In this document: one piece after another, positions 1 through 39,808 of the stretch | Layout: every line of letters begins with the position of its first letter | Numbering within the stretch: the first letter of the stretch is position 1 | Virus record (IMG/VR): IMGVR_UViG_3300046001_005293 | Location: 1 to 39,808 of that record | From: a virus | DNA: 39,808 nucleotides | Direction: 5' to 3' (one strand) | Program-made: the position numbers and the translations under genes | Notes under the pieces: model-generated | The model's input: only the letters and a program-made list of their open reading frames with translations | Told to the model about the DNA's origin: nothing | Databases searched by the model: none

Positions 1-68
1 TCCATATCGCAGTATATTTGATATTGGGGTGCTTTAATTTCATTTAATAAATCTATTAATTTAATCAT
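1..68 (-). CDS. Partial CDS, N-terminus with capsid-targeting-like peptide
   Basis: Only the first 22 codons lie in the window; the rest continues past the left edge. The protein begins MIKLIDLLNEIKAPQYQIYC. The first ten residues closely match the starts of three other proteins here (at 518, 922 and 5714) and end in L-N-E, which fits the (L/I)-x-E cleavage rule of the T4 gp21 prohead protease. Start is the ATG at 66-68, 27 nt after the stop of the preceding gene. Inferred to be a head-packaged or virion protein; the function of the body cannot be seen. Confidence 0.7.
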   Translation of the reverse strand, partial: MIKLIDLLNEIKAPQYQIYCDM

Positions 69-95
69 TTATATTTGTCTGTAACTTCTGTGTTT

Positions 96-518
96 TTATA
101 TGGTTTTGTTATCTGTAATTGGACCTCCAACAACCCAAGCATCACAAGTTCTAGCGGCAGCGCATTTGAATTTTAAAAATCTACAGTACCCTAATTTACC
201 AGCTTCAATAACATCAAATGGATCTTCTGATCCTCCATCAGTTCCAATTCCTTTAGCAATACAATCTAATGTTTTTTCTGTAATATCAAAAGCAGCACAG
301 TTACCACATAGAGATTGTTTAGCTTCATCTACATTATCTAATTGCCACATTTGTGCCTTTCTATCCCAAAATTTATCATTAGGTAAATTTGGATTTAAAG
401 GACCATATCCTTGGTTTTCAATAGCACTTTGTCTATTTTTTAAATTAAGATTAATATCTTGAGTTGATTCAGGACATTTACCTTCAATTTCTTTTAATAT
501 ATCAGTTAATCTTATCAT
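96..518 (-). CDS. Cys-rich small protein with capsid-targeting-like N-terminus
   Basis: 140 aa. Residues 1-10 (MIRLTDILKE) match the shared MIKLxDLLxE leader with an L-K-E site. The body has six cysteines at about 71, 74, 86, 112, 119 and 125, in CGNCAAF, LDC, GYC and KCAAARTC contexts, which suggests a metal centre or disulfide-bonded fold. I remember similar proteins as common hypotheticals in marine phages, and the Cys spacing loosely recalls high-potential iron-sulfur proteins, but that is not established here. The ATG overlaps the stop of the upstream gene (ATGA), so the two are probably translationally coupled. Function unknown; internal head protein is an inference. Confidence 0.85.
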   Translation of the reverse strand: MIRLTDILKEIEGKCPESTQDINLNLKNRQSAIENQGYGPLNPNLPNDKFWDRKAQMWQLDNVDEAKQSLCGNCAAFDITEKTLDCIAKGIGTDGGSEDPFDVIEAGKLGYCRFLKFKCAAARTCDAWVVGGPITDNKTI

Positions 519-922
519 TTTTTAAATTTTACTTTTGCTTTATCTGTATTAGGTACAAACTGTTTATTAGATGCTGTTTTTTTACGAGATGTAGCAGCGC
601 GTTCTGCTTTAGTTAAACTATTTGCTTTAGCACGAGGTAAACAACGAGTTGTTTTATTACCCTTTTTCATTGTACCACAAGGACCAGTTATATTACCTGC
701 TGTATCAATACGAACCCAATCTTCTTTTGTAAACCAATCATGAAGTGATTCATCTAAATCATCTTCTTTCATTAATCCTTTACATACTTTAACAGCACGT
801 CCAGATAAATAAGCAGATGGTTTCTCACCAGCATTTATTCGGCGATCATAGTAAGCTTTACCCTTTGGACATAGCTTTTTTTCTAGTAAAATATCTTGTA
901 GTATTTCTAAAAGTTTTATCAT
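515..922 (-). CDS. DUF5872-like small basic protein, candidate internal head protein
   Basis: 135 aa from the ATG at 920-922. A longer reading would need a TTG start, and the ATG gives a TAATG junction with the upstream stop. The N-terminus MIKLLEILQDILLE resembles the shared leader with an L-L-E site. The middle (WFTKEDWVRIDTAGNITGPC, then RCLPRAKANSLTKAERAAT) matches my memory of DUF5872, a family seen in phages and large DNA viruses. The C-terminus is Lys/Arg-rich, as expected for a DNA-binding internal protein. Molecular function is unknown. The family call is fairly firm; the packaging role is inferred. Confidence 0.85.
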   Translation of the reverse strand: MIKLLEILQDILLEKKLCPKGKAYYDRRINAGEKPSAYLSGRAVKVCKGLMKEDDLDESLHDWFTKEDWVRIDTAGNITGPCGTMKKGNKTTRCLPRAKANSLTKAERAATSRKKTASNKQFVPNTDKAKVKFKK

Positions 923-1521
923 TACCAATATCCTGAAAAGGTTGTTTTAAATCCTAATATTTTAGCGTAGCGGGGTAAACGACAGGACCAATATGATGCT
1001 TTAGTTCTATCTTTTTTATTTTTACAATCGTGACGAGCAGCAAATGCTTGACGTGCTTTTGGGTTGTTTAGTTTTGCTGAGAGTCCTGTTGTATCACCGA
1101 ATGATACTTTTTTAACTTTATCTCCGTCTTTAACATAAACATAGAATTTTTTAGATCCACCACGCTTTGGTTTACCTATTTCTACTTTTTTACCCTTAAA
1201 TTCAGCCTCGTTAATTAATTCATCAAGTGATATAGGATAATCAAGTGGTACTTTAACACCATTATAATCACCATATTCACCAATATTTGATTCAAGTAAC
1301 TCCGCATCGTCTTCAACAACAGAAAGAGCACCTATGTTATATAGTTCTCTAGCTTCTCTAAATAAGGCAAAATAATTTGATGATAAAGGGCGGTATATGT
1401 TATGAATCAACATTTGTCCTTCTTGTACATGATACCGCAATCCTTCAGAAAGTAAAATATCGTTTTTACCTTCGTTAAGCATTACTTTAGGACCATTACA
1501 GTTACAATCTTCGTTAAGCAT
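922..1521 (-). CDS. Phage structural-type protein with KKFYVYV / YWSC domain
   Basis: 199 aa. The N-terminal half is acidic and contains several L-N-E or L-x-E tripeptides (MLNE, VMLNE, ILLSE), possible prohead-protease sites. The C-terminal part from about residue 125 reads KKFYVYVKDGDKVKKVSFGD, followed by ARHDCKNKKDRTKASYWSC. I recall this module from many T4-like marine phage head-region proteins of uncertain role. A TATTTATA box lies 21 nt upstream of the ATG and the gene starts a small cluster with 515-922. Probably virion-associated; exact function unknown. Confidence 0.85.
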   Translation of the reverse strand: MLNEDCNCNGPKVMLNEGKNDILLSEGLRYHVQEGQMLIHNIYRPLSSNYFALFREARELYNIGALSVVEDDAELLESNIGEYGDYNGVKVPLDYPISLDELINEAEFKGKKVEIGKPKRGGSKKFYVYVKDGDKVKKVSFGDTTGLSAKLNNPKARQAFAARHDCKNKKDRTKASYWSCRLPRYAKILGFKTTFSGYW

Positions 1522-1542
1522 AAAATAATGTAATTAATTAAG

Positions 1543-1550
1543 TATAAATA
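1543..1550 (-). promoter_or_regulatory. TATTTATA box (candidate late promoter)
   Basis: Coding-strand TATTTATA, 21 nt before the ATG at 1521. No TTTG at a suitable distance upstream. One of nine such boxes placed in gene gaps. Confidence 0.5.
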
Positions 1551-2120
1551 TTAACTTTCCGTTATATCTTTTATTTTTTGTAATTTATCTAATATAAATT
1601 GTTTTACTTCAGTCCTATCAATACCATTACCTGACCAATTTTGGATAGTGCCATCTTCCATAGCATATGATTCGTTTATCATATCATCTAAAAATTGATC
1701 TAATCCAGATTCTATATTAGTAGCTGTATATCGAGCGTTATTTAAAATCATATTACGCTCATATTCTTCATATTCGCCTTTCATTTTTAAATCACTTTCC
1801 ATATCAGTAACACAATGTAAACACATTTGATGAATACCATACATTTTAATGTCTAAACGATGATTCATAGATTTAGAACATTTAGGACAAAGTAAAGGTG
1901 TAGCCGCAGATTCTACTTTTCTAACATTACGTTTAATACCGTTTTTAAGAGTCCATGTACGTCCGTTTTCTTCCCACACATCTCCTTCTTCATGTAGTTC
2001 TTCTATTTTAGTATAACCAACAGACGTTACTGTTTTATCGCCTGTTTTTTTAGTTATTATATTTCGCATACGCTGTAAATCGCGTTCGCTAAATTGTTTT
2101 TTTAATTGTGTTTCTTTCAT
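1551..2120 (-). CDS. Conserved phage protein with zinc-ribbon CxxC pairs
   Basis: 189 aa. Residues about 78-104 hold two cysteine pairs, CPKCSK and CLHC, about 20 residues apart, typical of a zinc ribbon. The N-terminal part (ERDLQRMRNIITKK, then GDVWEENGRTWTLKNGIKRN) and the charged helical C-terminus resemble a widespread hypothetical of T4-like phages. Its ATG overlaps the stop of the metallopeptidase gene by 4 nt (ATGA), so the two are probably co-translated. Function unknown; nucleic-acid or protein binding through the ribbon is the simplest guess. Confidence 0.85.
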   Translation of the reverse strand: MKETQLKKQFSERDLQRMRNIITKKTGDKTVTSVGYTKIEELHEEGDVWEENGRTWTLKNGIKRNVRKVESAATPLLCPKCSKSMNHRLDIKMYGIHQMCLHCVTDMESDLKMKGEYEEYERNMILNNARYTATNIESGLDQFLDDMINESYAMEDGTIQNWSGNGIDRTEVKQFILDKLQKIKDITES

Positions 2121-2938
2121 AACTGGGGTTTGTTGTATATTGCGATTATATTTTCACCCTCACTAGTTTTTGCTTCAAATGAGTATTTAGAGGGTAAGGA
2201 ATTTTTCATATATGCTGAGACTAGATTAAATCTTCGTTTATCTATTGGCACAATATAAATCATGTAAAAATTGGGATTACGTTTCATAAAGTCTAATGTA
2301 ATTTTCATTACAGTAGCATTAATTTGTAATGGTTTTCCTTCTTGGGTATCCTCATACTGGGCGCCTAAAGGTTTATTTGTAGTAAGATATACTCTCTCGT
2401 ATGTGCTTTCACCATCAGGAATAAATTTTACTTTATATTCGTTTAATTTAATTTTTTTTTCTTCGTCTTTATATGTACTAAAAGTATATTCATTATTTTT
2501 ACCCCCAATGTATGTAATTCTATCATCAGGTAACGCCTTACTTAAATCATCTCCTAATTCAGTAATTAAATGCTCAAATAAACTAGGTTTTTCTTGAGCA
2601 AAATTACGCATAATAATAGCTGCTCTAGAATTTGCTTCATTTTCAATATCACTACCCGTTTTACCGTCACCGGGATTTAAACGCCCAGTAACATCTTGTT
2701 TGTAATGAACTAATTCATGAGCTAGTGTTCTAAATATATCAGCAGGGTGTCGTTTGGCTATTACTATTTCAATAGATTGATCTCCAGTAGAATAACCGCC
2801 CCAAGATTTTCTTGAGACGGCATCTTCTGATTTGTTTGATAATTTTATATTAGGTAAAGAATCTAATTTAAGTTCTTTCATAACATGTCTCATGAACTCT
2901 TTAACTAATTCTTTATTTAATGAAGATTTATTTTCCAT
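2117..2938 (-). CDS. HExxH zinc metallopeptidase with extra C-terminal domain
   Basis: 273 aa. Residues 73-84 read AHELVHYKQDVT, giving the zinc-binding H74-E75-xx-H78. A likely third ligand is the Glu in ENEANSRA at about 101. This matches the gluzincin-like metallopeptidases common in phages. Residues 140-273 form a second domain not needed for peptidase activity (IINA-type beta strands, then KITLDFMKRNPNFYMIYIVP), which I recall as a stand-alone phage protein. A TATTTATA box sits 22 nt before the ATG. Substrate unknown; possibly virion maturation or host protein turnover. Confidence 0.85.
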   Translation of the reverse strand: MENKSSLNKELVKEFMRHVMKELKLDSLPNIKLSNKSEDAVSRKSWGGYSTGDQSIEIVIAKRHPADIFRTLAHELVHYKQDVTGRLNPGDGKTGSDIENEANSRAAIIMRNFAQEKPSLFEHLITELGDDLSKALPDDRITYIGGKNNEYTFSTYKDEEKKIKLNEYKVKFIPDGESTYERVYLTTNKPLGAQYEDTQEGKPLQINATVMKITLDFMKRNPNFYMIYIVPIDKRRFNLVSAYMKNSLPSKYSFEAKTSEGENIIAIYNKPQL

Positions 2939-2960
2939 TTAGTGTGTAGTAATTGCTACA

Positions 2961-2968
2961 TATAAATA
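2961..2968 (-). promoter_or_regulatory. TATTTATA box (candidate late promoter)
   Basis: Coding-strand GATATTTATA context, 22 nt before the metallopeptidase ATG at 2938. No -33 element seen. Confidence 0.5.
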
Positions 2969-2977
2969 TCTACGGAA

Positions 2978-3763
2978 CTATTCTATCTTACAAGTCGTTG
3001 GTAATGTTTCAGTTACCGGCTTTGCGTCAGGATTTTCTAATTTGTAAATATCATATATCTTAAGAAACATTTCAAAATTTCTATCAATTTCATCTACTTC
3101 TTTTAATTGCCACCCCTTACCTTGAACTTTTTTACCGCTTTTATCTTCACCACGAGTAGCTGCTTTTAACCATAAAATACCTGTTCGTTCAATTTTCTCA
3201 TCGTGAGTTTCGTTCCACGCTTTAGCGTATGATGCTAATTGTAAGTCCATAGACGTATGTAATGAATTAGATGTTTTATTATCTAATAACCATAGTTGTC
3301 CGTTCAAACGACAAACAATATCTGTTGTACCTGCGTATTCATGTTCATCTGAAAATAAATGGTATTCTGTTACTACTAATTCTGGCTTGTGTATGTTCCA
3401 AAAGTTAGCGAATTTTAAAATCATTTTCCAAACATCAAGAGAATATTTAGCATTACCCCATTCATCTAACCAATTAATTTCGGCACCATTTAAAAAATCA
3501 TCAATTGCGTTGTGTACTTGAGTACCTTCGGCTGCTGCTTTAGAGGCAATAATATCTGAATTGTGTCCTACGTCCTTTAACCAAGCATGAAAGAATTGGT
3601 TTTTAGGGAAATAATTAAGGATGCTGGATACAGAAGGGTAATATTTGTCATTACGTCGGTAAAAACGTTGGTCTAAAACGTTAATTTGTTTGTTATCGGC
3701 ACTGTATTCTACAATACGTTTGATCTTAGGATCTTTAATAACATTGGCATTTTTGTCTATCAT
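2978..3763 (-). CDS. PD-(D/E)XK nuclease of the RecB/Cas4-like type
   Basis: 261 aa. The motifs appear in the expected order: SVSSIL near residue 44, GTQVH with H84, a Glu near 133, AGTTD with D148, LLDNKTS with D161 and K163, and DLQLASYAKAW with Q175. Together they give the RecB-type PD-(D/E)XK active site and QxxxY motif. Such proteins are 5'-3' or 3'-5' exonucleases used in phage recombination and replication. The ATG overlaps the primase stop (ATGA), which couples the two genes. No iron-sulfur cysteine cluster is visible, so it is not a classical Cas4. Confidence 0.87.
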   Translation of the reverse strand: MIDKNANVIKDPKIKRIVEYSADNKQINVLDQRFYRRNDKYYPSVSSILNYFPKNQFFHAWLKDVGHNSDIIASKAAAEGTQVHNAIDDFLNGAEINWLDEWGNAKYSLDVWKMILKFANFWNIHKPELVVTEYHLFSDEHEYAGTTDIVCRLNGQLWLLDNKTSNSLHTSMDLQLASYAKAWNETHDEKIERTGILWLKAATRGEDKSGKKVQGKGWQLKEVDEIDRNFEMFLKIYDIYKLENPDAKPVTETLPTTCKIE

Positions 3764-4719
3764 ATTAATTCTATTTTTTTACTAATTAAGGCGGAGAATG
3801 TAAGTGGCTGGGTTTGTTCAATAATATCTAAAAAATGGGTGAAACCGATTTCATTAGCGTCTTTACCGTCTAATTCTACTAGGTAAACTTCTTTACCATA
3901 TGATAATAATTTTTCACAATGTTTGATTGCATCTTTTAAAGCATCATTATCTAGGGCAATATATACTTTTTGTACTTGGGAACCAACAATCTTCTTCATT
4001 AATTCCTCTGATATGGTCTTGCCAAATAATGGTATAACGTTACGTTTAATAGTTAAAGCATCAAATATACCTTCAACCAAAATAAGTGGAACATTCCAAT
4101 TTATATAATACTCCCAGCCAATAATATTTCTACCAGCGGGTGGATTTTTATATTTTTGAGGTTCATCAGAACGATAGGTTCTAGTGCTAAAATAATTTAG
4201 GGTACCATGTTCATCGTAAGAAGGAACAACAACACGATGGGCGAAATTGCCGCTAGCGCAAAACCCAATATTATACTTTAAAACATCATTCTCCGTGATA
4301 CCACGTTGTTTTAAAAATTTGATTGCGTGTTTAGCTTCAATAGCAGACATTCCGTCCATTTGAGCGGCGAGCGAAAGAGAAATAAATTCCTTAGGTAACG
4401 AGAGGGCATTAATAACAATTTCTTGCTTAGTACCCGGTTTAATTAAGGAATATAGTTCTTGGATTTTATGTTGTGGTGCCTTTAATTTTTTAAACAAGGA
4501 AGACACGGTTTTACCCTTTTCATCACACGACCAACAATGCCAAGGATTTTCCTTTTTATCATTAGTGCGTACTTGTAGTTCTAATTTCGGTTTAGAGTGA
4601 TGGCAAAACGGACAACTAAATGCGGCGTTGTTGCGAGCGGTAGACCGTCCCTTTCCTAATACCGATTCTATCAACGTTAATAACATTTTCTCCCTTATTC
4701 CCTCTTCTCTTATTTCCAT
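3760..4719 (-). CDS. DNA primase, gp61/DnaG-like
   Basis: 319 aa, close to T4 gp61 in length (about 340). An N-terminal zinc-binding domain has CPFCHH (C36, C39, H41) and CWSC (C62, C65). A TOPRIM domain follows, with the LVEGIFDA glutamate at 215 and the ALDNDA aspartates at 257 and 259. It makes RNA primers for lagging-strand synthesis together with the replicative helicase, which is not in this window. An alternative start at codon 12 (MLLTLIESVL) is possible. The gene lies upstream of and overlaps the nuclease gene, so replication and recombination functions share a late-side operon. Confidence 0.92.
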   Translation of the reverse strand: MEIREEGIREKMLLTLIESVLGKGRSTARNNAAFSCPFCHHSKPKLELQVRTNDKKENPWHCWSCDEKGKTVSSLFKKLKAPQHKIQELYSLIKPGTKQEIVINALSLPKEFISLSLAAQMDGMSAIEAKHAIKFLKQRGITENDVLKYNIGFCASGNFAHRVVVPSYDEHGTLNYFSTRTYRSDEPQKYKNPPAGRNIIGWEYYINWNVPLILVEGIFDALTIKRNVIPLFGKTISEELMKKIVGSQVQKVYIALDNDALKDAIKHCEKLLSYGKEVYLVELDGKDANEIGFTHFLDIIEQTQPLTFSALISKKIELI

Positions 4720-4783
4720 TTTTTACTGTTTTACAAACCTGTAGGGTAAAGGTAATGGAAATTTCTGCGGGAGCCAAGCAATA

Positions 4784-5212
4784 TTAAATAAAATCTCGAC
4801 GAAAGAATTTAGCTAGTATGTTGTCATTATATGAATTAGCACCTAATAAACAATCGCTTGTGCATTGGTAGTGTACTTCAAAGTAAGTAAGTTGTTTTTT
4901 GGTTTTACATAAACGTAAAATAAGGCATTCAAAATGTTCTGATCCTAATTCTTTAACGTCTTGGATTAGTTCTTTATTTGAACCCCAATAATCTTTCCAA
5001 TTACTTTCTTTAATAACTAATTTAGTTGAGGGTTTTTTACCACGAGCTGTGGGTAGTGCGGCTAATTCTTTCTTACCTAATTTAACATTAGTATTATGGA
5101 AGAATGATTTCTTTCCAATATAGAATTTTCCATTTGTCAGGTTTGTAATTTTATAAACAAAGCCTGTGTAGTCTTCGGGGTTATAAGTATCCCCGCATAT
5201 CCATTTATTCAT
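4784..5212 (-). CDS. GIY-YIG domain endonuclease, free-standing
   Basis: 142 aa. The signature is split as GFVYKITN (residues 18-25) and KFYIGKK (31-37), followed by a lysine-rich segment and WKDYWGSN (73-80). The candidate catalytic Glu is in TYFEVHYQ (about 109-116). This matches small GIY-YIG proteins of T4-like phages, some of which act as homing endonucleases or genome-processing nucleases. There is no zinc-finger or DNA-recognition tail, so target specificity cannot be judged. It sits between structural genes and the primase, with 16 nt to the upstream gene. Confidence 0.85.
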   Translation of the reverse strand: MNKWICGDTYNPEDYTGFVYKITNLTNGKFYIGKKSFFHNTNVKLGKKELAALPTARGKKPSTKLVIKESNWKDYWGSNKELIQDVKELGSEHFECLILRLCKTKKQLTYFEVHYQCTSDCLLGANSYNDNILAKFFRRDFI

Positions 5213-5228
5213 AACAATTTATTTTATT

Positions 5229-5714
5229 TTATATATCAAAGGACACATATTTTTTAGTGTCTGGGTTGTATTTGTAGAATTTAAAATTTTTAATATCTCT
5301 AAATTCAGGTTTTAATATTCCTATATTAGCACTTTTTTTAAATGAAATTCTATTAGTTCTGTTTCCATTAGGTATTAATGGGTAATCTACGGTTTTCCAA
5401 TTATTAGATTCAAAATCATCACCAGGAAAAGATTTAGTTGCTTTAAATGTTATAAGATAGGGTGTACCTTCGGTTCCAATATACAATTTTCCTCTATAAA
5501 AATTAGGAGAATTTTGATTTTGCTTATTAGCAGACAACCCAGAATTGATTTCATATGAAAAGTCACTAGCATCTTCATTAATACCCCAAAATGCTTTAGC
5601 TTTTCTAATTGCTTCAATAGTTTCAGGTCGATTAGTTACATGAGTCCAAGTGTTAGAATCATCACGGTAAACTTCTCCTGCTATTTCGTTTAATAAATCT
5701 ACTAGTTTAATCAT
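5229..5714 (-). CDS. Unknown protein with capsid-targeting-like N-terminus
   Basis: 161 aa. It begins MIKLVDLLNE, the best copy of the N-terminal peptide shared with the proteins at 68, 518 and 922, with an L-N-E site before Ile11. The mature part would be about 150 residues of mixed charge, with YRGKLYIGTEGTPYLITF near the middle and a basic, aromatic C-terminus. I recognise no enzymatic motif. One nucleotide separates it from the upstream gene, so it is co-translated with virion genes. An injected or internal head protein is an inference from the leader only. Confidence 0.8.
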   Translation of the reverse strand: MIKLVDLLNEIAGEVYRDDSNTWTHVTNRPETIEAIRKAKAFWGINEDASDFSYEINSGLSANKQNQNSPNFYRGKLYIGTEGTPYLITFKATKSFPGDDFESNNWKTVDYPLIPNGNRTNRISFKKSANIGILKPEFRDIKNFKFYKYNPDTKKYVSFDI

Positions 5715-5715
5715 C

Positions 5716-6063
5716 TTATTTATCGTATCTAATTACAAACGTCATGTCTGTGTTTTGTGATAGTGGTAATGGTTGCCCTAATTTAGCTACTGCTAATAAG
5801 GTATTTTCTTCATTATATAAACCTATAGTTGTAACATAAGGTTCAAAATATGATGCTGTTGCAAAATCTTTTACTTCTGGTAGTGGTGTATTTAATGATT
5901 GAGACATAAAATTACTACCTGATTGTAAATTATTCTTTAATAATGTTGGATTGTACGAAAGATTAAATTCATTCTCCTTAACATGACAAATCACATTTTG
6001 TTGATAAATAGTTACTTCGTTTTGGAAGGATATATTAAAACTTGGTGGCGGTGAAAATGACAT
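5716..6063 (-). CDS. Small virion-type protein sharing a C-terminal domain with 9389-10411
   Basis: 115 aa. The C-terminal 40 residues (VTTIGLYNEENTLLAVAKLG) are clearly related to the end of the 340-aa protein at 9389-10411 (ITTVGLYNDTNELLAVAKLS). The N-terminal part is short, with SFSPPPSFNISF. The shared end is probably an attachment or oligomerisation element in tail-fibre or baseplate-associated proteins; that is inference. The gene follows the adhesin genes closely (11 nt gap) and runs straight into the capsid-targeted gene at 5714. Confidence 0.8.
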   Translation of the reverse strand: MSFSPPPSFNISFQNEVTIYQQNVICHVKENEFNLSYNPTLLKNNLQSGSNFMSQSLNTPLPEVKDFATASYFEPYVTTIGLYNEENTLLAVAKLGQPLPLSQNTDMTFVIRYDK

Positions 6064-6074
6064 ATATTATAAGA

Positions 6075-6833
6075 TTAAATTCCTAAACATCCAAGATATG
6101 TAATATTTGTTATATATCCATTATCATCGATTTGACAAGCAGAAGGTAGACTTAAAAACCATGCTCCCATTGCATACCATTGATCCCCCCCAACAAGTGG
6201 ATTATAATTTCCAAAACCATCTAATCGATAAATTCTAGCCCCTACAACAATACCAGGAGGATTTACAGTATAAATCCAACCTCCATTAAACCCAAGTGTA
6301 TTAAATGTTACACAAGCTTGATAAGCCGCTGAGTCTCCTAATGTTGTTCCAAATGATGAATAATTAGGAGGAGCACTAGCAGATGGTGTTCTTGTTATAG
6401 AAGGTGTTGGTGTTGGTGAATTTGATATGTTTGATGTTCTAGATGGTGTAATCGTTACTGTTGGTGTTCTTGTTATTGATGGTGGTGGTGTAAAACTAGG
6501 AGTAACAGATGGTGTTAATGTTATTGATGGTGTTATTGATGGTGATACCGTTATTGATGGTGTTCTAGTTGGTGTAATTGATATTGATGGTGTAATAGAA
6601 GGTGATACTGAAGGGAATGGAATATTATTATCAGTAAAACAACCATAAGATACATCAAAAACATCTACAGATGATGATGGTATTCCATCGGGAAAGGTTA
6701 CTGTAAAACCATTAACTAATTCGTATTTTGGTATATTGGAAGCATATAGATTTAATCCACTGCTTCCTGATAAGTAAATATCAAAGGGACCATTAGAATT
6801 TCCTTGAGTGTAATATATTATATATGTTGGCAT
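6075..6833 (-). CDS. Adhesin or fibre protein with Pro/Thr/Ser repeat stalk
   Basis: 252 aa in three parts. Residues 1-70 form a compact domain containing GPFDIYLSGSS. Residues about 73-157 are a low-complexity stalk of TPSIT/TPSV-type repeats. Residues 158-252 form a C-terminal knob with YQACVTF, GGWIYTVNPPG, DQWYAMGAWFL and SACQIDDNGYIT. The layout (anchor, stiff stalk, knob) suggests a receptor-binding fibre. The stalk matches those of the proteins at 6857-9367 and 15240-16844. A TATTTATA box ends 8 nt before the ATG. Whether the Ser/Thr residues are glycosylated cannot be seen. Confidence 0.85.
   Translation of the reverse strand: MPTYIIYYTQGNSNGPFDIYLSGSSGLNLYASNIPKYELVNGFTVTFPDGIPSSSVDVFDVSYGCFTDNNIPFPSVSPSITPSISITPTRTPSITVSPSITPSITLTPSVTPSFTPPPSITRTPTVTITPSRTSNISNSPTPTPSITRTPSASAPPNYSSFGTTLGDSAAYQACVTFNTLGFNGGWIYTVNPPGIVVGARIYRLDGFGNYNPLVGGDQWYAMGAWFLSLPSACQIDDNGYITNITYLGCLGI
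6363..6617 (-). repeat. P/T/S stalk-coding repeat block
   Basis: Encodes residues 73-157 of the 252-aa adhesin; same unit type as the other stalks but more diverged. Confidence 0.8.
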
Positions 6834-6841
6834 ATTTTAAT

Positions 6842-6849
6842 TATAAATA
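6842..6849 (-). promoter_or_regulatory. TATTTATA box (candidate late promoter)
   Basis: Coding-strand AATATTTATA, 8 nt before the ATG of the stalked adhesin at 6833. Confidence 0.45.
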
Positions 6850-6856
6850 TTATTTA

Positions 6857-9367
6857 TTAAGTACATGTTTGACAAGTTCCAAAAGCACTACCATTCCAGA
6901 ATCTAACATCAGCACCCGAACCACCACCAAGAGTAGCTATCCAAATAGAGCTAGCAACCCCCAAACAACTGACTCCATTACTATTTAGTAAAGTCATTCC
7001 TCCACTACATAAAAAATCTCCATCTAATAAACCAAAATCAGCAAAGTCTGCAAATTCTGAGCAAGCCCCAGTTTTAGTTACACCAAAGTTAAATGTAATA
7101 ATTTCACATGCTGGCCCTGATGGAGATGGTGTTATACTAGGGGTTGGTGTGACAGTTTTTGTTGGTGTTGGTGTTGGTGATGGTGATGGTGATAAACATA
7201 CAGTACAACTTGTTGTAAATGCTGACCCGTCCCAATATCGAACATCAAACCCATCTGAATACCACCCATCTTGAGGAGGAGTTAAGAAACAAATAACTCC
7301 ATCACTATCTCTTAATGAAGTAGCAGTACATAAATCAATACCACCAACAAAACAAACAAGTGCTGCTCCCCCAGTTCCAGAACAAGCTTGGTTACTGGTT
7401 TCTCCTATATTTAGTGAGGTTGGAGAGGATATAGTAGTTGTAGAAGGAGAAGGCGTTACACTAGGAGTAGCACTAATTGAAATTGTAGGCGTTACACTTG
7501 GAGTAGCACTGATTGTTATTGACGGTGTTATACTAGGAGTAGCACTAATTGAAATTGTTGGCGTTACTGTCGGTGTTATACTAATTGATATAGACGGAGT
7601 TATACTAATTGTAGGCGTTACACTAGGTGTTCTACTAATCGAAATAGTAGGTGTTATTGAAATTGATGGTGTTTGAGTCTTAGTTGGTGTTGGAGTTGGA
7701 CTTGAGGAAACACACCAATTACCACAAAGCGTAGCGGTTTCAATTGAAATATTTCCACCTAAAGTATTTGCCCTTACACAATTAGATGTATAAGTTCCAG
7801 CAGCATAGAAATCACAAATATTATCTCCACTAATACAATCTGTATAACAAACATACCCATCTGAAAGTGCTTCAAATTCATATTCATAACAATTACAATC
7901 AACCGGTGGCGAAGAAGACGGAGTTACACTAGGTGTTCTACTAATTGATATTGTAGGCGTTACACTTGGTGTTTTAGATGGTGTTACACTAGGAGACACT
8001 GTTATAGATGGCGTTACACTTGGAGTAGCTGATTTTGTAGGTGTTGGTGATGGTGAAGGACATAAATTAACACTTGTACAAGCAGCACAATCAGCATATA
8101 ATGTTCCTCCATCCCAAATAATAGTTGCTGGCCCTGGTGTTGGATCATCTCCTACACTATAACATTGACCAGTAGTGGTAACATACCACCCACCACCATA
8201 GGCTGCCGGTATAGATATTACTTGATACGATCCATCACAACATCCTTTAGCATCTCTAAATTCAAATGGTGTTGAAGGAGATGGTGTTGGTGTTACTGTT
8301 GGCGTTGCTGTTATTGATGGTGTAACTGTTGGTGTTATTGTTCTACTAGGTGTTAAGCTAGGAGTAACGGTAATTGATGGAGTTACTGTTATTGATGGTG
8401 TAACTGTTGGGCTAGGAGATAAACTAGGTGGATATGGGGGAGGAATTATAATTTTAATTTCAAATTCACAATCAGGATCAGTTACATTAACAGTAATACT
8501 AGCTGTGCTACTCATTAAGGGAGCACAATAAGAGCCTGTAGTAAAAAATGTATAAAATGTCTGATATGTTCCTATGCCTAGACCAGAGAAAGATAAAGAC
8601 ACGGAATTATTTGAACCCGTACTAAAGAAACTAGCATTACCTCCAAATATTTGAATTGAATTATTTACTAGTGTATTTCCTCGTAAATCATCATTTATTA
8701 ATGGATAAAAAGAAAATGTAGCAGGATTTAGATAATCATTTCTTACTATAGTGTAAACATCATCATAAGCAACTGCCGGTAAAACAAATACATTCTGATA
8801 AGTTTGACTTGTAATAACAATAGTACCTTCAGGATAAAATATATTACCTACAAAAATAGGAGTAGGACCACTAAAATTATCATAAATATTTCCTTTACCA
8901 TCATCATAAAAACTATATTGAGACGATGACATTTGAAATGAATATGGTAAAACCTTATTACCATAAGCATCCGGAGATATCTGAATTACCCTAATAGTTT
9001 CATTTGCTCCTGTAGGAAAATATGAAATAAAAGCAGGATCGTTATTAAAATTAAAAAACGAAGCCGATGGATGTTGACTGCTAGCAGATAAATAATGAAT
9101 AGAAGAAGCCAAGGAAGCCGTATTTAGACTTCCTGAGTATTGATGATAAAATAACTGATTAATTTGTCTATAGGTTAACCTATCGTAATGTGTATTAGTC
9201 GAAGGCTCATTACCCGGATTAAAAGAATTAGTATAGTTAGTCCCATTATACACTGAAATATAAGGATCAGTAGATGGAATAGGACAGTAGTTAAAATTCC
9301 AAGTTTTATTGGCTATAACGGGTACTGTTATAACATCTGATGATTTTAACTGTTTGAATGATCCCAT
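6857..9367 (-). CDS. Large multi-knob tail adhesin with four P/T/S stalks
   Basis: 836 aa. Residues 1-305 form a beta-rich N-terminal domain, probably the virion anchor. Four P/T/S repeat stalks follow (about 308-366, 437-487, 555-646 and 725-752), alternating with four Cys-rich knobs (367-436, 488-554, 647-724 and 753-836). Knobs 3 and 4 end alike (DVRYWDGSAF..CTVC and DVRFWNGSAF..CQTC), and knob 1 has IIWDGGTLYADCAAC, so the knobs are diverged duplicates of one module. A long flexible host-receptor-binding fibre is the best reading. No catalytic motif or chaperone domain is seen. Confidence 0.88.
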   Translation of the reverse strand: MGSFKQLKSSDVITVPVIANKTWNFNYCPIPSTDPYISVYNGTNYTNSFNPGNEPSTNTHYDRLTYRQINQLFYHQYSGSLNTASLASSIHYLSASSQHPSASFFNFNNDPAFISYFPTGANETIRVIQISPDAYGNKVLPYSFQMSSSQYSFYDDGKGNIYDNFSGPTPIFVGNIFYPEGTIVITSQTYQNVFVLPAVAYDDVYTIVRNDYLNPATFSFYPLINDDLRGNTLVNNSIQIFGGNASFFSTGSNNSVSLSFSGLGIGTYQTFYTFFTTGSYCAPLMSSTASITVNVTDPDCEFEIKIIIPPPYPPSLSPSPTVTPSITVTPSITVTPSLTPSRTITPTVTPSITATPTVTPTPSPSTPFEFRDAKGCCDGSYQVISIPAAYGGGWYVTTTGQCYSVGDDPTPGPATIIWDGGTLYADCAACTSVNLCPSPSPTPTKSATPSVTPSITVSPSVTPSKTPSVTPTISISRTPSVTPSSSPPVDCNCYEYEFEALSDGYVCYTDCISGDNICDFYAAGTYTSNCVRANTLGGNISIETATLCGNWCVSSSPTPTPTKTQTPSISITPTISISRTPSVTPTISITPSISISITPTVTPTISISATPSITPSITISATPSVTPTISISATPSVTPSPSTTTISSPTSLNIGETSNQACSGTGGAALVCFVGGIDLCTATSLRDSDGVICFLTPPQDGWYSDGFDVRYWDGSAFTTSCTVCLSPSPSPTPTPTKTVTPTPSITPSPSGPACEIITFNFGVTKTGACSEFADFADFGLLDGDFLCSGGMTLLNSNGVSCLGVASSIWIATLGGGSGADVRFWNGSAFGTCQTCT
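7112..8446 (-). repeat. Four P/T/S stalk-coding repeat blocks
   Basis: Blocks at about 8270-8446, 7907-8059, 7430-7705 and 7112-7195 share the same degenerate unit with the array at 15525-16046, separated by Cys-rich knob modules. Confidence 0.8.
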
Positions 9368-9388
9368 GTAGTAACATTATTATTTAGA

Positions 9389-10411
9389 TTAATAGTCTAA
9401 TTTTACTTTTATAAGGGCTTCTTTAGTAAAGTCTTTTACTAACGGTCTACTTAATTTAGCTACGGCTAACAATTCATTAGTATCATTATATAATCCAACA
9501 GTTGTTATAAACGTTTGTGGATTATTAATTAATGTAGTATAAATTAAATTACCATTAGCATCTATAATAGAAGGATTAGTGGTATAGTTAAAATCTTGAT
9601 TTTTTACTCTTGTAAAGAAATAATGAGCAGATACATTTTCAGCTGATTGAAGAGCAAAATTAGCACTAGCGGACATTATTTGATAAAATCCTTGTTGAAT
9701 GCTATTATTAGTCCCCGGAGAGGATACGGTTGGAGTAAAAGCTAAACCACCATCTGGTATTGATTTGCTTAATGCTGTTGGATTAAGAATAATAATATCA
9801 CTGTCCGGATACATATAACCATAAATAGAGGCTGAATTAGCCGCCGTAGCCGCAGCCCCGGCACTACCTGAAATTAAAGTATAATATAAAGTACCAGCAG
9901 TTGTGTAGTTAGTTGTAGATGTTATTTGACTATTATCTGTTAAAACAATTGTTGCGGCACCATTTTTTAGATTTAATGTCATAGAACCCGGTTGAAGGTG
10001 TTCTTTATATCTATTTCTAGCAACATTTATAATATAAATATCATTTGGATTATCATTTCCAAAATCAAAACTTCCACTTTCTGTTCCTAACAATAATGTT
10101 CTATATTGTCCGTAAACAACTCTAGAAGTAGTTAAAGATGAACCATCCGGCATTATAGTAGTTGCAGCGGGGTTTATATAGGATGAACCACTACCATATT
10201 TGTTTCCATATTGAATGGCCATTTGAACCGATTCTGTAGTAGCATTTAGGGCTCCGGGATATGCACTATATACATTTATATAAAATGAGCTAGTAATTAC
10301 ACTAGAAGTATAAAAAGTAGTTAATGTGTTAAGGTCACCACTCCACATTGGTCTTACTACGGTTTCTGTACTTACTACTGAGTCTTCTGGGTTATATCTT
10401 ACGAATGACAT
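9389..10411 (-). CDS. Virion structural protein, baseplate/fibre region
   Basis: 340 aa, rich in Ser, Thr and Tyr, with no signal peptide. It starts MSFVRYNPEDSVVSTETVV and ends with FITTVGLYNDTNELLAVAKL followed by a basic strand. That C-terminal element is repeated in the 115-aa protein at 5716-6063. The central part has beta-strand-like segments (DIYIINVARNRYKEHLQPGS). I recall similar proteins among uncharacterised structural proteins of marine T4-like phages. It lies 6 nt from the gene at 10418, inside the tail module. Exact position in the virion is unknown. Confidence 0.83.
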   Translation of the reverse strand: MSFVRYNPEDSVVSTETVVRPMWSGDLNTLTTFYTSSVITSSFYINVYSAYPGALNATTESVQMAIQYGNKYGSGSSYINPAATTIMPDGSSLTTSRVVYGQYRTLLLGTESGSFDFGNDNPNDIYIINVARNRYKEHLQPGSMTLNLKNGAATIVLTDNSQITSTTNYTTAGTLYYTLISGSAGAAATAANSASIYGYMYPDSDIIILNPTALSKSIPDGGLAFTPTVSSPGTNNSIQQGFYQIMSASANFALQSAENVSAHYFFTRVKNQDFNYTTNPSIIDANGNLIYTTLINNPQTFITTVGLYNDTNELLAVAKLSRPLVKDFTKEALIKVKLDY

Positions 10412-10417
10412 ATATTA

Positions 10418-11080
10418 TTATGAATTTGATTTTGTGATTGTTACTGGAATTGTAATTCTGGCTCCTGAATCTCTACCTAGTACTGTTAAAGTAGTTGTAA
10501 TTTGATTTAAACCAGAACCAAATAATGTATTAATTGTAGTACCAGTTAATGTAAACGAAGTACCTATAATAGTTTGGCTTAATTGTGAACCTACTGTTGA
10601 CGTAACACCTGTTGGTGTAGTTGTTGAGCCTGGGACGCCTGTTGCCGAGAATGTAGATAAGAATCTAACATCAGCAATTGTAATAGCGTACCCATTAGCT
10701 TCAAATGTACTAGTAGCACCTAAGTAATTTAATGTTTGAGGAGTAATGGTTAATGTAGCTCCTTGTTTTAATGAGATACTATTGTATCCAACATTAATTA
10801 CAGGTAATTTAGCTGTACCTCTAGGTAAAGTTACTAATTTATAAATCATAATTTGCGTATCATCTGGGAATGCTTCCATTACAGGCATAGCTTCAATTGC
10901 TTGTCCGTAAAACGCAGATCCTGATGGTTGCGATGGATTATATAATGTATAATCCACTTCGTCGTCTGCCAAAGAGAATTGTGTAATTCTAAAAGAACCA
11001 TCGTTTCTAGCTAGCAATTCTCTACCTTTAGCTGTTAAAACTGCATCAATTGTTACAGTATTGTTATTTAATATAGCCAT
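10418..11080 (-). CDS. Conserved virion structural protein
   Basis: 220 aa. The N-terminus is distinctive: TVTIDAVLTAKGRELLARND, then FRITQFSLADDEVDYTLYNP. I recall this as a conserved beginning in structural proteins of T4-like marine phages. The C-terminal half is a Thr/Gly-rich beta region (about residues 150-220). A TATTTATA box lies 20 nt before the ATG and starts the pair 10418/9389. Probably a baseplate- or fibre-associated component; no enzymatic motif is seen. Confidence 0.83.
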   Translation of the reverse strand: MAILNNNTVTIDAVLTAKGRELLARNDGSFRITQFSLADDEVDYTLYNPSQPSGSAFYGQAIEAMPVMEAFPDDTQIMIYKLVTLPRGTAKLPVINVGYNSISLKQGATLTITPQTLNYLGATSTFEANGYAITIADVRFLSTFSATGVPGSTTTPTGVTSTVGSQLSQTIIGTSFTLTGTTINTLFGSGLNQITTTLTVLGRDSGARITIPVTITKSNS

Positions 11081-11100
11081 TTATTAATTAATTATTTGTT

Positions 11101-11108
11101 TATAAATA
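11101..11108 (-). promoter_or_regulatory. TATTTATA box (candidate late promoter)
   Basis: Coding-strand AATATTTATA, 20 nt before the ATG at 11080, in the gap after the 1357-aa gene. Confidence 0.5.
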
Positions 11109-11125
11109 TTTGTGTTTTATGTCTT

Positions 11126-14100
11126 TTATACAATTACATTACTTCCAGCATCTAATAACTGTAATTTAACGTTTTTAGTAATGTTATCTATGTTATTCAT
11201 TACATCTAAGGATATATTTTCGGGAATTATAAATCCATAAGATGTTTTTCCTGGTGGTTTTATTAGATTAATAAAAATACTAGTTTCATCAGGGACTCGT
11301 TTTAAAAATACTATTTTATAAAATGTATTACATGTTTTGTCTCTAAAATACCCATTTATATCTTCCTTTATTAATATATTAAGATTACCATTACCATCAA
11401 TAGCTACTTGATCTATATTATATTCAAATAGAAAACCATTAGCTCCTTCAATTTGAATTAATATTTTATCATAAGATTCTAATTGAAAAGGATAAGCAAT
11501 ATAACCATATTCTTGATATAAGGTAGCATATGATGCTGAGTAGTTTGTAGCTAATGGATTGAAAAAATAATCTGGGGAATAAAAATTAGATAAATTCTGT
11601 CCTAAAACAAATGAATTATTGGGTTGATCTGTACAAATAGAAGCTGTTGCTACTTGAGCATTATTAGTAGGAGTAACTTTTAATACTCCGGGAGAATAAC
11701 TAGTCCCAGAAAATACCCAAAAAGGAGTATATGCTGTACTTTCAATAAATGAACTTAACGATGCTGATTCTATTTTATTAGCCCCTGAGGATGTAGTTTG
11801 GCATAAAAATCTAAAAGATACAATATCTCCAACCCCAAATGTAGCAGATTGATTAGTATCAAGTAGCCAGTTATTTGTAAATCTTAATGTTGATGTTGGG
11901 TTTCCAGAACATAGAGATAAGTCTTTATATTTTTTACATGTTCTCCAATTATCATTTTGAAGAGGATTAAGATCATCAGCTATCCAAAAAGTACCCCAAA
12001 GTACAGCTTGGTAATCTCTATCAAAATATGCATTATATTTTCTATATATAGTATCTGAAGGGTTTACTAGAAATGTACTATCAGGAGATTGTCCACAAGT
12101 TGCAGATATTCCACCATATTCATTTATAACATACTGGTTAAATATAGTAACAAACTCCCCAGTATCTACAATGTAAGAATTTTGAGAGGATGCCAGCCAG
12201 TTTTGATTGCCTAATAATCCATTCCATACTCCCGGCTCTATTTTAACTGATAATTCAGTAGAAATTTGTTTAGAAAATGTTTGATTTATTGAACTACTCA
12301 ACCAGATTTCCATACTACCTGTAAAAATAGCCCCAACATCTCCAGTTACAGTTACTTCAAAATCATGTGAAAAATCATAAACTCCAGTACTTGGAACTAT
12401 ATAATATGAAGAAGTAACTCTTAATCCATTATCATCAACAACACCAGGCCCAGAACCTGTAAAGAATGAATCACCAAAATAACTTGTAGGGAAATTAACT
12501 TGAGAAAATAGTGAAATTGGTTGGGCTCCTGGTGAACCTGTTATATTAAACATATTCCATACTTCATATGACCCCCCATTACTAGCAGAAGTATAATTTG
12601 CAGCAGGAATAAAGTTACCTCCTGAGGGATGATTATTAAAGAAATTAGTACCTAATACTCCTAATTGGCCTGTTGGATTATAAAAAGGTATAAATTGAGA
12701 TGCAGTTGGTGCAGAAGCACCAAAAAAATATAGTACTGGGTAGTAAGCATACCCGCTTTCATGGATTACTCTATTACCATTAGTAGCATATTGATTTGAA
12801 TATTGTTGTGTATTAAATAAAGATACATTTAATGTTTCCCCAGTTTCAAATGTATTTTGAACCTCACACCAGTTTCTATTACGTTGATTCAATTCAGTAA
12901 GTTTTCCGTCTTCATCAACTAAATATTTTAAAGTAACATTACTTTTATAAGGCAATACACTATCTACAACCTCAGTAAATAAACCAAGTTTTTTAGTATT
13001 ATAATTTATTACTGGGGTAAGACCATATGATCGGTCTCCCTCAGTCCATGTATTATAAATAGTGCTATAAAGTTGTACACCATTATATCTTGAATTAACA
13101 TATGATGTATCACTTAAATATGAATCTTGAAGTTGAACAGCTCCTGTTATTGAATAAGAAGTAAATGCTCTTCCTAAAGAATCTGTAGATAATATAGGAA
13201 TTAATTTTTTTCTATATTTAGAAGTTAAACTTACAAATTCATTATTTTGTAAGGCATTAAAATCTGAATTAATAAAGAAATTTTCGTATGCTGGTGCTGT
13301 AGTGTCTAAAATAAAATCTGTATTACCATTAACAAATCCTGGTGGGATATATCCAACTGTATTGTTTACTAAATATGGGTTTCTGTTTAATTCTTCAAAT
13401 TGAGCATAAGTGTCAATAAATGATCCTGTAATATTACCATTGTAGTAAGGTTCTTTATCTCCTGCTAAATAAAAATAGTAAGGATCATAAACGGGTATTA
13501 AAGCAGCCCCTGTAACTTCACCTTCCAAATCAGGATAAGCAGTAAATATAGGCTTAGCTTCCGGTACCTTAGGACGTTCTAACACAGGTGACTTAATAGA
13601 TACCCCAGTCCAAGTATTACCTCTAGCCGGAGTAAAATCTTTGACCATTTTAAATAATGAATTATCAAAGAATTGAATTAATCTAATAAACCCAGCATAA
13701 TCAAATCCTTCATTTGGGTGTGTAAAGGTTTGCCCAAACCAATAATCTCGTTGAAATGATAGTGAAGGATAAGTATCTAAATAAAGCGCTTCTGGGTAGG
13801 CAATATAATCATCAATGACCCAATTAGGGTTTACTGCTGTGATAGAAGCAGATACTTCGCTATCAATTTGGGTTTGAGGAGAAAAAGATACATCAATAAA
13901 ATGTAAATCTTGACTTTTAACTGCTCTAGATGATGTTGTAGTAGTTTCAAATCGTTTTATAGGAGATAATATACTTCCTGTAAGATTATTTGATCCTAAT
14001 GATATTTTGTTTAGTGAATATCCTTTTAAATCTTGATAATCATTTGTTCCACCATATTCTTTAATAGGAAGAATTGAACCTGTAATACCAAATAATGTAA

Positions 14101-15199
14101 TTAGTCCTTGTAAACCACCATGGGCACCTTTTCCTTTAAATAAATAAGGTAAATTATGATAAAGTCTTTTATAAGTATCTAATACTAATTCTTTTTTAGG
14201 AATATTATTTAAGAAACTACTCGATGGTGAATAATTTCCATCATAACAAGGACCTAAATCTGTTACTGTTATACCTGCGGTTAAAGGAGAATAACTTCCC
14301 GATATAGCACAGGCTTGTACACTTGCAAATAAACCAGAAATATTTGCGCTTCCTAAAGTATTATTACAATTAATCCAAGTTTGAGTTAAAGGAGAACTAG
14401 TAATATTAGTAAATTCGTAAGTACGACAATTTGGAGCAAATTCAACACTACCACTATACCCACCAACATTATAATCCAATACACTTTGGTCACCCTGAGA
14501 ATTATATAATTTCATCCCAAATGATCTCAACCAATCATATACTAAATCTTGAGATATACCTTCGTTTAAATTATTATTATTATCCCATACATCAGTTACT
14601 TTATCGATGTAAACCCAAATGTTATCGAAATATTGGCCTATCATATTAACAAAAACAATATAAGGTAAATAATTACCTGGGTCATCTAGGATATAGGAAG
14701 GTATAGTATTAATTAATATGTCTTTATTTTCTATATCATAATTACTTGCTACTTCAATGGCATCTTGATACCAATTTGTAACAGTAACAGATGATGATGG
14801 ATATAAAATATATGGTTGAACAAGATTTGATTTAGGATAAGGAGCTATATTATATGTTAAATATGAACCCGTATCTAAAGTATATTGTATAATAGAAGAG
14901 GTTAATGAACTAGAATTAAAATATAAATAAGATTCAAACCCATCAAAATTCGCAATAGTTGTGTTTAAACTAGAACTTGCTTTATTTATTTGGTTTATTA
15001 AAGAAGCATTACTTGATGTTAAAGGAGAAAAAGTAGTAATTTCATATTGATACCCTTCAATCTCCCCAATCTTATACATAAAATTATTTATTCTACTTAC
15101 AGCTGAGCTATAATGAATAAAATCGTTTAATAAACTATAATCTATATTTATGTTTATTTCTTGATTGGTAAGTGAGTTTAAAGTTGCGTATATTGACAT
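11126..15199 (-). CDS. Very large baseplate or tail structural protein
   Basis: 1357 aa, the largest gene here. Residues about 170-240 contain VFVNMIGQYFDNIWVYIDKV and YDWLRSFGMKLY. Residues about 335-385 contain KRLYHNLPYLFKGKG and LQGLITLFGITGSILPIKEY, a conserved segment I recall from large structural proteins of marine phages (there often LPYLLKTKGT). The rest is Ser/Tyr/Asn-rich beta structure with a small Cys-containing insert near 255-320. Position after gp6 suggests a baseplate wedge periphery or tail-fibre-network protein, perhaps playing the role of T4 gp7 or gp10; that is inference. Confidence 0.87.
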   Translation of the reverse strand: MSIYATLNSLTNQEININIDYSLLNDFIHYSSAVSRINNFMYKIGEIEGYQYEITTFSPLTSSNASLINQINKASSSLNTTIANFDGFESYLYFNSSSLTSSIIQYTLDTGSYLTYNIAPYPKSNLVQPYILYPSSSVTVTNWYQDAIEVASNYDIENKDILINTIPSYILDDPGNYLPYIVFVNMIGQYFDNIWVYIDKVTDVWDNNNNLNEGISQDLVYDWLRSFGMKLYNSQGDQSVLDYNVGGYSGSVEFAPNCRTYEFTNITSSPLTQTWINCNNTLGSANISGLFASVQACAISGSYSPLTAGITVTDLGPCYDGNYSPSSSFLNNIPKKELVLDTYKRLYHNLPYLFKGKGAHGGLQGLITLFGITGSILPIKEYGGTNDYQDLKGYSLNKISLGSNNLTGSILSPIKRFETTTTSSRAVKSQDLHFIDVSFSPQTQIDSEVSASITAVNPNWVIDDYIAYPEALYLDTYPSLSFQRDYWFGQTFTHPNEGFDYAGFIRLIQFFDNSLFKMVKDFTPARGNTWTGVSIKSPVLERPKVPEAKPIFTAYPDLEGEVTGAALIPVYDPYYFYLAGDKEPYYNGNITGSFIDTYAQFEELNRNPYLVNNTVGYIPPGFVNGNTDFILDTTAPAYENFFINSDFNALQNNEFVSLTSKYRKKLIPILSTDSLGRAFTSYSITGAVQLQDSYLSDTSYVNSRYNGVQLYSTIYNTWTEGDRSYGLTPVINYNTKKLGLFTEVVDSVLPYKSNVTLKYLVDEDGKLTELNQRNRNWCEVQNTFETGETLNVSLFNTQQYSNQYATNGNRVIHESGYAYYPVLYFFGASAPTASQFIPFYNPTGQLGVLGTNFFNNHPSGGNFIPAANYTSASNGGSYEVWNMFNITGSPGAQPISLFSQVNFPTSYFGDSFFTGSGPGVVDDNGLRVTSSYYIVPSTGVYDFSHDFEVTVTGDVGAIFTGSMEIWLSSSINQTFSKQISTELSVKIEPGVWNGLLGNQNWLASSQNSYIVDTGEFVTIFNQYVINEYGGISATCGQSPDSTFLVNPSDTIYRKYNAYFDRDYQAVLWGTFWIADDLNPLQNDNWRTCKKYKDLSLCSGNPTSTLRFTNNWLLDTNQSATFGVGDIVSFRFLCQTTSSGANKIESASLSSFIESTAYTPFWVFSGTSYSPGVLKVTPTNNAQVATASICTDQPNNSFVLGQNLSNFYSPDYFFNPLATNYSASYATLYQEYGYIAYPFQLESYDKILIQIEGANGFLFEYNIDQVAIDGNGNLNILIKEDINGYFRDKTCNTFYKIVFLKRVPDETSIFINLIKPPGKTSYGFIIPENISLDVMNNIDNITKNVKLQLLDAGSNVIV

Positions 15200-15239
15200 A
15201 TTTTATTTTATTTTCAAATGAACAATTTCCTAATTAATA

Positions 15240-16844
15240 TTAAAGACATACACCAACACTACCATTTATTGTACCTACTGGAGTAATCCTTTGATTTGTT
15301 GTCAATGTATTGGTTAAGTCATCACAAAAAAGAGCATAATAATCACCATCACCAGTAAAAGTTATTGTACCTGCTGGATTTGTATAAATTTCTGAGGTAG
15401 TTGTTGCAGTAGTATTTCCTCCATCAATAGTAGTATTAGTGACATAAACTGTGTTTGAAATAGGAAGACTACAGGCATTAGACTCATCTGAAAGATTTGA
15501 TATTAAAAATTCTTTCAACAATATTGCTGGTGGTTCAGAAGAAGACGGTGTTATACTAGGAGTAACACTTACTGTTATTGTAGGTGTTATACTAGGAGTA
15601 GACGAAATCGATATTGATGGTGTTACACTTGGTGTTGCACTAATTGAAATTGTAGGCGTTATACTAGGAGTAGACGAAATCGATATTGATGGTGTTACAC
15701 TTGGTGTTGCACTAATTGAAATTGTAGGCGTTACACTAGGAGTAGCACTGATTGTTATTGACGGTGTTACACTTGGAGTAGACGAAATCGATATTGACGG
15801 TGTTATACTAGGAGTAGACGAAATCGATATTGACGGTGTTATACTAGGAGTAGCACTTACTGAATTTCCTGGTGATGCACTAGGAGTAACACTTACTGAA
15901 ATTGTTGGTGTTACACTAGGAGTAATAGTTACACTAGGAGTAACACTGACTGTTATAGATGGTGTTACACTAGGGGTAACAGTTACACTAGGAGTAATAG
16001 TTACACTAGGAGTAACACTTATTGATGGTGTTACTGGATAAGAAGGACCAGCAGATGGGTTAATTAATTGATTTAAATTGCTATATTGGGTAGGTACTAC
16101 ATCTTTAAATTCTAAATCAATATTAAAATTAGGTCCTTTTAAATAAGGTTGAGGTAAAGGAGTAATTACTTTACTTAAACTAAGGTCATAGATATAAGGA
16201 TTAACTATCTCTTCTACAATCCAAAATTTATCTTTTAATGTAATATTAGATGGAAGTGCTTCGTATAATTTAAATAATAAACTTGCTTCTCCTAAAGCAT
16301 TTACTTCACTTAATACATTAACTGCTACTACTTGGTTATTATTACCAAAATTAAGTATAACGTAATAATAATAAGGAACAGCCAATTGCTTATCAGCAAA
16401 ATTACTAGCAACATCAATTAAAGCAATATCATCTAACTCAGTAGAGCCTACTCTTAATTCAGTTCGGTCTGATGATATTTGGGATATAAAGAGTTGGGAA
16501 CTAAAAGGCTCTCCTGATACTTTTCTAAAGAAATTATATCTAGAGGTAACTTCACCGGATTCATATCCTAAATTTTCAATATCCTGGATTGGGTCTATTT
16601 CTAGTGTAGGGAGATAACTTTGGGAATAACCGTAATTTGAAGGTAATTTATATGAATTATAGTTATAATTTGAATTTAATACATTTCCTCCTAGATCAAA
16701 TACAAAGTATTCAACATAGTCTTCTGGTTTCCCGAAGGTTTCTTGTTGTACAATAGGAAGAAGTAGTTGTTCATCCTGTAAATCATAACGATTTACTCGG
16801 CTTGTATCTAAAACTTGTCCTATTATTTTTATATTATCTGCCAT
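15240..16844 (-). CDS. Fibre or adhesin with 36-bp-repeat P/T/S stalk
   Basis: 534 aa. Residues 1-266 form a folded N-terminal domain (NIKIIGQVLDTSRVNRYDLQ; YYYYVILNFGNNNQVVAVN), probably the virion anchor. Residues 267-440 are a P/T/S stalk. From about 332 to 427 it is a 12-residue repeat of the form PS(I/V)TP(S/T)I(S/T)(I/V)S(A/S)T, eight units, encoded by near-identical 36-bp DNA units. Residues 441-534 form a C-terminal knob with three Cys. The design parallels the adhesins at 6075 and 6857, so all three probably form receptor-binding fibres. Confidence 0.87.
   Translation of the reverse strand: MADNIKIIGQVLDTSRVNRYDLQDEQLLLPIVQQETFGKPEDYVEYFVFDLGGNVLNSNYNYNSYKLPSNYGYSQSYLPTLEIDPIQDIENLGYESGEVTSRYNFFRKVSGEPFSSQLFISQISSDRTELRVGSTELDDIALIDVASNFADKQLAVPYYYYVILNFGNNNQVVAVNVLSEVNALGEASLLFKLYEALPSNITLKDKFWIVEEIVNPYIYDLSLSKVITPLPQPYLKGPNFNIDLEFKDVVPTQYSNLNQLINPSAGPSYPVTPSISVTPSVTITPSVTVTPSVTPSITVSVTPSVTITPSVTPTISVSVTPSASPGNSVSATPSITPSISISSTPSITPSISISSTPSVTPSITISATPSVTPTISISATPSVTPSISISSTPSITPTISISATPSVTPSISISSTPSITPTITVSVTPSITPSSSEPPAILLKEFLISNLSDESNACSLPISNTVYVTNTTIDGGNTTATTTSEIYTNPAGTITFTGDGDYYALFCDDLTNTLTTNQRITPVGTINGSVGVCL
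15525..16046 (-). repeat. Stalk-coding repeat array, 36-bp core units
   Basis: Encodes residues 267-440 of the fibre. From about 15564 to 15851 the DNA repeats in 36-bp units (+ strand ATACTAGGAGTAGACGAAAT type), eight in a row with few differences. Coding and in frame, not CRISPR. Confidence 0.85.
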
Positions 16845-16861
16845 TAACAGTTATTTGTTTA

Positions 16862-17212
16862 TTATATGTTTAAATTATTTTGAGCTAATGTTGTAACAGT
16901 GTTTACTTCAGCTTCTAATAATTGTTGTCTTAAATCTGTTATTTCCTGTAGCAAAGCCTGTACTTCAGCTTCATCGGCTAATTGCACATTTAAATACTCA
17001 GCTTCTCTTAATAAAATTGCTCTATGCGAATTTATATCACCTTCATTAGGTATAATAGGAAATAATTCATCATATAATTCAAAAAAGGCATCTACTGTTG
17101 TCTCAGGAATAACAATTGGAGGAGAATTTAATTCACTAAATTGTGTATTAATCACTCTAGTAAATGTCCCCTTATTGTAAATTAAATTCTGAACCGGAAT
17201 TATTTCAGCCAT
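16862..17212 (-). CDS. Small virion protein with C-terminal coiled coil
   Basis: 116 aa. The first 45 residues form a short domain (MAEIIPVQNLIYNKGTFTRV). Residues about 68-108 are strongly helical and heptad-like (AEVQALLQEITDLRQQLLEA), predicting a coiled coil. It lies between the DNRLRE-like protein and the stalked fibre gene, and its start overlaps the upstream stop. A trimerisation or fibre-attachment accessory is a reasonable inference. No family recognised. Confidence 0.8.
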   Translation of the reverse strand: MAEIIPVQNLIYNKGTFTRVINTQFSELNSPPIVIPETTVDAFFELYDELFPIIPNEGDINSHRAILLREAEYLNVQLADEAEVQALLQEITDLRQQLLEAEVNTVTTLAQNNLNI

Positions 17213-18348
17213 TATTTATTTATTTTAAAAATATAATCGTTATTATATATAACAGATGAACCATTACTAAATGTAGATTTAATCAATATTTTATAATATC
17301 TTTCGGGTTGAAACCCAGCAGTGTATAACGTAAAAAAGTTCCCTGCGGTATCACAACTTATTTTGGTATGTTCTTCACTAAAATTTACAACATATTCTTC
17401 TGTGTCTAAATCCTGTATAGCATAATAAGAAGATGAAGGTAAAGCACTATTTAGAGTAAATACCGATTGGGTTGTAAATTGACGAGGAGGATAAATAGGT
17501 CGTGCATTTACTCTGAATTGGCATACATCATTTACATTATAAAACCCTACATTATTACCTAAAGTAACGGCTACATTTTGATCTCCTAATACAGATAATG
17601 ATCCCGTATTATAAACACTATCATCCCAACCAAATTCAAGTTGAGGAAGATATATAGTATGAGTGTCTTTAGAAAAAAATTTTAATGAATAAGAAGACGA
17701 AGCATTAAATTCATACAGGTCTTCAAATTTTAATAGGAATCCATTATTCTCTAAAAAACCAGGAGTATTAAATGTCTCTACAATATCAGTAACATTTATA
17801 TTAGTATCTTTAGTAGTGTTTATTATAAACGATTGAGATCCAAAATATATATCCCACCAAACACCACCCCCAGGAGTATTAAAGTTAAAGGAAGCAGTAG
17901 TATCAGTAAAGAAACTAGAAGTAGGCCACGCATTACTGTTATCTCTATTATACCAATTACAATCTTGAGTATAAGGAGGATCATATAAATATCTTCCTGT
18001 TCCTGCTTGCCATGATTGTGAAGTTGCGTAGCAATATAAAGTATAATTATCTGGTAGGTTATATGCTTCTGCTATGAATAATTTTAAAGAGGCACTATAC
18101 ATTCCCGTAGGAGTAGATGGAGGAACAGGACCAACAACAGGGATAGTATTTGTATTAAAAATTAAAGCAGAAACTTCTAACATCTTATCAGAAGGAAATT
18201 GAATTAATGTTCTAGATACTTGAGTATCACTATTTAAAGTAGGAACAGTATTCTTTACTTCTAATATAGAATCCAATCCTGTATTAAGATCAGGAAATTC
18301 AGAATAGATAGTTGTGTCCTTTTCGGGAAATATTTTATAAACGGCCAT
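17212..18348 (-). CDS. DNRLRE-domain-like virion protein
   Basis: 378 aa. The N-terminal 100 residues follow the DNRLRE pattern: DTTIYSEFPDLNTGLDSILE followed by VSRTLIQFP, as in beta-sandwich surface proteins. The rest is beta-rich, with WWDIYFGSQSF near 165 and NITDIVETFNTP-like text near 190. I recall such proteins next to gp6 in marine T4-like phages. Probably a baseplate-peripheral or fibre-connecting protein that may bind carbohydrate. A TATTTATA box lies 17 nt before the ATG. Cellular partner unknown. Confidence 0.83.
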   Translation of the reverse strand: MAVYKIFPEKDTTIYSEFPDLNTGLDSILEVKNTVPTLNSDTQVSRTLIQFPSDKMLEVSALIFNTNTIPVVGPVPPSTPTGMYSASLKLFIAEAYNLPDNYTLYCYATSQSWQAGTGRYLYDPPYTQDCNWYNRDNSNAWPTSSFFTDTTASFNFNTPGGGVWWDIYFGSQSFIINTTKDTNINVTDIVETFNTPGFLENNGFLLKFEDLYEFNASSSYSLKFFSKDTHTIYLPQLEFGWDDSVYNTGSLSVLGDQNVAVTLGNNVGFYNVNDVCQFRVNARPIYPPRQFTTQSVFTLNSALPSSSYYAIQDLDTEEYVVNFSEEHTKISCDTAGNFFTLYTAGFQPERYYKILIKSTFSNGSSVIYNNDYIFKINK

Positions 18349-18365
18349 TTATATTATTTATTTGC

Positions 18366-18373
18366 TATAAATA
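18366..18373 (-). promoter_or_regulatory. TATTTATA box (candidate late promoter)
   Basis: Coding-strand TATATTTATA, 17 nt before the ATG of the DNRLRE-like gene at 18348. Confidence 0.5.
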
Positions 18374-18381
18374 TAGAGTTA

Positions 18382-20193
18382 TTAAAAAGTTACAACTCTA
18401 CCTTGTATGTCTAAATCAGGGTATCTTATTTCAAATGTAGCCGGATCTAAAGAAGGATATAAAACTCCACTTCTAAAAGCACCAGAAACATCATAACTAT
18501 ATGGAGAATAATTACCTCCGGATTTGTTCGTAAATTCAAGTTTTACTAATGATTGTACTCCTTTTATTTGTAATAATAGAGCATTAATATTTGATAGTAT
18601 AATAGGTTGATTAATTTGCCATTTATCTATATCAAAATAGTTAACTAATGCAGTTATACAATCTGTTAATATTTGATTATTACTCAACCCAGGAATAACT
18701 GTTATATCAAAGTTTAAACCTAAATTAATATAATAGGCATCTTTAATAATAACCGCATCTGTAACCATTCTAAATGGTTCTAAATATTCTTTTAAGTTAG
18801 TTTTTAAATCCGTAGTTGCGTTAACTAATTTTTTATTATCATCATAAGCCAACACATACATTGATAACGCTAAAGGATTATTATCAATTAAAGGATCATT
18901 ACCAGTATTAACAGATAATGCAGAAGCTTGCTCAACATACACTTTAGATATAGTACCAAAATCAGAAGGCATACTTAAAGCACGATTCATATAATCATCT
19001 TTACTTACAGCTCTTAATTGTGCCGAAAATGCATTTAGCGTGTTTAAACGTATTTCTTCTACTGTATCACCACTTCTACCACCTGTAGCAGGTATTGCGT
19101 TATTCACGAGTAAAGTCGCGAGAGACGCATTGGTATATGTTGGGTTAAGAGCAGTTATACCAGCATTAGAAGCAACTATAGTAATATCATTTGCTGTCAC
19201 GTTAGCACCAACTCCACCACCTGAAAGATATTGAACTGTTAATGATATATTTGATGGCACCGTACCATATTGTTTAGTGTAAAATACAGCAGCTTGATTG
19301 TAGTTATTAATCAAATCAGAAGTATCAACAGAAGGAACCATTCCTAATTGAATTGCATCTGGGGTAGGAATAAGTACATTATCTGGGTCGTTTACATACA
19401 TACCTGAACCAAATTGTAATTCTATAATATCATCCGTTCTAATTCTTGATACATATCTATTAGGAGTTTCTAATAAACTTAGCAAATAAGGTACTTGGTT
19501 AAGTGAAGGACCAGTATTAGTAGTTCTATTTATTATATTAGATTGAGCTAAATAAGGTACTTCATACCACTGACTAGCATCACTTCCTGTAACTTGAAGT
19601 ACTTGAAGAAAGTTAGGATCATTTATTTCAACAGAATTAAATTTTACAGGAGCTCCAAATGAGAAAGTTGCAGTTTGTATAGTAGCAGAAATAGCTTTAA
19701 CTGATTTTTTAAATAAGTAATTGTTACCATCATACAAACTAATACTTACCGAACCCGTGTCAGTAAAATCAACCTTTTTAGTAGTTATAAAGTTGGTTTG
19801 AGAAGAATTAGATTGTAAAGGAGTATTCTCAGGAATAATTAATGCGTAATCTAAATTAGGAGCACCATTTAAAATAGGAACTCTTTGATAAAAATCAACT
19901 GTAGTAACAGAAGCATATGATGCCTTAGGACGATATCCTAAAGAATAAGCCATATTCAATAAGTTTTCCTTTTCTTTAGCCGTTAATACAAAATTTTCTT
20001 GTATTTGGGTATCTGTATAAAATGACAAAACATCCCCAACATATGAAGACATTTCAATAAACATAGTACCAGGTGATGCTTCTGAAAAGTCAGTATATGT
20101 GTTCGGAAAGTAATTTTTAGCAAACTCAATAAGAGATGCTTTATATTGAAGAAAATTCTTATTTAGATAAGATATATTTTTGTTTTGAGCCAT
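18382..20193 (-). CDS. Baseplate wedge protein gp6 (baseplate J-like)
   Basis: 603 aa; T4 gp6 is about 660. The N-terminus has the typical YKASLIEFAKNYFPNTYTDF, followed by PGTMFIEMSSYVGDVLSFYT and NLLNMAYSLGYRPKA. The centre has TGGRSGDTVEEIRLNTLNAF with SKDDYMNRAL (about 380-415), the baseplate-J core. gp6 forms the inner wedge ring that holds the baseplate together and joins to gp25. The gene overlaps gp25 by one base at a TAATG junction, the usual gp25-gp6 neighbourhood. Confidence 0.95.
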   Translation of the reverse strand: MAQNKNISYLNKNFLQYKASLIEFAKNYFPNTYTDFSEASPGTMFIEMSSYVGDVLSFYTDTQIQENFVLTAKEKENLLNMAYSLGYRPKASYASVTTVDFYQRVPILNGAPNLDYALIIPENTPLQSNSSQTNFITTKKVDFTDTGSVSISLYDGNNYLFKKSVKAISATIQTATFSFGAPVKFNSVEINDPNFLQVLQVTGSDASQWYEVPYLAQSNIINRTTNTGPSLNQVPYLLSLLETPNRYVSRIRTDDIIELQFGSGMYVNDPDNVLIPTPDAIQLGMVPSVDTSDLINNYNQAAVFYTKQYGTVPSNISLTVQYLSGGGVGANVTANDITIVASNAGITALNPTYTNASLATLLVNNAIPATGGRSGDTVEEIRLNTLNAFSAQLRAVSKDDYMNRALSMPSDFGTISKVYVEQASALSVNTGNDPLIDNNPLALSMYVLAYDDNKKLVNATTDLKTNLKEYLEPFRMVTDAVIIKDAYYINLGLNFDITVIPGLSNNQILTDCITALVNYFDIDKWQINQPIILSNINALLLQIKGVQSLVKLEFTNKSGGNYSPYSYDVSGAFRSGVLYPSLDPATFEIRYPDLDIQGRVVTF

Positions 20194-20603
20194 TATACTA
20201 GGTTAATTGTTATAATATCGGGTTGATTAGAAAGAAGTATTCTATAATTTATTGTTACTACTAAAGTATTATCATCGGCATATGGTACTATGTCAATAGA
20301 ATCTATAGCAACTTCGGGCATATATTGTTCAACAGCATTGGTTATACTACTTTTAATAATAGGAAATGTTTGCTCTGAGATTTGCTCAAATAATTGTTGT
20401 TTTAGAATTGTACCAAAATTAGGATTTTCAATTCTTTCTCCTTGAGAGGTCATTATTAGGTTTATAAGATTGTATTTGACTTGATCCCTAGTAGAATATA
20501 CACTACTAAAGACACCAGGAGCACTAAAAGGTAATGCAACCCCAATAGCAGTATTGATTTGGAAATCCCTAGGGTCAACCCTATTACTTCTTATATAAGC
20601 CAT
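20193..20603 (-). CDS. Baseplate wedge protein gp25
   Basis: 136 aa; T4 gp25 is 132. The signature region is complete: STRDQVKYNLINLIMTSQGE followed by ENPNFGTILKQQLFE, then a C-terminal strand pair (NTLVVTINYRILLS). gp25 (GPW_gp25 family) sits at the core of the baseplate and nucleates sheath assembly. It is tightly packed between a 124-aa protein and gp6, with one-base overlaps on both sides, so all three are translationally coupled. Confidence 0.95.
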   Translation of the reverse strand: MAYIRSNRVDPRDFQINTAIGVALPFSAPGVFSSVYSTRDQVKYNLINLIMTSQGERIENPNFGTILKQQLFEQISEQTFPIIKSSITNAVEQYMPEVAIDSIDIVPYADDNTLVVTINYRILLSNQPDIITINLV

Positions 20604-20977
20604 TATTGAACGTTTCTAAAATTGCTTAAATCAGCAGGATTATTTCTCATATCATTTGCTACTTGAGCAAGCAAGCTTTGATAAACATTCTGTTTTTCTT
20701 GGAATGTTGTTGGAGCTGCCGTAGGTGGTGCGTCAATACCCATTTGATCCATTAATGTTTGGCGAATACTTTCTTTACTAGCAGCCGGATTAATGTTACT
20801 AGAATTGAAATTCATAGTAGGCCAAGCCTCATTACCGTTATTAGATTGGACTTGATTGTAAGGTAATCCTCTAGATAGAGATTCATTAATTTTTTGTTTA
20901 CCTAATTCTGCTAATTCTTCCTTAAGAACTTCTCTTACGGCGTCTTTAATAAGATTTTTTAATTCGTTTGTTTTCAT
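20603..20977 (-). CDS. Small helical protein in the baseplate operon
   Basis: 124 aa. The N-terminal 35 residues are an amphipathic charged helix (LKNLIKDAVREVLKEELAEL) with L-K-E and L-x-E tripeptides that could be prohead-protease sites. The rest is Asn/Pro-rich with a final helix near 95-115. A TATTTATA box ends only 3 nt before the ATG, so if it is a promoter it cannot serve this start in the usual way. No family recognised. Location directly before gp25 suggests a baseplate or tail role. Confidence 0.8.
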   Translation of the reverse strand: MKTNELKNLIKDAVREVLKEELAELGKQKINESLSRGLPYNQVQSNNGNEAWPTMNFNSSNINPAASKESIRQTLMDQMGIDAPPTAAPTTFQEKQNVYQSLLAQVANDMRNNPADLSNFRNVQ

Positions 20978-20980
20978 GTC

Positions 20981-20988
20981 TATAAATA
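20981..20988 (-). promoter_or_regulatory. TATTTATA box 3 nt from a start codon
   Basis: Coding-strand TATTTATAGACATG. The 3-nt distance leaves no room for a transcript start and leader before this ATG (20977). Either the box serves genes further downstream (gp25, gp6), or it acts in translation or mRNA processing. Confidence 0.4.
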
Positions 20989-22332
20989 TTAAGCTTCAAG
21001 ATTTCGTTTATTAATTTCTAATTTTAATTCTTCAATAAGTACATTAGGATCTAATGTAAATGACGGAGGAGACTGTAGTACTACAAATCCACTTCGATCT
21101 AGAGCAACAGCGTATCTACGTTTATTACCTGCTACCACAAAGTTAGGGTCTTCTTCTTCAATTATAGAAAAAGTAAATCCATTATATTCAACTCCTACCA
21201 CAGGACCTAATCCACTATTAGCGGCTGCTAATAATCCACGTACTTCTTCTGGTGTTAGGTCTTGAGCATCTGCTTGTTCTAAAACATCATTTAAAGGAAG
21301 TAATCTAGAACGTTCGTAGGCAATACTAGATAAAAAACTATCAAGGGTAACTTGAGATACTTGTAATAGAATACTTAATGATAATAAAATAGGGTTAAAT
21401 TTAGCTAATATTCGAGTAGCTAATATACCAATAGTAGCTGTTTGATAAGGGGCTGTAGGTAGAGCCGCCACGATATTTAATAATAATGTTATAACATTAA
21501 TTACTAATCCCATGGATTCAATAGTCTTTTCAAAACTTTTTACCTGAGACTCGGCAGCGGATAGAGTAGCTAAAGCAGCGTCTCGTGATACTTTTGCTTT
21601 TTGAATATCTTGCTTAGTTATAGCGGCTTGTATAATATCGTTAGTTTTATCTACTAATATACTTAATTGAGAAACCGTATCAGATAATCGAGTAACATAA
21701 ATATTTAAAATTTTTCCAAATGCAAATATAATAGCTATTGGGCCTGCTGCTTTAAGAACTTTTTTTAATCCTTTTTTTAATTTAGCTTTATTCCTTTTTA
21801 CTTTTTCACCATTTCTTTTATTTTTTTGTTTAGATAATATTTTTTGCTGTTCGGCTTTTTCTTTTAATGTTCGTTTAGTAAATAAAATATTAAGTTGCTC
21901 TTGTATTACAATAATACGTTTTTTGGCACCATCATAAGCTTTTTTAGCTTTTTCTAATTCCTTTTGAGCTTTTCTTTCTAATTTTTTAGCCTCATCTTTA
22001 TATTTCTTTATCTCTTTATCTCTTTCCTCCGGGGATAAAAGACTAAGAGCGGCTCCTATACCTGAACCGATAGCAGATCCTGCAGCGGCTGCGGCTCCTT
22101 GACTAGCAACAGCGGCATTTGAAACCGAAGAGGCAAGACCACTAGCCGCACTAGCAACACCCGCGGCAGCTCCCGCGGCTAATGCTTGAATAGCCAAAGC
22201 CGCAACTTTAGCTTTATTATATAAGGCTTCTGCTTTAGTATATTGCGCCTGAGCAGTATCGGATACCTTTTTGGCTTCCTCTAGAGCCTTTTTAGCAGCA
22301 GCAATTTTTTGTTCTTTAGTAATTTCAGCCAT
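20989..22332 (-). CDS. Large coiled-coil and hydrophobic protein in the baseplate module
   Basis: 447 aa. Residues 1-50 are a helical coiled coil, and 50-95 are an Ala/Gly/Ser-rich stretch with AAAAGSAIGSGIGAALSLL. Residues 98-190 are a very basic coiled coil, 190-205 and 270-330 carry hydrophobic segments, and 370-447 form a folded C-terminal domain (YNGFTFSIIEEEDPNFVVAG, then RYAVALDRSGFVVLQS). I recall that last domain from phage structural proteins. It lies between the spike and gp25 genes, with one-base overlap upstream. It could be a hub, tape-measure-like or injected membrane-active protein. Confidence 0.83.
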   Translation of the reverse strand: MAEITKEQKIAAAKKALEEAKKVSDTAQAQYTKAEALYNKAKVAALAIQALAAGAAAGVASAASGLASSVSNAAVASQGAAAAAGSAIGSGIGAALSLLSPEERDKEIKKYKDEAKKLERKAQKELEKAKKAYDGAKKRIIVIQEQLNILFTKRTLKEKAEQQKILSKQKNKRNGEKVKRNKAKLKKGLKKVLKAAGPIAIIFAFGKILNIYVTRLSDTVSQLSILVDKTNDIIQAAITKQDIQKAKVSRDAALATLSAAESQVKSFEKTIESMGLVINVITLLLNIVAALPTAPYQTATIGILATRILAKFNPILLSLSILLQVSQVTLDSFLSSIAYERSRLLPLNDVLEQADAQDLTPEEVRGLLAAANSGLGPVVGVEYNGFTFSIIEEEDPNFVVAGNKRRYAVALDRSGFVVLQSPPSFTLDPNVLIEELKLEINKRNLEA

Positions 22333-23531
22333 TATGTTGTATATGTTACTTTAGATATTAAGGTTTCTTTTACTATTCTTGTATTCAATTTATCCACAGA
22401 ATCTTGGAGAGCACTAGCGGCTGAATTTACTGATTCAAGAAGAGTTCCTTCTGCTTGAGAAAATGTTGGTCCTAAAACGGTAGCAAACGTACTTAAGGCT
22501 ACTGTTAAATCGGAAAGCCATTCTTGAAGTTGGAGTCCTAAAACTAAAGGCTCCGGACTTGTTGAATTGTTACTAAAAGGACCCAAATATATTTGATTAT
22601 CCTGCATTGTTAACCCGACGTTAGCACTCTGTAGATATACAGGACCTTGTGAGTATAATTCAATACCCGTCTTACCAAACATTAAAATTTCATCTGATTT
22701 AGAAGAAATTACCGTCCTATCAGCATTTATAATAACTTGTGGGCTCGTATAATCGGCTAAGTTAATAGGGTTGGTTATACTGCTTAGAGCAACATTCCCT
22801 ATGTTTAATGGTATAGATTGGTCGGATGTTAGGTAGATGGATGACCCATCTTTATTAATATCTTCAACATTCAACTCAGAATCAGGTAATTTAAAATTAT
22901 GCTGGTTGGATAGAAGTATGATAGGGTTACTGGCTAATTCAATAGGGTTAGTAGACCATGGAGATAAGTCTTCATTTCCTGATTTATTTGTACTTCCGAA
23001 ACGAATTGAGTTTCCAAATCGACCTTCTAATATATAATCGCCTTCAAATGTTTGTAAACCTCTAAATTCACCATCTTCAATAAATGAATTATAAAGTATA
23101 TTTTTATCATCATCTAAGAATAATCCGTTAAATTGCGGACTGTTCCAAGCATTAATGGGACTTTGGTAGTATGTCTCATTTGTTTTATTAGTTATTGGGG
23201 ATGGCGCAGAAGGTAAATCCATCAATAACACTATTTCTCCGGGTAAAGGAAAATATTTTTGATTAGGATAAAAAGGAAGAGCCGTATTAAATGTAAGTAA
23301 CACTTCATCTGTTAAATCTTTTAAAGATATCTCAATATCTTCTCTGTATTCTTGATAAATAATAGTACCTATACCACCCCAACCACCGTTATCTTCCCAT
23401 ATTTTTTTAGGAACGCTAGAAGGACTTAACATAACAGCATAAACCTTACCAACTTTATATCCCTGAGGGGTTTGGTAATTGTTATTCCCCATATTAGCCG
23501 TAATAGGAGCTAAACCATCTCTTACTCTCAT
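22332..23531 (-). CDS. gp5-like baseplate spike, no lysozyme domain seen
   Basis: 399 aa. Residues about 25-135 look like an OB-fold adaptor (GYKVGKVYAVMLSPSSVPKK; PGEIVLLMDLPS). Residues 160-180 (GDYILEGRFGNSIRFGSTNK) and 255-310 (QVIINADRTVISSKSDEILM, then GIELYSQGPVYLQSANV) resemble the transition to the beta-helical spike of gp5/VgrG proteins. T4 gp5 carries a lysozyme domain between these parts; none is recognisable here. Role: central membrane-piercing spike of the baseplate hub. The C-terminal 60 residues are helical, unlike a classical needle end. Confidence 0.83.
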   Translation of the reverse strand: MRVRDGLAPITANMGNNNYQTPQGYKVGKVYAVMLSPSSVPKKIWEDNGGWGGIGTIIYQEYREDIEISLKDLTDEVLLTFNTALPFYPNQKYFPLPGEIVLLMDLPSAPSPITNKTNETYYQSPINAWNSPQFNGLFLDDDKNILYNSFIEDGEFRGLQTFEGDYILEGRFGNSIRFGSTNKSGNEDLSPWSTNPIELASNPIILLSNQHNFKLPDSELNVEDINKDGSSIYLTSDQSIPLNIGNVALSSITNPINLADYTSPQVIINADRTVISSKSDEILMFGKTGIELYSQGPVYLQSANVGLTMQDNQIYLGPFSNNSTSPEPLVLGLQLQEWLSDLTVALSTFATVLGPTFSQAEGTLLESVNSAASALQDSVDKLNTRIVKETLISKVTYTT

Positions 23532-23533
23532 AG

Positions 23534-23890
23534 TTACTCTGCTTTAGGTCCGTTAATAGTACCTCCGATTTCGTTTACCGCTGAGAATAGTTGTTGTTTT
23601 TCTGCTTCGCTTAAAATCATATGAGCAGCTTCATCTGAAGAAGAAGTATTCATAGCGCGTTGTACTATACTAGCCAATTTAATTAATTGGTCATCATTCT
23701 TTACGCTTATATTAAGATGTTCGGCGATTAAAGGAACAATCATAAGAGCTGATTGAGAATTAGTAACTAATGGTTTTAATGTCTCAATTAATTCTTTGAT
23801 TTGTTTTTCCTTCTCTTTTGAGTTATTATAAATGTCCTTGAGTAAATCAGAAAATTTCTTATTACCCCACATTACTTGTTCAAAATCCAT
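23534..23890 (-). CDS. Conserved 118-aa protein between late sigma and spike genes
   Basis: 118 aa, almost wholly helical and charged. It starts FEQVMWGNKKFSDLLKDIYN and has a conserved-looking centre, ALMIVPLIAEHLNISVKNDD, then QLIKLASIVQRAM. I recall a counterpart in the same position in related marine phages. It is 2 nt from the spike gene and has a TATTTATA box 13 nt upstream, so it may head the structural operon. Possible roles are tail assembly chaperone or small hub protein; no direct evidence. Confidence 0.83.
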   Translation of the reverse strand: MDFEQVMWGNKKFSDLLKDIYNNSKEKEKQIKELIETLKPLVTNSQSALMIVPLIAEHLNISVKNDDQLIKLASIVQRAMNTSSSDEAAHMILSEAEKQQLFSAVNEIGGTINGPKAE

Positions 23891-23903
23891 AATTATTTTT
23901 GGT

Positions 23904-23911
23904 TATAAATA
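23904..23911 (-). promoter_or_regulatory. TATTTATA box (candidate late promoter)
   Basis: Coding-strand TATATTTATA, 13 nt before the ATG at 23890; would drive the spike-baseplate operon. Confidence 0.5.
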
Positions 23912-23927
23912 TAAAAGCTATAAAACT

Positions 23928-24683
23928 CTATATTCTTACATATCCGTCTGAATAATACTGGCTGTATAGCTCAACGTAAGTGACTTTTAATTTTTTGATA
24001 ATTTTAGTGATCTGGGGAGTATCGACATCTACTATTTCACGGATGTATATGTAAAGTGCTTTTTTATTAAATATATCTAGCGATTCACATTTACGAAACA
24101 GTTCAACAATAGCGTCTGCTGTTTTAGCATCAAGGTCTTTAGGAAATAATCTATTAAGATGTTTATCAATATATTTGATATACAAACCCATAAATTCACT
24201 TACGCTATAATCTTTACCGTAATAATCGTTTATAATTTCTTCTTTAATAGTTTTATCCTCATCTACTTCAAGTAAGTCACCTTTGTTTTGAAGTTTTTGA
24301 TAATTTTTCTTATTTTTAAGAATTAAATAACGTTTAGTAATGGTTCCAAAATAGGAATATGCTTTACCTTTCTCCGGTTTATATAATCTAAGTTTTTCAA
24401 GTAAAAAAGCAATTACTTCCTGCTGCACATCTTCTATAGATTCACCATCAGTATAGTAAAACTTAAAAGTATGTATGATATTTTGTGTTAATTTAAAGAA
24501 CCCATATTCTATACGCTCACGATACACCTTATCTCTAAAGTCCTGGTTAGTTGAAGCCACATATTCTAAAATAGCATTTTGAGTATCTTCAGTAAAGTAA
24601 GTATTGGATGTTTTGGGTTTACGTTTACGAGGCTGACCAGATTTGGTCAGCTCGATAACGGGTATATTAGTTTCTAGTTCCAT
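23928..24683 (-). CDS. Late-transcription sigma factor, gp55-like
   Basis: 251 aa; T4 gp55 is 185. Residues about 60-125 match sigma region 2: YGFFKLTQNIIHTFKFYYTD, then EDVQQEVIAFLLEKLRLYKP and KGKAYSYFGTITKRYLI. The C-terminus has a weak helix-turn-helix-like end (QITKIIKKLKVTYVELYSQY) that could stand in for region 4. A gp55-type sigma recognises only a short -10-like element, which fits the lone TATTTATA boxes in this region. It overlaps the upstream membrane protein gene by 17 nt and precedes the virion genes it probably activates. Confidence 0.88.
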   Translation of the reverse strand: MELETNIPVIELTKSGQPRKRKPKTSNTYFTEDTQNAILEYVASTNQDFRDKVYRERIEYGFFKLTQNIIHTFKFYYTDGESIEDVQQEVIAFLLEKLRLYKPEKGKAYSYFGTITKRYLILKNKKNYQKLQNKGDLLEVDEDKTIKEEIINDYYGKDYSVSEFMGLYIKYIDKHLNRLFPKDLDAKTADAIVELFRKCESLDIFNKKALYIYIREIVDVDTPQITKIIKKLKVTYVELYSQYYSDGYVRI

Positions 24684-24948
24684 TAAGGTTAAAGTCGTTT
24701 AGTTCATTCTGAAGTGTTTTAATGCTTTCGAAAAACCATCCTATTTCATCATCAGATTGAAATGTTCCCTTGTCATCAATTTCTCCCAATCTTCTATTAG
24801 TAACGTCAACAGCATTAGAAAACTGTTGGATGTATCTATCTTGACCATCAACCATTTTCTCTAGTGTCTCTACTTTTTTAAATAAGTTATAGGAAGTATA
24901 ACCTAATACACCTGCTAAAAGGATTAATATAATAATAAAGGTAATCAT
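24667..24948 (-). CDS. Small single-pass membrane protein with coiled coil
   Basis: 93 aa. Residues 2-21 are a hydrophobic helix (ITFIIILILLAGVLGYTSYN), probably an N-terminal membrane anchor. Residues 24-60 are helical and charged, consistent with a short coiled coil on one side of the membrane. It overlaps the late sigma gene by 17 nt, so translation is probably coupled. No family recognised; a membrane-attached assembly or lysis-timing factor cannot be excluded. Confidence 0.82.
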   Translation of the reverse strand: MITFIIILILLAGVLGYTSYNLFKKVETLEKMVDGQDRYIQQFSNAVDVTNRRLGEIDDKGTFQSDDEIGWFFESIKTLQNELNDFNLNGTRN

Positions 24949-24950
24949 AT

Positions 24951-25136
24951 TTAGTAATTCATTTCATCATTCTCGATAGAGATAGTATCTCTTAAGCTAG
25001 CCACAGCTTCTCTCATTTCTCTAAAGGCACCAGCGATAACGCTCATATCTTCACTACGACTAATTGTACTCTCTAAAGCAGCAACTTTGTGATCAATTTT
25101 TTCAATTTTTCTAAGGGCTTGTTCTTTGTATTTCAT
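24951..25136 (-). CDS. Small helical coiled-coil protein
   Basis: 61 aa, using the ATG at 25134-25136 (MKYKEQALRKIEKIDHKVAA). A longer reading from 25229 has an unnatural N-terminus and runs through the likely control region, so it was not used. The whole protein is predicted helical with heptad-like Leu/Ile/Val spacing. It is the first gene after the terminator at 25271-25299 and lies 2 nt from the membrane protein gene. Function unknown; possibly a partner of the coiled coil in that protein. Confidence 0.75.
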   Translation of the reverse strand: MKYKEQALRKIEKIDHKVAALESTISRSEDMSVIAGAFREMREAVASLRDTISIENDEMNY

Positions 25137-25144
25137 TTTTTTAT

Positions 25145-25152
25145 TATTTATA
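25145..25152 (-). promoter_or_regulatory. TATAAATA, T4-style late box in forward sense
   Basis: The only gap-located TATAAATA I noticed in the coding orientation, 8 nt before the ATG at 25136 that begins the sigma operon. It matches the T4 late promoter sequence, but it is a single AT-rich case and may be chance. Confidence 0.3.
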
Positions 25153-25270
25153 AGGTTTAATTTAATATACGAAGCGGAATTGGAGCAACCACGTTTTTTC
25201 CAAATTATTTTTAGGAGCAGCAGACACAATACATCATCAATAAATACATATATACAAGACGATGCAAGAC

Positions 25271-25299
25271 AAAAAAACCCGTCTTTTTAGGGACGGGTT
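25271..25299 (-). terminator. Intrinsic terminator
   Basis: 8-bp perfect stem AACCCGTC / GACGGGTT, 8-nt loop, then seven T on the coding strand. It ends the operon 26398-25333 and separates it from the late sigma operon. Confidence 0.88.
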
Positions 25300-25332
25300 A
25301 GCCAATGCAATAGAACGCAAAGGGGAGATTTC

Positions 25333-25629
25333 TTATCTATCGTATAATTGTTTATCGTGAATTAACTCATTAGTGATACCATAATTTTCATCTTCTAATC
25401 TCATTAATTCATCTTCAGATAATGGAGTACCATCTTTAAATTCAGCATATGATATTTGAGCATCAGAAAAATCCGGAAAATCTTCCATTTCAATATTATC
25501 AATTTCAATTGAATTAATATCTACTTGTTTTCCATCTAATGTTACAGCTTCGCTTAACACTTTGGATTCAGTAATAATACCAGCTAGTTTTTGAAGGCGT
25601 TTAGCTTCAGTTATAAATTGTTTTTTCAT
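25333..25629 (-). CDS. Small acidic protein with FITEA-type N-terminus
   Basis: 98 aa. It starts MKKQFITEAKRLQKLAGIIT. The I-T-E before Ala9 fits the T4 prohead-protease rule and resembles the MKTYQEFIAEA start of T4 internal protein III as I remember it. The body is acidic (IEDNIEMEDFPDFSD-like). The gene is followed by a strong terminator (25271-25299), so it ends the operon 26398 to 25333. It overlaps the upstream stop by one base. Packaging into the head is inference; function unknown. Confidence 0.82.
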   Translation of the reverse strand: MKKQFITEAKRLQKLAGIITESKVLSEAVTLDGKQVDINSIEIDNIEMEDFPDFSDAQISYAEFKDGTPLSEDELMRLEDENYGITNELIHDKQLYDR

Positions 25630-25913
25630 TATTTTTTAGTTTGTAGTTGTTGTTTAATTTCTCTCAATATCTCGTTTACACTAATTTTCTTTACTTTATA
25701 TGTGAACGCATTTTTGTCGATCATAGAATCAACTACTTTTTCCTCAACATCAGTTGAAGCAATAAAGATACATTTATCATCATCTTCCGTCTCTGGTACG
25801 TCAACAAAGCTACTTTGATCTAAACCAAATCCAGATCCGATTTGAGATAGGACTTTATTCATACGATTTATAAATGCTGCTTTATCTTTATCTTGTAATA
25901 TATATTCTGCCAT
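25629..25913 (-). CDS. Unknown small protein
   Basis: 94 aa. It starts MAEYILQDKDKAAFINRMNK; the centre has FVDVPETEDDDKCIFIASTD and the end is basic and helical (VNEILREIKQQLQTKK). No domain recognised. It sits between two small acidic proteins, 2 nt after the gene at 25916 and overlapping the next by one base, so the three form one translational unit that ends at the terminator at 25271. Confidence 0.82.
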   Translation of the reverse strand: MAEYILQDKDKAAFINRMNKVLSQIGSGFGLDQSSFVDVPETEDDDKCIFIASTDVEEKVVDSMIDKNAFTYKVKKISVNEILREIKQQLQTKK

Positions 25914-25915
25914 AA

Positions 25916-26398
25916 TTAATTATTAAATTGATCGTCGTACCAATCGGTTTTTAATTCCTCAAAAATTTGTTCTAATCTATTTTGTGTTTTACGATTTAAT
26001 GATTCGATATCAACATCATCAAAATCTATCAACTCATCTTCATATTCTTCCCATGAAGGACCTATTTTGTCAAAATCAGTAAGTGTAATATAATCTCCTT
26101 GAAAACCACCATCTTCATCACCATCAAAAAGAAAAGTAGTACTAAGTATTAAAGAGTAATTCAATTCAGATGTCTCTACTCTATATGTACATTTAAAATG
26201 AGTTTTACGAAATTCAACTTTCTCGTCACAATCTACATCATTAAAATCTAAAGCTTTATTAATTAAGTAATCGTCAAGTTCAACTATTATTTCCTCATCT
26301 TGCTCATTGAAACTATCAGAACCCTCAGCTAGAAGCTTTGAATTGCGGGTCATTTTATTTTTTATTAAAAACGATTTTAAATCAAAGTTATTGGTCAT
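25916..26398 (-). CDS. Unknown acidic protein heading a three-gene operon
   Basis: 160 aa, strongly acidic. The N-terminal 25 residues are basic (NFDLKSFLIKNKMTRNSKLL) followed by A-E-G, giving an L-A-E site that could be a prohead-protease cleavage point. The body alternates acidic loops with strands (KCTYRVETSELNYSLILSTT). A TATTTATA box ends 28 nt before the ATG. No family recognised. It heads the operon 26398-25333. Confidence 0.82.
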   Translation of the reverse strand: MTNNFDLKSFLIKNKMTRNSKLLAEGSDSFNEQDEEIIVELDDYLINKALDFNDVDCDEKVEFRKTHFKCTYRVETSELNYSLILSTTFLFDGDEDGGFQGDYITLTDFDKIGPSWEEYEDELIDFDDVDIESLNRKTQNRLEQIFEELKTDWYDDQFNN

Positions 26399-26426
26399 TA
26401 TTTTTTAATTTATATTAAATGCTGGG

Positions 26427-26434
26427 TATAAATA
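26427..26434 (-). promoter_or_regulatory. TATTTATA box (candidate late promoter)
   Basis: Coding-strand TATATTTATA, 28 nt before the ATG at 26398 that heads a three-gene operon ending at the terminator at 25271. Confidence 0.5.
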
Positions 26435-26492
26435 TATTGAAACCATATGAATATAAGACCGTGTAAAAATACTTGACACGCGCGAATTTGCG

Positions 26493-26636
26493 CTATACTT
26501 GCGTTATTTGCGCCGGTTTATCCTCTAACACTAAGTATGGTACATCATCTTTTGTGTGGCGTAATTCACCCTCGGCCATTATTTTTTTAAAATATTCCGG
26601 ATAAAGAGGACCGGCCCATTCTATGGTAGCGTTCAT
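26493..26636 (-). CDS. Short gene, 47 aa, unknown
   Basis: Read directly from the minus strand: ATG at 26634-26636, stop TAG at 26493-26495. The product starts MNATIEWAGPLYPEYFKKIM and ends KPAQITQV. It begins 8 nt after the stop of the 113-aa gene at 26645, which supports it as the last gene of that operon. The composition is protein-like and there are no rare features. Function unknown. Confidence 0.6.
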   Translation of the reverse strand: MNATIEWAGPLYPEYFKKIMAEGELRHTKDDVPYLVLEDKPAQITQV

Positions 26637-26644
26637 GTATATTA

Positions 26645-26986
26645 TCATGATTTCTTTTTAACTGTGTCAAACCATTCTTTAAATGTACCTATTAATCCAA
26701 AATCTTTTCCAAGTACAAAAGCTTGTTTTGCTATGTCTATAACTTCTTCCTCACTATAAAGTGTTTCTTGTTTAGGTTCTTCGGGTCCACAATCACAAGT
26801 TGTAGTATGCCCACAATAACATTTAGTTGTTTCGTCATACAATCCTAAATCCTCATCCGCTTTCATCATATTGATTAGAGCTTGTTTAATTAATCTAGCA
26901 TTTATCTTCTCCCATTCTTCAAACGATAAGTCGGCCCTTGGGTTTAATTTAATGAACTCTTTGTATTGTGATTCTAGTGTTGACAT
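26645..26986 (-). CDS. Unknown protein with CxC-type cysteine cluster
   Basis: 113 aa. Residues 56-67 read CYCGHTTTCDCG, four Cys and one His in twelve residues, a probable small metal-binding knuckle. The N-terminal 50 residues are helical (SFEEWEKINARLIKQALINM), and the C-terminus is helical and amphipathic (EVIDIAKQAFVLGKDFGLIG). I recall similar CWCGHTxTCDCG-type phage hypotheticals. It is separated by 3 nt from the upstream gene and precedes a 47-aa gene. Confidence 0.82.
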   Translation of the reverse strand: MSTLESQYKEFIKLNPRADLSFEEWEKINARLIKQALINMMKADEDLGLYDETTKCYCGHTTTCDCGPEEPKQETLYSEEEVIDIAKQAFVLGKDFGLIGTFKEWFDTVKKKS

Positions 26987-26989
26987 AAT

Positions 26990-27241
26990 TTATTTTTTTA
27001 TTACTACTTGTCTTATTCTATCAAATAACTCTTCTAGGTCTTTTGCCGAATCTACTGACCATTTCTCTGTTTTTAATACAAAGAAACAATCTTCATCTCT
27101 ATCTATTCCTATACTTGAATGTGCTTTTATCTCTAAAAATTCATATTCGTCTTGATCTGATAGACAATTGGCGTCTTGTGAGAAACTAAATGATGCGTGT
27201 TCTAATAATATACCTTGTTCTTCCATAGTTCTTATTTTCAT
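26990..27241 (-). CDS. Unknown small protein
   Basis: 83 aa from the ATG at 27239-27241. A promoter-like TATATTTAGA (27244-27253) ends only 2 nt before this ATG, so either the mRNA is nearly leaderless or translation begins at codon 6 (MEEQGILLEH). The product has EFLEIKAHSSIGIDRDEDCF and a helical C-terminus (DLEELFDRIRQVVIKK). No family recognised. It is the first gene of the operon 27241-26493. Confidence 0.75.
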   Translation of the reverse strand: MKIRTMEEQGILLEHASFSFSQDANCLSDQDEYEFLEIKAHSSIGIDRDEDCFFVLKTEKWSVDSAKDLEELFDRIRQVVIKK

Positions 27242-27243
27242 GC

Positions 27244-27277
27244 TCTAAATATACGAATAGTCTTTTTATAATCCACA
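27244..27277 (-). promoter_or_regulatory. Weak host-type promoter
   Basis: -7 TATATTTAGA at 27244-27253, 20-nt spacer, TGTG at 27274-27277. The box ends 2 nt from the ATG at 27241. Confidence 0.45.
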
Positions 27278-27281
27278 CTCT

Positions 27282-27291
27282 CGTATATACG
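27282..27291. repeat. CGTATATACG palindrome with conserved flank
   Basis: The 10-bp palindrome also occurs at 37294-37303. The + strand flank (TATATACGTTTCGGCTTTGA) recurs with a few changes at about 34660-34690. Confidence 0.5.
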
Positions 27292-27389
27292 TTTCGGCTT
27301 TGAAAGAAATTTTGTAGAGAGAAGGAGTTCACCCCCTCGGATTTTGTGGCTAAAGGGGTTATAATGATTTTTATGGTATATTTGTATAT

Positions 27390-27700
27390 ATGAAATGCGC
27401 GGGCGGGTTTTTGTCGTTTATCTGTAGGGACGGGGCCTTCTCACATTTTTGTAGCGCAGCGTCGATGGACCGCAATTACCGTGGGGCCATTTCGCCGTCG
27501 CAGCGCGCGCGCAGCGCTAGCGGATCAGAAAAGACCTTCCTCCCTCCAGAGCCCCAGATCCGGCGATCTTTTTTGTCGCAGGCCCGGCTCCCGTGTCTCT
27601 TTTATTTCAGGCATGCGCGCGCGCGCTAGATTAACGAAGGCGACCATTTGGCCGCCTCTATCGTGTTGTGTGTTGTTGTTTAGTGTACGCGCGTATCCTA
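27390..27700. other. GC-rich gene-poor island
   Basis: Visibly GC-rich in an otherwise very AT-rich window, with two alternating CG tracts (about 27497-27512 and 27614-27626) and an 8-bp hairpin AGGCGGCC / GGTCGCCT at 27638-27657. Open frames on both strands have unnatural compositions and no support. I see no confident gene. It may be a structured RNA, an origin or inserted DNA. Confidence 0.6.
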
Positions 27701-27781
27701 TTAAGTGAACGCTATAGCTGTTACTATTGCTGATATCCATATGATAATGAATATTCCTGCATTTATGTCTTGTCTTTTCAT
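27701..27781 (-). CDS. Tiny candidate membrane peptide, 26 aa
   Basis: ATG at 27779-27781, stop TAA at 27701-27703. The product starts MKRQDINAGIFIIIWISAIV and ends TAIAFT: a short basic head followed by one hydrophobic helix. It starts 4 nt after the stop of the 56-aa gene at 27786, as expected for the last gene of a small operon. The support is only spacing and a clear transmembrane-like sequence, so it could be chance. Confidence 0.4.
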   Translation of the reverse strand: MKRQDINAGIFIIIWISAIVTAIAFT

Positions 27782-27785
27782 AGCG

Positions 27786-27956
27786 TTATTGCTTTAGCAT
27801 GTTTAATTTATCAATCGTACGTAATGCATCTTCTTCATCGCATACAGGTATCATTTGGTTTTCTCCTAACACATACCATCCGTCGTATCGTTCTTCTGTT
27901 CTTAATTCGCCTGTTAAATCGAATTCTTCTCCGTCACTAAATTTTAATGTAGACAT
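27786..27956 (-). CDS. Short conserved-type phage protein, 56 aa
   Basis: Read from the minus strand: ATG at 27954-27956, stop TAA at 27786-27788. It begins MSTLKFSDGEEFDLTGELRT, continues YDGWYVLGENQMIPV and ends in a short helix. I recall small proteins of the type MSTLKFSDG...DGxYVVGxGxLIPV in related phages. A full promoter lies at 28000-28033 and the leader has the AACAATTAA elements common to its neighbours. It is the last gene read after the C-free tract. Function unknown. Confidence 0.75.
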   Translation of the reverse strand: MSTLKFSDGEEFDLTGELRTEERYDGWYVLGENQMIPVCDEEDALRTIDKLNMLKQ

Positions 27957-27999
27957 AATTTTAATTGTTTTAATTGTTAATTGTTGTTTTAAACTCAGA

Positions 28000-28033
28000 T
28001 ATAAAATTACAAACTATAAATCTATAAACCAAA
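28000..28033 (-). promoter_or_regulatory. Host-type promoter of the 56-aa gene
   Basis: -7 TAATTTTATA at 28000-28009, 20-nt spacer, TTTG at 28030-28033. Lies inside the C-free tract. Confidence 0.8.
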
Positions 28034-28076
28034 CTAAATATAAATTATTTTCAAACTATTTCATCATTTATACTTA
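28032..28076 (-). repeat. 45-bp direct repeat, copy 1
   Basis: Identical to 28407-28451. Lies just upstream of the promoter of the 56-aa gene, covering its -33 edge. G-free on the + strand. Confidence 0.9.
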
Positions 28077-28083
28077 TACTAAA

Positions 28084-28335
28084 TTATTCTTCTATAAACC
28101 ACATTAATATATCTTCACCTACTAATTCAAAATTAATATCACCATTAAATTCTTTATTTACAATCATTCCATTTTTTAACCTATTCTTTAACTCAATCCA
28201 ATCATCTACAAACTCATCATCATAATTTTCTCTATCATTATACTCCTCATCTTCAAATAAACATTCAACTCTTTCTCCACTTTCATACTCATTATCATTT
28301 CCACAACCAAATAAATCAATTAAAATTTCTTCCAT
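28084..28335 (-). CDS. Unknown protein encoded without any C on the coding strand (83 aa)
   Basis: 83 aa, very acidic (LFGCGNDNEYESGERVECLF, then many Asp/Glu). The coding strand has no cytosine from start to stop, so every amino acid that needs C (Ala, Pro, Thr, Gln, His) is absent. The frame is intact, the start has a promoter (28375-28408) and an A-rich leader, and the leader is also C-free. No domain recognised. With neither G-C pairs nor a C-containing hairpin it cannot have a normal terminator, so read-through into the 56-aa gene is likely. Confidence 0.8.
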   Translation of the reverse strand: MEEILIDLFGCGNDNEYESGERVECLFEDEEYNDRENYDDEFVDDWIELKNRLKNGMIVNKEFNGDINFELVGEDILMWFIEE

Positions 28336-28374
28336 TTTTTCTAATTTTTAATTATTAATATTATTTTTTAACAC

Positions 28375-28408
28375 TATAAAATTACAACTTTAATTCAACA
28401 TAACCTAA
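28375..28408 (-). promoter_or_regulatory. Host-type promoter of the 83-aa C-free gene
   Basis: -7 TAATTTTATA at 28375-28384, 20-nt spacer, TTAG in place of TTTG at 28405-28408. C-free. Confidence 0.65.
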
Positions 28409-28451
28409 CTAAATATAAATTATTTTCAAACTATTTCATCATTTATACTTA
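28407..28451 (-). repeat. 45-bp direct repeat, copy 2
   Basis: Identical to 28032-28076, in the same position relative to the next promoter (28375-28408). Confidence 0.9.
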
Positions 28452-28463
28452 CATTATTTATTT

Positions 28464-28880
28464 TTATTCTTCATCATCATTTAATCCATTCTCTTCTTTA
28501 TACCCATCAATTATCATCTCCTTAATATCATCACTTAAACTACTTTCATTTAATAATTCAATTAACCCATCTAAACACTCATAACTAAAATCACCTCTAT
28601 AACACCCACCCCAATCACACATCATATTATCAAATAAAAATATCTCATTTAAAAACCCACTTACACTCTCACAACCAACACTTCCCATACTACAACCATA
28701 CCTTCCCCCACTAACATATAATCTAAAATCAACAAACTTCTCCAACATTTTACTCCACTCATCTCTATCCATTCTACTATCATCCCCAACACCTAAATCA
28801 TTCCAACAATACTTCTCATAAACATTCTCTAATTCTAACTTAACTTCTTTACCTAACATTTTACCTAAATACTTTTCCAT
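28464..28880 (-). CDS. Unknown Cys/Gly-rich protein encoded without any C (138 aa)
   Basis: 138 aa with no Ala, Pro, Thr, Gln or His, because its coding strand contains no cytosine. The sequence is otherwise protein-like: a charged helix, then FRLYVSGGRYGCSMGSVGCE (about 52-71), FDNMMCDWGGCYRGDFSYEC (about 83-102) and a helical acidic end. Seven cysteines suggest metal binding or a compact fold. The promoter at 28920-28953 has exact TTTG with a 20-nt spacer to TAATTTTATA. Function unknown. The intact long frame argues against recent random hypermutation. Confidence 0.83.
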   Translation of the reverse strand: MEKYLGKMLGKEVKLELENVYEKYCWNDLGVGDDSRMDRDEWSKMLEKFVDFRLYVSGGRYGCSMGSVGCESVSGFLNEIFLFDNMMCDWGGCYRGDFSYECLDGLIELLNESSLSDDIKEMIIDGYKEENGLNDDEE

Positions 28881-28919
28881 AACACTAATTTTTTAATTAT
28901 TATTTAATTATTTTAACAC

Positions 28920-28953
28920 TATAAAATTAACATATTAATTCCATATAAACAAA
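28920..28953 (-). promoter_or_regulatory. Host-type promoter of the 138-aa C-free gene
   Basis: -7 TAATTTTATA at 28920-28929, 20-nt spacer, TTTG at 28950-28953. C-free. Confidence 0.8.
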
Positions 28954-28987
28954 CAAATCACAAAATATTTTTAATATATTATTAGAC

Positions 28988-29012
28988 AAAAAAAGACTCA
29001 ATTAAGAGTCTT
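28988..29012 (-). terminator. Intrinsic terminator overlapping a stop codon
   Basis: Stem AAGACTC / GAGTCTT then seven T. The stop codon of the 66-aa gene is in the loop. Confidence 0.8.
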
Positions 29013-29202
29013 CTAATTTTAATAATTTAATTTCACTTTCACTTTCATAAACATTGTAATTATTAAAAAACCACTTTTTAACTGTTTCAAATGAACCATC
29101 AAATAATTCTTGTGAGTACATATCTTTAATTAATTCATCTAAATCATTAACTTCAAAAGTGTCATTTACGTCTTCAATACTAATTACTAAATAATTTTTC
29201 AT
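29002..29202 (-). CDS. Unknown small acidic protein (66 aa)
   Basis: 66 aa, acidic (NYLVISIEDVNDTFEVNDLD), with one Gln and two Thr, so it is not fully C-free but is C-poor (about nine C in 200 nt of coding strand). The last codons (GAA GAC TCT TAA) form the 5' arm of its own terminator (28988-29012), so stop codon and hairpin overlap. Its promoter (29243-29276) holds the terminator of the upstream gene in its spacer. Leader ends ..TTAAAGTTATG. No family recognised. Confidence 0.8.
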   Translation of the reverse strand: MKNYLVISIEDVNDTFEVNDLDELIKDMYSQELFDGSFETVKKWFFNNYNVYESESEIKLLKLEDS

Positions 29203-29242
29203 AACTTTAATTTTAATTATTAATTGTTGTTTTAAACTCTGA

Positions 29243-29276
29243 TATAAAATTAAGGAAGGAGGCTTACACCTCCAAC
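29243..29276 (-). promoter_or_regulatory. Host-type promoter with terminator in spacer
   Basis: -7 TAATTTTATA at 29243-29252, GTTG at 29273-29276. The 20-nt spacer is the hairpin that ends the upstream gene. Confidence 0.7.
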
Positions 29277-29279
29277 CTT
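29252..29279 (-). terminator. Terminator inside the next promoter
   Basis: 11-position stem AAGGTTGGAGG / CCTCCTTCCTT with two T-T mismatches, loop TGTAAG. Ends the 79-aa gene; fills the spacer of promoter 29243-29276. Confidence 0.7.
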
Positions 29280-29291
29280 ATTTTAATTTAT

Positions 29292-29531
29292 TTATTTCTC
29301 ACCCTCAAAAATAACATATTTTATTATATCATTTTCTAACATTAAATTTCTAACATTATTAATTTTATCATTTAATAAATCTTTACTTTTAAAGAAACTT
29401 TTAAAATTATACATTCTATCATTTCTTTCAAATTCAATATTATTTTCTAATAAAACATTCTCACATTTCTCACAATCTTTTAAACCTTTTTTACTACCAT
29501 AAAAGCAAAACCCAAAACTTAATTTTTTCAT
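29292..29531 (-). CDS. Unknown small Cys-containing protein, C-poor gene (79 aa)
   Basis: 79 aa, basic at the start (KKLSFGFCFYGSKKGLKDCE) with a C-x2-C (CEKC). It lacks Ala, Pro, Thr, Gln and His, like the two proteins at 28084 and 28464. The coding strand has only two C, both in codons where C is synonymous (TTC and TGC). The promoter at 29568-29600 has exact TTTG and a 19-nt spacer; the leader ends ..TTAAGGTTATG. An 11-bp stem terminator with two mismatches follows at 29252-29279. Function unknown. Confidence 0.8.
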   Translation of the reverse strand: MKKLSFGFCFYGSKKGLKDCEKCENVLLENNIEFERNDRMYNFKSFFKSKDLLNDKINNVRNLMLENDIIKYVIFEGEK

Positions 29532-29567
29532 AACCTTAATTTTTTAATTAATTATTTATTTTAACAC

Positions 29568-29600
29568 TATAAAGATAATAATAAAACACAACATAACAAA
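29568..29600 (-). promoter_or_regulatory. Host-type promoter of the 79-aa gene
   Basis: -7 TATCTTTATA at 29568-29577, 19-nt spacer, TTTG at 29597-29600. Confidence 0.78.
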
Positions 29601-29672
29601 ATATATTTACAATTATTTTACCATTTATATTCATTCTAAATAACTAAATATAGCTTTGGGTTAATATAGATT

Positions 29673-29697
29673 AAAAAAGACTCAATTAAGAGTCTTT
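29673..29697 (-). terminator. Intrinsic terminator
   Basis: 8-bp stem AAAGACTC / GAGTCTTT then a T-run; same cassette as at 28988 and 31444. Ends the 101-aa gene. Confidence 0.8.
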
Positions 29698-29711
29698 AAT
29701 TTTTATTATTT

Positions 29712-30017
29712 TTAACTCCAAATTTCCAAATCAGTTAAATTATATTTTAATTTAATTTCATTATAAACATTATCACGATCATTATCATTATTTACAGTAT
29801 AATGATCATTATTATTTATAACAACTATACAACTTAACTCACTATAAACTATATCAGCTAATATACTCTCTAAACAGCTACCATCACAATCTTTTAATTG
29901 TAACTCACAACAGTAAACATTATTTACTGCATCGTCAATTTCACAATTAAACTTTTTACTGTTAAATTTATTAACATCGTTTAAATTGTCTGTAAAATTC
30001 ATTAATTTAATTTCCAT
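29712..30017 (-). CDS. Unknown Asn/Asp-rich protein (101 aa)
   Basis: 101 aa, rich in Asn and Asp, with six Cys (NCE, CCE, DCDGSC, LSC). It starts MEIKLMNFTDNLNDVNKFNS and ends in TDLEIWS. It may bind a metal, but no known pattern is recognised. The promoter at 30060-30093 is a perfect match (TTTG, 20 nt, TATCTTTATA). The terminator at 29673-29697 follows the stop. Leader ends ..TTAAGGTTATG. A monocistronic unit. Confidence 0.82.
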   Translation of the reverse strand: MEIKLMNFTDNLNDVNKFNSKKFNCEIDDAVNNVYCCELQLKDCDGSCLESILADIVYSELSCIVVINNNDHYTVNNDNDRDNVYNEIKLKYNLTDLEIWS

Positions 30018-30059
30018 AACCTTAATTTTTTAATTATTAATTGTTGTTTTTAACTCTTA

Positions 30060-30093
30060 TATAAAGATATAAACTAAACATAATATAACCAAA
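30060..30093 (-). promoter_or_regulatory. Host-type promoter of the 101-aa gene
   Basis: -7 TATCTTTATA at 30060-30069, 20-nt spacer, TTTG at 30090-30093. Confidence 0.8.
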
Positions 30094-30104
30094 CATTATT
30101 ATAA

Positions 30105-30311
30105 TTATTTTTCATTTTCTTTTAAATTTTTTTTCCACCCAAGCCATATCCCTATAAGCACTATAATGTTCATCCCAAATGAGGCAATCACCTCATGAAT
30201 GTCCTTATAAATGTTCATTGTAAGATGGACATGCCCTACCACCCAAAATGGCACCGCCAGATTCTCAGCGATCCAGACGATCAAAAATGTAATAAATGTC
30301 TTGTACTTCAT
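30105..30311 (-). CDS. Small membrane protein, two predicted helices (68 aa)
   Basis: 68 aa, starting at the ATG at 30309-30311 (MKYKTFITFLIVWIAENLAV). The longer reading from 30356 would pass through a hairpin (30327-30350) and the TATTTATA box, so the shorter form was chosen. Hydrophobic helices lie at about 5-25 and 42-60; the C-terminus is basic (WKKNLKENEK). Base composition is GC-richer than in neighbouring genes, which hints at separate origin. Function unknown. Confidence 0.78.
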   Translation of the reverse strand: MKYKTFITFLIVWIAENLAVPFWVVGHVHLTMNIYKDIHEVIASFGMNIIVLIGIWLGWKKNLKENEK

Positions 30312-30314
30312 GGC

Positions 30315-30322
30315 TATAAATA
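30315..30322 (-). promoter_or_regulatory. TATTTATA box 3 nt from a start codon
   Basis: Coding-strand TATTTATAGCCATG, almost the same arrangement as at 20981. It directly follows the hairpin at 30327-30350. Confidence 0.4.
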
Positions 30323-30326
30323 GAGG

Positions 30327-30350
30327 CGGCTCACCATTTCTGATGAGCCG
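30327..30350 (-). terminator. Hairpin without a clear U-tract
   Basis: 7-bp perfect stem CGGCTCA / TGAGCCG, 10-nt loop, followed on the coding strand by CCTCTATTTATA. Ends the 130-aa gene or forms the 5' end of the next transcript. Confidence 0.5.
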
Positions 30351-30382
30351 TCTCAAAACAACATTAAAAAATTAAAGCATAA

Positions 30383-30775
30383 CTACCTGATTATGTCTAG
30401 ATCATCAGTAGGTATTTCAATTAGGTCGCCTCGCATGTTGTAACAAGACCACTCTTCACTATATTCATCAAACAAGTATTTGTAATCCACTCCAGAATCT
30501 TCTGATCCCGCACTTGGGAGGTATTCATAAATGGTTGTTTGTTGTTGTTCTTGGTTTGGCTCATTTCTGTCACGCCCGTAAAAGACAGTATCATCAATTA
30601 AGGTAGCTAATGAACTTATGTTACCAAAAGAAAGCAATTTAATTACACGCTCAGGTCTGTCATAATACTCTCTTAATATTCTACCTACACCTGTAGGGTA
30701 ACCGTCGAAATGACAGTACACAAAAAACACCTGTTTATCCTCTTTAAGAGTCCCAATGTATGATCTCGTTGACAT
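30383..30775 (-). CDS. Conserved phage hypothetical, STRSYIG type (130 aa)
   Basis: 130 aa from the ATG at 30773-30775, giving TAATG overlap with the upstream stop. The start STRSYIGTLKEDKQVFFVYC, then HFDGYPTGVGRILREYYD, is a pattern I recall in many phage hypotheticals. The centre has FGNISSLATLIDD and the end is acidic. The conserved block may be a small enzyme or regulatory fold, but no catalytic residues can be named. It is coupled to the 70-aa gene upstream. Confidence 0.82.
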   Translation of the reverse strand: MSTRSYIGTLKEDKQVFFVYCHFDGYPTGVGRILREYYDRPERVIKLLSFGNISSLATLIDDTVFYGRDRNEPNQEQQQTTIYEYLPSAGSEDSGVDYKYLFDEYSEEWSCYNMRGDLIEIPTDDLDIIR

Positions 30776-30987
30776 TATTGTACTGGTATAAAAACTGGTG
30801 TGGAACAAAAAACCTGACCTAAATTTATCTCAGTCGGTCTAGACACCTGCACTGCTTTAACCTCATTATTGAACACTTGTGTTTTAATAAACGAGGCAAC
30901 TAATGTTTGAATTGGAAATGAACAGTTCTTAACAGGAACTCCATTGTACGTCCAATAACCGTTTTTGATTTTAATTTTTGCTTTCAT
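30775..30987 (-). CDS. Unknown small protein (70 aa)
   Basis: 70 aa, beta-rich and basic at the start (KAKIKIKNGYWTYNGVPVKN), ending VFCSTPVFIPVQ. Promoter at 31014-31047 is a perfect match, with TTTG, a 20-nt spacer made of the terminator hairpin of the upstream gene, and TATCTTTATA. The leader has ACAACAAATAAAAGTTATG. It is co-transcribed with the 130-aa gene at 30383. No family recognised. Confidence 0.82.
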   Translation of the reverse strand: MKAKIKIKNGYWTYNGVPVKNCSFPIQTLVASFIKTQVFNNEVKAVQVSRPTEINLGQVFCSTPVFIPVQ

Positions 30988-31013
30988 AACTTTTATTTGT
31001 TGTTTAACTTTGA

Positions 31014-31047
31014 TATAAAGATACGGTGAGGCTTTCGCCCCACCAAA
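31014..31047 (-). promoter_or_regulatory. Host-type promoter with terminator in spacer
   Basis: -7 TATCTTTATA at 31014-31023, TTTG at 31044-31047. The spacer (31024-31043) is the GAAA-loop hairpin of the upstream gene. Confidence 0.8.
31025..31044 (-). terminator. GAAA-loop hairpin inside the next promoter
   Basis: 8-bp stem GGTGGGGC / GCCTCACC (one G-T pair), loop GAAA. Ends the 100-aa gene and fills the spacer of promoter 31014-31047. Confidence 0.7.
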
Positions 31048-31057
31048 TCTACTTTAA

Positions 31058-31360
31058 TTAAGCTTCACCCATTTGACCAAACAGTTTCTTTAACATTTCT
31101 GTTGCTTCAGCTGGTACATCATCTTCATTATCATTTGGCTCGTCTTTATTTTCCATATGATGTTCAAACAACATATAAGTAACCATTTTAAGTACCTCAT
31201 CTAGTTGAGGGCTCTGTAAGGCGGCATTAGCAAATGCTTCTGATATACCTCCTAATGTACCTTCTACTTTAAGAGACGTTACACCGTCTTTTACTGTTAA
31301 ATGAAACAAACAATCTTCTAATACGTTCTCGTCTGTTTCTGGGTTTTGATCTTCATTCAT
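31058..31360 (-). CDS. Unknown acidic protein (100 aa)
   Basis: 100 aa. The N-terminus is acidic (NEDQNPETDENVLEDCLFHL), followed by a strand pair (TVKDGVTSLKVEGTLGGISE) and a helical C-terminal half (AALQSPQLDEVLKMVTYMLF). Promoter 31403-31436 is a perfect match. Its terminator (31025-31044), a GAAA-loop hairpin, lies in the promoter of the next gene. Function unknown. Confidence 0.82.
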   Translation of the reverse strand: MNEDQNPETDENVLEDCLFHLTVKDGVTSLKVEGTLGGISEAFANAALQSPQLDEVLKMVTYMLFEHHMENKDEPNDNEDDVPAEATEMLKKLFGQMGEA

Positions 31361-31402
31361 AATTTAATTTTTTAATTGTTATTATTATGTTTTTAACTCT
31401 TA

Positions 31403-31436
31403 TATAAAGATACGAATTGTATTTCTATAAACCAAA
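31403..31436 (-). promoter_or_regulatory. Host-type promoter of the 100-aa gene
   Basis: -7 TATCTTTATA at 31403-31412, 20-nt spacer, TTTG at 31433-31436. Confidence 0.8.
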
Positions 31437-31443
31437 TAGAGAC

Positions 31444-31469
31444 AAAAAAAGACTCAATTAAGAGTCTTT
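31444..31469 (-). terminator. Intrinsic terminator
   Basis: 8-bp stem AAAGACTC / GAGTCTTT then a T-run. Ends the 79-aa acidic gene. Confidence 0.8.
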
Positions 31470-31478
31470 AAATTTTAA

Positions 31479-31718
31479 TTAAACAAAATCAAATACTTCA
31501 TTTAAACCTTCTTCATCACTTGTTAAATGTTCTTTAGATGTTATTTCAAATAATTCTCTTACATCTTCAATGTTTGTAAGTAAAACATCATCTTCACTAA
31601 TTACTTCATTTATTAATTCTATTTCATCTTCAGTTAATTGTCTATTGTAAATTTTCTTTACACTACCAATACTTGAATCATAAACAAAACCATAAACATT
31701 TTCTTTAAATTTTAACAT
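31479..31718 (-). CDS. Unknown acidic protein (79 aa)
   Basis: 79 aa, acidic and helical after a short strand (LKFKENVYGFVYDSSIGSVK). No Cys or His. Promoter 31753-31785 (TTTG, 19-nt spacer, TATCTTTATA), leader ending ..TTAAAGTTATG, and terminator 31444-31469 make it a complete monocistronic unit. The coding strand is C-poor. No family recognised. Confidence 0.8.
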   Translation of the reverse strand: MLKFKENVYGFVYDSSIGSVKKIYNRQLTEDEIELINEVISEDDVLLTNIEDVRELFEITSKEHLTSDEEGLNEVFDFV

Positions 31719-31752
31719 AACTTTAATTTTTAATTGTTGTTATTAACTCTGT

Positions 31753-31785
31753 TATAAAGATACGAATAAATTATAACACAACAAA
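31753..31785 (-). promoter_or_regulatory. Host-type promoter of the 79-aa acidic gene
   Basis: -7 TATCTTTATA at 31753-31762, 19-nt spacer, TTTG at 31782-31785. It overlaps nothing coding upstream; the caspase-like stop is at 31798. Confidence 0.78.
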
Positions 31786-31797
31786 ACAAAACATAAA

Positions 31798-32358
31798 TTA
31801 ATTCAAATAAAGACGTTGATGATTATATGCCGCTATAAGGTTAGTGCCGGCTAGAGAGCCATACTGTTCTTTTATCTGGCTGTGGATCTCTTCTGGCGCG
31901 CGCGTGGCCTGAAGACACTCCCCGAGCAGGCGGGCGAACGTGTCATTCGATTCGGTTACGGACACCTGATCAAATGTCTTGACGCCGCAATAAAAAGCCT
32001 CGCCGGTCTCAGAGACAAACATCCCGCTATAGAAGCCCTTGAGCTCATGTCGGTTGACAAACTGGTCTGCGTTACACCAGATAAAAATGTTGTTGTCCTT
32101 CTGGCTCAGCGCCTCAACTAGATCAGCCCCGATCACATAGCCCGAATAGGGCCGGGCGAATGGAAATTGCCCCACGGCAAACAACCCGCTTGGACTCCCA
32201 TGCCCCATCATCATCACTTGATCGTGCGTCTGGATTGCCTGAAGTATATCTTCTTGGTTCAGGCCCCCAGTCACTAGAGTGACCTCATCTAGGCCGGCGT
32301 AGATTGGCTTGAGGAAATCAGTTGATTTGTCTTTAGGGTGTATAACTAATGTTTTCAT
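31798..32358 (-). CDS. Caspase-like (clan CD) cysteine-peptidase-type protein
   Basis: 186 aa from the ATG at 32356-32358; a longer reading would need a TTG start. A hydrophobic strand leads to MMMGHGSPSG with His53, and a second strand leads to IFIWCNADQF with Cys95. A His in HG after a strand and a Cys at the end of the next strand is the dyad layout of clan CD peptidases (caspases, gingipains, CHAT). The gene is visibly GC-richer than its neighbours and stands behind two tandem terminators, both suggesting acquisition. Target unknown; an anti-defence or host-takeover role is inference. Confidence 0.85.
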   Translation of the reverse strand: MKTLVIHPKDKSTDFLKPIYAGLDEVTLVTGGLNQEDILQAIQTHDQVMMMGHGSPSGLFAVGQFPFARPYSGYVIGADLVEALSQKDNNIFIWCNADQFVNRHELKGFYSGMFVSETGEAFYCGVKTFDQVSVTESNDTFARLLGECLQATRAPEEIHSQIKEQYGSLAGTNLIAAYNHQRLYLN

Positions 32359-32380
32359 TTTATTCAATTTTAAATTAGGC

Positions 32381-32414
32381 TATAAATGTACGACAAAAAA
32401 ATGTCCCAAACACG
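32381..32414 (-). promoter_or_regulatory. Promoter of the caspase-like gene
   Basis: -7 TACATTTATA at 32381-32390. The -33 position (32411-32414) reads CGTG, a poor match, and lies inside the terminator hairpin at 32402-32422. Confidence 0.5.
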
Positions 32415-32422
32415 TTGGGACA
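32395..32422 (-). terminator. Second of two tandem terminators
   Basis: 8-bp perfect stem TGTCCCAA / TTGGGACA, 5-nt loop, then seven T. Directly before the caspase-like gene's promoter. Confidence 0.82.
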
Positions 32423-32443
32423 AAAAAAGCGCCTAAGCGCTTT
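32422..32443 (-). terminator. First of two tandem terminators
   Basis: 7-bp stem AAAGCGC / GCGCTTT, loop TTAG, then a T-run. Directly after the 64-aa gene. Confidence 0.82.
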
Positions 32444-32445
32444 AT

Positions 32446-32640
32446 TTATTCTTCTACACCACACAAATCTTGTGAGAGAATGTAATCATACAAACAATCC
32501 ATCTTTCGTTCAAACGATAAATTTACTATATAATCTTGTACCAAAAACCCACTTATAGAATTTTCAGATAACATTCCTAAATCAACGTAAGGATATTCCT
32601 TATCAAAATAATCAATAACATCTCTAACTGTTTCTTTCAT
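32446..32640 (-). CDS. Unknown small acidic protein (64 aa)
   Basis: 64 aa (KETVRDVIDYFDKEYPYVDL ... CGVEE), mostly helical, acidic. Promoter 32667-32700 is a perfect match, and its TTTG is the 3' end of the upstream terminator's U-tract. Leader ends ..TTAAGGTCATG. Two hairpin terminators follow in tandem (32422-32443 and 32395-32422). Function unknown. Confidence 0.8.
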   Translation of the reverse strand: MKETVRDVIDYFDKEYPYVDLGMLSENSISGFLVQDYIVNLSFERKMDCLYDYILSQDLCGVEE

Positions 32641-32666
32641 GACCTTAATTTTTTAAATTACTATGA

Positions 32667-32700
32667 TATAAAGATACGAATCATATCTCGTGTAAACAAA
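32667..32700 (-). promoter_or_regulatory. Host-type promoter of the 64-aa gene
   Basis: -7 TATCTTTATA at 32667-32676, 20-nt spacer, TTTG at 32697-32700. The TTT of -33 is the last part of the upstream terminator U-tract. Confidence 0.8.
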
Positions 32701-32720
32701 AAAAAGCGCCGAAGCGCTTT
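32698..32720 (-). terminator. UUCG-loop intrinsic terminator
   Basis: 7-bp stem AAAGCGC / GCGCTTT closing a TTCG loop, then eight T that run into the TTTG of promoter 32667-32700. Confidence 0.83.
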
Positions 32721-32722
32721 AA

Positions 32723-32887
32723 TTAATATTTCTGCATTATAATGTCGGCGAAAGCATAAAACTGATCCCAATCGTCTTCTCTCATTAAATCTACAGCTTC
32801 TTCAAATTCTCTAATAAACGCATCTCTTTCGATAGTATCGTCTCCTAATTCTAGATCATCAGCTAAATTTTTAATTTCGTTTTTCAT
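32723..32887 (-). CDS. Short gene, 54 aa, acidic helical
   Basis: Read from the minus strand: ATG at 32885-32887, stop TAA at 32723-32725. It begins MKNEIKNLADDLELGDDTIE and ends ADIIMQKY. It starts 4 nt after the stop of the 90-aa gene at 32892, and the upstream stop codon is part of the TTAAGGTTATG initiation context used by neighbouring genes. A UUCG-loop terminator (32698-32720) follows directly. Function unknown. Confidence 0.75.
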   Translation of the reverse strand: MKNEIKNLADDLELGDDTIERDAFIREFEEAVDLMREDDWDQFYAFADIIMQKY

Positions 32888-32891
32888 AACC

Positions 32892-33164
32892 TTAATCTTT
32901 TAAAGCTTCTCTCATCATATTAATCATTAATTTTAACTGGTCCTCAGCACTGTCTTCTTTCTGTTCCAGCACTTCATTCATAGCACGTTTAGTCATTCTT
33001 TCAATGTCATCATTCACTGAGTACTCATCAAAAATGTGCTTTAAAGTGCTTGCGATTGATTTTTTAGTTGCCTCACAGCTAGACGTCTGTAAAACACCAG
33101 TTATAACTGCTAATAAGCCTGCTCTCTGGTGTACTTTGTTTAAAATGTCTTCTAATCCCTTCAT
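32892..33164 (-). CDS. Unknown helical protein (90 aa)
   Basis: 90 aa, helical throughout (GLEDILNKVHQRAGLLAVIT; ERMTKRAMNEVLEQKEDSAE). One Cys. Promoter 33205-33238 is a perfect match and the leader has AACAATAATAACAATTAAAA. First gene of a two-gene unit with the 54-aa gene at 32723. No domain recognised. Confidence 0.82.
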   Translation of the reverse strand: MKGLEDILNKVHQRAGLLAVITGVLQTSSCEATKKSIASTLKHIFDEYSVNDDIERMTKRAMNEVLEQKEDSAEDQLKLMINMMREALKD

Positions 33165-33204
33165 GATTTAATTTTTTAATTGTTATTATTGTTTTTAACT
33201 CTGC

Positions 33205-33238
33205 TATAAAATTACGAATTGTATTTCTATAAACCAAA
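33205..33238 (-). promoter_or_regulatory. Host-type promoter of the 90-aa gene
   Basis: -7 TAATTTTATA at 33205-33214, 20-nt spacer, TTTG at 33235-33238. Confidence 0.8.
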
Positions 33239-33245
33239 CATAGAT

Positions 33246-33269
33246 AAAAAAAAAGCGCCGAAGCGCTTT
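33246..33269 (-). terminator. UUCG-loop intrinsic terminator
   Basis: Same stem and TTCG loop as at 32698, then nine T. Ends the 104-aa gene. Confidence 0.83.
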
Positions 33270-33271
33270 AA

Positions 33272-33586
33272 TTAATTATTCTGATCAACCTCACCCAACG
33301 GCATCAACTTATCTTCCATTTGTTCCCTGATGCAATCTAAATCTACATCTACATTGATTAATTGAATCTCGTTTCCATTCAAATCAAACTCAGCCGTGCT
33401 CAGATCTAACAAATCATCTCCCATGCGGGCAAGAGTATCTATTATTCTATCAATTGCTGCTCCGATTTCTGTTACCGTAACGTTTGTCACATCGTCTAGA
33501 GACTCAATTAAACGAACGACGTCGTCTTTGCTAAAAATAGAACTCTCAGAATTCAATACACGGTTTAATACGTCTTGTTTTTTCAT
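33272..33586 (-). CDS. Unknown acidic helical protein (104 aa)
   Basis: 104 aa. The N-terminal half is helical (SKDDVVRLIESLDDVTNVTV), followed by a helix with IDRIIDTLARMGDDLLDLST and an acidic C-terminus ending VDQNN. Promoter 33633-33666 has CTTG at -33. A UUCG-loop terminator (33246-33269) follows the stop. Leader ends ..TTAAGGTTATG. Function unknown. Confidence 0.82.
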   Translation of the reverse strand: MKKQDVLNRVLNSESSIFSKDDVVRLIESLDDVTNVTVTEIGAAIDRIIDTLARMGDDLLDLSTAEFDLNGNEIQLINVDVDLDCIREQMEDKLMPLGEVDQNN

Positions 33587-33632
33587 AACCTTAATTTTTA
33601 ATTTAATTTTTAATTGTTGTTTTTAACTCAGG

Positions 33633-33666
33633 CATAAAATTAATATCTTTTTACCCGGCAACCAAG
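33633..33666 (-). promoter_or_regulatory. Host-type promoter of the 104-aa gene
   Basis: -7 TAATTTTATG at 33633-33642, 20-nt spacer, CTTG at 33663-33666. Confidence 0.65.
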
Positions 33667-33810
33667 TTTTTCTCAATTCATTTTCGCTTTGTTTTATTGT
33701 GTTGTTTTTTTCTTCTTTAAATTGGGGTAAAGGTACGAAAAATTTCTGATATATCCTAGTAAAACAAAAATTGCTTATGAACAATTACGAACAAAAATAT
33801 TATGTACGAC
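33640..33810. other. Gap between the SAP-like terminator and the next gene's promoter
   Basis: No gene seen. A promoter-like CGTACCTTTACC occurs near 33725-33737 without a good -33; the next ATG opens only two codons. Confidence 0.4.
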
Positions 33811-33839
33811 AAAAAAAGACCCAACATTTCTGTCGGGTC
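33811..33839 (-). terminator. Intrinsic terminator
   Basis: Stem GACCC / GGGTC plus ACA / TGT, then seven T. Ends the SAP-like gene. Confidence 0.8.
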
Positions 33840-33867
33840 AATCCTCATGAGTGCGTTTGAGTGGCTT

Positions 33868-34191
33868 TTACATTGCCAGAGCCGGTCTTCCTCGCTTGAT
33901 GGTCTCACCATTCGCCTTGCGTGCCTCAAAAGCAGCTAATCGTTGTTGACGAGCACTAGCTGTATTGACGCGTCGGCCTTTTTGGACTGGTCCCTCTAGC
34001 TCAAGAGCCGCTCTGGCAGCTAATCTGGCTTGGCGGGCGCTACCCAAATTAATTTTACGTCCACGAGCTTTTGTCTCGCTTGTGTGGGCGTCTAACAGCG
34101 CTTGAAGAGCTTCTGTTTTCATTTGATGTGCTGGGCGTTGCGTTTTGATACCCATTTCTTTTACTGTTGCAATGATTTCATTACGTGTCAT
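33868..34191 (-). CDS. Basic DNA-binding-type protein with SAP-like start and two Arg repeats
   Basis: 107 aa. Residues 1-36 (TRNEIIATVKEMGIKTQRPA, then ALQALLDAH) look like a SAP/HeH helix-extension-helix motif. Two basic repeats of the form GR(K/R)(I/V)N(L/T)(G/A)SARQ(A/Q)RLAA follow at about 44-60 and 72-88, then an RGRP near the end, similar to an AT-hook core. GC-richer than its neighbours. Promoter 34235-34268 is a perfect match; terminator at 33811-33839. Nucleoid association is inference. Confidence 0.85.
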   Translation of the reverse strand: MTRNEIIATVKEMGIKTQRPAHQMKTEALQALLDAHTSETKARGRKINLGSARQARLAARAALELEGPVQKGRRVNTASARQQRLAAFEARKANGETIKRGRPALAM

Positions 34192-34234
34192 AACCTTTAA
34201 ATTTAATGTTAATATTTGTTTATTTTAACTCTGC

Positions 34235-34268
34235 TATAAAATTACGACACAAAAATAACGTAGCCAAA
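34235..34268 (-). promoter_or_regulatory. Host-type promoter of the SAP-like gene
   Basis: -7 TAATTTTATA at 34235-34244, 20-nt spacer, TTTG at 34265-34268. Confidence 0.8.
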
Positions 34269-34312
34269 TTTCTAGCAAAAAAAGTTGTGAACAAAAAAAA
34301 AACACTACGGTC

Positions 34313-34462
34313 TTACCACATAATGGATAAACCAAAAAAACCAAGTGCAATTTGGACCATGTGGACGTCGTCGTCTAGATCAAAATTCTCATCTACGTCG
34401 CCAGCGACATATTGTATTCCAAAAAGCAATCCATAAACGGGAAACGGTACGATAATAGGCAT
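34313..34462 (-). CDS. Short gene, 49 aa, hydrophobic
   Basis: Read from the minus strand: ATG at 34460-34462, stop TAA at 34313-34315. It starts MPIIVPFPVYGLLFGIQYVA, has an acidic middle (GDVDENFDLDDD) and ends in a hydrophobic segment with GFFGLSIMW. I recall similar MPIIVPFP...LLFGIQY...VQIALG hypotheticals from related phages. The stop is followed, after a short spacer, by a ten-base T-run on the coding strand. Probably membrane-associated; function unknown. Confidence 0.65.
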   Translation of the reverse strand: MPIIVPFPVYGLLFGIQYVAGDVDENFDLDDDVHMVQIALGFFGLSIMW

Positions 34463-34959
34463 ATAAAATTTATTTTATGTTTAATATAATATACAAAAAA
34501 AACTTGAGGTAACCAAATTTGTCGCCGAAATTGCATTGTTCACAACAAAATCGCCACTTCATTGTGAATGAGAATTCCTTCCGCGTGTGGCGACTGAGGA
34601 TACTGCAATAAAACAACAAAACATCGCACAAATATTGAACAAAGCGTTACGAAACGTTGTATATACGTTTTGGTTTCGAAGGAAACGGGACGGAGCGGGG
34701 CGGGGATTTGCCCCTACACAACAAACCACAATACCCATTATTATATAGCATTCCATATACTATAATGCATTTGTTACAAAAAAACCATTACCACACAAAC
34801 TGTTTGACCTACTTGCGTCTTGTTCTACAAACGTTACTATACTGCTTAAGCAACAAAAAAACCGCGTTTATTGCGCAAAAATACGCGATAGTTTCAATGA
34901 ACTCCAATTATACATGGCGTTGTGTACAACAAAAAAACAATGCGTTAAACAAAAAAAAC
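34463..34959. other. Gene-poor stretch with repeated A-tracts
   Basis: About 500 nt with no supportable gene. The + strand has A7-A8 tracts near 34495, 34780, 34853, 34930 and 34945, mostly preceded by AC. Two more tracts lie just to the left (about 34276 and 34291). It may be a regulatory or replication region, or decayed sequence. Confidence 0.5.
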
Positions 34960-35220
34960 CTACGGTACCCTATTCCCATTATCATCCAACTCCCATAACC
35001 ACATAAATCTCAGTCCATTTATTATTCTATTATCCACCGTTACCCAATCCTGTCTCGCTATAGCGTGTTCCATTTGTTGTCGTTGCCATTTATTAGTTTG
35101 ATGTGGTGCTTCAACTAGATCTCTCATCGGTATGTCAATTATATATTGTTTACCCTTATACACAATTCTTTCTGTATCTATTTTATTTAGCTGAGTATCC
35201 ATTTGTCTTATTTTATCCAT
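34960..35220 (-). CDS. Unknown small protein (86 aa)
   Basis: 86 aa, basic and polar (TERIVYKGKQYIIDIPMRDL; NKWQRQQMEHAIARQDWVTV). It ends WLWELDDNGNRVP. Its start lies inside the 3' end of the 52-aa gene (13-nt overlap). The stop codon is directly followed by an eight-base T-run on the coding strand. No family recognised. Confidence 0.75.
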   Translation of the reverse strand: MDKIRQMDTQLNKIDTERIVYKGKQYIIDIPMRDLVEAPHQTNKWQRQQMEHAIARQDWVTVDNRIINGLRFMWLWELDDNGNRVP

Positions 35221-35366
35221 TCGTTCATTCCATTCTCCATCGCCTCAATTATTGTTTGAGTAGGATTGTTTTTTAGTGAGTTTAGTGCCGACCAAATTAC
35301 TTCGGTCTCTAAACCATATTTTTTGGCTTCTTGAAGTATAGAATGTATTTCTTTGATTTCCTCCAT
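35208..35366 (-). CDS. Short gene, 52 aa, helical
   Basis: Read from the minus strand: ATG at 35364-35366, stop TAA at 35208-35210. It starts MEEIKEIHSILQEAKKYGLE and ends MNEWIK. It begins 9 nt after the stop at 35376 and overlaps the next gene by 13 nt, so it fills the gap exactly. The initiation context is ATAAGGTTATG, as in its neighbours. Function unknown. Confidence 0.72.
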   Translation of the reverse strand: MEEIKEIHSILQEAKKYGLETEVIWSALNSLKNNPTQTIIEAMENGMNEWIK

Positions 35367-35375
35367 AACCTTATT

Positions 35376-35687
35376 TTAATTCATTATTGCTCGAGGCATT
35401 CCTGTATTGTACTTCAATTGAACATAGAATTTAAGTGCTTTAATATTAACACTATCTGCTCTACCAATTGCTTCTTGTAAGTCATTATCCACAATCGCTT
35501 GTACAAAGCTACCTCCCGGATAACCTATACCCCATTTAGTCATTAATATGCTTGTTCCTATCTCAATGATGTGTTCTATTTCATCATCGCTTTGAAACAT
35601 GCTACCTAAATTTTCTGGTGTTCCGTTTTGAGTGAAATATTCTCTAACCACTTCTCTAACGCAATCATACTTTTCGTGAATTTCCAT
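35376..35687 (-). CDS. Unknown protein (103 aa)
   Basis: 103 aa from the ATG at 35685-35687 (MEIHEKYDCVREVVREYFTQ). Longer readings run into the tRNA-like element, and the chosen ATG has the GGTTATG context shared with other genes. The centre has SDDEIEHIIEIGTSILMTKW and YPGGSFVQAIVDNDLQEAIG; the end is basic. Largely helical. No family recognised. Confidence 0.78.
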   Translation of the reverse strand: MEIHEKYDCVREVVREYFTQNGTPENLGSMFQSDDEIEHIIEIGTSILMTKWGIGYPGGSFVQAIVDNDLQEAIGRADSVNIKALKFYVQLKYNTGMPRAIMN

Positions 35688-35711
35688 AACCATTTGTTTT
35701 AAATTATTTGA

Positions 35712-35779
35712 TGTTGTGGTAGGAATCGAACCTACTATCTCCCTTTCGATCGGTGCGTATACCAATACGCCTCACAACA
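35712..35779 (-). tRNA. tRNA-like element with defective anticodon arm
   Basis: The acceptor stem is a perfect 7 bp (TGTTGTG / CACAACA). The T arm is perfect (GTAGG TTCGATT CCTAC). The D arm is GCGT-ATTGGTAT-ACGC with the usual GG. Between the D and T arms only 19 nt remain, where about 23 are expected, and they form no 5-bp anticodon stem with a 7-nt loop. If the one T is taken as U33 the anticodon would be CGA (Ser), but two of five stem pairs fail. No CCA is encoded. It may be a decayed tRNA or a tRNA mimic; identity is not assigned. Confidence 0.55.
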
Positions 35780-35809
35780 GACCTTACAATGTAAGAGAAT
35801 ATGTAACAA

Positions 35810-36082
35810 TTATTTTTTAGTGTCTTCTAATATAGATTCTATCAATTCTAGATTTTCATCTGTAAGATCATCTCCAATCAATACCTCATCAAATCCCTCT
35901 CCTCCTACATTATGGAATGGAATTAATCCCTCTCTAATATTAGACGGTGTGTATCTGTCTTGCTTTCCACAATCAAAATAAAGTGAATCTTCATTTTTAT
36001 CTACAAGTGTACCGATTATATCTTTTCTATTGTCTATGTAATACTTTTTACCTACTACTAATTCTGATCTGTCTACTATCAT
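35810..36082 (-). CDS. Unknown acidic protein (90 aa)
   Basis: 90 aa, beta-rich at the start (VDRSELVVGKKYYIDNRKDI, then SLYFDCGKQDRYTPSNIREG) and acidic helical at the end. The pattern recalls small SH3-like beta-barrel phage hypotheticals, but this is weak. It lies 6 nt after the 127-aa gene and before the tRNA-like element. Context AAGGTTATG at the start. Confidence 0.8.
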   Translation of the reverse strand: MIVDRSELVVGKKYYIDNRKDIIGTLVDKNEDSLYFDCGKQDRYTPSNIREGLIPFHNVGGEGFDEVLIGDDLTDENLELIESILEDTKK

Positions 36083-36088
36083 AACCTT

Positions 36089-36472
36089 TTATTTTAATGT
36101 TTCTCTTAATTTAGCTAATACTTTTTTCAAGTGCCTTGTATTGTCATAGCTGTTTATAAAGCTACCTGAGATTTCACTTGCTGTAAATAATGTCTTTGTT
36201 ATATATCCTTGAAAGAATCTAGAATGACATTCTTCTAATATTTCGGGGCATTTACTTTCACTTGTCATTAATCCACATACCCAAAAGTCATCTCGTTTCT
36301 CCAATAGGATATAGGGATGATTAAATATTGTATGCATATAAACATCTCCTACTTTATTAAATTTAGGCTTTCTCTTCTCTGATGGTACTGGTAAACAACC
36401 TACCCATGACATTAGTTGTTCTGGGTTGTATTTACCTGCTTTTATTTTTTCTAGTAATTGAAACTTATCCAT
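36089..36472 (-). CDS. Unknown protein (127 aa)
   Basis: 127 aa. It starts DKFQLLEKIKAGKYNPEQLM; the centre has HTIFNHPYILLEKRDDFWVC, and three other Cys occur (GCLPVP, CPEILEEC). The end is a basic helix. Promoter 36494-36527 (GTTG, 20 nt, TAAATTTATA) starts this unit, with leader AACAAAGGTTATG. No family recognised. Confidence 0.8.
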   Translation of the reverse strand: MDKFQLLEKIKAGKYNPEQLMSWVGCLPVPSEKRKPKFNKVGDVYMHTIFNHPYILLEKRDDFWVCGLMTSESKCPEILEECHSRFFQGYITKTLFTASEISGSFINSYDNTRHLKKVLAKLRETLK

Positions 36473-36493
36473 AACCTTTGTTTTAAATTATGC

Positions 36494-36527
36494 TATAAAT
36501 TTACGAATACAATTCCTATAAGCCAAC
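36494..36527 (-). promoter_or_regulatory. Host-type promoter of the 127-aa gene
   Basis: -7 TAAATTTATA at 36494-36503, 20-nt spacer, GTTG at 36524-36527. Confidence 0.65.
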
Positions 36528-36761
36528 CTAAATTATGATTGCTTTTACTACTTGGTATTTTTCTCTATCTTCATATATTAACATTTCTGCTCTTTCATGA
36601 TTACCATAATACCATTCTGTATTTACATTCAAAGCTATATCTACTTGTAATGTATTTATATTATCAACATCATTGTATCCTCCTTCATACCCTGGAGTCA
36701 TTATAAATACATCTTGATTTTCAATAGTGCTTAGTTGCTCGATTAGTTGTTTTACTGTCAT
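36528..36761 (-). CDS. Unknown small protein (77 aa)
   Basis: 77 aa. TVKQLIEQLSTIENQDVFIM at the start resembles many phage hypotheticals that begin with a helix followed by a D-V-F/V-I-M strand. The rest contains PGYEGGYNDVDNINTLQVDI. It follows the 45-aa gene by 3 nt. No enzymatic motif. Confidence 0.8.
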   Translation of the reverse strand: MTVKQLIEQLSTIENQDVFIMTPGYEGGYNDVDNINTLQVDIALNVNTEWYYGNHERAEMLIYEDREKYQVVKAIII

Positions 36762-36764
36762 GAT

Positions 36765-36902
36765 TTATTGTTTAATTATGTCTACAATTTCTTCTACAAT
36801 TTCATCTAAGATATCCTCATCAAGATTACTTATTACATCTCCGAATCCACTTCTATCACTTAACATCTCTAGAATTTTCCTTGCTTTTTGTGTTAGTTTC
36901 AT
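36765..36902 (-). CDS. Short gene, 45 aa, acidic helical
   Basis: Read from the minus strand: ATG at 36900-36902, stop TAA at 36765-36767. It starts MKLTQKARKILEMLSDRSGF and ends in an Ile/Glu helix (DEIVEEIVDIIKQ). It fills the gap between two genes with 2- and 3-nt spacing, strong support for a real gene. Function unknown. Confidence 0.72.
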   Translation of the reverse strand: MKLTQKARKILEMLSDRSGFGDVISNLDEDILDEIVEEIVDIIKQ

Positions 36903-36904
36903 TT

Positions 36905-37096
36905 TTATACTTTTATTGCTGTTACAAGTAAGTGTTTGAATTGTTTCTCATCATCGAAAAGGTATTGTATAAACCGTACTTCATAATGATTACCTCCTAT
37001 GGAGATTAACTCTCCTATTCTAGGCTTTATTATCTCTGTTTCGAAATCATAATCCTCATGACCCTGTCTCATTATAACCATTCTAACTTTTACCAT
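36905..37096 (-). CDS. Unknown small protein (63 aa)
   Basis: 63 aa, beta-rich: KVRMVIMRQGHEDYDFETEI, then GELISIGGNHYEVRFIQYLF. The strand-loop pattern (GELI..GGNxYEV) recalls small beta-barrel proteins in phage early regions. It lies 3 nt after the 63-aa gene at 37100 and 2 nt before the 45-aa gene. Function unknown. Confidence 0.78.
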   Translation of the reverse strand: MVKVRMVIMRQGHEDYDFETEIIKPRIGELISIGGNHYEVRFIQYLFDDEKQFKHLLVTAIKV

Positions 37097-37099
37097 ATC

Positions 37100-37291
37100 T
37101 TATCTGATTTTAATTTCCCAAATTTGAATCATTTTTAAACTACCATCGTGCTTGTAATTGCCTAAGTACTTATAAAGTCCCACATAAGCATATTTCTTTT
37201 CCAACTCAAATGTCTCTGGATTGTAATAATCGTGTATTAAAATTGAGTATCCAATAAATCTAACTAGTTTGTAATATAATTTTCTTATCAT
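37100..37291 (-). CDS. Unknown small basic protein (63 aa)
   Basis: 63 aa, basic and Tyr-rich (IRKLYYKLVRFIGYSILIHD), ending KMIQIWEIKIR. The N-terminal helix could be membrane-associated. It starts directly after the palindrome CGTATATACG (37294-37303). No family recognised. Confidence 0.72.
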   Translation of the reverse strand: MIRKLYYKLVRFIGYSILIHDYYNPETFELEKKYAYVGLYKYLGNYKHDGSLKMIQIWEIKIR

Positions 37292-37293
37292 CT

Positions 37294-37303
37294 CGTATAT
37301 ACG
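37294..37303. repeat. CGTATATACG palindrome
   Basis: Second exact copy, 3 nt before the ATG of the 63-aa gene at 37291; both copies follow CT on the + strand. Confidence 0.5.
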
Positions 37304-37346
37304 TATGTTTGTATTGTGTTGTGTTACTGCAAGCTTTGTTTATGCT

Positions 37347-37652
37347 TTATTCGGACTTATATTGTTCCGGATAGTATTTTGCATATAATTCCGCTTCTAA
37401 TTTACCACAATCATCACATTGAATGCCTCGTCCAACTGTGTTTAGAAATTGGTCGTATGAGCAAAGATCATCTAATTCTTTTGCTTCCTCATCTGTAAGA
37501 TCGGTTCGTTCTAAATTCTTCCACCAACCTTCTCCACCCCACTTCTTGATTTTATCTTCTGCTTCCGGAATAGGAAGACACATTGCTATGAATCCGTGAT
37601 AACAATCTTCTTTTTCTTCACCGCAGTGGTGACATTTTTCTAGTTTACTCAT
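37347..37652 (-). CDS. Small protein with two CxxC zinc-binding pairs (101 aa)
   Basis: 101 aa. Residues 7-17 read CHHCGEEKEDC and about 79-82 CDDC, giving CxxC pairs plus a His pair; another Cys is in LCSYDQF. The layout suggests a zinc knuckle. The centre is acidic (LTDEEAKELDDLCSYDQFLN). It overlaps the upstream gene by 8 nt. Function unknown. Confidence 0.8.
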   Translation of the reverse strand: MSKLEKCHHCGEEKEDCYHGFIAMCLPIPEAEDKIKKWGGEGWWKNLERTDLTDEEAKELDDLCSYDQFLNTVGRGIQCDDCGKLEAELYAKYYPEQYKSE

Positions 37653-37866
37653 TTCCTAAATTTTTCTTAATGTGTTCGTCCCATTCTTTATTTAGTTCAT
37701 CTAGCTTATCTGCTATAAGTCTTAAAGCATACGAGCTCCAATACCCTGAAAGTTCATTAGGGTAAAATCCAAAGAATCCATCATCCTGTACTGTGAACTC
37801 ACCTATCTTTTTTGTATTGAAATATACAACATATACTCCATCTATAATATACTCTAAATTTATCAT
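37645..37866 (-). CDS. Unknown small protein (73 aa)
   Basis: 73 aa from the ATG at 37864-37866 (MINLEYIIDGVYVVYFNTKK). A longer reading would run through the membrane protein gene in another frame, so it was not used; the chosen ATG forms an ATGA overlap with that gene's stop. The centre has GFFGFYPNELSGYWSSYALR and the end is basic and helical. No family recognised. Confidence 0.78.
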   Translation of the reverse strand: MINLEYIIDGVYVVYFNTKKIGEFTVQDDGFFGFYPNELSGYWSSYALRLIADKLDELNKEWDEHIKKNLGNE

Positions 37867-38201
37867 TTCCAAAATATTTGCACCCCCATTATCGCTAGAG
37901 ATAGGATTAGACATATCCCTGTTTTTAATGTAATTGGTTCTCGGAACCAAATCCAAGACATAAAGGTAAATACAATAGCTCCGACAGCAAAACCTACTAA
38001 ACGAGAAGGCCATAAATTTCCCTCAAAATAAGCAACCATATGTTTTACAGATAGTAAATACAATAGCGATAATGGAAAACCAAATGCTGCCATTATTAAT
38101 GGATTATCTTTCATCCAAGTGTATTTGAATTGACCTTGTAGTTGTATAAATGTAAGTATTTGAGCAAACGCTCCGTATAATAATCCTAGTATAAAATTCA
38201 T
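37863..38201 (-). CDS. Four-helix membrane protein (112 aa)
   Basis: 112 aa, with hydrophobic helices at about 1-20, 35-55, 66-86 and 91-110. Length and helix count resemble small drug/metabolite-type transporters (SMR/DUF486-like), including a conserved-looking FREPITLKTG before the last helix, but transport function is not established. I recall close relatives as hypotheticals in marine phages. ATGA overlap with the next gene. Likely in the host inner membrane. Confidence 0.85.
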   Translation of the reverse strand: MNFILGLLYGAFAQILTFIQLQGQFKYTWMKDNPLIMAAFGFPLSLLYLLSVKHMVAYFEGNLWPSRLVGFAVGAIVFTFMSWIWFREPITLKTGICLILSLAIMGVQIFWK

Positions 38202-38204
38202 GTG

Positions 38205-38399
38205 TTATTTATCTAAATACTTATTAAATGTTTCTTTTGCTTTTTCTAGATTATCTTTATCTTCTGTTAAAATAGTCATAATAATAAAACCTGCTTCGTC
38301 TTCAGTACATTTATGTTCTATTATTTTAATGTAAGTATAAAGATCAACTCCCAATTCATTTGCGATACCGTTATCCATCATGTTGTATAATCCTGCCAT
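38205..38399 (-). CDS. Unknown small acidic protein (64 aa)
   Basis: 64 aa, helical (NGIANELGVDLYTYIKIIEH; NLEKAKETFNKYLDK). Promoter 38411-38444 (CTTG, 20 nt, TATCTTTATA) overlaps the terminator of the SPFH gene. It starts the operon with the membrane protein 3 nt away. No family recognised. Confidence 0.8.
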   Translation of the reverse strand: MAGLYNMMDNGIANELGVDLYTYIKIIEHKCTEDEAGFIIMTILTEDKDNLEKAKETFNKYLDK

Positions 38400-38410
38400 A
38401 TCTAATTTTT

Positions 38411-38444
38411 TATAAAGATATGAAAAAAGGCTCGCGTTAGCAAG
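38411..38444 (-). promoter_or_regulatory. Host-type promoter overlapping a terminator
   Basis: -7 TATCTTTATA at 38411-38420, 20-nt spacer, CTTG at 38441-38444. The SPFH-gene terminator hairpin fills the spacer. Confidence 0.7.
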
Positions 38445-38448
38445 CCTT
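38423..38448 (-). terminator. Terminator inside the next promoter
   Basis: Stem AAGGCTTGC / GCGAGCCTT with one mismatch, loop TAAC, then six T. Ends the SPFH gene. Confidence 0.78.
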
Positions 38449-38470
38449 CAATCAATTATCTTTGAATATT

Positions 38471-39328
38471 TTAATTTCTATTTAGCAAAATATTACCTGC
38501 TGAACCAAATACGTTGTTTGAACCATATTCAGATGTACCATTTGTTGCTCTGATACGTGCTGTCTCTGCTTTATATAATTCAAGTAATTTAGGTTGTGAT
38601 AAGATTTCTTTTGTTTTAGCATCATACTGTGCTGCTTCGTAGTTACCTTTTGCTAATGCTACTTTCTTTAATGCGGTTTGTTCAGCTTGTTTAGTTTGTG
38701 ATATAATAGTTGCTGTTTCTTGTAGTACTGCAATCTTTCTTTCAATAGCTGCTTTGTATGATTTAGGCAATTGCATTTTAAGAATTGCAATATTGTTTAA
38801 TGTAAATCCTTCCTTCTCTAAAGAAGCTGTTAAAGATCTTGTTACATTACCTTCATACACATTTCTGTGCTGTAATAAGCTATCTGAAGCGAAGTTAACT
38901 GCATTGTCTAGTAACTCTTTTCTAACTATAGTTCTTACTCTTGAATTGATTAAATCTTCCATATCAACTCTATACTTGATAAATAACTCAGCTGCTCTTG
39001 CTCTCTGCAATTGTAAGTTAATAGATACATCTAATCCAAATGTAGCTCCATCTGCCGACGTTACATCAATATGTTCATCTGTTGGAGAGTCTTCATTTGA
39101 ATCTGCTGTCCATACTTTATGCTGAACTGATGTTGGATACATAAACACGTCCTGTGTTGGTGGGAAATAGAAGATAAATCCACTTGCCATTTCAATGTTG
39201 GGAACTCCTTTATTGGTTCCAATCTGATCTACTACCAATGCTACTTCTGCCGAATCGGCAATCTTACATGATCCTGCTAATCCTAACACTACTAAAACTA
39301 CTGCTACTGCTACTAAAATTCTGTTCAT
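38471..39328 (-). CDS. SPFH/band-7 (prohibitin-like) membrane protein
   Basis: 285 aa. Residues 4-20 are hydrophobic and end LGLAGSC, either a membrane anchor or a weak lipobox. Residues 24-170 look like the SPFH domain (EVALVVDQIGTNKGVPNIEM; ATFGLDVSINLQLQRARAAE; KYRVDMEDLINSRVRTIVRK). Residues 195-250 are the alanine/lysine-rich helical coiled coil typical of the family. Such proteins form membrane rings and, in bacteria, modulate membrane proteases (HflK/HflC). In phage the role is unknown; control of host FtsH or membrane stability is inference. Followed by a terminator (38423-38448). Confidence 0.88.
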   Translation of the reverse strand: MNRILVAVAVVLVVLGLAGSCKIADSAEVALVVDQIGTNKGVPNIEMASGFIFYFPPTQDVFMYPTSVQHKVWTADSNEDSPTDEHIDVTSADGATFGLDVSINLQLQRARAAELFIKYRVDMEDLINSRVRTIVRKELLDNAVNFASDSLLQHRNVYEGNVTRSLTASLEKEGFTLNNIAILKMQLPKSYKAAIERKIAVLQETATIISQTKQAEQTALKKVALAKGNYEAAQYDAKTKEILSQPKLLELYKAETARIRATNGTSEYGSNNVFGSAGNILLNRN

Positions 39329-39371
39329 AACTACTTTTGTTTAAATTGATTTAATTGTTTATTTTTATTTA

Positions 39372-39734
39372 TTATTCTAATCCTAATTTTTTTCTCTTCC
39401 AATTACTTTTTGTTCCTTGTCCAAACATTGCATCAATTCTAGACTTTGACTTACTCCAGGCTGGAATTACTCCTACATACTCTATGTGATATGGAAAAAC
39501 TAATCGAATGAATGCAGGAGACCTTTCAATATCCTTTTTTACAGTTGCTGAGTAAGTAGGTTGTATTCTCTGAGTATATTCTCCAATGTACACAGTATAC
39601 TTATCTCCTAATTTATCTAGATAATCTTTTATAATTTGATCATTTAATATACCATCATACTCAGATAGAAACATTCCTAGTACTATTAAGGATATAATTA
39701 CTAACGCTACTAAAATTATTATTAATAATATCAT
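39372..39734 (-). CDS. Single-pass membrane protein (120 aa)
   Basis: 120 aa. Residues 2-23 form a very hydrophobic helix (ILLIIILVALVIISLIVLGM), probably an N-terminal anchor. The rest is soluble and basic at the end (KSRIDAMFGQGTKSNWKRKK). No family recognised. It overlaps the upstream partial gene (ATGA) and precedes the SPFH gene by 43 nt, so it may act with it at the membrane. Confidence 0.82.
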   Translation of the reverse strand: MILLIIILVALVIISLIVLGMFLSEYDGILNDQIIKDYLDKLGDKYTVYIGEYTQRIQPTYSATVKKDIERSPAFIRLVFPYHIEYVGVIPAWSKSKSRIDAMFGQGTKSNWKRKKLGLE

Positions 39735-39808
39735 AACTTTTCTTCTTTTTCTTGTTTAACTTCTTTACTCTCTCTATACTCTGTTATTAATTGTACTGCG
39801 GCCTGTGC
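39731..39808 (-). CDS. Partial CDS, C-terminal 25 residues
   Basis: Open frame from the right edge to a TGA at 39731-39733. The visible end reads AQAAVQLITEYRESKEVKQE and then EKEEKL: a charged, Lys/Glu-rich helical tail. The stop overlaps the next ATG as ATGA, the same coupling seen elsewhere, which supports it as real. No function can be given. Confidence 0.65.
   Translation of the reverse strand, partial: AQAAVQLITEYRESKEVKQEKEEKL

Follow-up and report, generated by a model that had tools for sequence, protein, structure and literature searches.

What kind of constraint removes one base completely from 986 nt of phage DNA that carries two genes together with their leaders and promoters? 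This question is raised by the window, the whole 39,808-nucleotide stretch of IMG/VR virus record IMGVR_UViG_3300046001_005293 analyzed here, in which a first-pass annotation had reported a long tract without G on the + strand. Recounting returned exactly the same boundaries, with no G from position 27999 to position 28984 (A 377, T 378, C 231). The minus strand encodes both open reading frames (ORFs) in the tract, which means that their coding strand and mRNA contain no C. On sequence grounds, the tract is a cluster of cytosine-free (C-free) transcription units that recur in small gene families of related Bacteroidota T4-like phages and are maintained there.

Extent and uniqueness of the tract

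Elsewhere in the window, the + strand has its next-longest G-free runs (131 and 110 nt) next to the tract. A scan of the whole 165,861-base contig of the window phage found the tract to be unique, with every other run at or below 131 nt. In order-2 Markov simulations of equal length and composition, the longest C-free run averaged 63 nt and reached at most 90 nt (n = 60). The finding of many equal tracts explained by general skew had been named in advance as a result that would remove the special status of the region. It was not obtained: full-length genomes have at most one such region each, and no such region is present in three of the relatives (G005, G006, and G009). Chance and general skew are ruled out by the Markov maximum of 90 nt and the restriction to one locus per genome. 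An identical tract is present in IMG/VR contigs IMGVR_3300046004_001494 and IMGVR_3300046000_008568 (100% identity across 20,414 bases), one of which is the 165,861-base contig. Assembly error is unlikely given three identical contigs and the recurrence of such tracts in other phages, and it was rejected as an explanation. The tract call thus stood, but it had left unmentioned that the adjacent upstream genes are also partly depleted of C, with C-free runs of 131, 110, 78, 76, and 68 nt; the downstream gene is normal.

Organization of the tract and its neighbors

Small genes in a row surround the tract, and several of them are equipped with a separate leader and a TAnnTTTATA promoter-like box. 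The tract holds two ORFs and the leaders and promoters of both, and it also takes in the next gene's promoter as far as its upstream half. Read in the direction of transcription, the tract opens just after a terminator-like stem (GACTCTTAATTGAGTCTTTTTTTGTC, minus strand, about 28985 to 29012) that bounds it on the 5' side, and it closes at the predicted transcription start site (TSS) of the next gene. The first ORF (28464 to 28880, minus strand) encodes 138 amino acids with no C and contains no Pro, His, Gln, Thr, or Ala. Its C-free leader and −7 box (TTAATTTTATA) span 28881 to 28925 on the same strand, and C-free sequence takes the place there of the ACAACAATT motif found in the leaders of normal genes. 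The second ORF (28084 to 28335, minus strand) encodes 83 amino acids, also with no C, and belongs to a family with an FxCGNDNEY motif; its C-free leader and −7 box (GTAATTTTATA) span 28336 to 28384 on the minus strand. The next downstream gene (27786 to 27956, minus strand, start codon at 27956) encodes a 56-aa protein beginning with MSTLKFSDGEEFDL and has a normal C content, and the end of the tract coincides with its predicted TSS region. Three minus-strand ORFs precede the tract: a C-poor 66-aa ORF (MKNYLVI..., 29002 to 29202), homologues of which adjoin the C-free blocks of loci L063, L026, and L115; a nearly C-free 79-aa ORF of the same class as the tract genes (29292 to 29531, 2 C); and a moderately C-poor 101-aa ORF (29712 to 30017), where the 5' gradient in C content begins.

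The 56-aa protein is a member of a conserved small family (MSxLxFxDGExFDL...) that is also encoded at L026 6098-6268, L034 3305-3508, and L021 1484-1678 and that sits at the C-free cluster or some distance downstream of it in several phages. Just downstream of the tract, positions 27300 to 27700 of the window are GC-rich and contain CGCGCG runs but no clear gene on the coding strand, and C-rich stretches occur at a similar position in relatives, e.g., at about 7650-8700 in L063.

The phage and its relatives

The window phage is T4-like, with a baseplate wedge protein (PHROG match) and a protein that we interpret as a late sigma factor of the gp55 type. This sigma-like protein has relatives in Flavobacterium phage immuto (42% identity) and on contigs binned with Winogradskyella and Flavobacteriales. 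The hosts are probably Flavobacteriales, and a phage of the gp55 type probably uses the host polymerase for transcription. Among seven full-length genomes compared, a C-free or C-poor locus is found in the window phage (G001), G003, G007, and immuto (W01; C-poor gene at 68286-68639 of its record), and it is weak in the last two; the other three are the genomes without any C-free tract.

The region at 66463 to 77963 of G001 encodes NrdA- and NrdB-like proteins, FolE, QueD, QueE, QueC, and a DpdA-like protein, a gene set that probably provides 7-deazaguanine DNA modification in the window phage. FolE and QueD were assigned by Pfam, QueC by PF06508, and QueE as a radical SAM protein, while the DpdA-like call was made by resemblance alone (phrog_19058), with no TGT Pfam match. 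A PNK-like AAA_33 kinase and an RNA ligase are encoded at 120326 to 121858 of G001, and of the other six genomes in the comparison, G003 alone has this pair.

Recurrence of cytosine-free genes in other phages

A search with the sigma-like protein yielded 80 loci, 78 of which are not from the window phage. In 9 of these 78 loci, the coding strand has a C-free run that is 150 nt or longer: L063 (1665 nt), L026 (696 nt), L034 (597 nt), L021 (435 nt), L028 (331 nt), L037 (303 nt, cut by the contig end), L042 (256 nt), L016 (163 nt), and L014 (151 nt). No opposite-strand run in the sigma-anchored loci is longer than 131 nt. Further searches added L106 to L111, L114 (977 nt), L115, L122, L123, L175 (1354 nt), L186 to L188 (335 nt), and L190. 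All of the C-free units found are on the coding strand, and their genome position is often shared between related T4-like phages. The census was anchored on homology and on two leader-anchored patterns, so it is incomplete and the true spread may be wider. Across 2066 ORFs, C content is bimodal, with about 40 genes below 2%, few between 2 and 6%, and most between 10 and 20%. Some of the low-C genes represent one phage recovered in several samples, which leaves 21 distinct proteins encoded with less than 1.2% C.

The C-free state occurs in separate phages for five or more gene families. A comparison of homologues of the 138- and 83-aa proteins, which the first-pass annotation had suggested, found C-free homologues of both in several phages and C-poor ones of the former. 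L114 and L175 encode C-free members of the 138-aa family (53 and 40% identity, respectively), and C-poor members occur in L179 to L181 (10 C in 348 nt) and in L182 (14 C in 282 nt). The L179 homologue follows another gene immediately in an operon and has acquired some C, and its matched sequence is still without Pro, His, Gln, or Ala. C-free homologues of the 83-aa protein are encoded in L063, L175, L186 (71% identity), and L190, and every member examined of a third family (84 aa, RVNWVKCK motif) has 0 to 2 C. Two C-free proteins of L063 have C-rich relatives, one of 63 aa matching L026 2270-2581 (42% identity, 12.8% C) and one of 52 aa matching a relative in L041 (48% identity, 11.3% C). The C-free state is therefore not tied to a fold, and families can enter and leave it. 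A C-free 92-aa gene is 96% identical between L021 (605-883) and L028 (6741-7019), compared to a mean of 63% for the other genes, which makes recent transfer likely. Patchy spread and high similarity suggest that the C-free genes are mobile accessory genes.

The C-free proteins had no Pfam or PHROG assignment, and their structural models (mean pLDDT of 85.6 and 74.8) gave no significant fold match. Three C-free protein queries found no homologues in cultured phages, the immuto gene matched only its own group, the 84-aa family had no member in the host genomes searched, and no known RNA element was matched in Rfam.

Probable exclusion of cytosine at the level of the transcript

The boundaries of isolated units are informative about the level at which C is excluded. 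In L186, a lone C-free gene lies in C-rich DNA, and its C-free run extends from the promoter box to the loop of the terminator stem. The C-free stretches of L111, L107, L110, and L028, also set in C-rich surroundings, likewise open at or next to the −7 box or TSS, as predicted from promoter boxes, and close in the terminator stem. Leaders in the window phage contain 0 C in 105 nt for C-free genes versus 32 C in 527 nt for normal genes (P = 0.005). Throughout leader and coding sequence, C is either absent from these units or present mostly where an amino acid demands it. These observations bear out the proposal that the constraint acts on nucleotides rather than on one protein, and codon or tRNA avoidance alone is ruled out since the leaders are C-free too. 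The C content of the 500 nt upstream of five strict clusters is 4.6, 6.0, 11.0, 5.4, and 4.8%, and that of the 500 nt downstream is a normal 19.0, 17.8, 14.2, 13.4, and 17.8%. Selection on the transcript is well supported by these sequence patterns. In the window, L021, L034, and L063, the C-free tract extends over the promoter DNA of the cluster as well, which leaves some room for DNA-level causes; read-through between units without terminators would account for C-free promoter DNA.

Homologue comparisons show that the C-free state is actively maintained, with gains of C purged. Only 7 of 215 nucleotide differences between C-free homologues of different phages involve C, compared to 37 to 43% in normal genes of the same phage pairs, and conserved two-fold NNY codons differ in 0 of 179 cases, compared to 16 to 26% in normal genes (the pair comparisons behind the two counts overlap in part). 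The window genes differ from those of L114 and L063 at 206 positions, none with C. In a subset of nearly C-free genes, about 35 residual C's are unavoidable and 7 are avoidable, versus 40% avoidable in normal genes.

The 21 C-free genes keep Ser at 5.4% compared to 5.35%, all of it encoded by AGT (which rises from 1.6 to 5.4%), and they keep Arg through AGR (AGA/AGG) and Leu through TTR (TTA). Pro, Gln, Ala, Thr, and His fall to 0 to 0.2%, and Glu, Asp, Asn, Gly, Cys, Met, and Trp increase. At the second codon position, T rises only from 29.9 to 32.8% and G from 13.6 to 22.3%. Strand-specific C-to-T hypermutation by a deaminase during transcription would track transcripts, as the boundaries do, and spare the template strand, but its losses should follow C to T and raise Ile, Val, Leu, and Phe. 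We found no such rise in Ile (0.99-fold), Val (1.08-fold), or Leu (0.95-fold). The codon pattern requires many changes other than C to T, so a C-to-T process alone cannot produce it; hypermutation is refuted as the sole cause and is hardly credible otherwise, and a bisulfite-like artifact is ruled out by the same codon compensation. The earlier argument against random hypermutation, based on intact frames, is thereby strengthened.

Expression during a cytidine-directed block as the preferred explanation

We tentatively favor selection for expression while CTP is depleted or poisoned, or under another cytidine-directed block that is likely a host defense, and we rate this at somewhat below an even chance. 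The harm from a C would arise during RNA synthesis: if CTP were depleted or replaced by a chain-terminating CTP analogue, each C would be a possible stop for RNA polymerase, and a gene without C could still be transcribed. The C-free units would then probably be early genes that work while the block is active, and they may counter the block itself. Since polymerase must cross the upstream DNA to reach the needed genes, upstream DNA would be C-poor, and C downstream would be harmless and at normal levels, as seen at the five strict clusters. Among the meanings listed in the first-pass annotation, transcripts that need no CTP fit best, in our inference, with a start at the TSS, an end at the terminator, C-free leaders, and a gradient on the 5' side. 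A host defense is the likely source of the block because the genes are small, acidic, patchily distributed, and apparently moving between phages. The more specific proposal that mobile C-free genes, transcribable without CTP, counter a host defense that depletes or poisons CTP is possible but doubtful. CTP depletion or poisoning would be the simplest cause. Prokaryotic viperins (SAND enzymes) make ddh-nucleotides, e.g., ddhCTP, and such a defense would poison C positions in RNA; a link between viperins and C-free units is hypothetical. Microbial SAND/viperin enzymes are reported as inhibitors of T7 RNA polymerase (PMC9642334), which counts against the CTP model given that a gp55-type phage probably uses host polymerase. 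It also counts against the model that no CTP-targeting defense was found or tied to these phages, whose assignment to Flavobacteriales hosts is itself just probable, and that C is present in the majority of phage genes, among them late genes, so that the block would need to be defeated early.

Attack on C in RNA by a nuclease, deaminase, or RNA-modifying activity of host or phage, to which C-free mRNAs would be immune, is unlikely but fits the transcript-level boundaries and the leader constraint equally well. The C's of terminators sit in stems and could be protected, and C-free units are present in both genomes that encode the RNA ligase and PNK-like kinase (G001 and G003), with G005, G006, and G009 lacking the units as well as the two enzymes. 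This association with RNA repair involves only two genomes, too few for a conclusion, and the weak C-free units of G007 and W01 occur in the absence of the repair pair. Cleavage downstream of a gene should also be harmful, yet C returns abruptly there. We know of no defense RNase with plain C specificity. A separate proposal, which we consider improbable, is that 7-deazaguanine in the template DNA slows RNA polymerase, so that the most needed early genes use a G-free template and thus a C-free mRNA. The window phage has FolE, QueD, QueE, QueC, and the DpdA-like protein, 7 of 8 large relatives have QueC, and a template-strand effect would begin at the TSS. However, most of the pathway is also present in G005, G006, and G009 despite their lack of a C-free tract, the DpdA assignment rests on resemblance, and QueC was rejected as a discriminating factor because it occurs with and without C-free tracts. 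According to the literature (PMC6884629), 7-deazaguanine replaces only about 30% of G, and the polymerases that phages need are not inhibited by 7-deazaguanine bases, which counts against a template effect.

Less probable again is that C-free RNA was chosen for better translation, being unstructured or tRNA sparing. G-C pairs are impossible in such RNA and five amino acids (Pro, His, Gln, Thr, and Ala) are avoided, but selection for this benefit should neither clear leaders and spacers of all C nor come to an abrupt stop, and a conserved motif in the leaders has lost its C. A replication origin of the R-loop type, extremely asymmetric between strands, would draw on the general tendency of G without C on the displaced strand to favor R-loops and on the uniqueness of the tract in its genome. 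It is very improbable: an origin should be a single noncoding or promoter-proximal element per genome, and about 5 kb separates two C-free genes in L111, L123 likewise has separate C-free genes, and L186 has one short isolated unit. Moreover, the encoded proteins are conserved while their genes stay C-free, and sister phages lack the tract. The first-pass annotation had listed both an R-loop origin and loss of palindromic restriction sites, and both fit poorly with isolated single-gene units, with two separate units in one phage, and with an asymmetry that always accompanies transcription; avoidance of restriction sites would lack strand specificity. A T4-type C-modifying pathway was rejected after no PF00303 match was found in three records.

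Relation to known systems

Cytosine-free transcription units resemble the base-composition adaptation of phage genomes (GC skew and codon bias) in that nucleotide use is shaped by selection or mutation, but the known cases are gradual and genome-wide, whereas here one base is gone from single transcription units in normal DNA. Phages with 7-deazaguanine (9g, CAjan, and Rosebush) use FolE, QueD, QueE, QueC, and DpdA, and the window phage has the four preQ0 enzymes plus the DpdA-like protein; no C-free genes are reported for those phages in the parts of PMC6884629 consulted, and the pathway is largely shared with relatives that have no tract. Early accessory (anti-defense) clusters of T4-like phages are also made up of early genes that are small, acidic, and fast-changing and that carry promoters of their own, but C-free transcripts are not a known property of theirs. 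The literature searched, whose coverage leaves out most subscription journals, contained no report of C-free genes. To our knowledge, a transcript free of one base under lasting selection, and this in several gene families, is undescribed, and C-free transcription units would be a new class of sequence feature. They point to a pressure on cytidine in RNA, or on the template, during infection of Bacteroidota. Since sequence is enough to recognize the C-free state, this state could be used to find genes under this pressure and then the defense behind it. The units also show the reach of protein sequence flexibility, as working genes can do without Pro, His, Gln, Thr, and Ala.

Other sequence features

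In L063, two copies of a hairpin, GGGTGGTCAG(A/G)AATGATCACC (4784-4810 and 6778-6808), flank the C-free block. A near-identical hairpin closes the C-free block of L175 (2215-2238), so this element could serve recombination. The L175 block also contains a run of about 12 G between two genes (1949-1960). Elsewhere in the window, positions 6075 to 9367 and 15240 to 16844 encode Pro/Ser/Thr-rich repeats of the PSVTPSIT type in putative tail proteins.
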